Positions 1 through 49,508 of a stretch of 49,508 nucleotides of DNA are shown here, one piece after another. Positions within the stretch are counted from its first letter, which is position 1. Each line of letters begins with the position of its first letter. The position numbers and the translations under genes were made by a program. The notes under the pieces were generated by a model. The model was not told the origin of the DNA and searched no databases. It saw only the letters and a program-made list of their open reading frames with translations. Location of the stretch: positions 1 to 49,508 of the forward strand of contig NZ_LAJE02000222.1 of NCBI RefSeq assembly GCF_000970465.2, written 5' to 3'. Source of the stretch: Devosia insulae DS-56. Lineage in GTDB: Bacteria > Pseudomonadota > Alphaproteobacteria > Rhizobiales > Devosiaceae.

Positions 1-163
1 GGGTGGTAGCGTGCGAGCCTCGGCGCGCTGGCGGGTTGGTTGAACATCGAGTTACAAAGATACCCCCACGCACCGGGCTAACGGATGAGGACGCGCACCC
101 CGCAATGGACAATCTCCCCTGCCCTTGATAGGCAAACCGCGCTTTCAAACGCCCGGTTAAGAG

Positions 164-2188
164 ATGCCCGAACTCCTCGTCGAACTGTTCTCGGAAGAAA
201 TCCCAGCGCGCATGCAGCGCAAGGCCGCCGAGGATCTGAAGAAGGCCGTGACCAATGCGCTGGTCGATGCGGGCCTCGTCTACGAGGGCGCCAAGGCGTT
301 CGTTACACCGCGACGGCTGGCGCTCACCGTCACTGGCCTCCCGGCCCGTTCGCCTGACACGCGCGAAGAGCGCAAGGGCCCGCGGGTAGGCTCGCCACAG
401 CAGGCGATCGACGGCTTCCTCAAGGCGGCGGGGCTGGGTTCGATAGACGAGGCCAAGATCGAGACCGACCCTAAGAAGGGCGAGTTCTATGTCGCCCATA
501 TCGAGAAGCAGGGCGCCGAGGCGACCGACATTCTGGCGACGCTGCTGCCCAAGGTGATCACCGGCTTCGACTGGCCGAAATCCATGCAATGGGGCAATGG
601 CGGGCTGACCTGGGTGCGGCCGCTGCGCGCCATTACCGCCACCTTCGGCACCGACAATGACGAGCCGGTCGTCATCCCATTCAAGTCGAACACCGTCGCC
701 TCCGGCCAGACCACCTTCGGTCACCGCTTCCTCGCGCCCGACGCGATCTGGGTGAAGCGCTTCGACGATTACGTGCAGGCGCTGGAAAAGGCCAAGGTCG
801 TCCTCGACATCGATCGCCGCAAGGAAATCATCCGGGCCGACGCCGACAACCTCGCCTTCGCGCAGGGGCTCAGCGTCATCCACGACGAAGGCCTGCTCGA
901 AGAGGTCGCCGGCCTCGTCGAATGGCCGGTGGTGATGATGGGCTCGTTCGACCCGGCTTTCCTCGAAGTGCCCGAGGAAGTGATCATCGCCACCATCCGC
1001 GCCAACCAGAAGTGTTTCTGCCTGCGCGACAGCTCAGGCAAGCTGGCGCCGTTCTTCATCATCACCTCGAACCAGGTCGCAGCCGATGGCGGCAAGACCA
1101 TCGTCGCCGGCAACGAGCGGGTCATCCGCGCCCGCCTGTCGGATGCGCGGTTCTTCTATCAGACCGACCTGGTGCTGCCGCTCGAGCATGGCCTGCCCAA
1201 GCTCGAGGAGAGCGTATTCCACGCCAAGCTCGGCACGCAGTTCCAGCGCGTCGAGCGGCTGGTGAAGCTCAGCGGCGAGATCGCGCCCAAGGTCGGGGCC
1301 AACCCTGAACTGGCGAAGCGCGCCGCGATGCTGGCCAAGGCCGACCTCACCACCGGCATGGTCGGCGAGTTCCCCGAGCTGCAGGGCATCATGGGCCGCT
1401 ACTATGCTCTGGCGCAGGGCGAGCCGCTGGCCATCGCCAATGCCATTGCCGACCACTACAAGCCGCTCGGCCCCACCGACCTGGTGCCCGGTGAGCCGGT
1501 CGCCATCGCGGTGGCGTTGGCCGACAAGCTCGATACGCTCAAAGGCTTCTGGTCGATCGACGAGAAGCCGACCGGCTCGCGCGATCCGTTTGCGCTGCGC
1601 CGTGCGGCGCTGGGCGTCATCCGGATCGTCACCGACAATAACCTGCGCTTCCCGCTCGAGGTCGAGCCGGACCTGCTGAGCTTCTTCCACGACCGCCTGA
1701 AGGTGACGCTGCGCGATGCCGGCGCCCGCCACGACCTGGTCGATGCGGTGATCGGCAAGGACAGCAACGACATGCTGGAAATCACCGAACGGGTCGAGGC
1801 ACTGTCGAAGCTGCTCGGCTCGGAAGACGGCAAGAACCTGCTCGCCGGTTACAAACGCGCCGCCAATATCCTCGCCGCCGAAGAAAAGAAGGACGGCAAG
1901 GGGTTTTCTGCTCCGGTCGATCCGGCGCTGCTGTCGCTCGCCGAGGAAGCCGCGCTGGCCGAAGCCATTGCCTCGGTAGATGTGGCAGTTGCTGCCAAAG
2001 TCGGGGCCAATGACTACCAGGGCGCCATCACCGCGCTCGGCACGCTACGCCAGCCGGTCGACAGGTTCTTCGAAGCGGTGCTGGTCAACGATCCGGATGC
2101 GGCGATCCGCGCAAACCGCCTGAGCCTCCTCAGCAAGCTGCGCGACACCATGCGGCAGGTGGCGGATTTCTCGAAGGTCGCGGGCTAG
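164..2188 (+). CDS. glyS: Glycyl-tRNA synthetase beta subunit
   Basis: Large subunit of the heterotetrameric (alpha2beta2) bacterial glycyl-tRNA synthetase, which charges tRNA-Gly in the cytoplasm. The 674-residue product opens with the family hallmark [17 protein letters not shown] and continues through the long tRNA-binding body to a helical C-terminus, close to the usual 680-700 residues. The ATG follows a purine-rich TAAGAG. The alpha-subunit gene glyQ normally lies just upstream, but the 163 bases before this ATG do not encode a recognisable glyQ end, so glyQ is either further upstream or separated by another gene. The 3' end faces a LysR gene across a palindromic repeat. The family assignment is secure. 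Confidence 0.97.
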
Positions 2189-2242
2189 ACCCTCACCTGG
2201 TCTCGGCCTTCGTCCGAGCCCTCGTTGGGCCCGACTGATAGA

Positions 2243-2349
2243 GACGGCCCCCTCCCGGCCTCCCCCATGAAGGGGGAGGTGAAGAGTCGAGGCTCGATCT
2301 TCGATCGTGCCAAACGCACCAGCAGGGCACCTCCCCCTTCATGGGGGAG
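2243..2349. repeat. Palindromic repeat, type A, copy 1 (right edge truncated)
   Basis: A 22-base arm at 2260-2281 (itself a hairpin, CTCCCCCATGAAGGGGGAG plus GTG) recurs as an exact reverse complement at 2328-2349. The arms flank a short centre that contains GAGTCGAGG. A second copy lies at 22578-22705 and has an additional 13-base outer arm on each side; here only the left outer sequence (GACGGCCCCC) remains. It fills the gap between convergent glyS and lysR and may end both transcripts, although there is no T-tract. Confidence 0.8.
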
Positions 2350-2374
2350 CATCCGGAACGGGCAATCCGCCGCC

Positions 2375-3256
2375 CTACTCCGCACCCTCCAGCTCTTTCG
2401 CCGCCGCCCGCGCCATCTCCATGAACACCCGCACGTTCGGGCTCAGGTAGCGCTGCGCTGGATAGACGAAATAGACATGCGCCTGCTCGGTGCTGAACTC
2501 GGGGAGCACACGACGCAGCGACGTGCCCGGCGTGATGGCGTCGGGCAACAGGCCAATGCCGTAGCCGCTGAGCACGAAGGCGCGGATCGCCTGCATGTCG
2601 TCGGCAGTGAGGCGCGAGCGTTGCGGCGGCATGATGCTCTCGCCCGCAGGACCAATCAGCCGGAAGCTCTCGGGGATGCGCGAGAAGCCGACGATGCGGT
2701 GGGTATCGAGTTCATCGGGCGTCTGTGGCAGGCCGTGACGCTGCACATAGTCCTCGCTGGCCCATAGGCCCAAAGCGCCGCAGGCGAACTTGCGGCTCAT
2801 CAGGGCGGAATCGCGCATCGGGCCGGCGCGCACGGCGAGATCGATGCCCTCGCCGATCAGGTCGAGCTGCCGGTTGGTGATGACCAGCTCGATGCTGACA
2901 TCGGGATACGCATCGAGAAAGCGCTCGCAGAATGGCGGCAGCACGGTGCTGGCGATATCGGACGCGGCGGTGATGCGCAGCAGGCCGCTCGGCTTGCCGC
3001 TCGCGGCCGCGAGCCGGCTCTGCCCGGCATCGAGCGCATTCAGCGCTTCGACGCAGGAAGCGAAATAGGCTTCGCCCGCCTCGGTGACATGCATGCGCCG
3101 GGTGGAGCGCTGGATCAGCGTGACGCCGAGCCGCTCCTCGAGCCGCGCGATCTTGGCCGAAACCGTGGTGGTCGGCATGCCGAGCAAACGCGCGGCAGCC
3201 GCGAAGCTGCCCTCCTGCACCACCCTCACAAAGACGTCGATGCCATCGAGATTCAT
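2375..3256 (-). CDS. LysR-family transcriptional regulator
   Basis: A 293-residue regulator with an N-terminal winged HTH (about residues 3-62, including the helix AAARLLGMPTTTVSAKIARLE) and a C-terminal periplasmic-binding-protein-like effector domain (about 90-290). It belongs to the large CrgA/DmlR-type group of LTTRs whose first residues read MNLDGIDVFVRVV. It is transcribed away from the DoxX-like gene at 3379, across 122 bases that hold a small dyad, so that gene is its likely target. The effector cannot be read from sequence. Confidence 0.93.
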   Translation of the reverse strand: MNLDGIDVFVRVVQEGSFAAAARLLGMPTTTVSAKIARLEERLGVTLIQRSTRRMHVTEAGEAYFASCVEALNALDAGQSRLAAASGKPSGLLRITAASDIASTVLPPFCERFLDAYPDVSIELVITNRQLDLIGEGIDLAVRAGPMRDSALMSRKFACGALGLWASEDYVQRHGLPQTPDELDTHRIVGFSRIPESFRLIGPAGESIMPPQRSRLTADDMQAIRAFVLSGYGIGLLPDAITPGTSLRRVLPEFSTEQAHVYFVYPAQRYLSPNVRVFMEMARAAAKELEGAE

Positions 3257-3266
3257 CCCGGCATTA

Positions 3267-3280
3267 TGCAGGATTTTGCA
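3267..3280. promoter_or_regulatory. Candidate LysR operator in divergent intergenic region
   Basis: TGCA-N6-TGCA dyad lying 11 bases upstream of the lysR start and about 100 bases before the divergent DoxX-like gene. The position suits an autoregulatory LTTR site, but the dyad is short and could be chance. Confidence 0.3.
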
Positions 3281-3378
3281 CGATCATTCCAGAGATAGCC
3301 CGATTGTGGGACGGGAAGCGATCGAGGACAGTCCGCGCCAACAGAAAGCGGCAGGCGCCGCCTGAAAGGATGACGACA

Positions 3379-3771
3379 ATGGACTTCCTGACCTCCCTCG
3401 ATTTCTGGCTCTGGGTTGCCGCGACCATCGCGGCGTTGTTCTACCTGCTTGCGGCATACTGGAAGGTGCTGATGCCGATCCCGCAGCTCGCCGGGATGAT
3501 GAAATGGCCCGGCGACGTGTCGCCGGGTTTCGTGCGCGGCATCGGCCTCGTCGATCTCGCTGCCGGGCTCGGCATGGTGCTGCCGCTGGCCACGGGGATT
3601 CTCACCTTCCTCACCCCGCTCGCGGCACTCGGCTCGGTGGTGTTGCAGGTGCTGGCGATCGGCTTTCACGGCAAGCGAGGCGAGACGAAACAGACGCTCG
3701 GCCTCAACATCGTGCTGCTGGCGCTCTCGGCCTTCGTGCTGTGGGGACGCCGCGGCCTCCTGGGCCTCTGA
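3379..3771 (+). CDS. DoxX-like family membrane protein
   Basis: A 130-residue inner-membrane protein with four predicted hydrophobic segments (about 7-27, 45-67, 72-92 and 104-121) and the DoxX-like layout, including the FYLLAAYWKV segment after helix 1. The start at 3379 is preferred because AAAGGA lies 8 bases ahead; an ATG at 3370 in the same frame would add three residues. DoxX-family proteins are small quinone- or redox-linked membrane proteins of mostly unknown activity. The divergent LysR gene is its probable regulator. Confidence 0.8.
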   Translation: MDFLTSLDFWLWVAATIAALFYLLAAYWKVLMPIPQLAGMMKWPGDVSPGFVRGIGLVDLAAGLGMVLPLATGILTFLTPLAALGSVVLQVLAIGFHGKRGETKQTLGLNIVLLALSAFVLWGRRGLLGL

Positions 3772-3814
3772 TGCTGGACGGGGTGGGGCCGAGACCTCAC
3801 CCCGATCGCTTCGC

Positions 3815-4237
3815 TTACAGCCCGAACGTCACGTTGCCATCATCGTCCATGGCGAAGCCCGGATTCCAGGCGATCTCCCAGGCATGGTCATCGGGGTCGG
3901 TGACGTAGCCGCGCAGCCCGCCATGCGGCGGGGCGTCGGCCGGACGGATGATCCGCCCGCCGGCTGCCGCCAGGGCCTCGATCAGTGGAGCCACCTCGGC
4001 TTCGGTGGCGACATTGTGGGCCAAGGCGAAGGCACCGGGCGTCCGCAGCCCGGTGCGGTTCATGTCCACCTCCAGCTCAGCGCTGAGGAAGGTGCCGAGC
4101 ACCATGCCGTTGAGCTGGTAGAAGGTGATCACGTCGCTCTCATAGACCGGCGCCCAGCCGAACCCTTCGCTGTAAAAGCTCCGTGAGCGAGCGAGGTCGG
4201 TGGTGCCGAGGGTGATAACGGATACTGCAGGCTTCAT
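3815..4237 (-). CDS. VOC-superfamily (glyoxalase/bleomycin-resistance-like) protein
   Basis: A 140-residue vicinal-oxygen-chelate protein. It begins MKPAVSVITLGTTDLARS, the usual first beta strand and helix, and ends with the second half containing TDPDDHAWEIAWNPGF, which carries a typical metal-ligand Glu. This family includes glyoxalases, ring-cleaving dioxygenases and antibiotic-binding proteins; nothing here fixes the substrate. The start at 4237 fits the domain boundary better than the upstream in-frame codon at 4291. It is convergent with the DoxX-like gene and divergent from the radical SAM gene. Confidence 0.85.
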   Translation of the reverse strand: MKPAVSVITLGTTDLARSRSFYSEGFGWAPVYESDVITFYQLNGMVLGTFLSAELEVDMNRTGLRTPGAFALAHNVATEAEVAPLIEALAAAGGRIIRPADAPPHGGLRGYVTDPDDHAWEIAWNPGFAMDDDGNVTFGL

Positions 4238-4431
4238 TTGGCCAAGACCTTTCACTGCGCCGCTCCCCGATGGAGCGGCGTTCAAGGCCATGGGACTCAG
4301 TCGCCGAAGCGAAGGCCAGGACCGCCGCAGCGGGACAGGGCTAACCGCACCTGCCTCTCCTTTTCTGACCCATCTAGGCTAGCAGCCGGCGCTATCAGGT
4401 CAATGCCGCGGCAGTTCCTCTCCACTGGTTT

Positions 4432-4446
4432 GTTCTTGTTCTGTTC
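4432..4446. promoter_or_regulatory. LexA (SOS) box, alphaproteobacterial type
   Basis: A perfect GTTC-N7-GTTC direct repeat (GTTC at 4432-4435 and 4443-4446; a further GTTC at 4438-4441 lies between them). This is the established LexA-binding motif of Alphaproteobacteria. It lies 68 bases upstream of the radical SAM start codon at 4514, in the divergent intergenic region shared with the VOC gene, so either gene could be controlled; distance and function favour the radical SAM gene. Confidence 0.65.
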
Positions 4447-4513
4447 TCATCGGAATGCTAATCCTAATGGAACGTTACCCCTGGCGAGTCGCTTAAGGGT
4501 TTGGAGAACGGAC

Positions 4514-5659
4514 ATGCGGGTCAGCGCCCCCAATTTCGAGCAGCTGGAGCGGTTGAACGGCACACGCGATGCGGACCTGATCGCGCGGCGGTATGTCGAT
4601 CCGGCGCTCAATCGCGGCCGTGGCGCGCAGACCAACAAGGGCAGTCGCTTCGATCGGCAAAGCCGCGAAGAGTTCGACGACGGTTGGGGACAGGTCGAGG
4701 ATTTGAAGCCGTTCGAAACCATCGAGCATGTCGAGCGCGCCAAATCGATCATCACCCGCAACGAAAGCCCGGATATCGGCTTTGATCGCTCGATCAACGC
4801 CTATCGCGGCTGTGAGCATGGCTGCTCGTATTGCTTCGCCCGCCCGACCCACGCCTATCTCGGGCACTCGGCGGGGCTGGAGTTCGAGCGCGACATCTAT
4901 GTGAAGGCCAATGCCGTCGAGCTGCTGCGGCGCGAGCTGGCCGACAAGCGCTATAAGCCCAAGCCCATCGCCATGGGCACCAATACCGACCCGTACCAGC
5001 CGGCCGAGCGGCAGCATAAGCTGACCCGCGGCATCCTCGAGTTGCTGCTCGAGACCAAACACCCGGTGACCATCACTACCAAATCGGCGCTGGTGGTGCG
5101 CGACCTCGACATCCTGAAGCCGCTGGCCGAACAGAACCTGGTGCGCGTGGCGCTGTCGATCACCAGCATGGATCACATCCTGTCGCGCAAGATGGAGCCG
5201 CGGGCTTCGACGCCGGAAAAGCGCCTGGAAGCGGTGCGGCTGCTGTCGGAAGCCGGCATTCCGACGACGGTGATGGCGGCGCCGATGATCCCGGCGATCA
5301 ATGACATGGAGCTCGAACGCATCCTCGATGCGGCGGCGGCGCAGGGCGCGGTGGGCGCCAATGCCATCCTGCTGCGGCTGCCGGGGGAAGTGCGCGACAT
5401 TTTTCGCGAGTGGCTGCTGCGGCATTTTCCCGATCGGGTGAGCCACGTGATGAGCCTCGTGCGCGACACGCGTGGCGGCAAGGATAACGACCCGAATTTC
5501 GGCACGCGCTTCGTCGGCGAGGGTCCGTACGCGACGCTGCTGCGCCAGCGCGTCGACCTTGCCAAGGCACGCTACAAGCTCGACCGGCCGATCGCGCCGC
5601 TGCGCACCGATCTGTTCACGCCGCCGACGGTGGACGATGGGCAGATGAGTCTGTTCTGA
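4514..5659 (+). CDS. PA0069-family radical SAM protein (spore photolyase-like)
   Basis: A 381-residue radical SAM enzyme. The cluster-binding motif is CEHGCSYC (Cys100, Cys104, Cys107), followed by a TIM-barrel core. The preceding segment and the NTDPYQPAE motif are typical of the PA0069 / Rv2578c family, annotated as related to spore photoproduct lyase; the substrate is not established. The start at 4514 has GGAG 7 bases upstream; the open frame extends 92 codons further but without family similarity. A LexA box lies at 4432-4446, implying induction by DNA damage, which agrees with a repair role (inference). Confidence 0.9.
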   Translation: MRVSAPNFEQLERLNGTRDADLIARRYVDPALNRGRGAQTNKGSRFDRQSREEFDDGWGQVEDLKPFETIEHVERAKSIITRNESPDIGFDRSINAYRGCEHGCSYCFARPTHAYLGHSAGLEFERDIYVKANAVELLRRELADKRYKPKPIAMGTNTDPYQPAERQHKLTRGILELLLETKHPVTITTKSALVVRDLDILKPLAEQNLVRVALSITSMDHILSRKMEPRASTPEKRLEAVRLLSEAGIPTTVMAAPMIPAINDMELERILDAAAAQGAVGANAILLRLPGEVRDIFREWLLRHFPDRVSHVMSLVRDTRGGKDNDPNFGTRFVGEGPYATLLRQRVDLAKARYKLDRPIAPLRTDLFTPPTVDDGQMSLF

Positions 5660-5681
5660 GCGGGCGTAGCCGCTCCTCGCT

Positions 5682-5867
5682 CCGCTCGGATCGCGCAACC
5701 TATGGTTGCGATACCCCTCATCCGGCGCTACGCGCCACCTTCTCCCTCGAGGGGAGAAGGCACCAGTCTGAGAGCTCTCGGTTCCGTAGCCTTCTCCCCT
5801 TGAGGGAGAAGGTGCCCGAAGGGCGGATGAGGGGTGTCGCATCGCTTGCGATGCGCGATCCGAGCGG
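5682..5867. repeat. Nested palindromic repeat, type C
   Basis: A 186-base imperfect inverted repeat. The outermost arms are CCGCTCGGATCGCG (5682-5695) and its exact reverse complement (5854-5867). Inside these are CCCCTCATCCG/CGGATGAGGGG and paired CCTTCTCCC/GGGAGAAGG hairpins. It occupies nearly all the space between the radical SAM gene and rnhB. The CCTCATCCG...CCTTCTCCC type is a common intergenic palindrome in Rhizobiales genomes. It could fold into a long hairpin in either transcript. Confidence 0.8.
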
Positions 5868-5879
5868 ACGCAAGGAGCG

Positions 5880-6599
5880 ATGCCAGACAGTCCGTTCACG
5901 TACTTCCTACTTGCCCCTGAGCCGTGCATGGCGATGCTTGAGGACATGCCGTCCGATTCGCCTATCATCATCAGCAAGCCGACGCTCAAGTTCGAGCGTG
6001 CCGCGATAAAACGCGGGGCGAAATTCGTCTGCGGCGTCGATGAGGTCGGGCGCGGACCGCTTGCGGGGCCGGTGGTGGTTTCGGCGGTGATCCTCAACCA
6101 TCGCAAGGTGCCGGAAGGGCTCAACGACTCCAAGGTGCTGACCGCCGCGCAGCGCGAGGCGCTGTACGAAAAGATCATGGCCTCGGCCATCGTTTCGATC
6201 GTGGTGGCGCCGCCGACGATCATCGCACAGCTCAACATCCTGCAGGCCTCGCTCTGGGCGATGCGCAAGGCGGTGCTGGGCCTGCAGGTGAAAGCCGACC
6301 ACATCCTGGTCGACGGCAACAAGCTGCCCAAGGACCTGCCCTGCCCCGGCGAGGCGATCGTCGGCGGCGACGGGCGCTCGGTATCGATCGCCGCGGCCTC
6401 GATCGTCGCCAAGGTGACCCGCGACCGGATGTGCCTGATCATGGACTTCGAGGAGCCGCAATTCGGCTTTTCGAGCCACAAAGGTTATGCCGCGCCGCAG
6501 CACCTAGAAGCGCTCACCGCGCACGGCCCGGGCCGTCATCATCGGATGGACTTCGCCCCCTGTATCCAGGCACAGCGGATGAAGACGATCGCCGCCTGA
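5880..6599 (+). CDS. rnhB: Ribonuclease HII
   Basis: Cytoplasmic endonuclease that cuts the RNA strand of RNA:DNA hybrids and initiates removal of ribonucleotides from DNA. The catalytic motif GVDEVGRGPLAGP (Asp54, Glu55) and the later VDGN and SIVAKVTRDR motifs are intact. The frame gives 239 residues from the ATG at 5880, with AAGGAG only 2 bases upstream. ATGs at 5929 and 5947 would give 215-225 residues, closer to the family norm and lacking the unconserved N-terminus, so the start is uncertain. It is followed by ccrM after 112 bases. Confidence 0.95.
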   Translation: MPDSPFTYFLLAPEPCMAMLEDMPSDSPIIISKPTLKFERAAIKRGAKFVCGVDEVGRGPLAGPVVVSAVILNHRKVPEGLNDSKVLTAAQREALYEKIMASAIVSIVVAPPTIIAQLNILQASLWAMRKAVLGLQVKADHILVDGNKLPKDLPCPGEAIVGGDGRSVSIAAASIVAKVTRDRMCLIMDFEEPQFGFSSHKGYAAPQHLEALTAHGPGRHHRMDFAPCIQAQRMKTIAA

Positions 6600-6622
6600 G
6601 GCGGACGACACGTATCCGCGCC

Positions 6623-6637
6623 TTAACCTCTCGCTAA
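6623..6637. promoter_or_regulatory. Candidate CtrA box 1 (7 of 8 conserved bases)
   Basis: TTAA-N7-CTAA, one mismatch from the CtrA consensus TTAA-N7-TTAA. It lies 24 bases upstream of a perfect box and 75 bases before the ccrM start. Paired boxes at ccrM fit cell-cycle control known from Caulobacter. Confidence 0.5.
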
Positions 6638-6646
6638 CCTCGAAGC

Positions 6647-6661
6647 TTAAATCCCCTTTAA
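6647..6661. promoter_or_regulatory. CtrA box 2 upstream of ccrM (perfect consensus)
   Basis: TTAA-N7-TTAA with exact spacing (6647-6650 and 6658-6661), 50 bases before the ccrM start codon. In Caulobacter crescentus CtrA activates ccrM through this motif, so conserved regulation is likely here. Confidence 0.7.
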
Positions 6662-6690
6662 CCCTAACGCCTTACAACCGATCCCGTTAG

Positions 6691-7842
<1,152 letters not shown>

Positions 7843-7873
7843 ATCTGACCTCCATTCAACTCAGGCTGCGCTC

Positions 7874-7903
7874 GCCGCCGGCTCGAAAGAGCCGGCGGCT
7901 TTT
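7874..7903 (+). terminator. Rho-independent terminator of ccrM
   Basis: An 11-bp perfect GC-rich stem (7874-7884 with 7889-7899) closed by a GAAA tetraloop and followed by TTTT. It lies 31 bases after the ccrM stop and just before the convergent mutY stop. Confidence 0.85.
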
Positions 7904-7911
7904 GCTTCACG

Positions 7912-8976
7912 CTACTGCAACCCGGCGGCAGCCAGCACTTTGCGGAAGACGCTGGGCAGGGCTTCGGCGTCGAGCTCGCGCGGATCGGCCCACCAGCCCG
8001 CTTTGAGTTCGGCCGGATCGGCCACCACCGCCGACCACACGTCGAGTTCGAGCCGGAAGTGCGTGAAAACATGGACGACCTGGCCGTCATAGCGCCAGTC
8101 GGAAGCGACCGGATGCACCACTGCGCGCTTGTCAGGCGTCCAATCCGATACCGGCGTCTCGGTCATCTGCGCCAATAACCCCTTCTCGGCCCGTGTCTGC
8201 AGGTACACATCGCCATCGGTGTCGCGCATGACAAAGGCGTGGCCGTAGCGGGTCGGGCGGTCGGCCTTTTCGGGCTTGACCGGATAGAGCAGCGGATCGA
8301 GCTTGGTGCCGCGGCAGCCCGGCTGGATCGGGCAGAGCATGCAGCTGGCGTTGCGCGGGGCGCAGATGGTAGCGCCCAGATCCATCAGCGCCTGCGCGAA
8401 GTCTCCGGCACGTTCCGGCACCACCGCCTGCACTGTGCCGCGCACCAGGTCCTTGGCGTCGCGCGCCGGAACCTCCAGCGCCAGGTAACGCGCCACCACC
8501 CGATCGACATTGCCATCGACCACCGCCACCCGCTCATCGCCGGTGATCGCCGCGATGGCAGCTGCAGTGTAGGGACCGATGCCCGGCAGGGTCAGCAGCT
8601 CGGCCGAACTGGTCGGGAACCGGCCGCCGAAGCGCTCGACCACCGCCTTGGCGCAGGCGTGGAGGTTCCGAGCCCGGGCGTAGTAGCCGAGCCCCGCCCA
8701 TTCGACGAGCACGGCTTCGAGCGGCGACGCGGCGAGATCGGCGACGGTCGGCCAGAGGTGGAGAAAGCGCGCGTAGTAGCGTCCGACCGCCGCAACTGTC
8801 GTCTGCTGCAGCATGATCTCGCTGAGCCAGACGCGGTAGGGGTCGGCGGTGATGCCGCGGGCGCGGTCGGCCGGGCCGACCCGCCACGGCAAGGTACGGG
8901 CGTGCCGGTCGTACCAGGCGAGCACGGCAGCCGCATCGAGCGGCACGGGGTTTTGCTGGGGCGCGGCATTTGACAT
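7912..8976 (-). CDS. mutY: A/G-specific adenine DNA glycosylase
   Basis: Base-excision repair enzyme that removes adenine mispaired with 8-oxoguanine. About 354 residues from the start at 8976; an in-frame ATG at 8988 is possible. Visible features are the catalytic Glu53 in WLSEIMLQQT, the helix-hairpin-helix LPGIGPYTAAAI with Asp154 in VDGNV, and the [4Fe-4S] ligands Cys205-x6-Cys212-x2-Cys215-x5-Cys221. The C-terminal NUDIX-like domain (about 235-350) recognises 8-oxoG. It is divergent from the DciA gene. All key residues are present. Confidence 0.97.
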   Translation of the reverse strand: MSNAAPQQNPVPLDAAAVLAWYDRHARTLPWRVGPADRARGITADPYRVWLSEIMLQQTTVAAVGRYYARFLHLWPTVADLAASPLEAVLVEWAGLGYYARARNLHACAKAVVERFGGRFPTSSAELLTLPGIGPYTAAAIAAITGDERVAVVDGNVDRVVARYLALEVPARDAKDLVRGTVQAVVPERAGDFAQALMDLGATICAPRNASCMLCPIQPGCRGTKLDPLLYPVKPEKADRPTRYGHAFVMRDTDGDVYLQTRAEKGLLAQMTETPVSDWTPDKRAVVHPVASDWRYDGQVVHVFTHFRLELDVWSAVVADPAELKAGWWADPRELDAEALPSVFRKVLAAAGLQ

Positions 8977-9039
8977 GATGGCGGCCACAGATGGCGCGCC
9001 GCAGCAGCGGGCGCAAGCGGCGGCGGGAAGTTGTTACCA

Positions 9040-9561
9040 GTGGCGGACAAGCCGAAATCGAAACCCAAGGACGATGCGCCGCCCAAACGGCTCAACCGCG
9101 CCGTCGGCGTGGCCGAAGCGCTTGGCGGGGTGCTCGATCCGGCACTGAAGAAGCGCGGCTTTGCCAGCCGCGATATCCTCTCGCACTGGCCGACCATCGC
9201 GCCGGCGCCCTACGACAAGGTGACCCGGCCGGACAAGCTGAGCTGGCCGCGCGGCGAAAAAGGCGCCGAAGGGGCGACGCTTTACCTGCGCTGCCATCCT
9301 GGCCATGCCCTGGCACTTGCCCATGAAGGTCAGCGCGTCGCAGCCTCGATCAACCGCTACTATGGCTATTTCCTCGTCGGACAGGTGCGGCTCAGCGCCG
9401 AACCTTTCGCGATCGAGGACGAGGCGCCCGAGACGATCCCGGCGCTGCCAGAGGTTGCCCGGGCGCGGATCAGCCGCACGGTCGAGCGGGTTAGCGATCC
9501 CGGGGTACGTGACGCCCTGCGACAACTCGGACAGGCGATCGCCCGGAGAAAGCCACGTTGA
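9040..9561 (+). CDS. DUF721 / DciA-family protein
   Basis: A 173-residue cytoplasmic protein. The DUF721 core (about 20-110) contains WPTIAPAPYDKVTRPDKL and an RCHPGHALAL strand. DciA proteins of this family help load the replicative helicase in bacteria that lack DnaC/DnaI, a role known for the family and inferred here. The GTG at 9040 is preferred because GGGAAG lies 9 bases upstream and the following residues are the charged leader usual in this family; a TTG at 9031 is the alternative. It sits between mutY and a DsbA-family gene. Confidence 0.85.
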   Translation: MADKPKSKPKDDAPPKRLNRAVGVAEALGGVLDPALKKRGFASRDILSHWPTIAPAPYDKVTRPDKLSWPRGEKGAEGATLYLRCHPGHALALAHEGQRVAASINRYYGYFLVGQVRLSAEPFAIEDEAPETIPALPEVARARISRTVERVSDPGVRDALRQLGQAIARRKPR

Positions 9562-9616
9562 TAAGTGCGTGTTCCGCGTTGCCATTCGAGCGTAGCTCTC
9601 ATGGCCTTCTCGCCTC

Positions 9617-9639
9617 AAATCGCTCCACTGGAGCGATTT
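9617..9639. repeat. Short perfect palindrome after the DciA gene
   Basis: Arms AAATCGCTCC (9617-9626) and GGAGCGATTT (9630-9639) around ACT. It lacks a T-tract and could be a transcript-end hairpin or a protein-binding site. The rest of 9562-9738 shows no gene. Confidence 0.5.
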
Positions 9640-9738
9640 GCCCTGCTGGACATCGCGAAGTGTTCATCGCCGGTTGAACTTGCCCGGCCTACTTTGCCCC
9701 GATATTAGGGCGAGCAACGAAAAAACGGAGTGAAACTC

Positions 9739-10398
9739 GTGGCCAACCGTCGCAACATTCTCATCGGGTCCGGTGCTGCAGTCGCCGCGGCAGCGGCGGG
9801 GACCAGCGTGTCCTTCCTGTTCGGCGCCACCGGCGCTCTCGCCCAGCAGTTCGACCAGGCCAAGCTGATGGCGCCGGCCGGCGGCGTTGCCGATCATCCG
9901 CTCGGGCCGGCGGACGCCAAGGTGACGCTGATCGAGTACCTGTCACCGACCTGCCCGCATTGCGCGGCGTTCACCAACACGGTCTATCCGCAGCTCAAGA
10001 CCGAGTACATCGACACCAACAAGATCCAGTTCATCCCGCGCCCGTTCATGCGCAACGTGCTGGATGCCGTGGTGTTCATGCTCGCCGAGGCGGCTGGCCC
10101 CGAGAAGTATCACGAGGTGATCGACACCTTCTTCAAGACGCAGGACACTTGGGCCGCGTCCAACACGCCCAATGACGCCATCTTCGGCATCGCCCAGCAG
10201 CTCGGTTTTACCAAGGAAACCTACGACGCTGCCTTGACGAATCAGGACCTGTTCAAGGGACTGGAAGCGGTGCGGGATCAGGCGCTGGACGAGTTCAAGC
10301 TCCAGGGCACGCCGACGTTCTACATCAACGGCAAGATGCTGACCGGAGAAAACTCGTTTGAGGCTCTCAAGGCCGAAATCGATCCACTGCTCTCCTAA
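9739..10398 (+). CDS. DsbA-family thiol-disulfide protein, Tat-exported
   Basis: A periplasmic thioredoxin-fold protein of 219 residues. The N-terminus ANRRNILIGSG followed by an alanine-rich hydrophobic stretch is a twin-arginine signal peptide, cleaved near ALAQQ (about residue 36). The active site is Cys72-Pro-His-Cys75, as in DsbA, and the cis-proline loop is GTPTFYING. The GTG at 9739 is chosen because CGGAG lies 8 bases upstream; GTG at 9730 is the alternative. It precedes smc by 24 bases and may be cotranscribed with it. It could oxidise or isomerise periplasmic disulfides; its specific partner is unknown. Confidence 0.92.
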   Translation: MANRRNILIGSGAAVAAAAAGTSVSFLFGATGALAQQFDQAKLMAPAGGVADHPLGPADAKVTLIEYLSPTCPHCAAFTNTVYPQLKTEYIDTNKIQFIPRPFMRNVLDAVVFMLAEAAGPEKYHEVIDTFFKTQDTWAASNTPNDAIFGIAQQLGFTKETYDAALTNQDLFKGLEAVRDQALDEFKLQGTPTFYINGKMLTGENSFEALKAEIDPLLS

Positions 10399-10422
10399 CG
10401 CGCTGCCCCCAAGGGGCGCGCG

Positions 10423-13400
10423 ATGAAATTCACGCGCCTCAAACTGCACGGCTTCAAATCCTTCTGCGACCAGACCGAGCTCTACCTGGAGCCCGGTCTG
10501 TCTGGCGTGGTGGGACCGAACGGCTGTGGCAAATCCAACCTCGTCGAAGCGCTGCGCTGGGTGATGGGCGAAAGCTCGTACAAGGCGATGCGCGCATCGG
10601 GCATGGACGACGTGATCTTTTCCGGCTCGGGCAGCCGACCAGGCCGCAACACTGCTGAAGTCACCCTCGTCCTCGACAATTCCGACCGCACCGCCCCAGC
10701 GCCACTCAACAATGCCGATGTGCTGGAAGTCACCCGGCGGATCGAGCGCGAGGAAGGCTCGGTCTATCGCGTCAACGGCAAGGAAGTGCGGGCGCGCGAC
10801 GTCCAGTTGCTGTTCGCCGACGCCTCGACCGGTGCGCACTCCCCGGCCCTCGTCCGCCAGGGACAGATCGGCGAGCTGATCGCCGCCAAGCCGCAGCAGC
10901 GCCGGGCACTGCTCGAAGAGGCCGCCGGTATTTCCGGGCTGCACTCGCGCCGGCATGAGGCAGAGCTCAGGCTGCGGGCGGCAGAGCAGAACCTCGAACG
11001 CGTCGACGACGTCATCGCCCAGGTCGAGCAGCAGCTCGAAACCCTGAAGCGACAGGCCCGGCTGGCGGTGCGCTACCGGGCGCTGAGCGGCGATATCCGC
11101 AAGGCCGAAGCGACGCTGTTCCACATCCGCTGGATCGCCGCGCGCTTCAACGAGAAGGATGCCGAGGCTGCGCAGGCTAAGCTGGTGCGAGATCTCGCCG
11201 AGGCGCAGCATGTCGAGCTCGAAGCGCAGAAGGTGGTGTTCCTCGCCGACAAGGCGCTGGCGCCGTTGCGCGACAAGGAAGCCGCTGCCGGCGCCGTGCT
11301 GCAGCGGCTGACCATCCTCGCCGAGCAGCTCGAGGGTGAGGCAAGACGCGCCGCGGCGCGGCTCAACGAACTCGGCGAACGGCTGAAGCAGATCGAACAG
11401 GACGCGGTGCGCGAACGCGCCCTGGTCGGCGAGAGCGATGATGCCCTGGGGGCCGCGAGTGAGGAGCGCGCGCACCTTGAGGCCGAGGTGGCAGGCGAGC
11501 AGCAGGCGCTTGAAGCAGCGCGCGTTGCCACCGACGCGGCGCAAAGCGAAGTGGCCAAGGCCGAGGGCGAGGCCCGCGCTGCCGCCGACGCGCTGGCGCA
11601 GTTGCGGGCCCGACGCGGCGCGGCCGAGCGCAGCGTCGCCGAGGCTCGCTCGCGAGTGACGCGGCTCGAAACGCAGATCGCCGACGTGGCGCGGGAGGCT
11701 GAGCAACTGGCGCGGACGCTCGGCGCCGACGCGACGCTGAACGCCGGGCGTGAGGCGCTCGACACGGCGCAGAACCATGCCAAGGCGGCGGAGACTGCCG
11801 CCGTCACCGCCGAGACTGCCGCTGTCGCGGCGCAGGCCGCCGCCGACGCGCTACGCCCGGAACTGCAGCAGATCGAGGCAGCGTTGAACCGGCTGGAAGC
11901 CGAGGCGCAGACGCTGAGCCGTATCCTCAACCATGGCGGCGCCAGCAAGTGGCCGGCAGTGGTCGATCAGCTCAAAGTTGCCGCGGGCTATGAAACGGCG
12001 CTCGGCGCGGCGCTGGGCGACGATCTCGATGCCTCATCCGATGCCAGCGCGCCGTTGCACTGGGCCGGCGCCAATGCCGGTGCCGACCCGGCTTTACCGC
12101 CTGGCGCCACGCCGCTGTCGCAGTTCGTCTCGGGCAGCGTGCTGCTGAAGCGGCGGCTTGACCAGATCGGGCTGGTCGACACGGCCGACGCGGCTCGGCT
12201 GATGGCGCAGCTGCAGCCCGGACAGCGGCTGACCACCAAAGCTGGCGGTCTGTGGCGCTGGGACGGTTTCGTCGCCGCCGCCGATGCGCCGACCGCTGCG
12301 GCAGAGCGGCTGGCACAGCGCAACCGGCTGGCCGAGCTCGAAGCCGAAGTCGAAGAGGCACGGGCCCGGCGCAACAGCCGGCGGGCCGATGCCACGGCGC
12401 TCACCGAAGCGCTGAACGCGGCTCGCACCGACGAGCGGCTGAAGCGCGACGCCTGGCGCAACGCGCAGCGCGAAATTGCCGTCGCGCAGGGCGAGCTGGA
12501 CAAGGCGCAGCGCGCCATCAGCGATCTCGCGGCGCGCCAGGTGGCGCTCGACGAAACGCGGACTCGGCTCGATGCCAACCTCGCCGAGGCGGTGGCTGCG
12601 GCCACCGAGGCGGAGCTGTTGCTGTGGGACGCCGGCGATGAAACCGAGGCTGCAGCTTTGGCGACATCGCTCCAGTCACTGCTCGGCGGACTGCGCGAAA
12701 CCGCCGATCAAGCGCGGCTGAAGCTCGGTGGCTTCGAGACGGCGGCAAGGATGCGCAGTGCGCGCCTCACCCAGATCGCCGCCGATGTTGCCGCCTGGTC
12801 CCGCCGCCGCGAGGGCGCTGCGGCCCAGCTCACGACGCTCGATGCCCGCACCGCCGAGGTGCGCGAGCAGATCACGGTGCTGCAGGCCTCGCCTGAGAGC
12901 CTCGCCGAGCGCCGCCGCACCCTCGATGCCGAGATCGCCGTGGCGCGCGAGGCGCACAAGGCGGCGACCGACGCGCTGAACGTCGGTGATACCCGGCACC
13001 GCGAGGCCGACAAGGCGCAGCGGTTGGCGCATGACGCGCTCGCCGGATTCCGGGCCGAACTGGCGAGGGTCGAGGAGCGGATCAAGGGCCTGATTGCGCA
13101 GCGCCATCAGATCGAGCGGCAGGTGCACGAGACGCTCAACGTCGAAGCATCGCAGACGGCGCAGCTCGCCGGTATCAGGCCGGAACACGCTTTGCCTGCC
13201 GAGCCCCAGGTCGAATCGCAGGTCGATCGGCTGAAGGCAGAGCGCGAGCGACTGGGTGGGGTGAACCTGGGCGCCGAAAAGGAATCCGAAGAGGTCCGTG
13301 AAAAGCTCGACCTGATGGTCAAGGATCGTGACGACCTGATAGCCGCGATCGCCAAGCTGCGCGGCGGCATCCAGAGCCTCAACCGCGAGGGCCGGCAGCG

Positions 13401-13881
13401 GCTCAACGAGGCGTTCGAGAAGGTCAACGCGCATTTCCAGGAGCTGTTCACCTCGCTGTTCGGCGGTGGTACCGCCGAGCTGCAGTTCGTCGAGAGCGAC
13501 GACCCGCTGGAAGCCGGGCTCGAGATTCTGGCGCGACCGCCGGGCAAGAAGCCGACCACCATGACGCTGCTGTCGGGCGGCGAGCAGGCGCTCACCGCAA
13601 TGTCGCTGATCTTTGCGGTGTTCCTCACCAACCCCGCGCCGATCTGCGTGCTCGATGAGGTCGACGCGCCGCTCGACGACGCCAATGTCGAGCGTTTCTG
13701 CAACCTGCTCGACATGATGACCGAGCGGACGGAAACCCGCTTCCTGGTGATCACCCACAATCCGATTACCATGGCCCGGGTCGACCGGCTGTTCGGCGTC
13801 ACCATGGCCGAGCGCGGGGTGAGCCAACTGGTGTCCGTGGACCTCAAGGGCGCCGAGGCGGCGGTGCGGGTGGCAAGCTAG
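10423..13881 (+). CDS. smc: Chromosome segregation/condensation ATPase SMC
   Basis: Cytoplasmic condensin ATPase of 1152 residues. The N-terminal head has Walker A GPNGCGKSN (31-39) and the QGQIGE region. A long coiled coil (about 170-500) leads to a hinge (about 505-640), a second Ala/Arg/Glu-rich coiled coil (about 640-980) and a C-terminal head with the signature TLLSGGEQALTAMSL and Walker B ICVLDEVDAPLD. The hinge is alanine/proline-rich and rather divergent. Partner genes scpA and scpB are not in this window. The Ala-rich coiled coil produces several long spurious antisense reading frames. Confidence 0.97.
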   Translation: MKFTRLKLHGFKSFCDQTELYLEPGLSGVVGPNGCGKSNLVEALRWVMGESSYKAMRASGMDDVIFSGSGSRPGRNTAEVTLVLDNSDRTAPAPLNNADVLEVTRRIEREEGSVYRVNGKEVRARDVQLLFADASTGAHSPALVRQGQIGELIAAKPQQRRALLEEAAGISGLHSRRHEAELRLRAAEQNLERVDDVIAQVEQQLETLKRQARLAVRYRALSGDIRKAEATLFHIRWIAARFNEKDAEAAQAKLVRDLAEAQHVELEAQKVVFLADKALAPLRDKEAAAGAVLQRLTILAEQLEGEARRAAARLNELGERLKQIEQDAVRERALVGESDDALGAASEERAHLEAEVAGEQQALEAARVATDAAQSEVAKAEGEARAAADALAQLRARRGAAERSVAEARSRVTRLETQIADVAREAEQLARTLGADATLNAGREALDTAQNHAKAAETAAVTAETAAVAAQAAADALRPELQQIEAALNRLEAEAQTLSRILNHGGASKWPAVVDQLKVAAGYETALGAALGDDLDASSDASAPLHWAGANAGADPALPPGATPLSQFVSGSVLLKRRLDQIGLVDTADAARLMAQLQPGQRLTTKAGGLWRWDGFVAAADAPTAAAERLAQRNRLAELEAEVEEARARRNSRRADATALTEALNAARTDERLKRDAWRNAQREIAVAQGELDKAQRAISDLAARQVALDETRTRLDANLAEAVAAATEAELLLWDAGDETEAAALATSLQSLLGGLRETADQARLKLGGFETAARMRSARLTQIAADVAAWSRRREGAAAQLTTLDARTAEVREQITVLQASPESLAERRRTLDAEIAVAREAHKAATDALNVGDTRHREADKAQRLAHDALAGFRAELARVEERIKGLIAQRHQIERQVHETLNVEASQTAQLAGIRPEHALPAEPQVESQVDRLKAERERLGGVNLGAEKESEEVREKLDLMVKDRDDLIAAIAKLRGGIQSLNREGRQRLNEAFEKVNAHFQELFTSLFGGGTAELQFVESDDPLEAGLEILARPPGKKPTTMTLLSGGEQALTAMSLIFAVFLTNPAPICVLDEVDAPLDDANVERFCNLLDMMTERTETRFLVITHNPITMARVDRLFGVTMAERGVSQLVSVDLKGAEAAVRVAS

Positions 13882-13892
13882 CGGAGCTTGCC
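13872..13892 (+). terminator. Hairpin across the smc stop codon
   Basis: An 8-bp perfect stem, GGCAAGCT (13872-13879) with AGCTTGCC (13885-13892), contains part of the smc stop codon in its 5-base loop. There is no clear T-tract, so it may be a weak terminator or an mRNA-stabilising hairpin. Confidence 0.4.
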
Positions 13893-14072
13893 TCCTCCCG
13901 CTCCGACCCAGCAATTTGCCGAAGCGCCGCACTAAGGATGGCGTCGAGGCGTTCCCGATGCCCCACGCTTGCCGCAATAGTGGCGGCCAGAGTCGCGATG
14001 ACTCAATGTCACACCTCCTTCCGCCGAACAAACTTCGTTATTTATCAATGTGTTAGCAGTCTGTTCACAGCC

Positions 14073-14101
14073 TTGACACTGGTAGGGGGCGCCACTATGT
14101 T
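14073..14101 (+). promoter_or_regulatory. Sigma-70-type promoter of the atp (F0) operon
   Basis: TTGACA (14073-14078), 17-base spacer, TATGTT (14096-14101), about 60 bases before atpI. The -35 is perfect and the -10 matches four of six bases. The rest of 13893-14162 shows no gene. Confidence 0.65.
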
Positions 14102-14162
14102 GCCCGCGACTTCGAGGGGCTCCAGTTCCTGTTAAAGGCCCGGAGGCGCAAGGGAGAGCGGG

Positions 14163-14552
14163 ATGGCAAAGTCACGCAATACCGGGCGTCCGCCGAGTGA
14201 TGGGAAATCAGGGTCGCTGACCTCGGATCTTGCGGCTCGCATCAGGCGGGCGCAGGCCTCCGAGCAGGCACCGGGCGACGCGGAAACTGCCGAGGCCAAC
14301 CGGAACATGTCCGGCTGGAACCGGGGCATGCGACTCGGAACGGAATTTATTGCGGCCATCCTGGTCGGCGCGGGTATGGGTTACCTGCTCGATCTGTGGC
14401 TGAAGACCGGTCCCTGGCTGATGCTGGTGATGTTGATGGTCGGCTTTGCGGCGGGCGTACTCAATGTGGTGCGGTCCGCAGCAGAAATGAACCGGGCGGC
14501 GCCGCGGCCCACGGCCGCGATCCGCGTGCCGGACGACGAAGAAGACGAGTGA
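14163..14552 (+). CDS. atpI: ATP synthase protein I (AtpI family)
   Basis: First gene of the F0 operon. The 129-residue membrane protein has a hydrophilic N-terminus (1-55), two transmembrane helices (about 60-78 and 82-103, containing LVGAGMGYLLDLWLKT) and an acidic C-terminus ending in DDEEDE. AtpI helps assemble the c-ring or takes part in Mg2+ handling in other bacteria. It is preceded by AGGGAGAGCGG and followed 27 bases later by atpB, in the standard order. Confidence 0.9.
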   Translation: MAKSRNTGRPPSDGKSGSLTSDLAARIRRAQASEQAPGDAETAEANRNMSGWNRGMRLGTEFIAAILVGAGMGYLLDLWLKTGPWLMLVMLMVGFAAGVLNVVRSAAEMNRAAPRPTAAIRVPDDEEDE

Positions 14553-14579
14553 AGGCTCCAAGCCTAAAGGGAACAGCAG

Positions 14580-15335
14580 TTGGCCGATCCGAATAAAGTC
14601 GACCCGATCCACCAGTTCCAGATCACCGATATCGTCTCCTTCGGTGAAGGCGGCGTCTCCTTCACCAACTCAGCCCTGTTCATGGTGCTGACGGTTGGCG
14701 TGATCGCCCTCTATCTCCTGCTCTCGACGCAGAAGCGCAGCCTGGTTCCGAACCGGGTGCAGCTGGTTTCCGAGATGCTCTACGAGTTCGTCGCCAAGAT
14801 GGTGTCGGACTCGGCCGGCAAAGCCGGCATGAAGTTCTTCCCCTTCGTGTTCTCGCTCTTCATGTTCGTGCTGGTCGCCAACATGTTCGGCATGATCCCG
14901 TTCTTCTTCACCTTCACCAGCCACATCATCATCACCTTCGCCCTGGCGCTCCTGGTGTTCGTGGTGGTCATCGTCTACGGCGTCTACAAGAACGGCTTCA
15001 AGTTCTTCAAACTGTTCGTGCCGTCGGGCGTCCCCGGCTACGTGCTTCCCATCGTGGTGCCGATCGAGGTGGTTTCCTTCCTCTCGCGCCCGATCTCGCT
15101 CTCGGTTCGTCTCTTCGCCAACATTCTCGCCGGTCACATCACCGTCAAGGTGTTCGCGGGCTTCATCGTGACGCTGGGTAGCCTCGGCTTCCTCGGCTGG
15201 CTCGGTGCGCTGCTGCCGCTGATCATGACCGTGGCGATCACGGCGCTCGAATTCCTCGTGGCGGCCCTGCAGGCCTACGTCTTTGCAGTGCTGACCTCGA
15301 TGTACATCAACGATGCGATCCATCCGTCGCATTGA
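14580..15335 (+). CDS. atpB: ATP synthase F0 subunit a
   Basis: Inner-membrane stator subunit that forms the proton half-channels. The 251-residue product has the expected five or six transmembrane helices. The essential Arg lies in [14 protein letters not shown] and the partner helix is near [15 protein letters not shown]. The start appears to be TTG at 14580, with AAAGG about 9 bases ahead; the residues following ([13 protein letters not shown]) match the usual N-terminus. A rare start codon may limit its translation relative to subunit c, consistent with the 1:c-ring stoichiometry (inference). Confidence 0.96.
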
Positions 15336-15403
15336 TCTAGGCCGGTTCACAGTGAGGCGACGGCAAGCGTCGCCAATCGGTCGCAAAATGGAGCAGACTA
15401 CAA

Positions 15404-15631
15404 ATGGAAGCTGAAGCAGCAAAGTTTATCGGCGCGGGTATTGCGGCCGTGGGTATGGCCGGCGCCGCCATCGGCGTGGGCAACATTTTCGGTAGCTTCC
15501 TGTCGGGCGCACTGCGCAACCCGGCAGCGGCTCAGGGCCAGTTCGGTAACCTGATTTTCGGTTTCGCCGTGACCGAAGCTCTGGGCATTTTCTCGTTCCT
15601 GATCGCGCTCCTGCTGCTGTTCGCAGTCTGA
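15404..15631 (+). CDS. atpE: ATP synthase F0 subunit c
   Basis: Proton-carrying ring subunit of 75 residues forming a helical hairpin. The first helix is Gly-rich ([17 protein letters not shown]), the polar loop carries RNPAAAQGQ, and the second helix holds the proton-binding carboxylate Glu58 in AVTEALGIF. It lies 68 bases after atpB and 85 bases before the b' gene, with a hairpin in the latter gap. Highly conserved; identification is certain. Confidence 0.98.
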
Positions 15632-15668
15632 TTTCGCGACGGGCTGCGCTAGCGCAGACCGAGTAAGG

Positions 15669-15693
15669 GCTCCGGGTTTCGATCCGGGGCTTT
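15669..15693 (+). terminator. Intercistronic hairpin between atpE and atpF' (candidate attenuator)
   Basis: A 7-bp stem GCTCCGG/CCGGGGC (15669-15675 and 15684-15690, one G-T pair) followed by TTT. It is weak as a terminator but well placed to protect the upstream atpE mRNA or partly stop transcription, helping subunit c to be made in excess. Confidence 0.45.
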
Positions 15694-15716
15694 AACGGCC
15701 GCAAAAGGGTTTCGAG

Positions 15717-16379
15717 ATGGCGGGTTCAGCCCAAGACATCATTATCGTGGCGCAGGCCGAAAGTGGCGACGCGCTCCAGCAGGGCGAGGTCGTCGCACCC
15801 GCCGAGGAGCATGCCGCCGAAGGTGAGCATGCCGCACCGGCCGACGCCCATGGCGCGACCGACACGCATGCTTCGACCGAGGCGCATTCGGAGGTGTTTC
15901 CGCCCTTCGATCCCGCGAGCTTCGGTGGCCAGCTGCTCTGGCTCGCCATCACGTTTGCGGCGCTCTACTTCCTGATGAGCCGCGTGGCCCTGCCCCGCAT
16001 CGGCTCAATCCTTGAAACGCGCCGCACCCGTATCGAAGGTGACCTGAAGGAAGCCGAGCGGCTCCGCCAGGAGACCGAGAAGGCTGCCGCCGCCTATGAG
16101 GCCGCGCTGGCCGAGGCCCGCAAGAACGCCCACGGCATTGCCGAAGAAACCCGCGCCGGCATCAAGGCCGACATCGACGGACGCCGTGCCGACGTCGAGG
16201 CCACGCTTGCGAAGCGCGTCTCGGAAGCCGAGGCCCGCATCCAGGCCGACAAGGACGCAGCGCTTGCCAATGTCGGCAGCATCGCGGCCGAGACGGCCCA
16301 GGCGCTGGTCGCCAAGATCTCGGGCACTGTCACTGCGGCTGAAGCCCGCGCCGCGGTCGCCGCGGTTTCGAAGGAGTAA
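15717..16379 (+). CDS. atpF2: ATP synthase F0 subunit b'
   Basis: The b' half of the peripheral stalk, found with b in Alphaproteobacteria and photosynthetic bacteria. The 220-residue product has a long Ala/Glu/His-rich N-terminal extension (about 1-60), then one transmembrane helix (about 70-90, LLWLAITFAALYFLMSRV) and a charged coiled coil (about 95-215). The extension, with repeated His and acidic residues, is typical of Rhizobiales b' proteins but unusually rich here. It is directly followed by the b subunit gene six bases later. Confidence 0.95.
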   Translation: MAGSAQDIIIVAQAESGDALQQGEVVAPAEEHAAEGEHAAPADAHGATDTHASTEAHSEVFPPFDPASFGGQLLWLAITFAALYFLMSRVALPRIGSILETRRTRIEGDLKEAERLRQETEKAAAAYEAALAEARKNAHGIAEETRAGIKADIDGRRADVEATLAKRVSEAEARIQADKDAALANVGSIAAETAQALVAKISGTVTAAEARAAVAAVSKE

Positions 16380-16385
16380 GGCAGC

Positions 16386-16889
16386 ATGTGGGCCTTCGGG
16401 TTTGACGCCACCACCGGCGCCACCATCTGGGCGACCATCGCGCTGGTGATCTTTATCGGCATCGTCGTCTATTTCGGCGTGCCCAAGATGATCACCAAGA
16501 TGCTCGATGAGCGCATCAAGAAGATCGAGACCGATCTCGCCGAGGCCGAGGCGCTGCGCGCCGAAGCCAAGGCCCTGCTCGAGGACTACGCGCGCCGTCG
16601 CGAAGAAGCCGAGAAGGAAGCCGAGGACATCGTCACCGCCGCCCGCGAAGAGGCGTTCCGGCTGACCGCCGAGGCCAAGTCGTCACTGGAAGCCATGGTG
16701 GCCCGCCGCGAGAAGGCCGTGGCCGACAAGATCGCCCAGGCGGAAGCCCAGGCCGTCGCCGAAGTTCGGGCCCGTTCGGCCGACCTCGCCGTCGAAGCCG
16801 CCCGCGTGCTGCTGGAAAAGCAGGTCGCCGCCAAGGGCGACGTGCTGGTCGACCAGGCCATCAAGGACGTCGCTGCCCGCCTGAACTGA
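16386..16889 (+). CDS. atpF: ATP synthase F0 subunit b
   Basis: Peripheral-stalk subunit of 167 residues, anchored by one N-terminal transmembrane helix (about 12-32) followed by a long Ala/Glu/Arg coiled coil (about 40-160) that dimerises with b' and reaches the F1 head. The helix boundary LDERIKKIETDLAEAEALR is characteristic. It is the last gene of the operon: the F1 genes (atpHAGDC) are not adjacent, as is usual in alphaproteobacteria. A strong terminator lies 28 bases downstream. Confidence 0.96.
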   Translation: MWAFGFDATTGATIWATIALVIFIGIVVYFGVPKMITKMLDERIKKIETDLAEAEALRAEAKALLEDYARRREEAEKEAEDIVTAAREEAFRLTAEAKSSLEAMVARREKAVADKIAQAEAQAVAEVRARSADLAVEAARVLLEKQVAAKGDVLVDQAIKDVAARLN

Positions 16890-16916
16890 GGTTCGGTTGC
16901 AGTGCTGAAGATTGAG

Positions 16917-16944
16917 ATGCCCGCGCCAGCGGGCATTTTCTTTT
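16917..16944 (+). terminator. Rho-independent terminator of the atp F0 operon
   Basis: An 8-bp perfect stem ATGCCCGC/GCGGGCAT with a 4-base loop, followed by TTTCTTTT. Confidence 0.85.
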
Positions 16945-16986
16945 GGGGGTACGCGCGGGCCTGCTGGGGCGACACCGTGCCCTCCA

Positions 16987-17190
16987 GCTTCCCCTCTCTT
17001 GCGATTTCTAAGGCTTAGCCAAGAAGCTAAGCCCAAGAAATCGCTTTCTCCCCCGCAAGGGGGGAGATGATCGGTGCCCTCCACACGCATCGGCGTTGCA
17101 GTCAGGACTCTCCCCCTTGGCGGGGGAGAAAGCGAAAACTTGGGCTTAGCGTAGCTAAGTCCTTAGTTTTTGCCAGAGAGGGGGTCGTGG
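16987..17190. repeat. Nested palindromic repeat, type D
   Basis: A long imperfect inverted repeat of about 200 bases. The left half (about 16989-17069) and right half (about 17108-17184) are near reverse complements and share GCTAAGCCCAAG, CGCTTTCTCCCCC and CCCCTCTCT blocks. The centre (17070-17107) is unpaired. It lies between the atp terminator and the DUF2459 gene and could form a large cruciform or RNA hairpin. Only one copy is seen in this window. Confidence 0.75.
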
Positions 17191-17309
17191 GAGCCACCGT
17201 GCTCCCGACTGCCCTGCCCCAGCAGCCGAGGGCGGAACGTGCCTTTGCACCGCTATTGTGCTTAGCCTCCGTGGCTCGCGAGCTGCCAAGCGAGTCCCCC
17301 GGGGGAAAC

Positions 17310-18011
17310 ATGCGGATCCTGAGGCGCATCGCGCTGGTGCTGCTGCTGCTGATCGGCCTGCCGGCGCTCGCGGTGCTGCTGGGCGCGGTGATCCCGCATC
17401 CAACCGTGTTCGGGCAGCCGGACGGCACGCCACTTACGCGGCGCATTCTCGTGGTCTCGAACCCGATCCATACCGACATTGCCATCCCCCTTGACGCGCA
17501 GAGTCGGGCGGCGTTGCCGTTCCTCGCCGAAACCGGGCTGCCGGTCGACCTGCCGGACGCCCGCTGGCTGCTGATCGGCTGGGGCGGCCGGGCCTTCTAC
17601 CTGGAGACACCGAGCTTTGCCGACATGAAGCCCGGACCGACGTTCAAGGCGCTGACGATCGACCGCTCGGTGATGCATATCGACGTGCTGGGCGAGGTGG
17701 ACCAGGCGAACCCTATCGTGACTCTGGTGGACCTGTCGGAGGCTGGTTACGCGCGGATGTTGTCGGAGATGGCCGGCAGCTTCTCGCGCATCGATGGCCA
17801 GGTGCAGCCGATCGATGGCTATGCACTGACCGGCAGCGATCGGTTCTACGAAGCAGAGGGCAGCTTCAACGCCATCTTCGTGGGGTGCAATGCCTGGACG
17901 GCGCGAATGCTGCGCAGCGCCGGCGTGCGAACCGGACTGTGGGCGCCGCTGCCGACAACGCTTGCCGGCTCAATTCACCTGTTCAATCGGCTGCCCGAGG
18001 CGGCGCTTTAG
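17310..18011 (+). CDS. DUF2459 (TIGR02117-like) protein
   Basis: A 233-residue protein with an N-terminal signal anchor (about 5-27, rich in Leu) and a conserved domain matching DUF2459: HTDIAIPL, LIGWGGRAFYLETP, and the C-terminal GCNAWTARMLRSAG with a conserved Cys and Asn. The family is of unknown function and probably periplasmic; some members lie near urease genes, but none are here. The ATG at 17310 follows GGGGGAAAC; the open frame starts earlier, inside the upstream palindrome, but that part is not protein-like. Its stop overlaps the convergent methyltransferase stop by four bases. Confidence 0.85.
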   Translation: MRILRRIALVLLLLIGLPALAVLLGAVIPHPTVFGQPDGTPLTRRILVVSNPIHTDIAIPLDAQSRAALPFLAETGLPVDLPDARWLLIGWGGRAFYLETPSFADMKPGPTFKALTIDRSVMHIDVLGEVDQANPIVTLVDLSEAGYARMLSEMAGSFSRIDGQVQPIDGYALTGSDRFYEAEGSFNAIFVGCNAWTARMLRSAGVRTGLWAPLPTTLAGSIHLFNRLPEAAL

Positions 18012-18571
18012 CCCTTTGCCACGCCCGGCAGGCGAGGCCAGAAGAAGCCGGTCTTCTCGCGATAGCTGGCATAGTCGGCGGCCATCGGAGTGCGGGAGAA
18101 CTTCCTTTCCTCGCCGAGTGCGGCCAGCACATAGATCACCGTGATCACCGCCAGCGGGATGACCGACCAGAGCGACCAGGTGGCGATGGCCCAGCCGACC
18201 CAGAAGATCAGGTAGGAGGTGTAGAACGGATGCCGCAGGTAGCGATAGGGGCCGGTCATGACGAGCCCGTGCGGGTTCTGCACGTCGAAGGCCATCTTCA
18301 GGCGCGCGGCGCGCGATGCCTTGATCGCTGCCCAGAACAGCCACAGCGCCAGGCACTCGACGACGAGGCCGATGGACAAGGCCAAGACGGGCTGGGTCTC
18401 GATCCACAACAGCGTCAGATAGATCGCCGCCGTGGTCAGGACCACCACGGAGATCACTACGGTGCCCGTTGGCATTTTCGGTGAGTTGAAATGCGCCTTC
18501 AGGGACCAGCTGTACTGGGCAATCACCGCCACGCTGACGACACTGACGATCAGATCCAGGACAAGGTCCAT
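18008..18571 (-). CDS. Isoprenylcysteine carboxyl methyltransferase-like (ICMT/PEMT) membrane protein
   Basis: A 187-residue polytopic protein with about five hydrophobic segments. The SAM-binding signature of the ICMT/phospholipid-methyltransferase superfamily is visible: GPYRYLRHPFYTSYL, followed after a helical hairpin by a paired Glu (GEERKF) and ADYASYREKTGFFWPR. The substrate is unknown; bacterial homologues methylate lipids or are uncharacterised. It is convergent with the DUF2459 gene. About 200 bases separate its start from the divergent hydrolase start, enough for both promoters. Confidence 0.85.
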   Translation of the reverse strand: MDLVLDLIVSVVSVAVIAQYSWSLKAHFNSPKMPTGTVVISVVVLTTAAIYLTLLWIETQPVLALSIGLVVECLALWLFWAAIKASRAARLKMAFDVQNPHGLVMTGPYRYLRHPFYTSYLIFWVGWAIATWSLWSVIPLAVITVIYVLAALGEERKFSRTPMAADYASYREKTGFFWPRLPGVAKG

Positions 18572-18773
18572 GCGTAGTCCCCCTATGACGCTACTTGGGC
18601 TGCCTGATCACGCTACGTAGAGATCGCCCAGGAGACAAGGTGCAGTTGTACAACGACGCTCTGCGTTTTGATAAAATGCAAGCTTTACGTTTCGTCGTTG
18701 CTTCACCGTGCTGGTTGACCAGGACGTAGTGAGTGTCTGGCAGAGTCCGGGCACTCAGCATGACGGCCTCGCA

Positions 18774-19736
18774 ATGACCATCTACCACAGCACGGTGCAA
18801 ACCCGGTCCGCCTCCATCCGCCTCAGCGAAAGCGACGGACGGGGCGAACCGCTATTGCTGCTGCACGGCTCGGGCGCCTCGCGCAAAGTGTTCAGCAAGC
18901 AGTTCGACAGCGAGCTCAGCGAGCGGCACCGGCTGATCGCGCTGGACCTGCCGGGGCACGGGGCCTCAGGCGACGCGGAGTCCCCCGCCGACTATGGCAT
19001 CGACGGGTTGGCGCGCACCGTGGCCGAGGTGCTGGAGCACAAGGGCATCGAGCGCACACTGGTGATGGGCTGGTCGCTGGGCGGCCATGTCGGTATCGAG
19101 CTGCTGGCGCGGCATCCGGGCGTTCGCGGGCTGATGATCGTCGGCGCGCCGCCGGTCGGCCGTGGGCCGGTCGCCATGCTGCGCGGCTTTCAGACCAACC
19201 TCGACCTGCTGCTGGCGGCCAAAGAGCAGTTCAACGAGCGCGAGGCGCAACGCTTCTACGAGATGTGCTACCACGGCGCGGGCGACCCGACCTTCCTGCA
19301 GTCGATCCGCCGGGCGGATGGACGGGTGCGCGTTGCCGTGTCGAAGAGCCTGCTGCGCGGCGATACCGCCGACCAGAAGCTGGCGGTCGAGCAGGCAAAC
19401 GTCCCGGTTGCCGTGGTCAATGGGGCGAACGAACCGGTGGCGCGGCTCAGCTATCTCGCGGGCCTGCACTACCGGAACCTCTGGGGCAACGTCTGCCACA
19501 TCATTCCCGACGCGGGACATGCGCCATTTTGGGATCAGCCCGAACGGTTCAACGAGCTACTCGGCAGCTTCGCGGCCGACGTGGTGGCAAAACCGGTCGC
19601 CACCACGCCTGTCGTCGCGGAGGTCACTCCGCCGCCTGCGGCAGCAGCTCCTGCCGCTCCCACTTCAGCACCGGCGAGCGTGCGGCGCGGGTCTCATCCA
19701 GGCGCCGGCGCGGTGCGTTCAGCGGCGCGCTGGTAA
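18774..19736 (+). CDS. Alpha/beta hydrolase
   Basis: A 320-residue alpha/beta-fold hydrolase. The oxyanion loop is HGSGAS (31-36), the nucleophile elbow is GWSLGGH with Ser101, and the catalytic His is in DAGHAPFWDQPERF near the C-terminus. The substrate is unknown. The start at 18774 matches the first strand; a GTG at 18708 would add 22 unlikely residues. The core ends near residue 275 and is followed by an unusual Pro/Ala-rich and basic tail of about 45 residues, most of it encoded antisense to the last 113 bases of gcvPB. The tail may be real or may reflect loss of an earlier stop. Confidence 0.88.
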   Translation: MTIYHSTVQTRSASIRLSESDGRGEPLLLLHGSGASRKVFSKQFDSELSERHRLIALDLPGHGASGDAESPADYGIDGLARTVAEVLEHKGIERTLVMGWSLGGHVGIELLARHPGVRGLMIVGAPPVGRGPVAMLRGFQTNLDLLLAAKEQFNEREAQRFYEMCYHGAGDPTFLQSIRRADGRVRVAVSKSLLRGDTADQKLAVEQANVPVAVVNGANEPVARLSYLAGLHYRNLWGNVCHIIPDAGHAPFWDQPERFNELLGSFAADVVAKPVATTPVVAEVTPPPAAAAPAAPTSAPASVRRGSHPGAGAVRSAARW

Positions 19737-21189
19737 AGCGGGCCGCGTTGCCGGCCTTGGCGTCCTCGGCCAGTTCCAGCATTACATCGCAGAAGCGGTC
19801 GAGCGTCTGCTTGCTCTCGGACTCGGTGGGTTCGACCAGCATGGCGCCATGTACGACCAGCGGGAAGTACATGGTCATGGGGTGGAAACCCTCGTCGATC
19901 AGCGCCTTGGCGAAATCGAGGGTCGAGACGCCGGTGCCCTCGAGGAAGCTGTCGTCGAACAGCGCCTCGTGCATGCAGGGCTGACCGGGGAACGGCACCG
20001 AGAAGACGCGCTCGAGCCGCGCCTTGATGTAGTTGGCGTTGAGCACCGCATCCTTGGCGGCCTGTGCCAGGCCGTCGCCACCATGGCTCAGCATGTAGGT
20101 GAGGGCGCGAACATACATGCCCATCTGGCCGTTGAAGGCAGTGATACGGCCGAGGTGCTGGCCTTCAGCATGCTCAACCAGTTCCGTCCCGCCGCTCCCC
20201 TTGCGGACAAACGGTACTGGTGCGAACGGTGCCAGCGCGGCCGAGAGGACCACCGGACCGGCGCCCGGGCCGCCGCCACCATGCGGGGTGGAGAAGGTCT
20301 TGTGGAGGTTAATGTGCATGGCGTCGATGCCGAGATCACCCGGCCGGACCACGCCCATGATGGCGTTGAAATTGGCGCCGTCGCAGTAAAAGAAGGCCCC
20401 GGCCTCGTGCACGGCGGCGGCGATCTCGATCACTTCGGGCTCGAACAGCCCGCAGGTGTTGGGGTTGGTCAGCATGATCGCCGCCACATCGGGCGACAGA
20501 GCTGCCTTCACCGCCTCGACATCGACCGTGCCATCATCGCGCGCCGGCACCGCCCGCACAGAATAACCGAGGAAGGCGGCGGTCGCCGGGTTGGTGCCGT
20601 GGGCGCTTTCGGGGACCAGCACGACCTTGCGGTGCCCCTGCCCGGCGGCGTCCTGCGCCGCCTTGATGGCCATCATGCCGGCCATCTCGCCATGCGCGCC
20701 GGCTTTGGGAGTGAGGCAGACCGCTGCGGTATTGGTCAGCGTCATCAGCCAGTGCGCGAGCTCATCCATCAGGGCGAGGGCACCCTGCACGGTCGACACC
20801 GGCTGCAGCGGGTGGATGTCGGCAAAGCCCGGCAGCCGCGCCATCTTCTCGTTCAAGCGCGGGTTGTGCTTCATGGTGCACGAGCCGAGCGGGTACATGC
20901 CGCTGTCGATCGAATAGTTGAGGCGGCTGAGGCGCACATAGTGACGGAGCGTCTCGGGCTCGGTGAGGCCGGCGAGGTCGATCTCCGACTTCCGCTCGAA
21001 GCCGCCAAGGAAGCTGCCGTCGATCGCCACATCAGGCAGGTCGACGCCGGAATGCTCGCGATCGCCGATCTCGAACAGCAGCGGCTCGTTGGGCAGCAGC
21101 GACGAGCCGGAGACCGAGGTGAAATCCGACGTGCCGGCGGGCACGGGCGTGCCGACGCCAGTCGGGCGACCCTGGTTGTTCATGCTCAT
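19624..21189 (-). CDS. gcvPB: Glycine dehydrogenase (decarboxylating), P-protein subunit 2
   Basis: C-terminal half of the split P-protein of the glycine cleavage system. It carries pyridoxal phosphate and decarboxylates glycine. The PLP lysine is Lys297 in NLHKTF, followed by the glycine-rich HGGGGPG. The 521-residue length matches split GcvPB proteins. Its ATG at 21189 overlaps the gcvPA stop as ATGA, implying coupled translation; an ATG at 21183 is also possible. It is the last gene of the operon, and its 3' end overlaps the convergent hydrolase gene by 113 bases. Confidence 0.97.
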   Translation of the reverse strand: MSMNNQGRPTGVGTPVPAGTSDFTSVSGSSLLPNEPLLFEIGDREHSGVDLPDVAIDGSFLGGFERKSEIDLAGLTEPETLRHYVRLSRLNYSIDSGMYPLGSCTMKHNPRLNEKMARLPGFADIHPLQPVSTVQGALALMDELAHWLMTLTNTAAVCLTPKAGAHGEMAGMMAIKAAQDAAGQGHRKVVLVPESAHGTNPATAAFLGYSVRAVPARDDGTVDVEAVKAALSPDVAAIMLTNPNTCGLFEPEVIEIAAAVHEAGAFFYCDGANFNAIMGVVRPGDLGIDAMHINLHKTFSTPHGGGGPGAGPVVLSAALAPFAPVPFVRKGSGGTELVEHAEGQHLGRITAFNGQMGMYVRALTYMLSHGGDGLAQAAKDAVLNANYIKARLERVFSVPFPGQPCMHEALFDDSFLEGTGVSTLDFAKALIDEGFHPMTMYFPLVVHGAMLVEPTESESKQTLDRFCDVMLELAEDAKAGNAARFTSAPLNAPRRRLDETRAARSPVLKWERQELLPQAAE

Positions 21190-22541
21190 TGGGCGTCCTC
21201 CGAAAGGGCGGCGTGGAGGCACTCGGCCAGCATCGCGATATCGTCGTCGGTGGTGAGTTCGGTGGCGGCGAGGACGATGAGGTTCTCGCAGGCCGGGTTA
21301 TCCGGCTCGAGGCGGCTGACCGGCAGACCAGCGAGGACGTCGGCCCTCGCCAGCAGCTCGACGATCGGTGCGGCCGGAACCGGCAGCCGGATGGTCATCT
21401 CGTTGAAGAAGCTATGGTTGAGCAGTTCGACACCGGGGACGGTGCCGAGCATCTTCGCCAGCTTCACCGCATTGTGGTGGTTGAGGCGGGCCAGCTTCTT
21501 CAAGCCAGCCTCGCCGAGCAGCGACATGTGGATGGAGAAGGCAAGCGCACAGAGGCCCGAGTTGGTGCAGATGTTGCTCGTCGCCTTCTCGCGACGGATG
21601 TGCTGCTCGCGGGTCGAAAGCGTCAGCACGAAGCCACGATTGCCGTCGGCATCGACGGTTTCGCCGCAGAGCCGCCCCGGCATCTGGCGGATAAACTCTT
21701 TCCTGGTGGCCATCAGGCCGACATAGGGGCCGCCGAAGTTGAGGCTGTTGCCGATCGACTGGCCCTCGGCGACGACGATATCGGCACCGAGCGCGCCGGG
21801 CGCCTCGATCAGGCCGAGCGACACCACTTCGGTCACCACGACGATCAGCAGGGCACCGGCGGCGTGGGCGGCGTCGGCGGCGGCGCGGAGGTCGCGCAGG
21901 TGGCCGTAGAAGTCCGGGGTCTGAACCACGATGGCGGCAGTGTCGCCGTCGATGCGGTTGAGGATATCGCCCTGCCCTTCCGGCGAAGCCGGCAGGCAGA
22001 CGAGGTCGGGGCCGTCACCGAGATAGGTGCGGACCACGTCGCGGTAGTGTGGATGCAGGCCCCCCGAGAGGATGATGCGGCTGCGGCGGGTCAGCCGGCG
22101 CGCCATCAGCACGGCTTCGGCGGTGGCGGTCGAGCCGTCATACATCGAGGCGTTAGCGACCTCCATGCCGGTGAGGTGCGCCACCTGGGTCTGGAACTCG
22201 AACAGCATCTGGAGCGTCCCCTGCGAGACCTCCGGCTGATACGGGGTATAGGCGGTGAGCCACTCCGAGCGCTGGATCAGGTGATCGACGCTGGCCGGCA
22301 CATGATGCCGGTAGGCGCCGGCGCCGATGAAGAACGGACCGTCACCGGCAGCGTGGTTGCGGCCGGCCAGTGCCTTCATCTTAGCTTCGACGAGGAACTC
22401 GGGCGAATGGCGCGGCAGGTTCACCGGCTCGCGCAGCAGGGCATGGCGGGGGACGCGAGCGAACAGATCCTCGGCCGTGCTGGCGCCGATGACGGCGAGC
22501 ATATCGGCCCGCTCGTGCTCGGAATGGGGGAGATAGCGCAT
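21186..22541 (-). CDS. gcvPA: Glycine dehydrogenase (decarboxylating), P-protein subunit 1
   Basis: N-terminal half of the split P-protein, partner of GcvPB. The 451-residue product begins MRYLPHSEHERADMLAVIG, a typical GcvPA start, and contains the family motifs PYQPEVSQGTLQMLFEFQT and NASMYDGSTATAEA. It lacks the PLP lysine, as expected of this half, but contributes to the active site. It is separated from gcvH by 175 bases that contain a type A palindromic repeat, so expression relative to gcvH may be changed by RNA structure. Confidence 0.97.
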   Translation of the reverse strand: MRYLPHSEHERADMLAVIGASTAEDLFARVPRHALLREPVNLPRHSPEFLVEAKMKALAGRNHAAGDGPFFIGAGAYRHHVPASVDHLIQRSEWLTAYTPYQPEVSQGTLQMLFEFQTQVAHLTGMEVANASMYDGSTATAEAVLMARRLTRRSRIILSGGLHPHYRDVVRTYLGDGPDLVCLPASPEGQGDILNRIDGDTAAIVVQTPDFYGHLRDLRAAADAAHAAGALLIVVVTEVVSLGLIEAPGALGADIVVAEGQSIGNSLNFGGPYVGLMATRKEFIRQMPGRLCGETVDADGNRGFVLTLSTREQHIRREKATSNICTNSGLCALAFSIHMSLLGEAGLKKLARLNHHNAVKLAKMLGTVPGVELLNHSFFNEMTIRLPVPAAPIVELLARADVLAGLPVSRLEPDNPACENLIVLAATELTTDDDIAMLAECLHAALSEDAQ

Positions 22542-22577
22542 CAGTTGATTCCGTAGGAGGAAAAGTGGGTAACGGCA

Positions 22578-22705
22578 GCAGACGGCCCCCGCCCGGCCTC
22601 CCCCATAAAGGGGGAGGTGAAGAGTCGAGGTTGCGGCTCGATCGTGCCATACGCTCGGTGCGGCACCTCCCCCTTTATGGGGGAGGATGGGAGGGGGCCG
22701 TCTGC
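22578..22705. repeat. Palindromic repeat, type A, copy 2 (complete)
   Basis: The complete element: outer 13-base arms GCAGACGGCCCCC (22578-22590) and its exact reverse complement (22693-22705), and inner 22-base arms (22598-22619 and 22664-22685), each of which is itself a small hairpin. The inner arms differ from copy 1 at 2243-2349 by one base pair kept complementary on both sides (CATAAAG versus CATGAAG). It lies between gcvH and gcvPA inside a transcribed operon. Confidence 0.85.
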
Positions 22706-22716
22706 CAGAGGCGTGC

Positions 22717-23070
22717 TCACTTGGTCAGGTCCGCATAGGCCGCTGCATCCATCAGCCCATCCAGTTCACTGGCGTCATCGAGCTGGAGCTTGAAGATCCA
22801 GCCGTCGGTTTCGGGCGACGAGTTGATGAGCCCCGGTTCACCAGAGAGCGCGACATTGACGGCGGTAACGGTGCCGGAGACCGGCGAGTAGATCTCGGAT
22901 GCGGCCTTCACCGATTCGACCACCGCGGCCTCGTCGCCGGCCTTCAGCTTCTGGCCGACCTTGGGCAGCTCGACATAGACGATGTCGCCCAGTTGCTCCT
23001 GCGCATAGGGGGTGATGCCCACGGTGCCGTCGGCGGTGATGTACTCGTGGTCCTTGGTGAACTTGGTCAT
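22717..23070 (-). CDS. gcvH: Glycine cleavage system H protein
   Basis: Lipoyl carrier protein of 117 residues that shuttles the aminomethyl group between the P, T and L proteins. The lipoylation site is Lys55 in ESVKAASE, within the conserved beta-hairpin, and the preceding [12 protein letters not shown] segment is typical. The ATG overlaps the gcvT stop (ATGA), so translation is probably coupled. It is followed by a type A repeat and then gcvPA. Confidence 0.98.
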
Positions 23071-24236
23071 TTGCTGGCCTTCCGGACATAGCGATGGGGA
23101 ACGAATGGGGTGGCGACGGCTTCCGCCGCCTGGGTCTTGCCGCGCACCAGCACCTGCAGTTTGGTGCCCGGGGCGGCGTGATCGGGCGGCACGAAGCCGA
23201 TGGCGATGGCCCGGCTGAGGGTGGGGGCGAAGCCGCCCGAAGTGACGACGCCGATCTCGGCGCCGTACTGATCGAGGATCGCGGCGCCTTCACGGGCCGG
23301 CGCCCCTTCGACGGTCAGCCCGATGCGGACGCGCTCGAGCACACCGCCCAGTTCGGCAAGGATGCGCTGCGCACCGGGGAAATCGGCGGCCTCGCGGCGG
23401 CGTTTGGAGATAGCGAAGTTGAGCCCAGCCTCGACCGGCGAGATGGTTTCGTCGAGGTCGTGGCCATAAAGCGGCAACCCGGCCTCGAGCCGCAGGCTGT
23501 CGCGGGCGCCGAGCCCGATCGGCTTGACCCTGTTATCGGCGAGCAGCGTGTCCCAGAAGGCGGCGGCGTGTTCGGGATCGACGAGGATCTCGAAGCCGTC
23601 CTCGCCGGTATAGCCGGAGCGCGAGATCACCAGTTTGGTGTCGCGCCAGTCGAATGAGGCGTAGTGCATGAAGCCGAGTTCGGCGGCAGCGGGGACGATG
23701 GCATCGATCACCGCGGCGGCTTCCGGCCCCTGCAGCGCCAGCAGCGCACAGTGGTCCGAGCGGTTGAGCGTGGCGCGGCCCAGGGCAGCGGCAGCGATGC
23801 GCTGGAAGTCCGCCTCCTTGGTGCCGGCGTTGACGACGATGTAGAGCGCCCCGCCCCAGCCGGCGGCGGCCGGACGGGCGACCATCAGGTCGTCATAGGT
23901 GCCGCCCTGATCATTGAGCAGCAGGGTGTAGCGGATCTGACCGGGCTTCAGCCCCTTGATGTCGCCGCAGATCAGCGGCTCGACCACTTCGGCGACTGCA
24001 GCATGATCCGCCTCGCCATTGCCCGACTTATCGTCGAGGACGAGGAAGCTCGGGCCCATATGCGACACGTCGAACAGGCCGGCGTGCTCGCGGGTCCATT
24101 TGTGCTCGGCGATGATGCCGGCGGGATACTGCACGGGCAGCGAATAACCGGAGAACGGCACCATGCGGCCGCCGAGCGCCACATGCTTGTCGTTGAGAAC
24201 TACGGTCTTGAGGTCGTCTGCCGGTTGATCGGCCAT
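23067..24236 (-). CDS. gcvT: Glycine cleavage system T protein (aminomethyltransferase)
   Basis: Tetrahydrofolate-dependent aminomethyltransferase of about 389 residues. It releases ammonia and makes 5,10-methylene-THF from the H-protein-bound intermediate. Conserved segments include [10 protein letters not shown] near the N-terminus, [13 protein letters not shown] and the [20 protein letters not shown] motif. The ATG at 24236 fits the family start; a GTG at 24260 in frame would add eight residues. First gene of the operon, about 60 bases downstream of the glycine riboswitch. Confidence 0.96.
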
Positions 24237-24295
24237 TGGGACACCAGGGGCTTGTTGCACAACAACGCACGAGCGAACGCCCCCGCGTCGGTGCC

Positions 24296-24465
24296 CCCTC
24301 TGTCCGCTAACCTGAGAGATTTCCTGACCACCTATGGGTCAGTTGCTCCTTCGGTGAGGCGAGATCGCCTGCTTTCCAGAGTTCAGTACGACAGCGGTCC
24401 GGGTGCCTGAGAGTTTCCGGGGCGGTTGCTCCTTCGGCGCCGGCTCGAAACCGGACTCTCCCGCT
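24296..24465 (-). promoter_or_regulatory. Tandem glycine riboswitch (gcvT leader)
   Basis: Two glycine aptamers in the 5' leader of gcvT, on the minus strand. Aptamer 1 spans about 24465-24393 and opens with GCGGGAGAGTCC. Aptamer 2 spans about 24381-24296, with P1 strands CTCTGG and GGACAGAGGG. Both carry the conserved core GAAGGAGCAA and the CTCTCAGG block typical of this class. Established role: glycine binding switches on the gcv operon so that excess glycine is degraded. The switch arrangement (terminator or RBS control) is not clear from the 60 bases left before gcvT. Confidence 0.95.
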
Positions 24466-24473
24466 GTTGGGTT

Positions 24474-24504
24474 ATGCTAAGCCGGGTTTGCGCGGCGAAG
24501 TCAA
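24474..24504 (-). promoter_or_regulatory. Candidate promoter of the gcv operon
   Basis: On the minus strand, TTGACT (24504-24499) and TAGCAT (24479-24474) with a 19-base spacer. The predicted start point is within a few bases of the first riboswitch aptamer, which supports it; the spacer is longer than ideal. Confidence 0.5.
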
Positions 24505-24538
24505 TCGCGATGCGCACCGGAGCCGGTTCGACCCACAG

Positions 24539-24632
24539 GGTCATTCCCGCGAAAGCGGGAACCTCTGTTTTGTGCCCGCTGCACGATCGCAAACGGAGTT
24601 GCCCGCTTTCGCGGGGATGACACCGAGTTTGT
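24539..24632. repeat. Palindromic repeat, type B, copy 1
   Basis: Arms TCATTCCCGCGAAAGCGGGA... (24541-24570) and the near reverse complement (24591-24620; 26 of 30 matching). Each arm contains a CCCGCGAAAGCGGG-type hairpin. A second copy is at 43326-43412. It lies just upstream of the gcv promoter, between the gcv leader and the end of the lipoprotein gene; no gene is seen in 24505-24669. Confidence 0.85.
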
Positions 24633-24669
24633 TGCGCTGTCGGGGGACAGTCCCGGAGCTCAGCCTTAC

Positions 24670-25257
24670 TTACTTGTCGAAGCTGACCCAGATGACGATC
24701 TGCTCGCCGCCGGTATAGGGGATGGCGACGTTCTCGACCACCTTGACGAACTCTTCGGACTGGTTCGGCGGGGTGATGGTGACGGGGATCTCGTAGCGCT
24801 CGGAGAACAGCGGCACCTCGTCGCGCTCGACCGCAAAGCGGACCGGCACGTTGACATTGGTCTGGTTGCCGGCCGGGCCGAGCAGCAGCCGGCCGACGAT
24901 GCCCATCTTCACCGTGATCAAGCCGTTGGACACCACGCAGTTGCGCGATTGCTTCTCGATCACAGCCTGGTAGTTCAGGGCGCGGGCGTCACCGACCTTG
25001 CCCTTACCATAGTAGAACAATGCCTCACCACCATTGCGCACCTTGATCGGCGGGCATTCGGTGGCAATGGCGGGCAGCGCGTTGGTGCTGGCGGTCGCCA
25101 ATTCCTGTTGCGTGGGGTTGGCGGTGGCCATCGGCGACGGGCCGCTCGCGGCGGGCGCGAACATGTTGCCCATCGAGCAGGCCGAGAGAGCGAGCGCCAG
25201 GGCGCCCATCGAAACCAGTTTTGCGCCGCGCGTCGCCGCCAAATCAACAAACCCCAT
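24670..25257 (-). CDS. Putative lipoprotein, unknown function
   Basis: A 195-residue secreted protein that I do not assign to a named family. The N-terminus has basic residues, a hydrophobic stretch and a lipobox LSAC with Cys27, so it should be lipid-anchored. A Pro/Ala/Thr-rich linker (28-65) leads to a folded domain with ECPPIKVRNGGEALFYY and a beta-rich C-terminal half. Three further cysteines follow the anchor region or domain. It lies in the same orientation as, and 11 bases after, the peroxiredoxin gene, suggesting cotranscription. Confidence 0.8.
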   Translation of the reverse strand: MGFVDLAATRGAKLVSMGALALALSACSMGNMFAPAASGPSPMATANPTQQELATASTNALPAIATECPPIKVRNGGEALFYYGKGKVGDARALNYQAVIEKQSRNCVVSNGLITVKMGIVGRLLLGPAGNQTNVNVPVRFAVERDEVPLFSERYEIPVTITPPNQSEEFVKVVENVAIPYTGGEQIVIWVSFDK

Positions 25258-25268
25258 GCGACTGCTCC

Positions 25269-25766
25269 TTACGCACTAACTCGCGACGCTTCGAGCGCCA
25301 GCAGAACCGCCGGCGCGCCGCTGACGGTCACTCCTGACACATCCTGCACAAAGAGGTCATTAACGACGCCGTTCTCGATGATCATGGCGAAGCGGGCGAA
25401 GCGTTTGCCCATGCCGGCGATCTGCTTGGAGAGGCCCAGCGCATCGGCCAGGTTGCCGTCGCCATCGGCGATGAACTCGACCTTGCCGATCGCTTCGGAA
25501 CGCTCGGCCCAGGCCTTGGTCACGTGGTGATCATTGACGGCGCCGCAGACGATGCGGTCGACGCCGAACGCCTTGAACTTACCGACATTGACGACGAAGC
25601 CCGGCAGATGCGAGGTGTCGCAGGTCGGGGTGAAGGCGCCCGGAACGGCGAAGAACACCACCCGGCCGGTGCCCAGAACTGCATCGGACGTGGTGTCGAC
25701 GGTGTCGCCATTCCCCACGAGTTTGACCGGGACGGACGGAATCCTGTCCCCGCGCTGGATGGTCAT
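25269..25766 (-). CDS. Peroxiredoxin (Prx5-like)
   Basis: A 165-residue thiol peroxidase of the Prx5/AhpE-type group that reduces hydrogen peroxide and alkyl peroxides. The peroxidatic cysteine is Cys49 in the motif PGAFTPTCDTSH; the CGAVND cysteine further on may be the resolving or a structural residue. The start at 25766 (MTIQRGDRIPSV) matches the family N-terminus; an ATG at 25784 would add six residues. No glutaredoxin domain is fused. It is flanked by a lipoprotein gene and a DsbD-alpha-like gene in the same orientation. Confidence 0.92.
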   Translation of the reverse strand: MTIQRGDRIPSVPVKLVGNGDTVDTTSDAVLGTGRVVFFAVPGAFTPTCDTSHLPGFVVNVGKFKAFGVDRIVCGAVNDHHVTKAWAERSEAIGKVEFIADGDGNLADALGLSKQIAGMGKRFARFAMIIENGVVNDLFVQDVSGVTVSGAPAVLLALEASRVSA

Positions 25767-25826
25767 CTCAGTGAAAGCTCCCATGATCGAACGTACACCC
25801 TCTGCCCGGGCGCGACGGACCTTAGA

Positions 25827-26648
25827 TCAGTCGCCCGCTGCCGTCGACCCGGCGGACAAAATCCGCCGTTCCACCGAGAACGGACCCATTTCGGTCATGA
25901 ATGTGAGCCGGACGGGCATGCCCTCCACGCCGCGGCTACTTTCTCCCCCGAGCAGTGGCAGGAGGACTAGTTTTCCATCCGGGCTTTTTTGCGGCGCGCC
26001 AAAGAGTTGCCCGGCCTCGCCGGTGTCGGCGATCAGCGATTGCGGATCGACCTTGCCGTCGTCGAGGCGCACCGCCAGTGCCCCGGCGGCGCTGTCGAAA
26101 CCGACCCAGGCGATGGGGTCACGCGGGTCGTCCCACGGCATCGGCGTCAAGGCCAGCGCCTGGGCAATACGCAGTCCCTGCGCCCGGTCCGGGGCAGCGA
26201 ACGCCAGCGGCAGCTGGAAGCTGGCGGTCACCGGCACGCAGATGTCGGAGCAGACGCCCATAACCACGCCGACCCTGATGTCCGCCGTGTTGCCGTCCAA
26301 CTGCAGCTCGACCGGCAGCACGGTGGGGCCGCGATAGACGAAATCGACATAGCCGGTCTTGGTCTCGATCAACGGGAATGGCCACAGCACCTCGTGGCCG
26401 GCGACCCCCTTGGATGCAGCGAAGTCGAATTCGGTGGGAATGCCAGTCTCGCCGGGGACGCGCCAATAGGTGTTGGTGGCCTCGGGCATGTCGATCTCCA
26501 GCGCCACCATGGTGGTGCCGTCGGGTTTCAGCACGTCGGACGAGATCAGCCGGACTTTGGCGCCGGGCGCCACTTCCTGCCACGGCGTTTCGGCCGCGAC
26601 GGCAGGGGTGAAAAGCATGGGGATAAGCAGAAGTGCCGGGATGCGCAT
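25827..26648 (-). CDS. DsbD N-terminal (alpha) domain-like periplasmic protein
   Basis: A 273-residue secreted protein with a signal peptide (1-20, cut after AVAAE). It resembles the DsbD-alpha/ScsB N-terminal region (PF11412-like): the fragments WRVPGETGIPTEFDF and GVVMGVCSDICVPV with a conserved Cys pair are diagnostic. The membrane domain of DsbD and its C-terminal thioredoxin are absent. The ATG at 26648 has GGAAA just upstream. It may accept electrons from a separate membrane reductase and pass them to periplasmic clients, possibly in copper or cytochrome biogenesis (inference). Confidence 0.85.
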   Translation of the reverse strand: MRIPALLLIPMLFTPAVAAETPWQEVAPGAKVRLISSDVLKPDGTTMVALEIDMPEATNTYWRVPGETGIPTEFDFAASKGVAGHEVLWPFPLIETKTGYVDFVYRGPTVLPVELQLDGNTADIRVGVVMGVCSDICVPVTASFQLPLAFAAPDRAQGLRIAQALALTPMPWDDPRDPIAWVGFDSAAGALAVRLDDGKVDPQSLIADTGEAGQLFGAPQKSPDGKLVLLPLLGGESSRGVEGMPVRLTFMTEMGPFSVERRILSAGSTAAGD

Positions 26649-26775
26649 GGGTTTCCGGATAGCCGAGCGCACCCCAAATAGAAAGGCGGATCAGGTCTTC
26701 GTGAAGCTAGGCAGAGCGGCCGGGCTGAGTCTAAACTAGTTCGATCCGGCTCCGCCGGTGCCAGGAGTGTTGGAT

Positions 26776-27354
26776 ATGGAGTCGCTCAGGGGCCAGTTTC
26801 TCGTCGCCATGCCGGATATGGGCGACGACCGCTTCCGCGAGACCGTGATCTATCTGGTCGGCCATGGCGACGAAGGCGCCATGGGGCTGGTGATCAACCA
26901 GAGCCTCGAAGATATGAAGTTCGCCGATATCCTCGAAGAGCTGCAACTGGGCGCCAAGGATGAGCTGATCCAGCTGCCGGACGCGGTTCGCAACCGCAAG
27001 GTGCTGCGCGGCGGCCCGGTGCAGAAGAGCCGTGGCTTCGTGCTGCACTCGTCGGACTATTTCCGCGTCGGCAACTCCTACGAAGTCACCGACGACATCT
27101 GCCTCACCGCAACGCTCGATATCCTCAAGGCCATTGCGTTCAAGAACGCGCCGAGCGATGCGCTGTTCGCGCTCGGCTATTGCGGCTGGAGTCCGGGGCA
27201 GCTCGAGACCGAAATCCAGGGCAATGGCTGGCTGACCGTGCCGTTCTCGCGCGAGCTGCTGTTCGGGCTGCCGATCGAGAACCGCTACGATGCGGCGCTG
27301 GCCAGCCTCGGGATCACACGCGCGTCGCTGAGTGCGACGGCGGGGCATGGGTGA
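26776..27354 (+). CDS. yqgE: YqgE/AlgH family protein
   Basis: A 192-residue cytoplasmic protein of the conserved UPF0301 family. It begins MESLRGQFLVAMPDMGD, with the typical RETVIYLVGHGDEGAMGLVIN segment and ALGYCGWSPGQLETEI near the C-terminus. The molecular function is unknown. The ATG at 26776 has AGGAG eight bases ahead; a GTG at 26758 is less likely. Its stop codon lies inside the next gene, which begins eight bases earlier, so the two are probably translated together. Confidence 0.95.
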   Translation: MESLRGQFLVAMPDMGDDRFRETVIYLVGHGDEGAMGLVINQSLEDMKFADILEELQLGAKDELIQLPDAVRNRKVLRGGPVQKSRGFVLHSSDYFRVGNSYEVTDDICLTATLDILKAIAFKNAPSDALFALGYCGWSPGQLETEIQGNGWLTVPFSRELLFGLPIENRYDAALASLGITRASLSATAGHG

Positions 27355-28219
27355 ACCAGTCGTCGACATCGCCATCGAGCCGCGCCGTTCGAGCGACCGC
27401 GATCGGCTGAGCCAGGCGCTCGCGCGAATTGCGGACGATGATCCGGACTGCCGTGTGAGGATCGACGCCGAGAGTGGCCAGGTCATAGTTTCGGGCCAGG
27501 ATGAGCACCATCTCGTGCACCTGATCGAACGCCTGAAAGCGGCTGGCGTCGAGCTGAACGTGGGCACGCCACAGGTGGCGTATCGCGAGACGATCACGCG
27601 CCGGGTTGAGCGCGACTACGTCCACAGGAAGCAGTCGCAGGCCGGCAGCCAGTTCGCCCGTATCAAGTTCCGCGTCGAACCAGCCGACGGCCCTCAGTTC
27701 GTCGCGGTGGTCGACGAGGCCAATCTGCCCGCGGCATACATCCTCGCCGTGCAGACGGGTGTTGCATCGGTCATGGGGTCAGGGCCGGTTATCGGGTTTC
27801 CCATCGCCGGCGTCAGGTTCACGCTGATGGATGGCGCTTATCACGATGTCGACTCCTCGACCCTCGCCTTCGAGACCGCCGCTCGCGCCGGGTACTACCA
27901 GGCCATCGAGCAGGCCGGCCCGAAAGTTCTCGAGCCGATCATGTGGCTCGAAGCGCTGGCGCCACAAACCGTCATTGGTGAGGTGATCGGCGACCTCAAC
28001 TCGCGGCGGGGACGGATCGAGCGGACCGAGGCACGGGGAGGCGACCATCTGGTCGTGGCTCTCGTCCCCCTCTCCACGATGTTCGGCTATGCCAATTCGC
28101 TGCGGGCTCTCAGCAGCGGCGCCGGCCGGTACACCATACGGTTCAGCCACTATGCCGAGGTACCAGGCGGCGTCGACCCTGACGACCGCTTCGGACCCGC
28201 GATGGCGATGCGGGCCTGA
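27347..28219 (+). CDS. Stand-alone EF-G domain III-IV-V protein (no GTPase domain)
   Basis: A 290-residue protein that aligns by eye with the C-terminal half of elongation factor G. Domain III is about 1-72 (VDIAIEPRRSSDRDRLSQAL, then SGQDEHHL in place of SGMGELHL), domain IV about 75-190 (QVAYRETIT, then DGAYHDVDSSTLAF) and domain V about 194-275 (VLEPIM, IGDLNSRRG, PLSTMFGYA). The G domain and domain II are absent, and no remnant lies upstream, where yqgE is intact. His166 corresponds to the domain IV loop His needed for translocation. The usual GGRGQ(Y/F)G loop is replaced by QAGSQFA. It starts within yqgE and has GGCGGGG upstream. Function unknown; a ribosome-binding role is inferred. Confidence 0.88.
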   Translation: MGEPVVDIAIEPRRSSDRDRLSQALARIADDDPDCRVRIDAESGQVIVSGQDEHHLVHLIERLKAAGVELNVGTPQVAYRETITRRVERDYVHRKQSQAGSQFARIKFRVEPADGPQFVAVVDEANLPAAYILAVQTGVASVMGSGPVIGFPIAGVRFTLMDGAYHDVDSSTLAFETAARAGYYQAIEQAGPKVLEPIMWLEALAPQTVIGEVIGDLNSRRGRIERTEARGGDHLVVALVPLSTMFGYANSLRALSSGAGRYTIRFSHYAEVPGGVDPDDRFGPAMAMRA

Positions 28220-28259
28220 CGGGCCGGCCCTGCCGGGCGGCCCCACGCACCGACGGTGC

Positions 28260-31142
28260 TTACTTCCCGCTGAACTGACTCTGCAAACGCTTGCCGAGTT
28301 CCTGGCCGGTCATGGCGGCGCCGAAGGCGTAGCCCTGGGCGTATTGGCAGTTGAGCTGCTGCAGGCGCTCGATTTCCTCGATGGTCTCGACCCCCTCGGC
28401 GATGACGCTGAGATCGAGCTCGGTGGCGAGCGTGATGATGGCGCGGATGATCGGCACCTGGGTGTGGCTCATGCCGGTGTCATCGCCGAGCTGCACGAAG
28501 GCGGCCGGGATCTTGATGGTGTCGAACGGGAAGCGGTGCAGGTAGCTCAGTGAGCTGTGGCCGGTGCCGAAATCGTCAAGCGCCAGGCGAAGCCCGAGGG
28601 CCCGCAGCGCATTCAGCACATAGGCCGAGTGCTCGGGGTTGCTCATCACCTGGCTCTCGGTGATCTCGAGCTTCAGGTGGCGGGCGATCTGGCGGTGGTC
28701 GGAGACCAGCGCGCGCATGTCGTTGAGCAGCGACTCGGTGGCGAGCTGCGCCGGCGACAGGTTGACCGAAACAAAGAAATCCTCGGGCAGCGGCAACGAG
28801 GCGGCCCATTCGCGGGCCTGGCCGGCGGCCTGCTCGAAGGCAACGCGGCCGAGGCGCTCGATCAGCCCGGTGCGCTCGGCCAGCGGCACGAACTCCTCGG
28901 GCGCCACCACGCCGCGCTGCGGGTGGTTCCAGCGCATCAGCGCTTCGCAACCGGCGATGGTGCCGGAATGGATGTCCATGATCGGCTGGAACTGCACCGC
29001 CAGCTCGCCATGGCGGAGGCCGCGGTCGAGATCCTCTTCGCCGGCCTTGGAGTAGGCGGCGATGGAGCGGGCCGAGGCGCGGAAGGCTTCGATGCGGTCG
29101 CCGCCCAGGCGCTTGGCGTAGTACATGGCAAGCTCGGCATCGCGCAGCACGTCGGGCGCGGCCACCGGGTTGCCGTCATAGATGGTGACGCCGATCGAGG
29201 CAGTGAGGCTCAGGTCGCGCTCGCCGAAGTTGAACGGCGATTTCAGCGCCTTGCGGATCTGCTCGGCGGTTTCGGCGATCTTGCCGGCCGCCTGCTCGGA
29301 GGCGAGGATGACGCCGAACTGGTCGCCGCCGAGGCGAGCGACGGTATCGAGCGGCCGCATGACGCGAGCGACGCGGCGCGAGATCGCCAGCAGCACGGAA
29401 TCGGCGGCCGAGTGCCCTACCCGCTCCTCGAGCTCGGTGAAGCGGTCGATATCGATGAGGAAGACGGCCGGCTTGGTGCCGTTGGGCAGGCGGGCGCGGA
29501 CCAGGGCGCGCTCCAGCCGGTCGAGGAACAGTTGCTTGTTGGGCAGGCCCGTGAGGCTGTCATGCACGGCATCGTGCAGCAGGCGCTCGCGGCTGGCGCG
29601 ATCCTCGTTGACGTCCTGCAGGGTGCCGACGATGCGGTTGACCTGGCCGTCGCCGCCGAGCACCGGCTTCACCCGCATGCGGAAGGTGCGGAAGCTGCCA
29701 TCGTGGGCGGTCAAGCGCACGTCGGCAGAGACCTTGCCGCGGCGCAGCTCCACCAGTGTATCGAAGGCGGTGCGGAAGCGGTCGCGATCCTCGGGGTGGA
29801 CCCGATCGAGCCAGCGCTTGATCGAGCCGCGCAGCGCGCCACGCCGTTCGCCGAGGCGGGTGCCGAGCTCATCGGAGACGGCGACGCGGTCGCGCTCGAT
29901 GTTCCAGTCGTAGACGAAATCACCCGAGCCGGTGAGCGCCAGGGCGCGGCGCTCGACTTCCGAGAGGGTGCCGATCGACACCTGCCCTTCCGAGAAGGCG
30001 TGCTGCACCGAGGTGAAGCCCAACAGCATGACGATGAGCACGAGGCCGCCGGCGACGGCGGGCTGCGCCACATCGTTGGAGACCTGACCCGTCACCACCA
30101 GCCAGGCATAGAACAGCCAGGCGATGTAGATGATCCAGGTCGGCACCAGCAGCACGGCGCGGTCGTAACCACGCAGCGCCAGGAGCAGGATCAGGAAGAA
30201 GCCGGTAATGCCGAGCAGCGCCAGCACCAGCCGCGCCACCGTCGCGGCGATCGAGGGCTGGAAGAAGGCAAAGCCGAACAGCGCCAGGAACACCACGACC
30301 AGCGCCAGCGCCAGATGGATGAAGCGCAGGTGCCAGCGATGGAGGTTCAGGTAGATGAAGAGGAAGCCGAACAAGGTGGTGGCGATGCCGGCCTCGGCAG
30401 CGGCGCGGAACGGTTGCATCGCGCCATTGGAGATGCCGAGCAATGGCCCGAGCACGCCGAAATCGACGAGCAGGTAGATCAGCACCGCCCAGGAGAACGC
30501 CGCGGTGGCCGGGAAGATGCCGCGCCCCTTCACCACGAACATGATGGTGAGGAACACCGCGGCGAGCGTCGCAACGCCCAGCACCACACCGCGGAACAGC
30601 GTGAACGAGTTCACGTAGTCGCGGTAGGCGTCGGGCTTCCAGAGGTAGAGTTCGGGCAGCGCGCCGCTCGAGAGTTCCGCGACGAAAGTGACGGTGGCGC
30701 CGGGATCGAGCACCACCTCGAACACGTCGGCCTCGCGGTCGGTGAGGCGGGTGGGACGGAGACCGGCGCTGGGGGTCAGCACCTTGATGCGCTCGGCGCC
30801 GAGATCGGGCCGGAACACCCCGGAGCCCGGCAGGCGGAAATACGGGGCGACCAGCAGGCGTTCGAGCTGCACGTCGGAATCGTTGCGCAGCGCGAACAGC
30901 GCCCAGTTCGGGTTGCTGCCACCGACCGAAGCGAGCACCTCGATGCGGCGGATGATGCCGTCCTCACCGGCGGCCGTGGACAGCTGCACTTTGCCGGCCT
31001 CGCCGGGAACGATATCGACCACGCCGGTGAGGTTCACGGCGTTGACGTTCTCGGGGGCGGTGATGACGTCGAAGGCGGCAGCGGGAAGGGTCCCGACCAG
31101 CGCAAACGCAATACACATCGCGAGGTAGAGGATGTGACGCAT
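28260..31142 (-). CDS. Membrane GGDEF/EAL protein with periplasmic and PAS domains
   Basis: A 960-residue c-di-GMP signalling protein. It has a signal peptide (1-23), a periplasmic domain (about 24-175), seven or eight transmembrane helices (about 180-380, 7TMR-DISM-like), a PAS domain (about 405-515), GGDEF (about 525-680) and EAL (about 705-950). The GGDEF signature is GGDQF (605-609). In EAL, the E-A-L-M-R-W motif (733-738), NLS, EITES and DDFGTG are present, but the usual KID is KIP (877-879). A GTG at 31220 overlapping the GNAT stop would add 26 residues before the signal peptide, so the ATG at 31142 is preferred. Confidence 0.93.
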   Translation of the reverse strand: MRHILYLAMCIAFALVGTLPAAAFDVITAPENVNAVNLTGVVDIVPGEAGKVQLSTAAGEDGIIRRIEVLASVGGSNPNWALFALRNDSDVQLERLLVAPYFRLPGSGVFRPDLGAERIKVLTPSAGLRPTRLTDREADVFEVVLDPGATVTFVAELSSGALPELYLWKPDAYRDYVNSFTLFRGVVLGVATLAAVFLTIMFVVKGRGIFPATAAFSWAVLIYLLVDFGVLGPLLGISNGAMQPFRAAAEAGIATTLFGFLFIYLNLHRWHLRFIHLALALVVVFLALFGFAFFQPSIAATVARLVLALLGITGFFLILLLALRGYDRAVLLVPTWIIYIAWLFYAWLVVTGQVSNDVAQPAVAGGLVLIVMLLGFTSVQHAFSEGQVSIGTLSEVERRALALTGSGDFVYDWNIERDRVAVSDELGTRLGERRGALRGSIKRWLDRVHPEDRDRFRTAFDTLVELRRGKVSADVRLTAHDGSFRTFRMRVKPVLGGDGQVNRIVGTLQDVNEDRASRERLLHDAVHDSLTGLPNKQLFLDRLERALVRARLPNGTKPAVFLIDIDRFTELEERVGHSAADSVLLAISRRVARVMRPLDTVARLGGDQFGVILASEQAAGKIAETAEQIRKALKSPFNFGERDLSLTASIGVTIYDGNPVAAPDVLRDAELAMYYAKRLGGDRIEAFRASARSIAAYSKAGEEDLDRGLRHGELAVQFQPIMDIHSGTIAGCEALMRWNHPQRGVVAPEEFVPLAERTGLIERLGRVAFEQAAGQAREWAASLPLPEDFFVSVNLSPAQLATESLLNDMRALVSDHRQIARHLKLEITESQVMSNPEHSAYVLNALRALGLRLALDDFGTGHSSLSYLHRFPFDTIKIPAAFVQLGDDTGMSHTQVPIIRAIITLATELDLSVIAEGVETIEEIERLQQLNCQYAQGYAFGAAMTGQELGKRLQSQFSGK

Positions 31143-31216
31143 TAGCTGAAAAATGGCCCTGCCGCAGTCATGGTTGGGGAACCTAGGTAACGGGGTTTCC
31201 CCCTTGGGACAAGCAT

Positions 31217-31819
31217 TCACCGGCGGCCGTGCCTAACGGCGGCGTCGTAGCGCTCTCGGGTAAGGCCGAACAGCACGTGGTCTGCCCACCTGCCATCGAT
31301 CTGAAGGTAGTGTTCGGCGTAGCCCTCTTCGGTGAATCCGTTTTTTTCAAGGACGCGGCGGCTCGCCTGGTTGTCGGGCAGGAAAGCGGCGTGAATTCTG
31401 TGCAAACCCAGGGTTTCGAAGCAGTAGGGGATCACGAGGCTCACTGCCTCGGTCATGTAGCCCTTGCCGGCGAAGCTGTGCCCCATCCAATAGCCGAGGT
31501 TGACGAACTGCGCGGCACGGCGCCGCACATTGGAGAGGGTGATGCCACCCACCAGTTCTTCGTCGCTGCGGGTGAAGATGAAGAAGGCGTAGTCGGTGCC
31601 GGCTTTCGCCTCTTCACGGCCGCGTCTGAGACGGGCGGCGTAGACCCGCTGGCCGAGATCCGAGTCGGTCCAGCGCGGCTCGTAGGGGCGGAGGAAATCG
31701 CGGCTGGCACGGCGCAGGTCGCGCCAGGCGGTGTAGTCGGTGGCGCGTGGCGCGCGCAGGATCACACGCTGGCCCGTCAGCACCGGGGTATCGTCGCGCG
31801 CAAACCAGGTGAGCATCAT
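31217..31819 (-). CDS. GNAT-family N-acetyltransferase (RimJ/RimL-like)
   Basis: A 200-residue acetyl-CoA-dependent acetyltransferase of the RimJ/RimL type. Visible are the N-terminal strand PVLTGQRVILRAPRATDY, the acetyl-CoA-binding loop in GHSFAGKGYMTEAV, and the conserved LHRIHAAFLPDNQASRRVLEKNGF. The family acetylates N-terminal residues of ribosomal proteins or small amines; the substrate is open. It starts 18 bases after the M16 peptidase stop, and its own stop overlaps a GTG in the frame of the GGDEF/EAL gene, implying a transcription unit thrC-M16-GNAT-(GGDEF/EAL). Confidence 0.93.
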   Translation of the reverse strand: MMLTWFARDDTPVLTGQRVILRAPRATDYTAWRDLRRASRDFLRPYEPRWTDSDLGQRVYAARLRRGREEAKAGTDYAFFIFTRSDEELVGGITLSNVRRRAAQFVNLGYWMGHSFAGKGYMTEAVSLVIPYCFETLGLHRIHAAFLPDNQASRRVLEKNGFTEEGYAEHYLQIDGRWADHVLFGLTRERYDAAVRHGRR

Positions 31820-31837
31820 GATGACGCTGCCAAGCCC

Positions 31838-33100
31838 TCAGTTCTTCAGCTGTGCCGCGATGTCGCGATAGTCGGGGAGCTTGGCGACCGGGCCGATGCC
31901 CGCCAGCGAAACCTGGCCGGCGTCGAACACTTGCCGCGCAATCTGCTTCACCCGGTCGGCGGTGATGCGGTTGATGCGATCGACCGTCTCCTGCAGCGGA
32001 ATGGTGCGGCCCCACAGGATCTGCTGGCGTGCCAGCTGTCCGGCGCGTGACGACGGGCTTTCGAGCGACATCAGGAGGCCGGCGCGGATCTGGTTGCGAA
32101 CCCGGACCACCTCTTCGTCGGTGATGGTCTCGGTGGCCTTGCGCAGCTCATCCAGCACGACCGGCAGCAGTTCCGCCACCTCGTCCTCGCCGGTCGAGGC
32201 AGCGACGCCGAAAATACCGCTATCGGCGAAGGCCCAGTGGAAGGCATAGACCGAGTAGCAGAGGCCGCGCTTCTCGCGCACTTCCTGGAACAGCCGCGAG
32301 CTCATGCCGCCGCCGAGGATCGAGGCGAGGATCTGCACGGCATAAAAGCCATCGGAATTGTAGGCGCGCCCTTCCATGCCGAGCACGATATGGGCCTGCT
32401 CGTGATCGGAGACGAGGCGCTGCTCGCCGCCGACATAGGCCGCCTTCTCCGGTGGCGGGGCGCCGGTGGGCTTCAGATCGTGGAAGCGGTTATTGGCGAT
32501 GTCGACCAGCGCATCGTGGTCGACGTTGCCGGCGGCGCACAGCACCATGTGGTCGCCCACATAGTTGCGCTCCATATAGGCGCGGATCGAATCCGGGCCA
32601 AAGCTGTTCACCGACTCGACGGTGCCGAGGATGGTGCGGCCGATGGCCTGATCGGGAAAGGCCGCCTGCTGGAACAGGTCGAACACGTGATCGTCGGGGT
32701 TGTCGCGCGCTGCGCCGATCTCCTGGACGATCACCTGCTGCTCGCGATCGAGCTCATGCTGCTCGAACTGCGAGTTCTGCAGGATGTCCGAGAGGATGTC
32801 GGCGGAGAGCGCGACATCTTCCTTCAGCACCCGGGCGAAATAGCCGGTGTGCTCCACTGAGGTCGCGGCATTGAGATCGCCGCCGACATTCTCGATGGTG
32901 GAGGCGATCTCCAGCGCATCGCGGGTTTTGGTGCCCTTGAACGCCATGTGCTCGAGCATATGCGAGATGCCGTGCTCGGCTTCGGTTTCGCTGCGCGACC
33001 CGGCCTTGACCCAGATGCCCAGCGACGCGCTTTCAAGGTGCGGCATGTCGTCGGTGAGAACGGTCATGCCGTTGGGAAGCGTCGTACTCCGGACCGTCAC
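31838..33100 (-). CDS. M16-family zinc peptidase (processing peptidase-like)
   Basis: A 420-residue metallopeptidase resembling the beta subunit of mitochondrial processing peptidase. The inverted zinc motif HxxEH is His47-Met-Leu-Glu50-His51 in SHMLEHMAFKGT, with the distal Glu in the following VIVQEIG segment. A second inactive-type M16 half follows (PF05193, about 170-345). The start is GTG at 33100, immediately after the thrC stop, with GGAGGAGC as ribosome site inside thrC. Homologues follow thrC in many alphaproteobacteria. The natural substrate is unknown. Confidence 0.94.
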   Translation of the reverse strand: MTVRSTTLPNGMTVLTDDMPHLESASLGIWVKAGSRSETEAEHGISHMLEHMAFKGTKTRDALEIASTIENVGGDLNAATSVEHTGYFARVLKEDVALSADILSDILQNSQFEQHELDREQQVIVQEIGAARDNPDDHVFDLFQQAAFPDQAIGRTILGTVESVNSFGPDSIRAYMERNYVGDHMVLCAAGNVDHDALVDIANNRFHDLKPTGAPPPEKAAYVGGEQRLVSDHEQAHIVLGMEGRAYNSDGFYAVQILASILGGGMSSRLFQEVREKRGLCYSVYAFHWAFADSGIFGVAASTGEDEVAELLPVVLDELRKATETITDEEVVRVRNQIRAGLLMSLESPSSRAGQLARQQILWGRTIPLQETVDRINRITADRVKQIARQVFDAGQVSLAGIGPVAKLPDYRDIAAQLKN

Positions 33101-34501
33101 TTATGCTCCTCCGGCACGAGAGCGTGCCGCAATGAACTGCTCAACCTCGGACTGATCGTTGTTCAGTACCGTCAAGCGTTCTTCTCGTTCGTAAAGATCA
33201 GACAACCACGCCGGCAAGGCCGGTTCAATGCCCGCAGCGGCCTTGACCGCCGCCGGGAACTTGGCGGGGTGCGCGGTGGCGAGCGTCACCACCGGGGCGG
33301 TGCCGCCCACGAGGGAGCGGGCAACGGCGACGCCGACGGCGGTATGGGGGTCGAGCAGGTAGCCCGAGCCGGTCTCTACGGCCTTGATGGTGGCCGCCGT
33401 TGCGGTCTCGTCGGTGCGCCCGGCGACGAACTGCCGGCGGATCGCCACCATGCCCCGATCGGGAATGGAGAAGCCGCCGGATTGCTTCAGGCCGCTCATC
33501 ATCGACTTGACCGCATCGGCATCACGATCGACCGCCTCGAACAGCAGCCGCTCGAAGTTCGAGCTGACCTGGATGTCCATCGACGGGCTGATGGTGGGGG
33601 TGACGCCGGTGACCTCGTAGCGCCCGGTCTCGATGGTGCGAGCGAGAATGTCGTTGGAGTTGGTGGCAATGGCCAGCGTCCTGATCGGCAGCCCCATGCG
33701 CGCCGCGCAGTAGCCGGCGAAGATGTCGCCGAAATTGCCGGTGGGGACGGTGAAGATCACTTCGCGCTGCGGCGCCCCGAGCGAGGCAGCGGCGGTGAAA
33801 TAGTAGACGATCTGCGCGACGATGCGGCCCCAGTTGATCGAGTTGACGCCACTGAGGTGCGTCGCCTCGCGGAAACCGCGGTTGTTGAACAGGCCCTTCA
33901 CGATGTCCTGGCAGTCATCGAACGTGCCGCGCAGCGCAATGTTGTAGACGTTGGCGTCGAGCACCGTGGTCATCTGCCGGCGCTGCACTTCGGAGGTGCG
34001 GCCCTCGGGATGGAGGATGAAGATGTCGGTGGCTTCGCGGCCGCGGAAGGCTTCGATGGCGGCCGAGCCGGTATCGCCCGAGGTCGCGCCGACAATGGTG
34101 GCGCGGCTGCCGCGATGGGCGAGGATATGGTCCATCACCCGGCCGAGGAACTGCATCGCCACGTCCTTGAACGCCAGCGTCGGGCCGTGGAACAGCTCGA
34201 GCACGAAGTGCCCAGGCTCGATTTCCACCAGCGGCGCAACCGAGGGGTGCCGGAAGGTGGCGTAGGCCCCATCGATGATGCGCTTCAGCTCAGCATCGGG
34301 GATTTCGCCAGCGACGAAGCGGCGAATGATGTCGAAGGCGACTTCGGCATAAGGCCGGTTGGCATAGGCCGCGATCTCGCTGGGGGAAATCTGCGGCCAG
34401 TGCTCTGGGACATAGAGGCCGCCATCACTTGCCAGACCCGCAAGGACTGCATCGGAGAAGCCGGGCACGACCGCCCCGCCGCGCGTAGAAACGAACTGCA
34501 T
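33101..34501 (-). CDS. thrC: Threonine synthase
   Basis: PLP enzyme that makes threonine from O-phosphohomoserine, the last step of the pathway. The 466-residue product belongs to the longer (class II, E. coli/yeast-like) type, opening MQFVSTRGGAVVPGFSDAVL and carrying the PLP lysine Lys112 in GPTLAFKD. The phosphate-binding loop is GATSGDTGSAAIEAF. It is followed directly, with no gap, by the M16 peptidase. Surf1 lies 98 bases upstream in the same orientation. Identification is certain. Confidence 0.97.
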   Translation of the reverse strand: MQFVSTRGGAVVPGFSDAVLAGLASDGGLYVPEHWPQISPSEIAAYANRPYAEVAFDIIRRFVAGEIPDAELKRIIDGAYATFRHPSVAPLVEIEPGHFVLELFHGPTLAFKDVAMQFLGRVMDHILAHRGSRATIVGATSGDTGSAAIEAFRGREATDIFILHPEGRTSEVQRRQMTTVLDANVYNIALRGTFDDCQDIVKGLFNNRGFREATHLSGVNSINWGRIVAQIVYYFTAAASLGAPQREVIFTVPTGNFGDIFAGYCAARMGLPIRTLAIATNSNDILARTIETGRYEVTGVTPTISPSMDIQVSSNFERLLFEAVDRDADAVKSMMSGLKQSGGFSIPDRGMVAIRRQFVAGRTDETATAATIKAVETGSGYLLDPHTAVGVAVARSLVGGTAPVVTLATAHPAKFPAAVKAAAGIEPALPAWLSDLYEREERLTVLNNDQSEVEQFIAARSRAGGA

Positions 34502-34599
34502 GTAGGGAAAGCGCCCCGCCTTGTTCTCACACGTGCCTGCTGCGCACGCGGTTTGGGATTGCGCGGCACCCTAGTGAAACTGCGGCTGCGCCGCAAGTT

Positions 34600-35385
34600 T
34601 CATGGCTTGGGTGGTAGCTTGGGTAGCCTGGGCACCCGCTGACGGCGGGCCCAGAAGAACAGCAGGAACGGCACTAGTGTGGCGAAGCCGAACCAGGTGA
34701 TGGCGTAGCCAAGGTGGTTGTTGGGGAAGCTGACGATGGTCTCACCGCCCTGCGGCAGGATGCCATCGCCCATGGCCGGCAGGTCGATATAGATCGGCGC
34801 CACCGGCTGCGAAACCGGGCCGGAGAGCGATGCCAGGCGCTCGGTGTTGCGGACCCATTCGATGCGCTTGGCGGTATCGGGCGCCGGGGTGAAGCTGTTG
34901 ATCTCCTCGCTGGCACGGGCGACGCCCACGAGGCTGACGAGGCCCGGCGCGACGGTGCCGCCGGCAGCGAAGGCCCCGGCGGACTCCTCGGGCACGAAGC
35001 CGCGGTTGATGAAGACGGTGCCACCGGCGGCCAGCTCGAGCGGGGTCATCACCCAGTAGCCGGGGCCGGAGTACTTGCCCCGCTGGTCGGCAAGGCTGGT
35101 GAACACGAGCACCGTCTGTTCGGGCTGGAAAGTCCCGGCGGCAGTGACCGGGCGGTAGTTCCAGGCGTCGGCGTCGAAAGCACCCCACTCGCCGACCGGC
35201 GGCAGCGGTTCGGGGGCGAGGGTCATGCGCGAGGCGACGTTGGCGATCAGTTGCTCTTTCTCGCCGAGCCGCTCGACCTGCCAGATGCCGAGCATCACGA
35301 ACGGGCCCATCAGCACCAGCATGAAGCCGATAAAGGCCCAGAACGACCAGCCCGCACGCCGGCTGGGGCGGCTGTCGTCAACCAT
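34600..35385 (-). CDS. surf1: SURF1 family cytochrome oxidase assembly protein
   Basis: A 261-residue inner-membrane protein with two transmembrane helices, near the N-terminus (about 16-36) and the C-terminus (about 229-247), flanking a periplasmic domain. Hallmarks are GIWQVERLGEKEQLI and the C-terminal FPNNHLGYAITWFGFA. Members bind heme a and help insert it into oxidase subunit I, fitting its place beside the cta cluster. It overlaps the DUF983 stop by eight bases. Whether it is read from the cox promoter, past a terminator at 36389, or from an internal promoter is unresolved. Confidence 0.95.
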   Translation of the reverse strand: MVDDSRPSRRAGWSFWAFIGFMLVLMGPFVMLGIWQVERLGEKEQLIANVASRMTLAPEPLPPVGEWGAFDADAWNYRPVTAAGTFQPEQTVLVFTSLADQRGKYSGPGYWVMTPLELAAGGTVFINRGFVPEESAGAFAAGGTVAPGLVSLVGVARASEEINSFTPAPDTAKRIEWVRNTERLASLSGPVSQPVAPIYIDLPAMGDGILPQGGETIVSFPNNHLGYAITWFGFATLVPFLLFFWARRQRVPRLPKLPPKP

Positions 35386-35755
35386 CGAGGCGGCCTTCGC
35401 CGGCGCGGTTATGGTACTGCAGCGCCACCATCGTCGCCTTCAGCGGGCGGAGCAGCAGCAGCGACAGGATGACGGTGCTGGGCAGCCAGAGCAGCAGGTG
35501 GACGAACGGCGGCGGATGGAACAGCCCCTCGACCGTTGCTGCCGCGCCGACGATGACGAAACCGACGATCAGGATGATGAACACCGCCGGCCCCTCGGTG
35601 GCGGCGGCAAAGCTCAGGTCCGCACCACAGCTTTCGCAGCGCGACACCGGCTTCAGGAAGCCGGTGAACAAGGCCCCTTCCCCACAGCGCGGGCAACGGC
35701 AGGCAAGGCCGGTGGCGAAAGGAGATGGCAGGCGTTCGGGAGACGGCTCGGTCAT
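35378..35755 (-). CDS. DUF983 small membrane protein
   Basis: A 125-residue protein with an N-terminal zinc-ribbon-like pair of CxxC motifs (CRCPRCGEG and CESCGADL) followed by two hydrophobic helices (about 55-77 and 84-102). DUF983 genes commonly accompany cytochrome c oxidase assembly genes in alphaproteobacteria, and a role in oxidase assembly or metal handling has been proposed. Its end overlaps surf1 by eight bases and it starts three bases after the flavoprotein stop, so these three genes are tightly coupled. Confidence 0.9.
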   Translation of the reverse strand: MTEPSPERLPSPFATGLACRCPRCGEGALFTGFLKPVSRCESCGADLSFAAATEGPAVFIILIVGFVIVGAAATVEGLFHPPPFVHLLLWLPSTVILSLLLLRPLKATMVALQYHNRAGEGRLDG

Positions 35756-35758
35756 GGC

Positions 35759-36376
35759 TCAGTACAGCGTGGTCTTGAGGCGTTCGGGCAGCGCGCGATC
35801 ATAGGCTTCGCCGTCGATGCGCGCCTCGCTGGTCGCGGCGAGCGTCTGACCGGGGCTCGGCAAAGCGGCGCGTTCGACCTGGCGCGCCGGATTCCACAGC
35901 TCGGAGCGCACCAGGGCGCGCGAGCACTGGAAGAACACGGTGTCGATATGGATGACGAGCACGCTGCGCGGCTCTTTACCGGCGACGGCGAGGCGCTGCA
36001 TCAGCTCGGGGGCGACGGAGATCTCGGCAGTGCCATTGACGCGCAACGTCTCGCCGACGCCGGGGACGAGGAACAGCAGCGCGACGCGCGGATCGGCAAT
36101 GACGTTGCGGAGGCTGTCGATGCGGTTGTTGCCGCGACGGTCGGCGAGCAACAGGGTCTTGTCGTCGAGGATTTCGACGAAGCCGGGTGGGTCACCGCGC
36201 GGCGAGGCATCGAGTCCGCCGGGACCCGAGGTCGCGAGGATGGCGAAAGGCGAAGCCTTGATCAGCTCGGCATAGTGCGGGTGGAGATACGGCATCTCTT
36301 TGAGCGAGGCGCCGAGGCTGACCTCGCCATAGAGCGCCTCGAGGCTCTCGACGTCGCGGATGATGTGATCGGTCAT
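35759..36376 (-). CDS. PPOX-class FMN-binding protein (MSMEG_1061-type)
   Basis: A 205-residue split-barrel flavoprotein of the pyridoxamine 5'-phosphate oxidase-like superfamily. The FMN-site features are ATSGPGGLDASPRGDPPGFV and LLLADRRGNNRIDSL, with PRVALLFLVPG before the second half. Members oxidise or reduce varied cofactors; the substrate is not known. It starts 13 bases after a terminator that closes the cox operon, yet is tightly coupled to DUF983 and surf1, so it probably has its own promoter or depends on read-through. Its link to oxidase biogenesis is only positional. Confidence 0.85.
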   Translation of the reverse strand: MTDHIIRDVESLEALYGEVSLGASLKEMPYLHPHYAELIKASPFAILATSGPGGLDASPRGDPPGFVEILDDKTLLLADRRGNNRIDSLRNVIADPRVALLFLVPGVGETLRVNGTAEISVAPELMQRLAVAGKEPRSVLVIHIDTVFFQCSRALVRSELWNPARQVERAALPSPGQTLAATSEARIDGEAYDRALPERLKTTLY

Positions 36377-36388
36377 CTCTGTCCCCGG

Positions 36389-36418
36389 AAAAACAAAGGG
36401 CGCAGCTTTGCCGCGCCC
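36389..36418 (-). terminator. Rho-independent terminator after ctaE
   Basis: Minus-strand hairpin with stem GGGCGC/GCGCCC (36418-36398), extended by a GGC/GCT region near the loop, followed by TTTGTTTTT. It lies 28 bases past the ctaE stop and 13 bases before the PPOX-type flavoprotein start. Confidence 0.8.
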
Positions 36419-36446
36419 CTCGGGAAGTTGTTGGGTACCCCTCGCC

Positions 36447-37286
36447 TTAGTGGCTCAGGGTGACGCCCCAGCTGCCCCAGACGTAGATCGAGGCGAAGAG
36501 GAACAGCCAGACCACGTCAACGAAGTGCCAGTACCAGGCGGCGAACTCGAAGCCGAGGTGATGCTCGGGCGTGAACGAGTCGCGCAGGGCGCGGATCAGG
36601 CAGACGATCAGGAAGATCGTCCCGATCAGCACGTGGAAGCCATGGAAGCCGGTCGCCATGAAGAAGGTGGCACCATAGAGGTTGCCGCTGAACTGGAAGC
36701 CGGCCTCGGAGTATTCGAGCGCCTGCACGCAGGTGAACAGCACGCCGAGCGCAATGGTAATGGCGAGGCCCCAGACGAGGCCGCGCTTGTCGCGGTGCAG
36801 CAGCGCATGGTGGGCCCAGGTGACGGCGGTGCCCGAGGTCAAGAGGATCAGGGTGTTGAACAGCGGCAGGTGCCAGGGGCTGAACAGCTCGACGCCGGTC
36901 GGCGGCCAGGTCGGGCCCATGGCGGCGATGCGGGCATACTGCTCGTGCGCTTCCTGGTTGAAGAAGCCATCGAAATAGGCCCAGAACCAGGCCACGAAGA
37001 ACATCACTTCGGAGGCGATGAACAGGATCATGCCGTAGCGGTGATGCATCATCACCACCGGGGTATGGTCACCGGCCTTGCCTTCCTTGATGACGTCGCT
37101 CCACCACGCGTACATGGTGTAGAGCACGCCAACCAAGCCGGCGATCAGGATCCAGAACGAGGTGATTTCATGGAACCACAGCACGGCGCCGACGGCCATG
37201 ACAAAGGCCGAGACCGAGCCGACGAAGGGCCAGGGGCTGGGGTTTACCAGGTGGTAGTCGTGGTTGGGCTTGGCGTGCGCAGCCAT
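36447..37286 (-). CDS. ctaE: Cytochrome c oxidase subunit III
   Basis: Inner-membrane subunit of aa3-type cytochrome c oxidase, 279 residues with seven expected transmembrane helices. Typical motifs include [16 protein letters not shown] at the N-terminus, [14 protein letters not shown], and HVLIGTIFL near the C-terminus with the final [14 protein letters not shown]. It helps stabilise the binuclear centre and the D proton pathway. It lies two bases after ctaG and ends the cox operon, followed by a terminator. Confidence 0.98.
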
Positions 37287-37288
37287 GG

Positions 37289-37852
37289 TCAGCTTCCCTC
37301 GCTCTTAACGGCGTAGAATGTATAGGACAGGGTGATGTCCCGGATGGTGTCGAGATCGCGGTTCTCGGCGATATCGGGGTCAACGAAGAAGACGATCGGC
37401 ATCTCGACGGTCTCGCCGGGCTGCAGCGTCTGCTCGGTGAAGCAGAAGCACTCGATCTTGTTGAAGTACATGCCGGTCTGCTCGGGCGTGACGTTGAAGA
37501 TCGCCTGGCCGGTGACGGGCTTGTCGGAGAGATTGTGAGCGACAAAGACCACCGTCTCTTTGTTGCCGATCTTGTCGGTGACGGGCTTAGCAGGCGTCAC
37601 GGTCCAGGGCAGCGCGCCTTCAACGTTGGAGTCGAAGCGCACCGTCATCTCGCGGGCGATGGCGCCCTTGAGGTTGCCGGCGGACACCTGCGTGGTGCCG
37701 CCAAAACCAGTGACCTGGCAAAACAGCGCATAGAGCGGTACGGCGGCATAGGCAGCGCCGACCATGGCGGCGACCAGCAGCAGCAGCGTGATGGCGACGC
37801 GGCGATTGCGGGGCGAATTGGGCGGCGATTGCGGCAGCGACGCGTCGGTCAT
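37289..37852 (-). CDS. ctaG: Cytochrome c oxidase assembly protein CtaG/Cox11
   Basis: A 187-residue copper chaperone that inserts CuB into oxidase subunit I. It has a single N-terminal transmembrane anchor (about 17-37), then the periplasmic domain with the copper-binding CFCF motif in [15 protein letters not shown], and PVVFFVDP-like ends. Its start is coupled to the upstream small gene by a TGATG stop-start overlap. Its position between coxF-like and ctaE genes is the standard alphaproteobacterial order. Confidence 0.97.
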
Positions 37853-38010
37853 CAGAGTGGCCGATCGAGCACGGCCGGCCCCATCTTCACGATGGTCAGG
37901 ACGTAGACAATGATGACGAAGGCGGCGAGCGCCAGGCCCAGGGCCACCGAGCGACGGCGGCGGCGGGCGGCGGCTTCGGCCGCTTCGTCGCGCTTCACAG
38001 GTTCGACCAT
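37852..38010 (-). CDS. coxF: Small CoxF-like membrane protein
   Basis: A 52-residue protein lying between ctaB and ctaG, with TGATG stop-start overlaps at both ends (38012-38008 with ctaB, 37854-37850 with ctaG). It has a charged N-terminus (VKRDEAAEAAARRRRR) and one transmembrane helix (about residues 21-42). Proteins of this size and place are called CoxF in alphaproteobacterial oxidase operons. The longer open frame upstream is an out-of-frame reading of ctaB. Function in oxidase assembly is inferred from context. Confidence 0.8.
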   Translation of the reverse strand: MVEPVKRDEAAEAAARRRRRSVALGLALAAFVIIVYVLTIVKMGPAVLDRPL

Positions 38011-38939
38011 CAGAGCCATCCCAGCATGTTGGCTACGTGGTCGGTGATCAGCGCCAGGAAGATCACGGCTAGATAGCTCAGAGAATAAGTGAACAGCACG
38101 CGCCCGGCCTTCTTCATCGCCACCGTCTCGGTGGTGCGGAAGAGCGCCCAGGCGAACCACAGGAAGCCGGCGCCGGTAGCGACCGCGGCGGCGGTGTAGA
38201 TCGGACTCATGAAGCCGATCCAGCTCGGCACCAGCGTCGAAGCGACGAGCAGCACCGAGTAGACGAGGATCTGGACCTTGGTGGCCTTTTCGCCGGCGAC
38301 GTTGGGCAGCATCGGGATACCGGCAGCGCCGTAGTCGGACTGCTTATAGAGCGCCAGCGCCCAGAAATGCGGCGGGGTCCAGAGGAAGATGATGAGGAAC
38401 AGCACCACGGATTCGATGCTGATCGTGCCAGTGACCGCAGCCCAGCCGACCATTGGCGGGAAGGCGCCGGCGGCGCCGCCGATGACGATGTTCTGCGGCG
38501 TCGAGCGCTTCAGCCACATCGTGTAGATCACGGCGTAAAAGAAGATGGTGAAGGCGAGCAGGCCAGCCGCCAGCCAGTTGGTGGCGAGGCCGAGCAGCGC
38601 CACCGAGAACACCGAGAGCACGAGGCCGAAGGCCAGCGCGTGATCGCGCTCCATGCGGCCCGCCGGGATCGGCCGGTTGGCGGTGCGGCTCATTACGGCG
38701 TCGATATCGGCGTCGTACCACATGTTCAGCGCGCCCGAGCCCCCTGCCCCGATGGCGATGCAGAGGATGGCGACCGCGCCGATGAAGGGATTGATGCCGC
38801 CGGGAGCCAGCAGCAGACCCACCAGCGCCGTGAACACTACGAGCGACATGACCCGCGGCTTCAGCAGCGCGAGATAGTCCTCGACCCGCGCCTCGTGGGC
38901 GCCGGTCGATATCTCATTGCTGTGGTGCACGTAGGCCAA
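38010..38939 (-). CDS. ctaB: Protoheme IX farnesyltransferase (heme O synthase)
   Basis: Polytopic UbiA-family prenyltransferase of about 309 residues that converts heme B to heme O for the oxidase. The prenyl-diphosphate motif [19 protein letters not shown] is present, with the [15 protein letters not shown] start of helix 1. The start codon is unclear: TTG at 38939 has GAGAG seven bases upstream, and GTG at 38930 is possible; no ATG is available at the right place. It follows ctaD after about 55 bases and is coupled to the coxF-like gene. Confidence 0.95.
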
Positions 38940-38994
38940 TGTCTCTCGCCTTGGTTGCCGCGGGACCCGGGAGGTCCCGCGCGCAGTCTGTTGG

Positions 38995-40749
<1,755 letters not shown>

Positions 40750-41658
40750 TTAGCTGAGTGCAGGCAGGGTAGCGTTGGCGTCGTCGACGGTACCCGCCTC
40801 GAACGCTGCCATCCAGGCTGCGAATTCTTCCTTCGTCACGACGCGCACGGCGATCGGCATGAAGGCATGGTCCTTGCCGCAGAGCTCGGAGCACTGACCG
40901 TAATAGATGCCGGTCTTGCGGGCGTTGAACCAGGTTTCGTTGAGCTTGCCGGGGACCGCGTCGATCTTGATGCCGAACGAGGGCACGGCGAACGCGTGGA
41001 TCACGCCCGACGGGTCGGCGGTGATCTGCATGCGCACGGTGGTGTCAACCGGAACGACCAGCTGGTAGTCGACGGCGAGCAGACGGGGCTGCACCGGCAC
41101 CTGGGCTTGGCGCGCTTCCTCAGAGAGAATCGAGGAGGAGATCGACTTGCCCTGGTCGACATACTCATAGTCCCAGTACCACTGCTGGCCGGTCGCCTTG
41201 ACCGTCAGCGCGGCGGCGGGAACTTCGACGTCGCCGAACGAGAAGATGTTGGAGCCCAGATACTTGCGCTGCCCGTCGGGAACGGTGAGCTGATCGGTCA
41301 GCACCGCGAAGGAGGGGATCGCGATGATCACAAGGATCAGGATCGGCACAACCGTCCAGACGATCTCGACCAGCGTATTATGCGTGGTGGTCGACGGCTT
41401 GGGGTTAGCCTTGGCGTTGAAGCGCACGATCACGACGATCAGCAGCACCAGCACCAGCAGGGCAATCAGCACGGAGGTCCAGAGCAGCGGGCCATCGTGG
41501 AAGGCGTGGATGGAATCCATGATCGGGGTCACGGAGGGCTGCAGCCCGATCTGACCCGGCACCGGATGGCCTTGCTCCTGCGCAGTCGCGACCATGGGCG
41601 CGAAAGCGAGGGCAGCGGCTCCCAGCGAGCCAATCGAACTCAGTAGTTTGCCGGTCAC
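40750..41658 (-). CDS. ctaC: Cytochrome c oxidase subunit II
   Basis: Membrane-anchored CuA subunit of 302 residues that accepts electrons from cytochrome c. It has a signal peptide (about 1-26), two transmembrane helices (about 58-80 and 100-122) and a periplasmic cupredoxin domain. The CuA ligands are in GQCSELCGKDHAFMP, with the preceding VIHAFAVPSFG histidine. The aromatic electron-entry patch GQQWYWDYEY is present. The start is GTG at 41658 with AAGGGGG eight bases upstream. First gene of the cox operon. Confidence 0.98.
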   Translation of the reverse strand: MTGKLLSSIGSLGAAALAFAPMVATAQEQGHPVPGQIGLQPSVTPIMDSIHAFHDGPLLWTSVLIALLVLVLLIVVIVRFNAKANPKPSTTTHNTLVEIVWTVVPILILVIIAIPSFAVLTDQLTVPDGQRKYLGSNIFSFGDVEVPAAALTVKATGQQWYWDYEYVDQGKSISSSILSEEARQAQVPVQPRLLAVDYQLVVPVDTTVRMQITADPSGVIHAFAVPSFGIKIDAVPGKLNETWFNARKTGIYYGQCSELCGKDHAFMPIAVRVVTKEEFAAWMAAFEAGTVDDANATLPALS

Positions 41659-41932
41659 CTAAAAAACCCCCTTGAGATCCCGTCTGGTCCGGTATCTAGC
41701 GCAGGTTGAGGTGGGCAAATGCGGCATAGCGAAACGCCGCCCCGACTCAACCTCGGAGCGCTTGAAACTTGGAACGTGTCTAAACCACATCGGCAGACCC
41801 AAGGCAATTCATGCCTCTCGTCGCACCGTGCGTCAAAACGCACCTCGGGGCAAATCGGCGGTCCTGGCTCGCACGCCTCACGCTCGCCTTGATTGGCAGG
41901 CGTTTATCCGCGGCGTCCCGCCGGCCGGCTTG

Positions 41933-41961
41933 TTGACAGCCGCGTGGGGCCAGCCGACTAA
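41933..41961 (+). promoter_or_regulatory. Weak candidate promoter in the ctaC/IalB divergent region
   Basis: A TTGACA at 41933-41938 has only a poor -10 (GACTAA, 17-base spacer). The 361-base gap 41659-42019 separates divergent ctaC and the IalB gene and must carry both promoters; no gene is seen in it. Confidence 0.3.
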
Positions 41962-42019
41962 GTACAAAAGCCTGCGGGAACGCGGGATTCGTTATGTCAC
42001 ATATAGAGAGAGTGGATCG

Positions 42020-42529
42020 GTGCAGCCAATCCTCGGGCTTGTTGTTCGGATGTTCGCGGTGCTGGCGATTGCCGCGGGGCTGATGTCCCCTGCCCTGGCG
42101 CAGGGCGTGGTCAAGGCACAGTACGGCGACTGGCAGATGAGCTGCGACACGCCGCCCGGCGCCAGCTTCGAGCAGTGCGCGCTGATCCAGAACGTCTCTG
42201 CCGAGGACCAGCCCAATGTCGGGCTGTCGGTGATCGTCTTGAAGACCGCCGACAAGCAGGCGCGGCTGCTGCGCGTCCTGGCGCCGCTCGGCGTGCTGCT
42301 GCCCAATGGACTGGGGCTCAATATCGATGGCGCCAATATCGGTCGGGTGGCGTTCGTGCGCTGCCTGCCCAATGGGTGCGTGGCCGAAGTGGTGCTCGAC
42401 GACGAGCTGATCACCAAGCTGACCACCGGTAAGAGCGCCATCTTCTTCGTGTTCAAGACACCAGAAGAAGGCATCGGCATCCCGGTGTCACTCAACGGCT
42501 TCGGCGACGGGTTCGCACAGCTCCCCTAA
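42020..42529 (+). CDS. IalB (invasion-associated locus B) family protein
   Basis: A 169-residue secreted protein of the IalB family, first described in Bartonella but widespread in Rhizobiales. A signal peptide (about 1-28, cleaved after SPALAQ) precedes the domain with YGDWQMSCDTPP, QCALIQNVSA and a second Cys pair (VRCLPNGCVAEV). The GTG at 42020 is preferred because it keeps the whole signal peptide; an ATG at 42050 is an alternative. The function is unknown in non-pathogens. It is divergent from ctaC and 12 bases before the ChaC gene. Confidence 0.85.
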   Translation: MQPILGLVVRMFAVLAIAAGLMSPALAQGVVKAQYGDWQMSCDTPPGASFEQCALIQNVSAEDQPNVGLSVIVLKTADKQARLLRVLAPLGVLLPNGLGLNIDGANIGRVAFVRCLPNGCVAEVVLDDELITKLTTGKSAIFFVFKTPEEGIGIPVSLNGFGDGFAQLP

Positions 42530-42541
42530 GGACAGCGCCCG

Positions 42542-43237
42542 ATGCCCCGGCCCGCTCGGCAGATGCGCCTGACTGAGGCCCACGTGGCCCGGATGGCGCT
42601 GCTGGTGACACCGGATGGGCCGCTGCCGCCGCAGGAAGCTGCGACCGACGAGGATTTTCGGCAGTTCGCCGAGGATATCCTCGCCGGCAGCGACGGCTCG
42701 GACCAGATCTGGGTGTTCGCTTATGGCTCGTTGATCTGGAAGCCGGCCTGCGACTTCGTCGAAATCCGCACCGGCCTGTTGCGCGGCTGGCATCGCGCCT
42801 TTTGCCTCGGCTGGAACACCTGGTTCCGTGGCTCTGAGGCCAATCCCGGGCTGATGCTGGCGCTCGACCGCGGCGGCTCGTGCAAAGGCGCGCTCTACCG
42901 CTTGCCGCCGGGCGCCGCCCAGGAGAACATCGAAAAGCTGTGCCGGCGCGAAATGGGCCGCAAACCCACGTCGTTTCCGCCGCGCTGGGTGACGGTGATG
43001 ACCGAGCAGGGTCCGGTGCGAGCCTTCACCTTCTGCATCGATCGCAATAGCGGACGCTATGTCTCGGGGTTGAGCGAGGCGCAGATCGCCGAGGTGCTGG
43101 CCAAGGCCGTCGGCTCGCGTGGCTCGATGGTCGAGTACCTGTTCAACACGGTGAGCCACCTCGAGCAGCTCGGCATCCACGACCCGCATCTGTGGCGGCT
43201 GCAGGAACTGGTGGCGGAGCGGCTGGACGGAACCTGA
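42542..43237 (+). CDS. chaC: ChaC-like gamma-glutamylcyclotransferase
   Basis: A 231-residue cytoplasmic enzyme of the ChaC family, which breaks glutathione into 5-oxoproline and Cys-Gly. The family core is present: VFAYGSLIWKP (the substrate-binding YGSLIW loop), the GWHRAFCLGWNTWFRGS segment, and the C-terminal YLFNTVSHLEQLGIHDPHLWRL. It lies 12 bases after the IalB gene and may be cotranscribed with it. Activity toward glutathione is inferred from family. Confidence 0.93.
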   Translation: MPRPARQMRLTEAHVARMALLVTPDGPLPPQEAATDEDFRQFAEDILAGSDGSDQIWVFAYGSLIWKPACDFVEIRTGLLRGWHRAFCLGWNTWFRGSEANPGLMLALDRGGSCKGALYRLPPGAAQENIEKLCRREMGRKPTSFPPRWVTVMTEQGPVRAFTFCIDRNSGRYVSGLSEAQIAEVLAKAVGSRGSMVEYLFNTVSHLEQLGIHDPHLWRLQELVAERLDGT

Positions 43238-43325
43238 ACCCACTCGTTGATCGAAGGGCTATCAACTCGCTCGGCATCTCAGTGAAAGCTTTTGGCGCTG
43301 AGTTATGGCGGCGCCCCACCCACCG

Positions 43326-43412
43326 GGTCATTCCCGCGAAAGCGGGAACCTCTGTTTTCTTGGCCTTTGCACCGTCGCAAACGGAGGTCCCCGCTTTCGC
43401 GGGGATGACACC
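43326..43412. repeat. Palindromic repeat, type B, copy 2
   Basis: Arms 43328-43357 (identical over 30 bases to copy 1 at 24541-24570) and 43379-43408. The central loop differs from copy 1. It lies in the 440-base gap between the ChaC gene and the DUF1127 gene. The rest of that gap holds the DUF1127 3' region and its terminator, and no protein gene. Confidence 0.85.
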
Positions 43413-43491
43413 GAGCTTGGGGTGCTTATGGTGGCAAGCTCATCGAGGTGCCCTTTCGCGGGGATTGGGCACGGCCAACAGCCCACCAATG

Positions 43492-43517
43492 AAAAAAGCC
43501 GGGCCCTAGAGCCCGGC
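43492..43517 (-). terminator. Rho-independent terminator downstream of the DUF1127 gene
   Basis: Minus-strand stem GCCGGGC/GCCCGGC (43517-43498) followed by TTTTTT (43497-43492). It is about 160 bases past the DUF1127 stop, leaving a long structured 3' region. Confidence 0.8.
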
Positions 43518-43519
43518 AG

Positions 43520-43677
43520 TTCATCAGGAAACAGAGCCGGCGGGTGAGCCGGCCCGAAGATGGCACAACTGGGGTTGAGCCATGGGTGAAGGCTAGGCCT
43601 GAGCGAGCGCGCTGCTGAACCAGAAAGGGCTGCAACCCTTCCTGGACGCGCTCAGATGGTCTTCCGTGCGGGAAGCC
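43520..43677 (-). ncRNA. Candidate 3'-UTR-derived small RNA region after DUF1127
   Basis: Between the DUF1127 stop and the terminator, the minus strand shows consecutive hairpins: GAGGCTTCC...GGAAGAC, CCAGGAAGGG...CCCTTTCTGG and GGGCCGGC...GCCGGC. No convincing reading frame is present. In Rhodobacter a DUF1127 gene is followed by CcsR small RNAs processed from the same transcript, so a similar arrangement is possible here; sequence kinship to CcsR is not evident. Confidence 0.35.
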
Positions 43678-43950
43678 TCAGGGGTTAAGCCAATGGCGGG
43701 AGCTTTCGGCACGCTTCTGCTGCAGCTTGTAGCCGGGGCGCTGGCTGGGGCTGTCGAGCGCTTCGAACAGATCCTGGCGATTGATGCCGAGATCCTCGAG
43801 GCGGGCAGTGTCGTAGTCGAGAAGCGACTCGAAGGCGACGCGGCGAGCTCGTGCAGCCCGGACTTTGGCGAACCAGTTCACCAGAGCGCGCAACGGGGTG
43901 GACGACGCGGCAGCCATCGACGGCCGCTCGCTCGAAAGCAAGTGGACCAT
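43678..43950 (-). CDS. DUF1127 domain protein
   Basis: A 90-residue basic protein. The DUF1127 motif occupies about 34-62 (FESLLDYDTARLEDLGINRQDL), preceded by a basic helix (WFAKVRAARARR) and followed by a polar tail. Small DUF1127 proteins in alphaproteobacteria bind RNA and affect phosphate, carbon and stress responses (known for Agrobacterium and Rhodobacter examples). It is divergent from the LysR gene at 44108 with 157 bases between, so it is a likely target of that regulator. Confidence 0.88.
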   Translation of the reverse strand: MVHLLSSERPSMAAASSTPLRALVNWFAKVRAARARRVAFESLLDYDTARLEDLGINRQDLFEALDSPSQRPGYKLQQKRAESSRHWLNP

Positions 43951-44081
43951 GGTCCTTCTCCAATTTTCATTTTTGCCTGGGCAGGGAGTGCCGGGGCGGG
44001 GTAGCGATCACGCGACCGCCTATGCCGGCTGATATGAGCCCTTGCCATGTATTCGTCCAACAAATAGATTTCATCCCGATC

Positions 44082-44096
44082 ATCAAATTTCGTGAT
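44082..44096. promoter_or_regulatory. Candidate LysR (LTTR) box
   Basis: ATCA-N7-TGAT dyad, which also fits the T-N11-A LTTR consensus, 11 bases before the lysR start in the gap to the divergent DUF1127 gene. Suggests autoregulation; weak on sequence alone. Confidence 0.4.
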
Positions 44097-44107
44097 GGAG
44101 AAGCGGG

Positions 44108-44995
44108 ATGACCACTCCCCTCGATCTCGACCAGTTGCAGAGCTTCTGCGCCATCGCCGATTGCGGCAGTTTCACCGAGGCGGCGCGCCGGGTGAACAAG
44201 ACCCAGTCGGCGGTGTCGATGCAGATCAAGCGGCTGGAGGAGCGGCTCGGCCAGGCGCTGCTCAGCCGTGACGGCCGTACGGTGGCGCTGACCGAGTATG
44301 GCGATGCGCTCTACGCGCGGGCGCGCCGCATGCTGAGAATCAATGCCGAGATCATGGACGTGTTCTCGGATGGCGACCTTAAGGGCTCGATCCGCTTCGG
44401 CGTGCCGGACGATTACGCGGTGCGCCTGCTGCCGGTGATCCTGTCGAGCTTCCAGCGTACCCACCCCAAGATCGTGGTCGACGTGCGCTGCCAGCCGTCG
44501 GAAGAGCTGCTCGATGGGATGAAGAAGGGCCGCTACGACCTGATCGTCTTCACCCAGGGCACCAACCACGAGTATGGCGAGATGTTCCGCACCGAGCGGA
44601 TGTTCTGGGTGGCCTCGCATGGTGGGCAGGCGCTCGCTACCGAGCCGCTGCCGATCGCGGGGGGCCTGCATTGCTGCTGGAAGGAGAACGCGGTCGAGGT
44701 GCTGAACCGCATCGGCCGCGATTATCGCATCGCCTACACCTCGTCGAACGCCATGGCGATCGCCAGCGCGGTGCTGACCGATCTCGCGGTCGGCTTTCTG
44801 CCCGAGAGCGCCTTGCAGCCGGGAATGCGGGTGATCGCCGAGGACAAGGACCTGCCGCGGCTGCGCGACGCCGAGATCGCCATCATGCGCGCCAGCCACG
44901 CCTATGGCGGCATCTATGACGCGCTGGCCAGCCACATCGTCGCCAGCATGGGCAACCTCGACGGCAAGGACAGCCTGCCGATGGCGGCGGAGTAG
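44108..44995 (+). CDS. LysR-family transcriptional regulator
   Basis: A 295-residue regulator. The winged HTH (about 5-64, including DCGSFTEAARRVNKTQSAVSMQIKRLEERLG) is followed by a substrate-binding domain (about 90-285). It has GGAGAAGCGGG before the ATG. It lies divergent to a DUF1127 gene and convergent with, six bases from, the MarR gene. Homologues with this N-terminus (TTPLDLDQLQSFCAIAD) are common in Rhizobiales; the effector is unknown. Confidence 0.93.
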   Translation: MTTPLDLDQLQSFCAIADCGSFTEAARRVNKTQSAVSMQIKRLEERLGQALLSRDGRTVALTEYGDALYARARRMLRINAEIMDVFSDGDLKGSIRFGVPDDYAVRLLPVILSSFQRTHPKIVVDVRCQPSEELLDGMKKGRYDLIVFTQGTNHEYGEMFRTERMFWVASHGGQALATEPLPIAGGLHCCWKENAVEVLNRIGRDYRIAYTSSNAMAIASAVLTDLAVGFLPESALQPGMRVIAEDKDLPRLRDAEIAIMRASHAYGGIYDALASHIVASMGNLDGKDSLPMAAE

Positions 44996-45001
44996 CGACC
45001 G

Positions 45002-45610
45002 CTACTTCTTCTTGTCGAGCAGCCCGCTCAGCTCAGCCTGCAACCTACCCCGGTTGGCCTCCACGGCGCGCTCGAAGGCGCGGGCCTGGATCAGGCGGGC
45101 AGCGGGAGTGGTGGCGCGCGGGTCGAGGTGCTCGCGCAAAGCTGCCGCCAGCTCGGTCTGCAGGAACGTACCGATCTCGAGGAACTGCATGATCGCGGCG
45201 AGCTGATCGGGCGAGAAACGGGCCAGCATCATCGGCCCGGTCTTCTCGTAGTGGCCAAAGATGCGGTGGGTGATGGCCTTCATGTCCTCGGTCACCTCGA
45301 TCCAGATCTTGCGCCGGTCGAGCGTATCGCGAGTGCGCAGCACATAGCCGGCGGCCTCCAGCCGATCGATCACCGCGGTCACCGCGCCGGTGGTCAGTCC
45401 GCTGTCATTGGCGAGCTGGCCGGCACTCACCCTGCCTCGCTGATCGATCAGGTCGAGGCAGCGGCCATCGGTGCGATTGATGCCGAGGAACTGCGTCAGC
45501 GTCTCGTCGAACAGGTCGGTCGCGGCCTGATTGGCACGGGTGGCTTCCTTGAAATGCAGGCCGAAGCCTTCAGCTGCAGTTTCTCTTGACTCGTTGATAT
45601 CTTGATCCAT
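45002..45610 (-). CDS. MarR-family transcriptional regulator
   Basis: A 202-residue winged-helix repressor. The HTH and wing are at about 70-125 (SAGQLANDSGLTTGAVTAVIDRLEAAGYVLRTRDTLDRRK), with dimerisation helices on both sides and a C-terminal extension longer than usual. The ATG at 45610 (MDQDINES) is chosen over the upstream codon at 45685, which would run into the likely promoter. It is divergent from an ABC exporter operon, which it probably represses until a toxic ligand appears. Confidence 0.9.
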   Translation of the reverse strand: MDQDINESRETAAEGFGLHFKEATRANQAATDLFDETLTQFLGINRTDGRCLDLIDQRGRVSAGQLANDSGLTTGAVTAVIDRLEAAGYVLRTRDTLDRRKIWIEVTEDMKAITHRIFGHYEKTGPMMLARFSPDQLAAIMQFLEIGTFLQTELAAALREHLDPRATTPAARLIQARAFERAVEANRGRLQAELSGLLDKKK

Positions 45611-45630
45611 AAGATAATTATACGATGAGA
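45611..45630. promoter_or_regulatory. AT-rich dyad before the MarR gene, candidate operator
   Basis: ATAATTAT palindrome (45614-45621) in an AT-rich stretch directly before the marR ATG, in the gap shared with the divergent ABC exporter. The contrast with the surrounding GC-rich DNA suggests a MarR operator overlapping a promoter. Confidence 0.4.
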
Positions 45631-45771
45631 TATCGGGGAAAGCAAGATTCCTGGATGTCGCAGGTGGTCGTCCGGGCTCAAGCAACCGAAATCAAGCCGG
45701 CCGACCGCCAAACCAGCATGAAGACCACGCAACCCAAGACGACGCAAAGATGACGGCCGGAGGGCCGGCAG

Positions 45772-46827
45772 ATGAAACCGCAATCGCATCCGTTCCAGCC
45801 GATCCGGCGCCTGCCGGTCGAGCTGATCGCCGTGCCGCACAACGACAACGAGGCGCAAGTGACCAACACCATCATCGAGGCCAAAGGCCTCAAACGAAGC
45901 TTCAAGGCCAAGGGCGCCAAGGGCAAGACGATCGACGCCGTGCGCGGCATCGACCTGAGCGTGCGCGAGGGCGAGATCGTCGGCTTTCTGGGGCCTAACG
46001 GCGCCGGCAAGACCACGACGTTGAAGATGCTCTGCACCTTGCTGGCGCCGACTGACGGCTCGGCGACCGTGGTCGGCGCCGACCTCCGCCGTGACCCGGT
46101 CGAGGTGCGGCGGCGTATCGGTTATGTCAGCCAGGCGGGCTCGACCTCACCGGAGGCCAAGGTCGGCGAGGAAATCGTCAGCCACGCCCGGCTCTATGGC
46201 ATCGACAAGCAGGTGGCGATCCAGCGCGGCAAGGAACTGCTCACGGCGCTCGACCTCGCCGAGATCTGGGACCGCACCTGCGGCTCGCTGTCGGGCGGGC
46301 AGCGGCGGCGGCTCGATATCGTGATGGGGCTGATCCACCAGCCGCGGCTGGTGTTCCTCGATGAACCCTCGACCGGACTCGACCCGCAAAGCCGGGCGAA
46401 CCTGTGGAATCACATCAGGAAGCTCCGCGACGAGCTCGGCACCACGGTGTTCCTCACCACTCATTACATGGATGAGGCCGACTCGCTGTCCGACCGCATC
46501 CTGATCATCGACCACGGCACCATCGTCGCTGAAGGCACGCCAGCCGAGCTGAAGAAGCGGGTGTCGGGCGACACCATTACGCTGACGCTGAGGACCGAGG
46601 CCGATGCAGTGAACTCGGGCGGGATCGCGACGCGACTCAATGGGGCGGATGCGCCGGTGATCGAGGCGAACGTGGTGCGCTTCCACGTGCCGGATGGGGC
46701 GACGGCGCTGCCGGTGCTGCTCGGTGACCTCACGAAGGCGGGGATCGACGCGATCGGCGTCGACGTGAACCGCCCTACCCTCGACGACGTGTTCCTGACG
46801 CTGACCGGCCGGTCACTGAGGGATTAA
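45772..46827 (+). CDS. ABC exporter ATP-binding protein (DrrA-like)
   Basis: A 351-residue ATPase of the daunorubicin-resistance (DrrA) type. Walker A is GPNGAGKTT (74-82), the signature is LSGGQRRRLD, Walker B is LVFLDEPSTGLD, and the H-loop is TTHYMDEAD; a C-terminal DrrA-type domain follows. The ATG at 45772 has GGAGGG seven bases upstream but gives an extra N-terminal 30 residues; a later start near codon 31 would give the standard length. It is paired with a permease gene 10 bases downstream and divergent from the MarR gene. Confidence 0.95.
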   Translation: MKPQSHPFQPIRRLPVELIAVPHNDNEAQVTNTIIEAKGLKRSFKAKGAKGKTIDAVRGIDLSVREGEIVGFLGPNGAGKTTTLKMLCTLLAPTDGSATVVGADLRRDPVEVRRRIGYVSQAGSTSPEAKVGEEIVSHARLYGIDKQVAIQRGKELLTALDLAEIWDRTCGSLSGGQRRRLDIVMGLIHQPRLVFLDEPSTGLDPQSRANLWNHIRKLRDELGTTVFLTTHYMDEADSLSDRILIIDHGTIVAEGTPAELKKRVSGDTITLTLRTEADAVNSGGIATRLNGADAPVIEANVVRFHVPDGATALPVLLGDLTKAGIDAIGVDVNRPTLDDVFLTLTGRSLRD

Positions 46828-46837
46828 GGAGAGCATC

Positions 46838-47596
46838 ATGTCCTTCATTCGCGATACGTGGATCATCTTCAGGCGCTCGATGGTGCTGTCGCTCCGGCAG
46901 CCGCTTTGGGTGGTGATCGGGCTGCTGCAGCCAATCCTCTATCTGACGCTGTTCGGCCCGCTGCTGCAGACGATTGCCGCGACCTCCGGCTTTCAGGGTG
47001 ACGCCTGGCAGGTGTTCGTGCCGGGGCTCCTCGTGCAACTCGGGATTTTCGGTGGGCTGTTCGTCGGCTTCGGCATTATTGCCGAGTGGCGCTCCGGCGT
47101 GATCGATCGGCAACTGGTCTCGCCGGCGGCGCGCACGGCGATCATCGCCGGGCGAACGCTGCGCGACGTGGTGGTGATCACGGTGCAGGCGATTGTCCTG
47201 GTCGGCGCCGCATTCTTCCTGGGGCTGCGCGTACCGGTGGGCGCGCTGCTGATCGGGCTGGTGCTGGTAGCCCTGCTCGGCGCGGCGTTCTCGTTTATCT
47301 CGAACGCCATCGGCATGGCGACCAAGAGCGAGGATGCGCTGGCACCGATGGTCAACACCCTGGCACTGCCGATCCTGTTGCTCTCGGGCATCCTGTTGCC
47401 GATGACGCTGGCGCCGGCCTGGCTGCAGATCGTGGCCAACTTCAACCCGTTCAAACACATCGTCGAGGCGCTGCGCGCGGTGTTCCTCGGACAATTCGAC
47501 TCGCCGATCGTGTGGATCGGGCTGCTGCTGGCCGTGGTGCTGGTGGTGATCGGCGCCTGGGTCGGCAGCCGGGTGCTGGCGGCGCAGACGAAATAG
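46838..47596 (+). CDS. ABC-2-type permease (DrrB-like)
   Basis: A 252-residue membrane protein with six transmembrane helices (about 24-46, 62-83, 107-133, 137-162, 171-192 and 226-246). It begins MSFIRDTWIIFRRSMVLSLRQPLWVV, with an ABC-2 signature around LPILLLSGILLPMTLAPAWLQ. It pairs with the ATPase encoded 10 bases upstream to export a hydrophobic compound. The stop TAG is immediately followed by the reversed stop of the convergent MFS gene (TAGCTA), with no space between. Confidence 0.95.
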   Translation: MSFIRDTWIIFRRSMVLSLRQPLWVVIGLLQPILYLTLFGPLLQTIAATSGFQGDAWQVFVPGLLVQLGIFGGLFVGFGIIAEWRSGVIDRQLVSPAARTAIIAGRTLRDVVVITVQAIVLVGAAFFLGLRVPVGALLIGLVLVALLGAAFSFISNAIGMATKSEDALAPMVNTLALPILLLSGILLPMTLAPAWLQIVANFNPFKHIVEALRAVFLGQFDSPIVWIGLLLAVVLVVIGAWVGSRVLAAQTK

Positions 47597-48820
47597 CTAG
47601 ACCGACTGCGCTTCGCTCGGCCGGCTTCCGAAGGAACGGAAGCTGCGCCGGGCAAGCGGCAACAGCGTTGCGGCAAAATAGAGAAGGCCGGTGAGCCACA
47701 GCGTCGGCCCGAGCCCGAACAGGGCGATCAAGGCGCCGCCGACGAGCCCGCCAAAGGGGATGAGCGCCCAGGTGAAGGCGCCGATCAGCGCCGTGGCGCG
47801 GCCGATCATTGCCGATGGGATGCGCTCGATGATCACGGCGCTGAGGATCGGGTTGATGAAACCGGCCGCAAAGCCGGCAATGGCCAGTGTGACAAGGGCG
47901 GCGATAAGGGGCACGTCGATGGCGAAGATGGCAAAGCGCGGCAGGCCGGCGATGAGGAACGCCACGGTGTAGACCGTGAGCCGTGGCAGGCGCTCGCCGG
48001 TCGCCGTGGCGATAGCGGCGCCGGCGATCGCACCGGCGGACATCACGGCAAAGAGCAGGCCGAGCAGCGCGGCATCGTGGCCGGAGCTCTGCGTCCAGAC
48101 CGGCAGCAGCACGACCGAGTAGGCGGCGTCGAGCAAGTTGGTGGTCGAGATCATGATGACGATGCCGACCAGCAGGGCATCGCGCCGGATGAAATCGAAG
48201 CCCTCGCGCAGCTCGGTGAAATAGGACGCCCGGGTTTCCGGCTGGGTGGCGCGAAATGCCGGGATGCCCACAACGACGACCAATGCGGCGAGCCCGAAGG
48301 TAGCGGCATTCAGCGCCAGGGCGAGGCCGGGACCGATGAGCGCGATCAGCCCGCCAGCCGCCGCCGCGCCAACGGTGGAGGCGAGGCGGTCGATGACGCC
48401 GGCAACGCCGGTGACGCGCTCCAGCGGCACGGCGGCGAGCCGGGCGATCTCGGGCACCATGGCGTGCTTGGCCGCATCGGACGGACCGCGCAGCATCCCC
48501 ATGGCGACGACGATGGGCAGCAGCAGCTCGAAACCGATCCAACCGATAAGGGCGAGCAGCGGGACGAGTCCAACCACCAGCACGGAAGCAAGATCGCAAC
48601 CGATAGCGAGGCGCTTGGGACCGATGCGATCGATCAGTGGGCCGGACAGCGCCTTGGCGACGACATAAGGCAGCATCTCGGCCATGGCGACGATGCCGGT
48701 CAGCACCGGGCTGCCGGTGGAGGTCAGCACCAGCCAGGGGATGGCGATGGTGGAAAGACGCGTGCCCGAGATCGAGAGGGTCTCGGCAACGGCGAAAGCC
48801 AGGAAGGGGCGGCGGTTCAT
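47597..48820 (-). CDS. MFS transporter (MFS_3/EntS-like exporter)
   Basis: A 407-residue inner-membrane protein with about 11-12 transmembrane helices, beginning MNRRPFLAFAVAETLSISGTRLSTIAIPWLVL and with the loop GPLIDRIGPKRLAIGCD between helices 2 and 3, as in EntS-like exporters. Its substrate is unknown. The start overlaps the ArsR-family stop as ATGA, so regulator and transporter are translated from one message. Confidence 0.93.
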   Translation of the reverse strand: MNRRPFLAFAVAETLSISGTRLSTIAIPWLVLTSTGSPVLTGIVAMAEMLPYVVAKALSGPLIDRIGPKRLAIGCDLASVLVVGLVPLLALIGWIGFELLLPIVVAMGMLRGPSDAAKHAMVPEIARLAAVPLERVTGVAGVIDRLASTVGAAAAGGLIALIGPGLALALNAATFGLAALVVVVGIPAFRATQPETRASYFTELREGFDFIRRDALLVGIVIMISTTNLLDAAYSVVLLPVWTQSSGHDAALLGLLFAVMSAGAIAGAAIATATGERLPRLTVYTVAFLIAGLPRFAIFAIDVPLIAALVTLAIAGFAAGFINPILSAVIIERIPSAMIGRATALIGAFTWALIPFGGLVGGALIALFGLGPTLWLTGLLYFAATLLPLARRSFRSFGSRPSEAQSV

Positions 48821-49431
48821 GTCTTCTCCCCCTCTTCGCCGGTGAGTCGTCCGGGATGCGGGAAGGCGTGCAGCATCACGGTGTAGAGCTCCATGCCCGG
48901 CGGCAGGTTGGCGCCGAGACCGGGGGCTTCACGCATCGCCTGCCAGAGCAGCTCGAGGAGCTTGCCTTTCAGCGCGTTGGCCTGCTCGGTGGTCATGGCG
49001 ATGGTGAAATCGCTGATGTGCGTGGTGGCCTGCCAGTCGGGCGGCAGGCGCACGAACTCCTCCTGCGCACGCTGCATCAGGTTCACCTGCTCGGTGAGCG
49101 CGGCCTGGGCGAAGGCGACACTGGTATCGAACTGCTCCTGCGTGCCTCCGGGCTCGAAAAACGACGTCGACTCATGTCGCGCCTGCCACCAGCGATCGCG
49201 GCGCGAGGGCTGGTCGGGAGCTTCCTCGATGAAGCCGTGCTGGGCCAGCTGACGCAGGTGATAACTGGTGGCGCCGGTGTTGAGGCCGAGGCGTTCAGCA
49301 AGGCGGGTGGCCGTCGCCGGGCCATCGATGCGCAGCATGCCGAGCATGCGCAGCCGCACCGGATGCGTCAGGGCTTTCAGAGCGGTCGCATCGGGAACGA
49401 TGCGGGTGATCTCGCGGGTCGGGGCTTTCAT
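48817..49431 (-). CDS. ArsR-family winged-helix regulator
   Basis: A 204-residue transcription factor with an N-terminal ArsR-type winged helix (about 15-85, including ALTHPVRLRMLGMLRIDGPATATRLAERLGL and GATSYHLRQLAQHGFIEEA) and a longer C-terminal effector region (about 95-195). No metal-binding cysteine cluster is seen, so it likely senses an organic ligand. It is coupled to the MFS gene and preceded by an imperfect direct repeat that may be its operator. Confidence 0.92.
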   Translation of the reverse strand: MKAPTREITRIVPDATALKALTHPVRLRMLGMLRIDGPATATRLAERLGLNTGATSYHLRQLAQHGFIEEAPDQPSRRDRWWQARHESTSFFEPGGTQEQFDTSVAFAQAALTEQVNLMQRAQEEFVRLPPDWQATTHISDFTIAMTTEQANALKGKLLELLWQAMREAPGLGANLPPGMELYTVMLHAFPHPGRLTGEEGEKT

Positions 49432-49448
49432 GCCCGGAAGTTACGATC

Positions 49449-49476
49449 GCAAAGGAATGTTTGCAAATGATTCTTT
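49449..49476. promoter_or_regulatory. Candidate ArsR operator: imperfect direct repeat
   Basis: GCAAAGGAATGTTT at 49449 and GCAAATGATTCTTT at 49463, 14 bases apart, about 18 bases before the ArsR start codon. Matches are 10 or so of 14; position supports an operator but the evidence is weak. Confidence 0.35.
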
Positions 49477-49508
49477 GTGATCTGTGGCTGCTCACGCAGT
49501 GCTCTTGG

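Follow-up and report, generated by a model that had tools for sequence, protein, structure and literature searches.

A free-standing EF-G domains III–V protein behind yqgE in Devosia insulae, a candidate GTPase-less EF-G paralogue

What could a protein made of EF-G domains III, IV, and V, with neither a G domain nor domain II, do in a bacterium, and is the frame that encodes it a functional gene at all? Devosia insulae DS-56 raises this question with an open frame at positions 27347 to 28219 on the plus strand of the window, by which we mean the whole 49,508-nucleotide stretch of contig NZ_LAJE02000222.1 that was analyzed. The frame has an ATG start and no internal stop and encodes 290 residues; an in-frame GTG at 27332 is also possible as the start and would lengthen the product to 295 residues. 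We refer to free-standing EF-G III–V copies as solos and to the genome under study as G000.

Domain content and locus of the solo

When the solo was searched against Pfam, EFG_III (residues 3–73, 27350–27565, E 1.4e-16), EFG_IV (residues 75–190, 27569–27916, E 5.2e-34), and the domain V model EFG_C (residues 194–275, 27926–28171, E 4.2e-23) matched on the plus strand and were the sole families at E 0.001, with no model for a G domain or domain II. The NCBIfam EF-G profile (TIGR00484) gave 282.7 bits from profile position 403 to 681 of 691, below its curated cut-off of 659.4, and tet_protect gave 87.6 bits, below its cut-off of 775. The two sets of matches agree on an open frame that holds EF-G domains III–V in full and lacks both the G domain and domain II, as an earlier note made from the sequence had read it. 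Because the solo is without a G domain, its product would not be expected to use GTP. That note had also called for a check for a separate, full-length fusA, and we found one elsewhere in the 410-contig host genome, as a 742-residue frame on contig C285 whose product is 59% identical to the solo over residues 3–277. A second EF-G of 683 residues, which we label EF-G2-like, is encoded on contig C253 and is 35% identical to the solo.

To place the conserved loops, we aligned the solo with Thermus thermophilus EF-G using phmmer. His166 (codon 27842–27844) fell on His573 in domain IV tip loop II (DGAYHDVDSST, 27830–27862, plus strand), and Gln96 fell on Gln500 in tip loop I (RKQSQAGSQFA, 27626–27658, plus strand; T. 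thermophilus 498–508). The domain V motifs IGDLNSRRG and MFGYA are present, so that the alignment confirms the loop histidine and both motifs as retained. Two further motifs had been described as changed. This is correct for GMGELHL of the host fusA, which reads GQDEHHL in the solo, and half correct for the GGRGQ(Y/F)G loop: GGSGQF has become QAGSQF, with two loop I glycines replaced, but the length of the loop and the Gln500 equivalent are kept in the Devosia solos. Over all solos, the His573 equivalent is kept in 8 of 10 and the Gln500 equivalent in 7 of 9, and loop I is shorter by 4 to 5 residues in two distant copies. Ser661 and Arg666 in domain V (T. thermophilus numbering) are altered in the Devosia solos. 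We took the columns with at least 97% constancy across 37 fusA rows and counted those kept by every Devosia solo: domain III retains 18 of 42, domain IV 34 of 49, and domain V 27 of 38. The loss is strongest in domain III (18/42 versus 61/87 in IV and V together, Fisher p 0.004). The predicted fold (mean pLDDT 84.6), superposed on EF-G structures as had been suggested, matched them with a TM-score of up to 0.88; this match is expected and is no independent test, since 24 of the 26 alignment rows supplied were fusA.

The solo starts inside yqgE (YqgE/AlgH family, DUF179; 26758–27354, plus strand), which is intact, with YqgE/AlgH models matching nearly its entire length, and whose stop codon (27352–27354) lies inside the first solo codons, giving an overlap of 8 nt (27347–27354). 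Upstream of yqgE is a conserved minus-strand neighbor (25827–26672), which we take to encode a DsbD N-terminal-domain-like protein, and downstream is a convergent GGDEF/EAL-type gene (28260–31220, minus strand), named by eye from its sequence. The order yqgE, solo, GGDEF/EAL gene is identical in two other Devosia genomes, G088 and G091, where the solo-bearing contigs measure 0.73 and 1.28 Mb; the earlier note had proposed to look for such copies, of 270–310 residues, beside yqgE. Because the same gene order recurs in both genomes, where fusA genes are again separate, an assembly error that removed an upstream GTPase domain is ruled out, and with yqgE intact upstream the solo is not the tail of a frameshifted fusA.

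The GGDEF/EAL gene is itself unusually conserved, with 99.8 to 100% amino acid identity over the last 435 residues in five Devosia genomes and a dN of at most 0.005. A solo is convergent with a GGDEF gene in two unrelated lineages (window 27347–31220; locus L145, 655–2787), which is probably a coincidence since the two GGDEF proteins look unlike by eye.

Within Devosia, a genus of Hyphomicrobiales in the NCBI taxonomy, the solo was found in 4 of 19 genomes, namely G000, G088 (82% identity), G091 (81%), and G094 (92%, the copy being cut by a contig end), and it was not found in the other 15, some of them incomplete. The three full copies are of equal length and have no stop. In ten Devosia relatives yqgE adjoins the GGDEF/EAL gene with no solo between them; at the four remaining yqgE loci the GGDEF/EAL gene lay outside the compared stretch. 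In G098, which has no solo, 13 of the first 22 nucleotides after the yqgE stop match those of the window (45 of 20,000 shuffles were as good), and this stretch (locus L058, about 1476–1497, minus strand) is possibly the deletion scar of a solo. Given the genomes in which it was not found, the ten relatives without it beside yqgE, and the possible scar, the solo gene is dispensable.

Other short EF-G frames in G087, G091, and G026 are not solos and come from another EF-G paralogue read in two overlapping frames; in G062 the short frames are a copy of the paralogue in two separate frames, and a 353-residue frame there belongs to a fusA whose frame is broken. The broken paralogue (L088, L089, L091, and L090 in G087, G091, G026, and G062) is TetM/OtrA-like by our reading and in the first three genomes breaks close to the linker between domains II and III; it may be a pseudogene, a sequencing indel, or a programmed frameshift.

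A common tail on bodies that resemble host fusA

Ten solos were found in ten genomes. Outside Devosia they are rare and come from four further families of the order (G267, G356, G220, G481, G171, and G492). As a proposed family, they consist of domains III–V only, measure about 289 to 309 residues, and carry the motif D..P..AM at the C terminus; for G356 an inner start was assumed because the frame stays open for 446 residues. Directly downstream of the G220 solo comes rpsL-rpsG-fusA (we named the ribosomal genes by eye), and that fusA is the likely parent of the solo. The remaining solos of other families have neighbors that are unrelated by eye, so that the coupling to yqgE put forward in the earlier note was seen in Devosia alone and is not supported as a general link.

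For prevalence we relied on EFG_IV searches combined with frame lengths, because the full-length and domain V profiles run over 397 genomes of the order give best matches only. Solos were detected in 2 of 75 genomes of the phylum (G000 and G267); the count does not include two short frames, one at the start of a contig in G542 and one containing a stop in G555. They were present in 5 of 18 genomes (G171, G220, G267, G356, and G481), 16 of which had been chosen for extra EF-G matches, with a G402 short frame containing one stop left out of the count; a short frame in G160 was rejected as an EF-G2-type gene in two frames. None was found in 71 genomes of the order (62 in handle order with those already examined removed, plus 9 picked), with a 415-residue frame in G150 left out, and this figure is biased low since the genomes already examined had been removed. 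Two of 13 genomes of the genus of G492 carry a solo. In the phage and plasmid collections there was no match of at least 60% identity among the matches listed (best 20 of 39; best 40 of 1153).

The feature that sets the solos apart from EF-G is the tail. In G000 it comprises residues 276–290, VDPDDRFGPAMAMRA (28172–28216, plus strand), replaces the fusA C-terminal AVATEVQAKYA, and is predicted to be disordered, with pLDDT under 50 for residues 277–290. The tail is nearly identical among the four Devosia copies, and its motif D..P..AM, absent from EF-G, is common to all ten solos. All ten agree at nineteen columns, of which the tail holds four and domain III none; once the partial copy is excluded the number rises to 29, and domain III then contributes three. 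Of the 2090 distinct frames with 100 residues or more in the collected loci, ten matched the tail expression and all ten are solos, although only the background of 0 in 2080 is informative since the expression was written after all ten solos had been seen. A tail DNA pattern, which catches only the PAxAMRA-TGA form and was written before the G492 solo was seen, detected that solo, which was absent from the profile-rank picks. It gave 9 matches in 397 genomes of the order, 2 of them solos, against 3 for the backward control, and 6 matches in 367 genomes of the class, where the only solo was that of this window. In six genomes, the 90 nt that follow the fusA stop do not encode the tail in any of the three same-strand frames. 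By eye, the tail junction lies at nearly the same point across the solos. The G267, G356, and G481 solos, from two families, also have in common an N-terminal APWP(L/V)L stretch that was not seen in the fusA rows.

Where they can be placed, the bodies go with the fusA of the host lineage. In trees built with the tails removed, the Devosia solos fell inside Devosia fusA (support 96/88) and the G267 and G356 solos inside the fusA of their own family (99/98). The G220 solo grouped with G220 fusA (94/95) together with the long-branch rows of G481 and G492, a join that the program flagged as doubtful; the G481, G492, and G171 solos are too divergent for placement. After leaving fusA, the solo stem is long, at 1.2 to 1.3 changes per site. 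AU tests rejected a single solo clade (p 1.5e-4 with 8 rows, 4.6e-5 with 6 rows, and 0.012 for Devosia with G267/G356) and so do not support common descent of the solo body, with the caution that an earlier tree was already known when the groups were named, that long branches are present, and that G171 was left out. When 31 fusA rows were ranked by identity, the fusA of the own lineage came top in all three domains for the Devosia solos and between first and sixth for those of G267, G356, G220, G481, and G171, while for the G492 solo the fusA of a congener ranked 13th, 15th, and 2nd by domain.

How can the same tail stand on bodies of differing origin? The best explanation for common ends with host-like middles would be gene conversion acting on a gene that is older or was transferred. 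On this account, GTPase-free EF-G mimics spread among Hyphomicrobiales and kept their own ends while the middle was repeatedly re-copied from the host fusA, which would yield a host-matched, tail-controlled module at the ribosomal EF-G site; in this full form we consider the account somewhat unlikely. The alternative is that solos were born independently, by repeated duplication of the fusA 3′ part and convergence of the tail on a single partner, gene conversion playing no part. The rejection of one clade for the bodies fits such births, and a common tail on bodies of differing origin could be convergence that need not concern ribosomes. The nearly constant tail junction and the APWP(L/V)L stretch in three copies instead suggest inherited ends with an overwritten middle. 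The synonymous distances of the solo also conflict with those of neighbor genes (G000–G088, 0.355 versus 0.20–0.23; G000–G094, 0.19 versus 0.31), which hints at exchange of the solo between strains and likewise speaks against independent births, although codon bias differs between the genes. We regard independent births as improbable.

Possible functions and selective constraint

We tentatively favor, at a probability of roughly 40%, a functional, rarely kept, GTPase-less EF-G paralogue with its own start and a disordered tail, which would dock at the ribosome as a conditional competitor of, or placeholder for, EF-G. Domain IV of the solo would still sit in the A-site/factor region of ribosomes. 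Because GTP-driven recruitment or release would be impossible without the G domain, the role would be a conditional one, either as a translation brake or in the protection of idle ribosomes. The tail may serve for regulation or for binding a partner, a proteolysis signal being one example, and a host-like body would keep the solo matched to the host ribosome.

An unlikely alternative is that the free III–V module is a decoy that would capture an attacker of EF-G domains III–V, whether a small molecule, a toxin, or a protein, and thereby spare EF-G. Ribosome contact would not be required, the fold being sufficient, and both the patchy distribution and the fast divergence fit an arms race. In the available text of the respective papers, Argyrin B binds between EF-G domains III and V (PMC3438169) and FusB binds an engineered III–V fragment with an affinity comparable to that for EF-G (PMC4725979), so that a free module could serve as a sponge. 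Against a decoy, no biosynthesis or defence gene is evident by eye in the ORF list of the window, and the common tail is left unexplained.

It is also quite unlikely that the solo is a slowly decaying fusA fragment, arisen by partial duplication behind yqgE, translated by chance through the overlap, and under weak residual constraint. Such a fragment would account for the long stem, the failure to find the gene in most relatives, and the possible scar in G098. The stop-free frame is by itself weak evidence against it, because 13% of neutral runs to an equal divergence were likewise free of stops. In a codon model (kappa stayed at 1), omega was 0.23 for the solo, 0.041 for fusA III–V, and 0.023 for EF-G2, that of the solo being about 6 times the fusA value and 10 times the EF-G2 value. 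Whole-gene omega for the six pairs of Devosia solos was 0.20 to 0.29 by NG86 and 0.12 to 0.22 by YN00, with single pairs reaching 0.46 in individual domains; for comparison, the DsbD-like neighbor gave 0.11 to 0.20 (NG86; G000, G088, and G091). The last 20 codons, containing the tail, gave 0.08 to 0.23 (NG86). Between G000 and G088 there are 53 amino acid differences, fewer than in any of 2000 neutral runs (mean 81, minimum 67). The three full Devosia copies of equal length, and the same architecture and tail in other families, where the G267 and G356 solos have an omega of 0.31 (NG86) or 0.19 (YN00), also oppose decay. The solo is thus under purifying selection, yet with a constraint far below that of EF-G. 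A fusA pseudogene is rejected, as there are neither stops, frameshifts, nor neutral rates; the stops that the earlier note expected of a decaying fragment, and the near-neutral rates that it held would tell against a conserved factor, were not observed.

Most improbable of all is an inhibitor or partner of EF-G, in which free III–V competes for the G/II interface or pairs off the ribosome while the tail provides affinity or turnover: EF-G domain III adjoins the G domain and is the most remodelled part of the solo, whose body resembles the host's own fusA, but any recent origin from fusA would be expected to give a host-like body.

Relation to known EF-G-like proteins

Among the matches listed in our search of the open-licence literature, there was no natural G-domain-less EF-G. 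Two surveys of translational GTPases retained, according to the portions available, only proteins with a G domain or GTPase motifs (PMC4342817, PMC1780047), so that a family of motorless EF-Gs would have been filtered out. From its sequence, the solo may represent a type of translation factor that has so far escaped notice. Should it bind ribosomes, it would offer a natural experiment on what domains III–V are capable of without GTP. A mosaic with its own tail and a host-like body would also be unusual, in that an essential gene would be feeding into a rare paralogue.

The ribosomal protection proteins TetM, TetO, and OtrA have an EF-G-like III–V arrangement that acts at the A site. Their profile similarity to the solo is weak, and they are full GTPases, whereas the solo lies far below the NCBIfam cut-offs. 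EFG II, spdEFG, and Bacteroides EF-G2 are full EF-Gs; they are like the solo in being extra EF-G copies but unlike it in being full-length. In the parts of the sources available, they are described as extra, faster-evolving copies beside a normal fusA (PMC3150367, PMC6989115); we found no paper in the open-licence literature on GTP hydrolysis by Bacteroides EF-G2. Nearer in domain content, and about equal in size, is EF-GC3, the engineered III–V fragment of Staphylococcus aureus EF-G (PMC4725979, in part), which is probably the 301-residue chain 2mzw. EF-GC3 is a laboratory construct rather than a gene and has no tail, and its binding of FusB, in the same portion of that paper, indicates that a III–V module can fold and act alone. 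The solo has in common with EF-G itself, the product of fusA (EFG I), domains III–V, the tip histidine and glutamine, and the predicted fold; it differs in that it is without the G domain and domain II, does not lie beside fusA in Devosia, has changed loop I glycines and a changed GMGELHL motif, and carries the D..P..AM tail in place of the last residues of EF-G.
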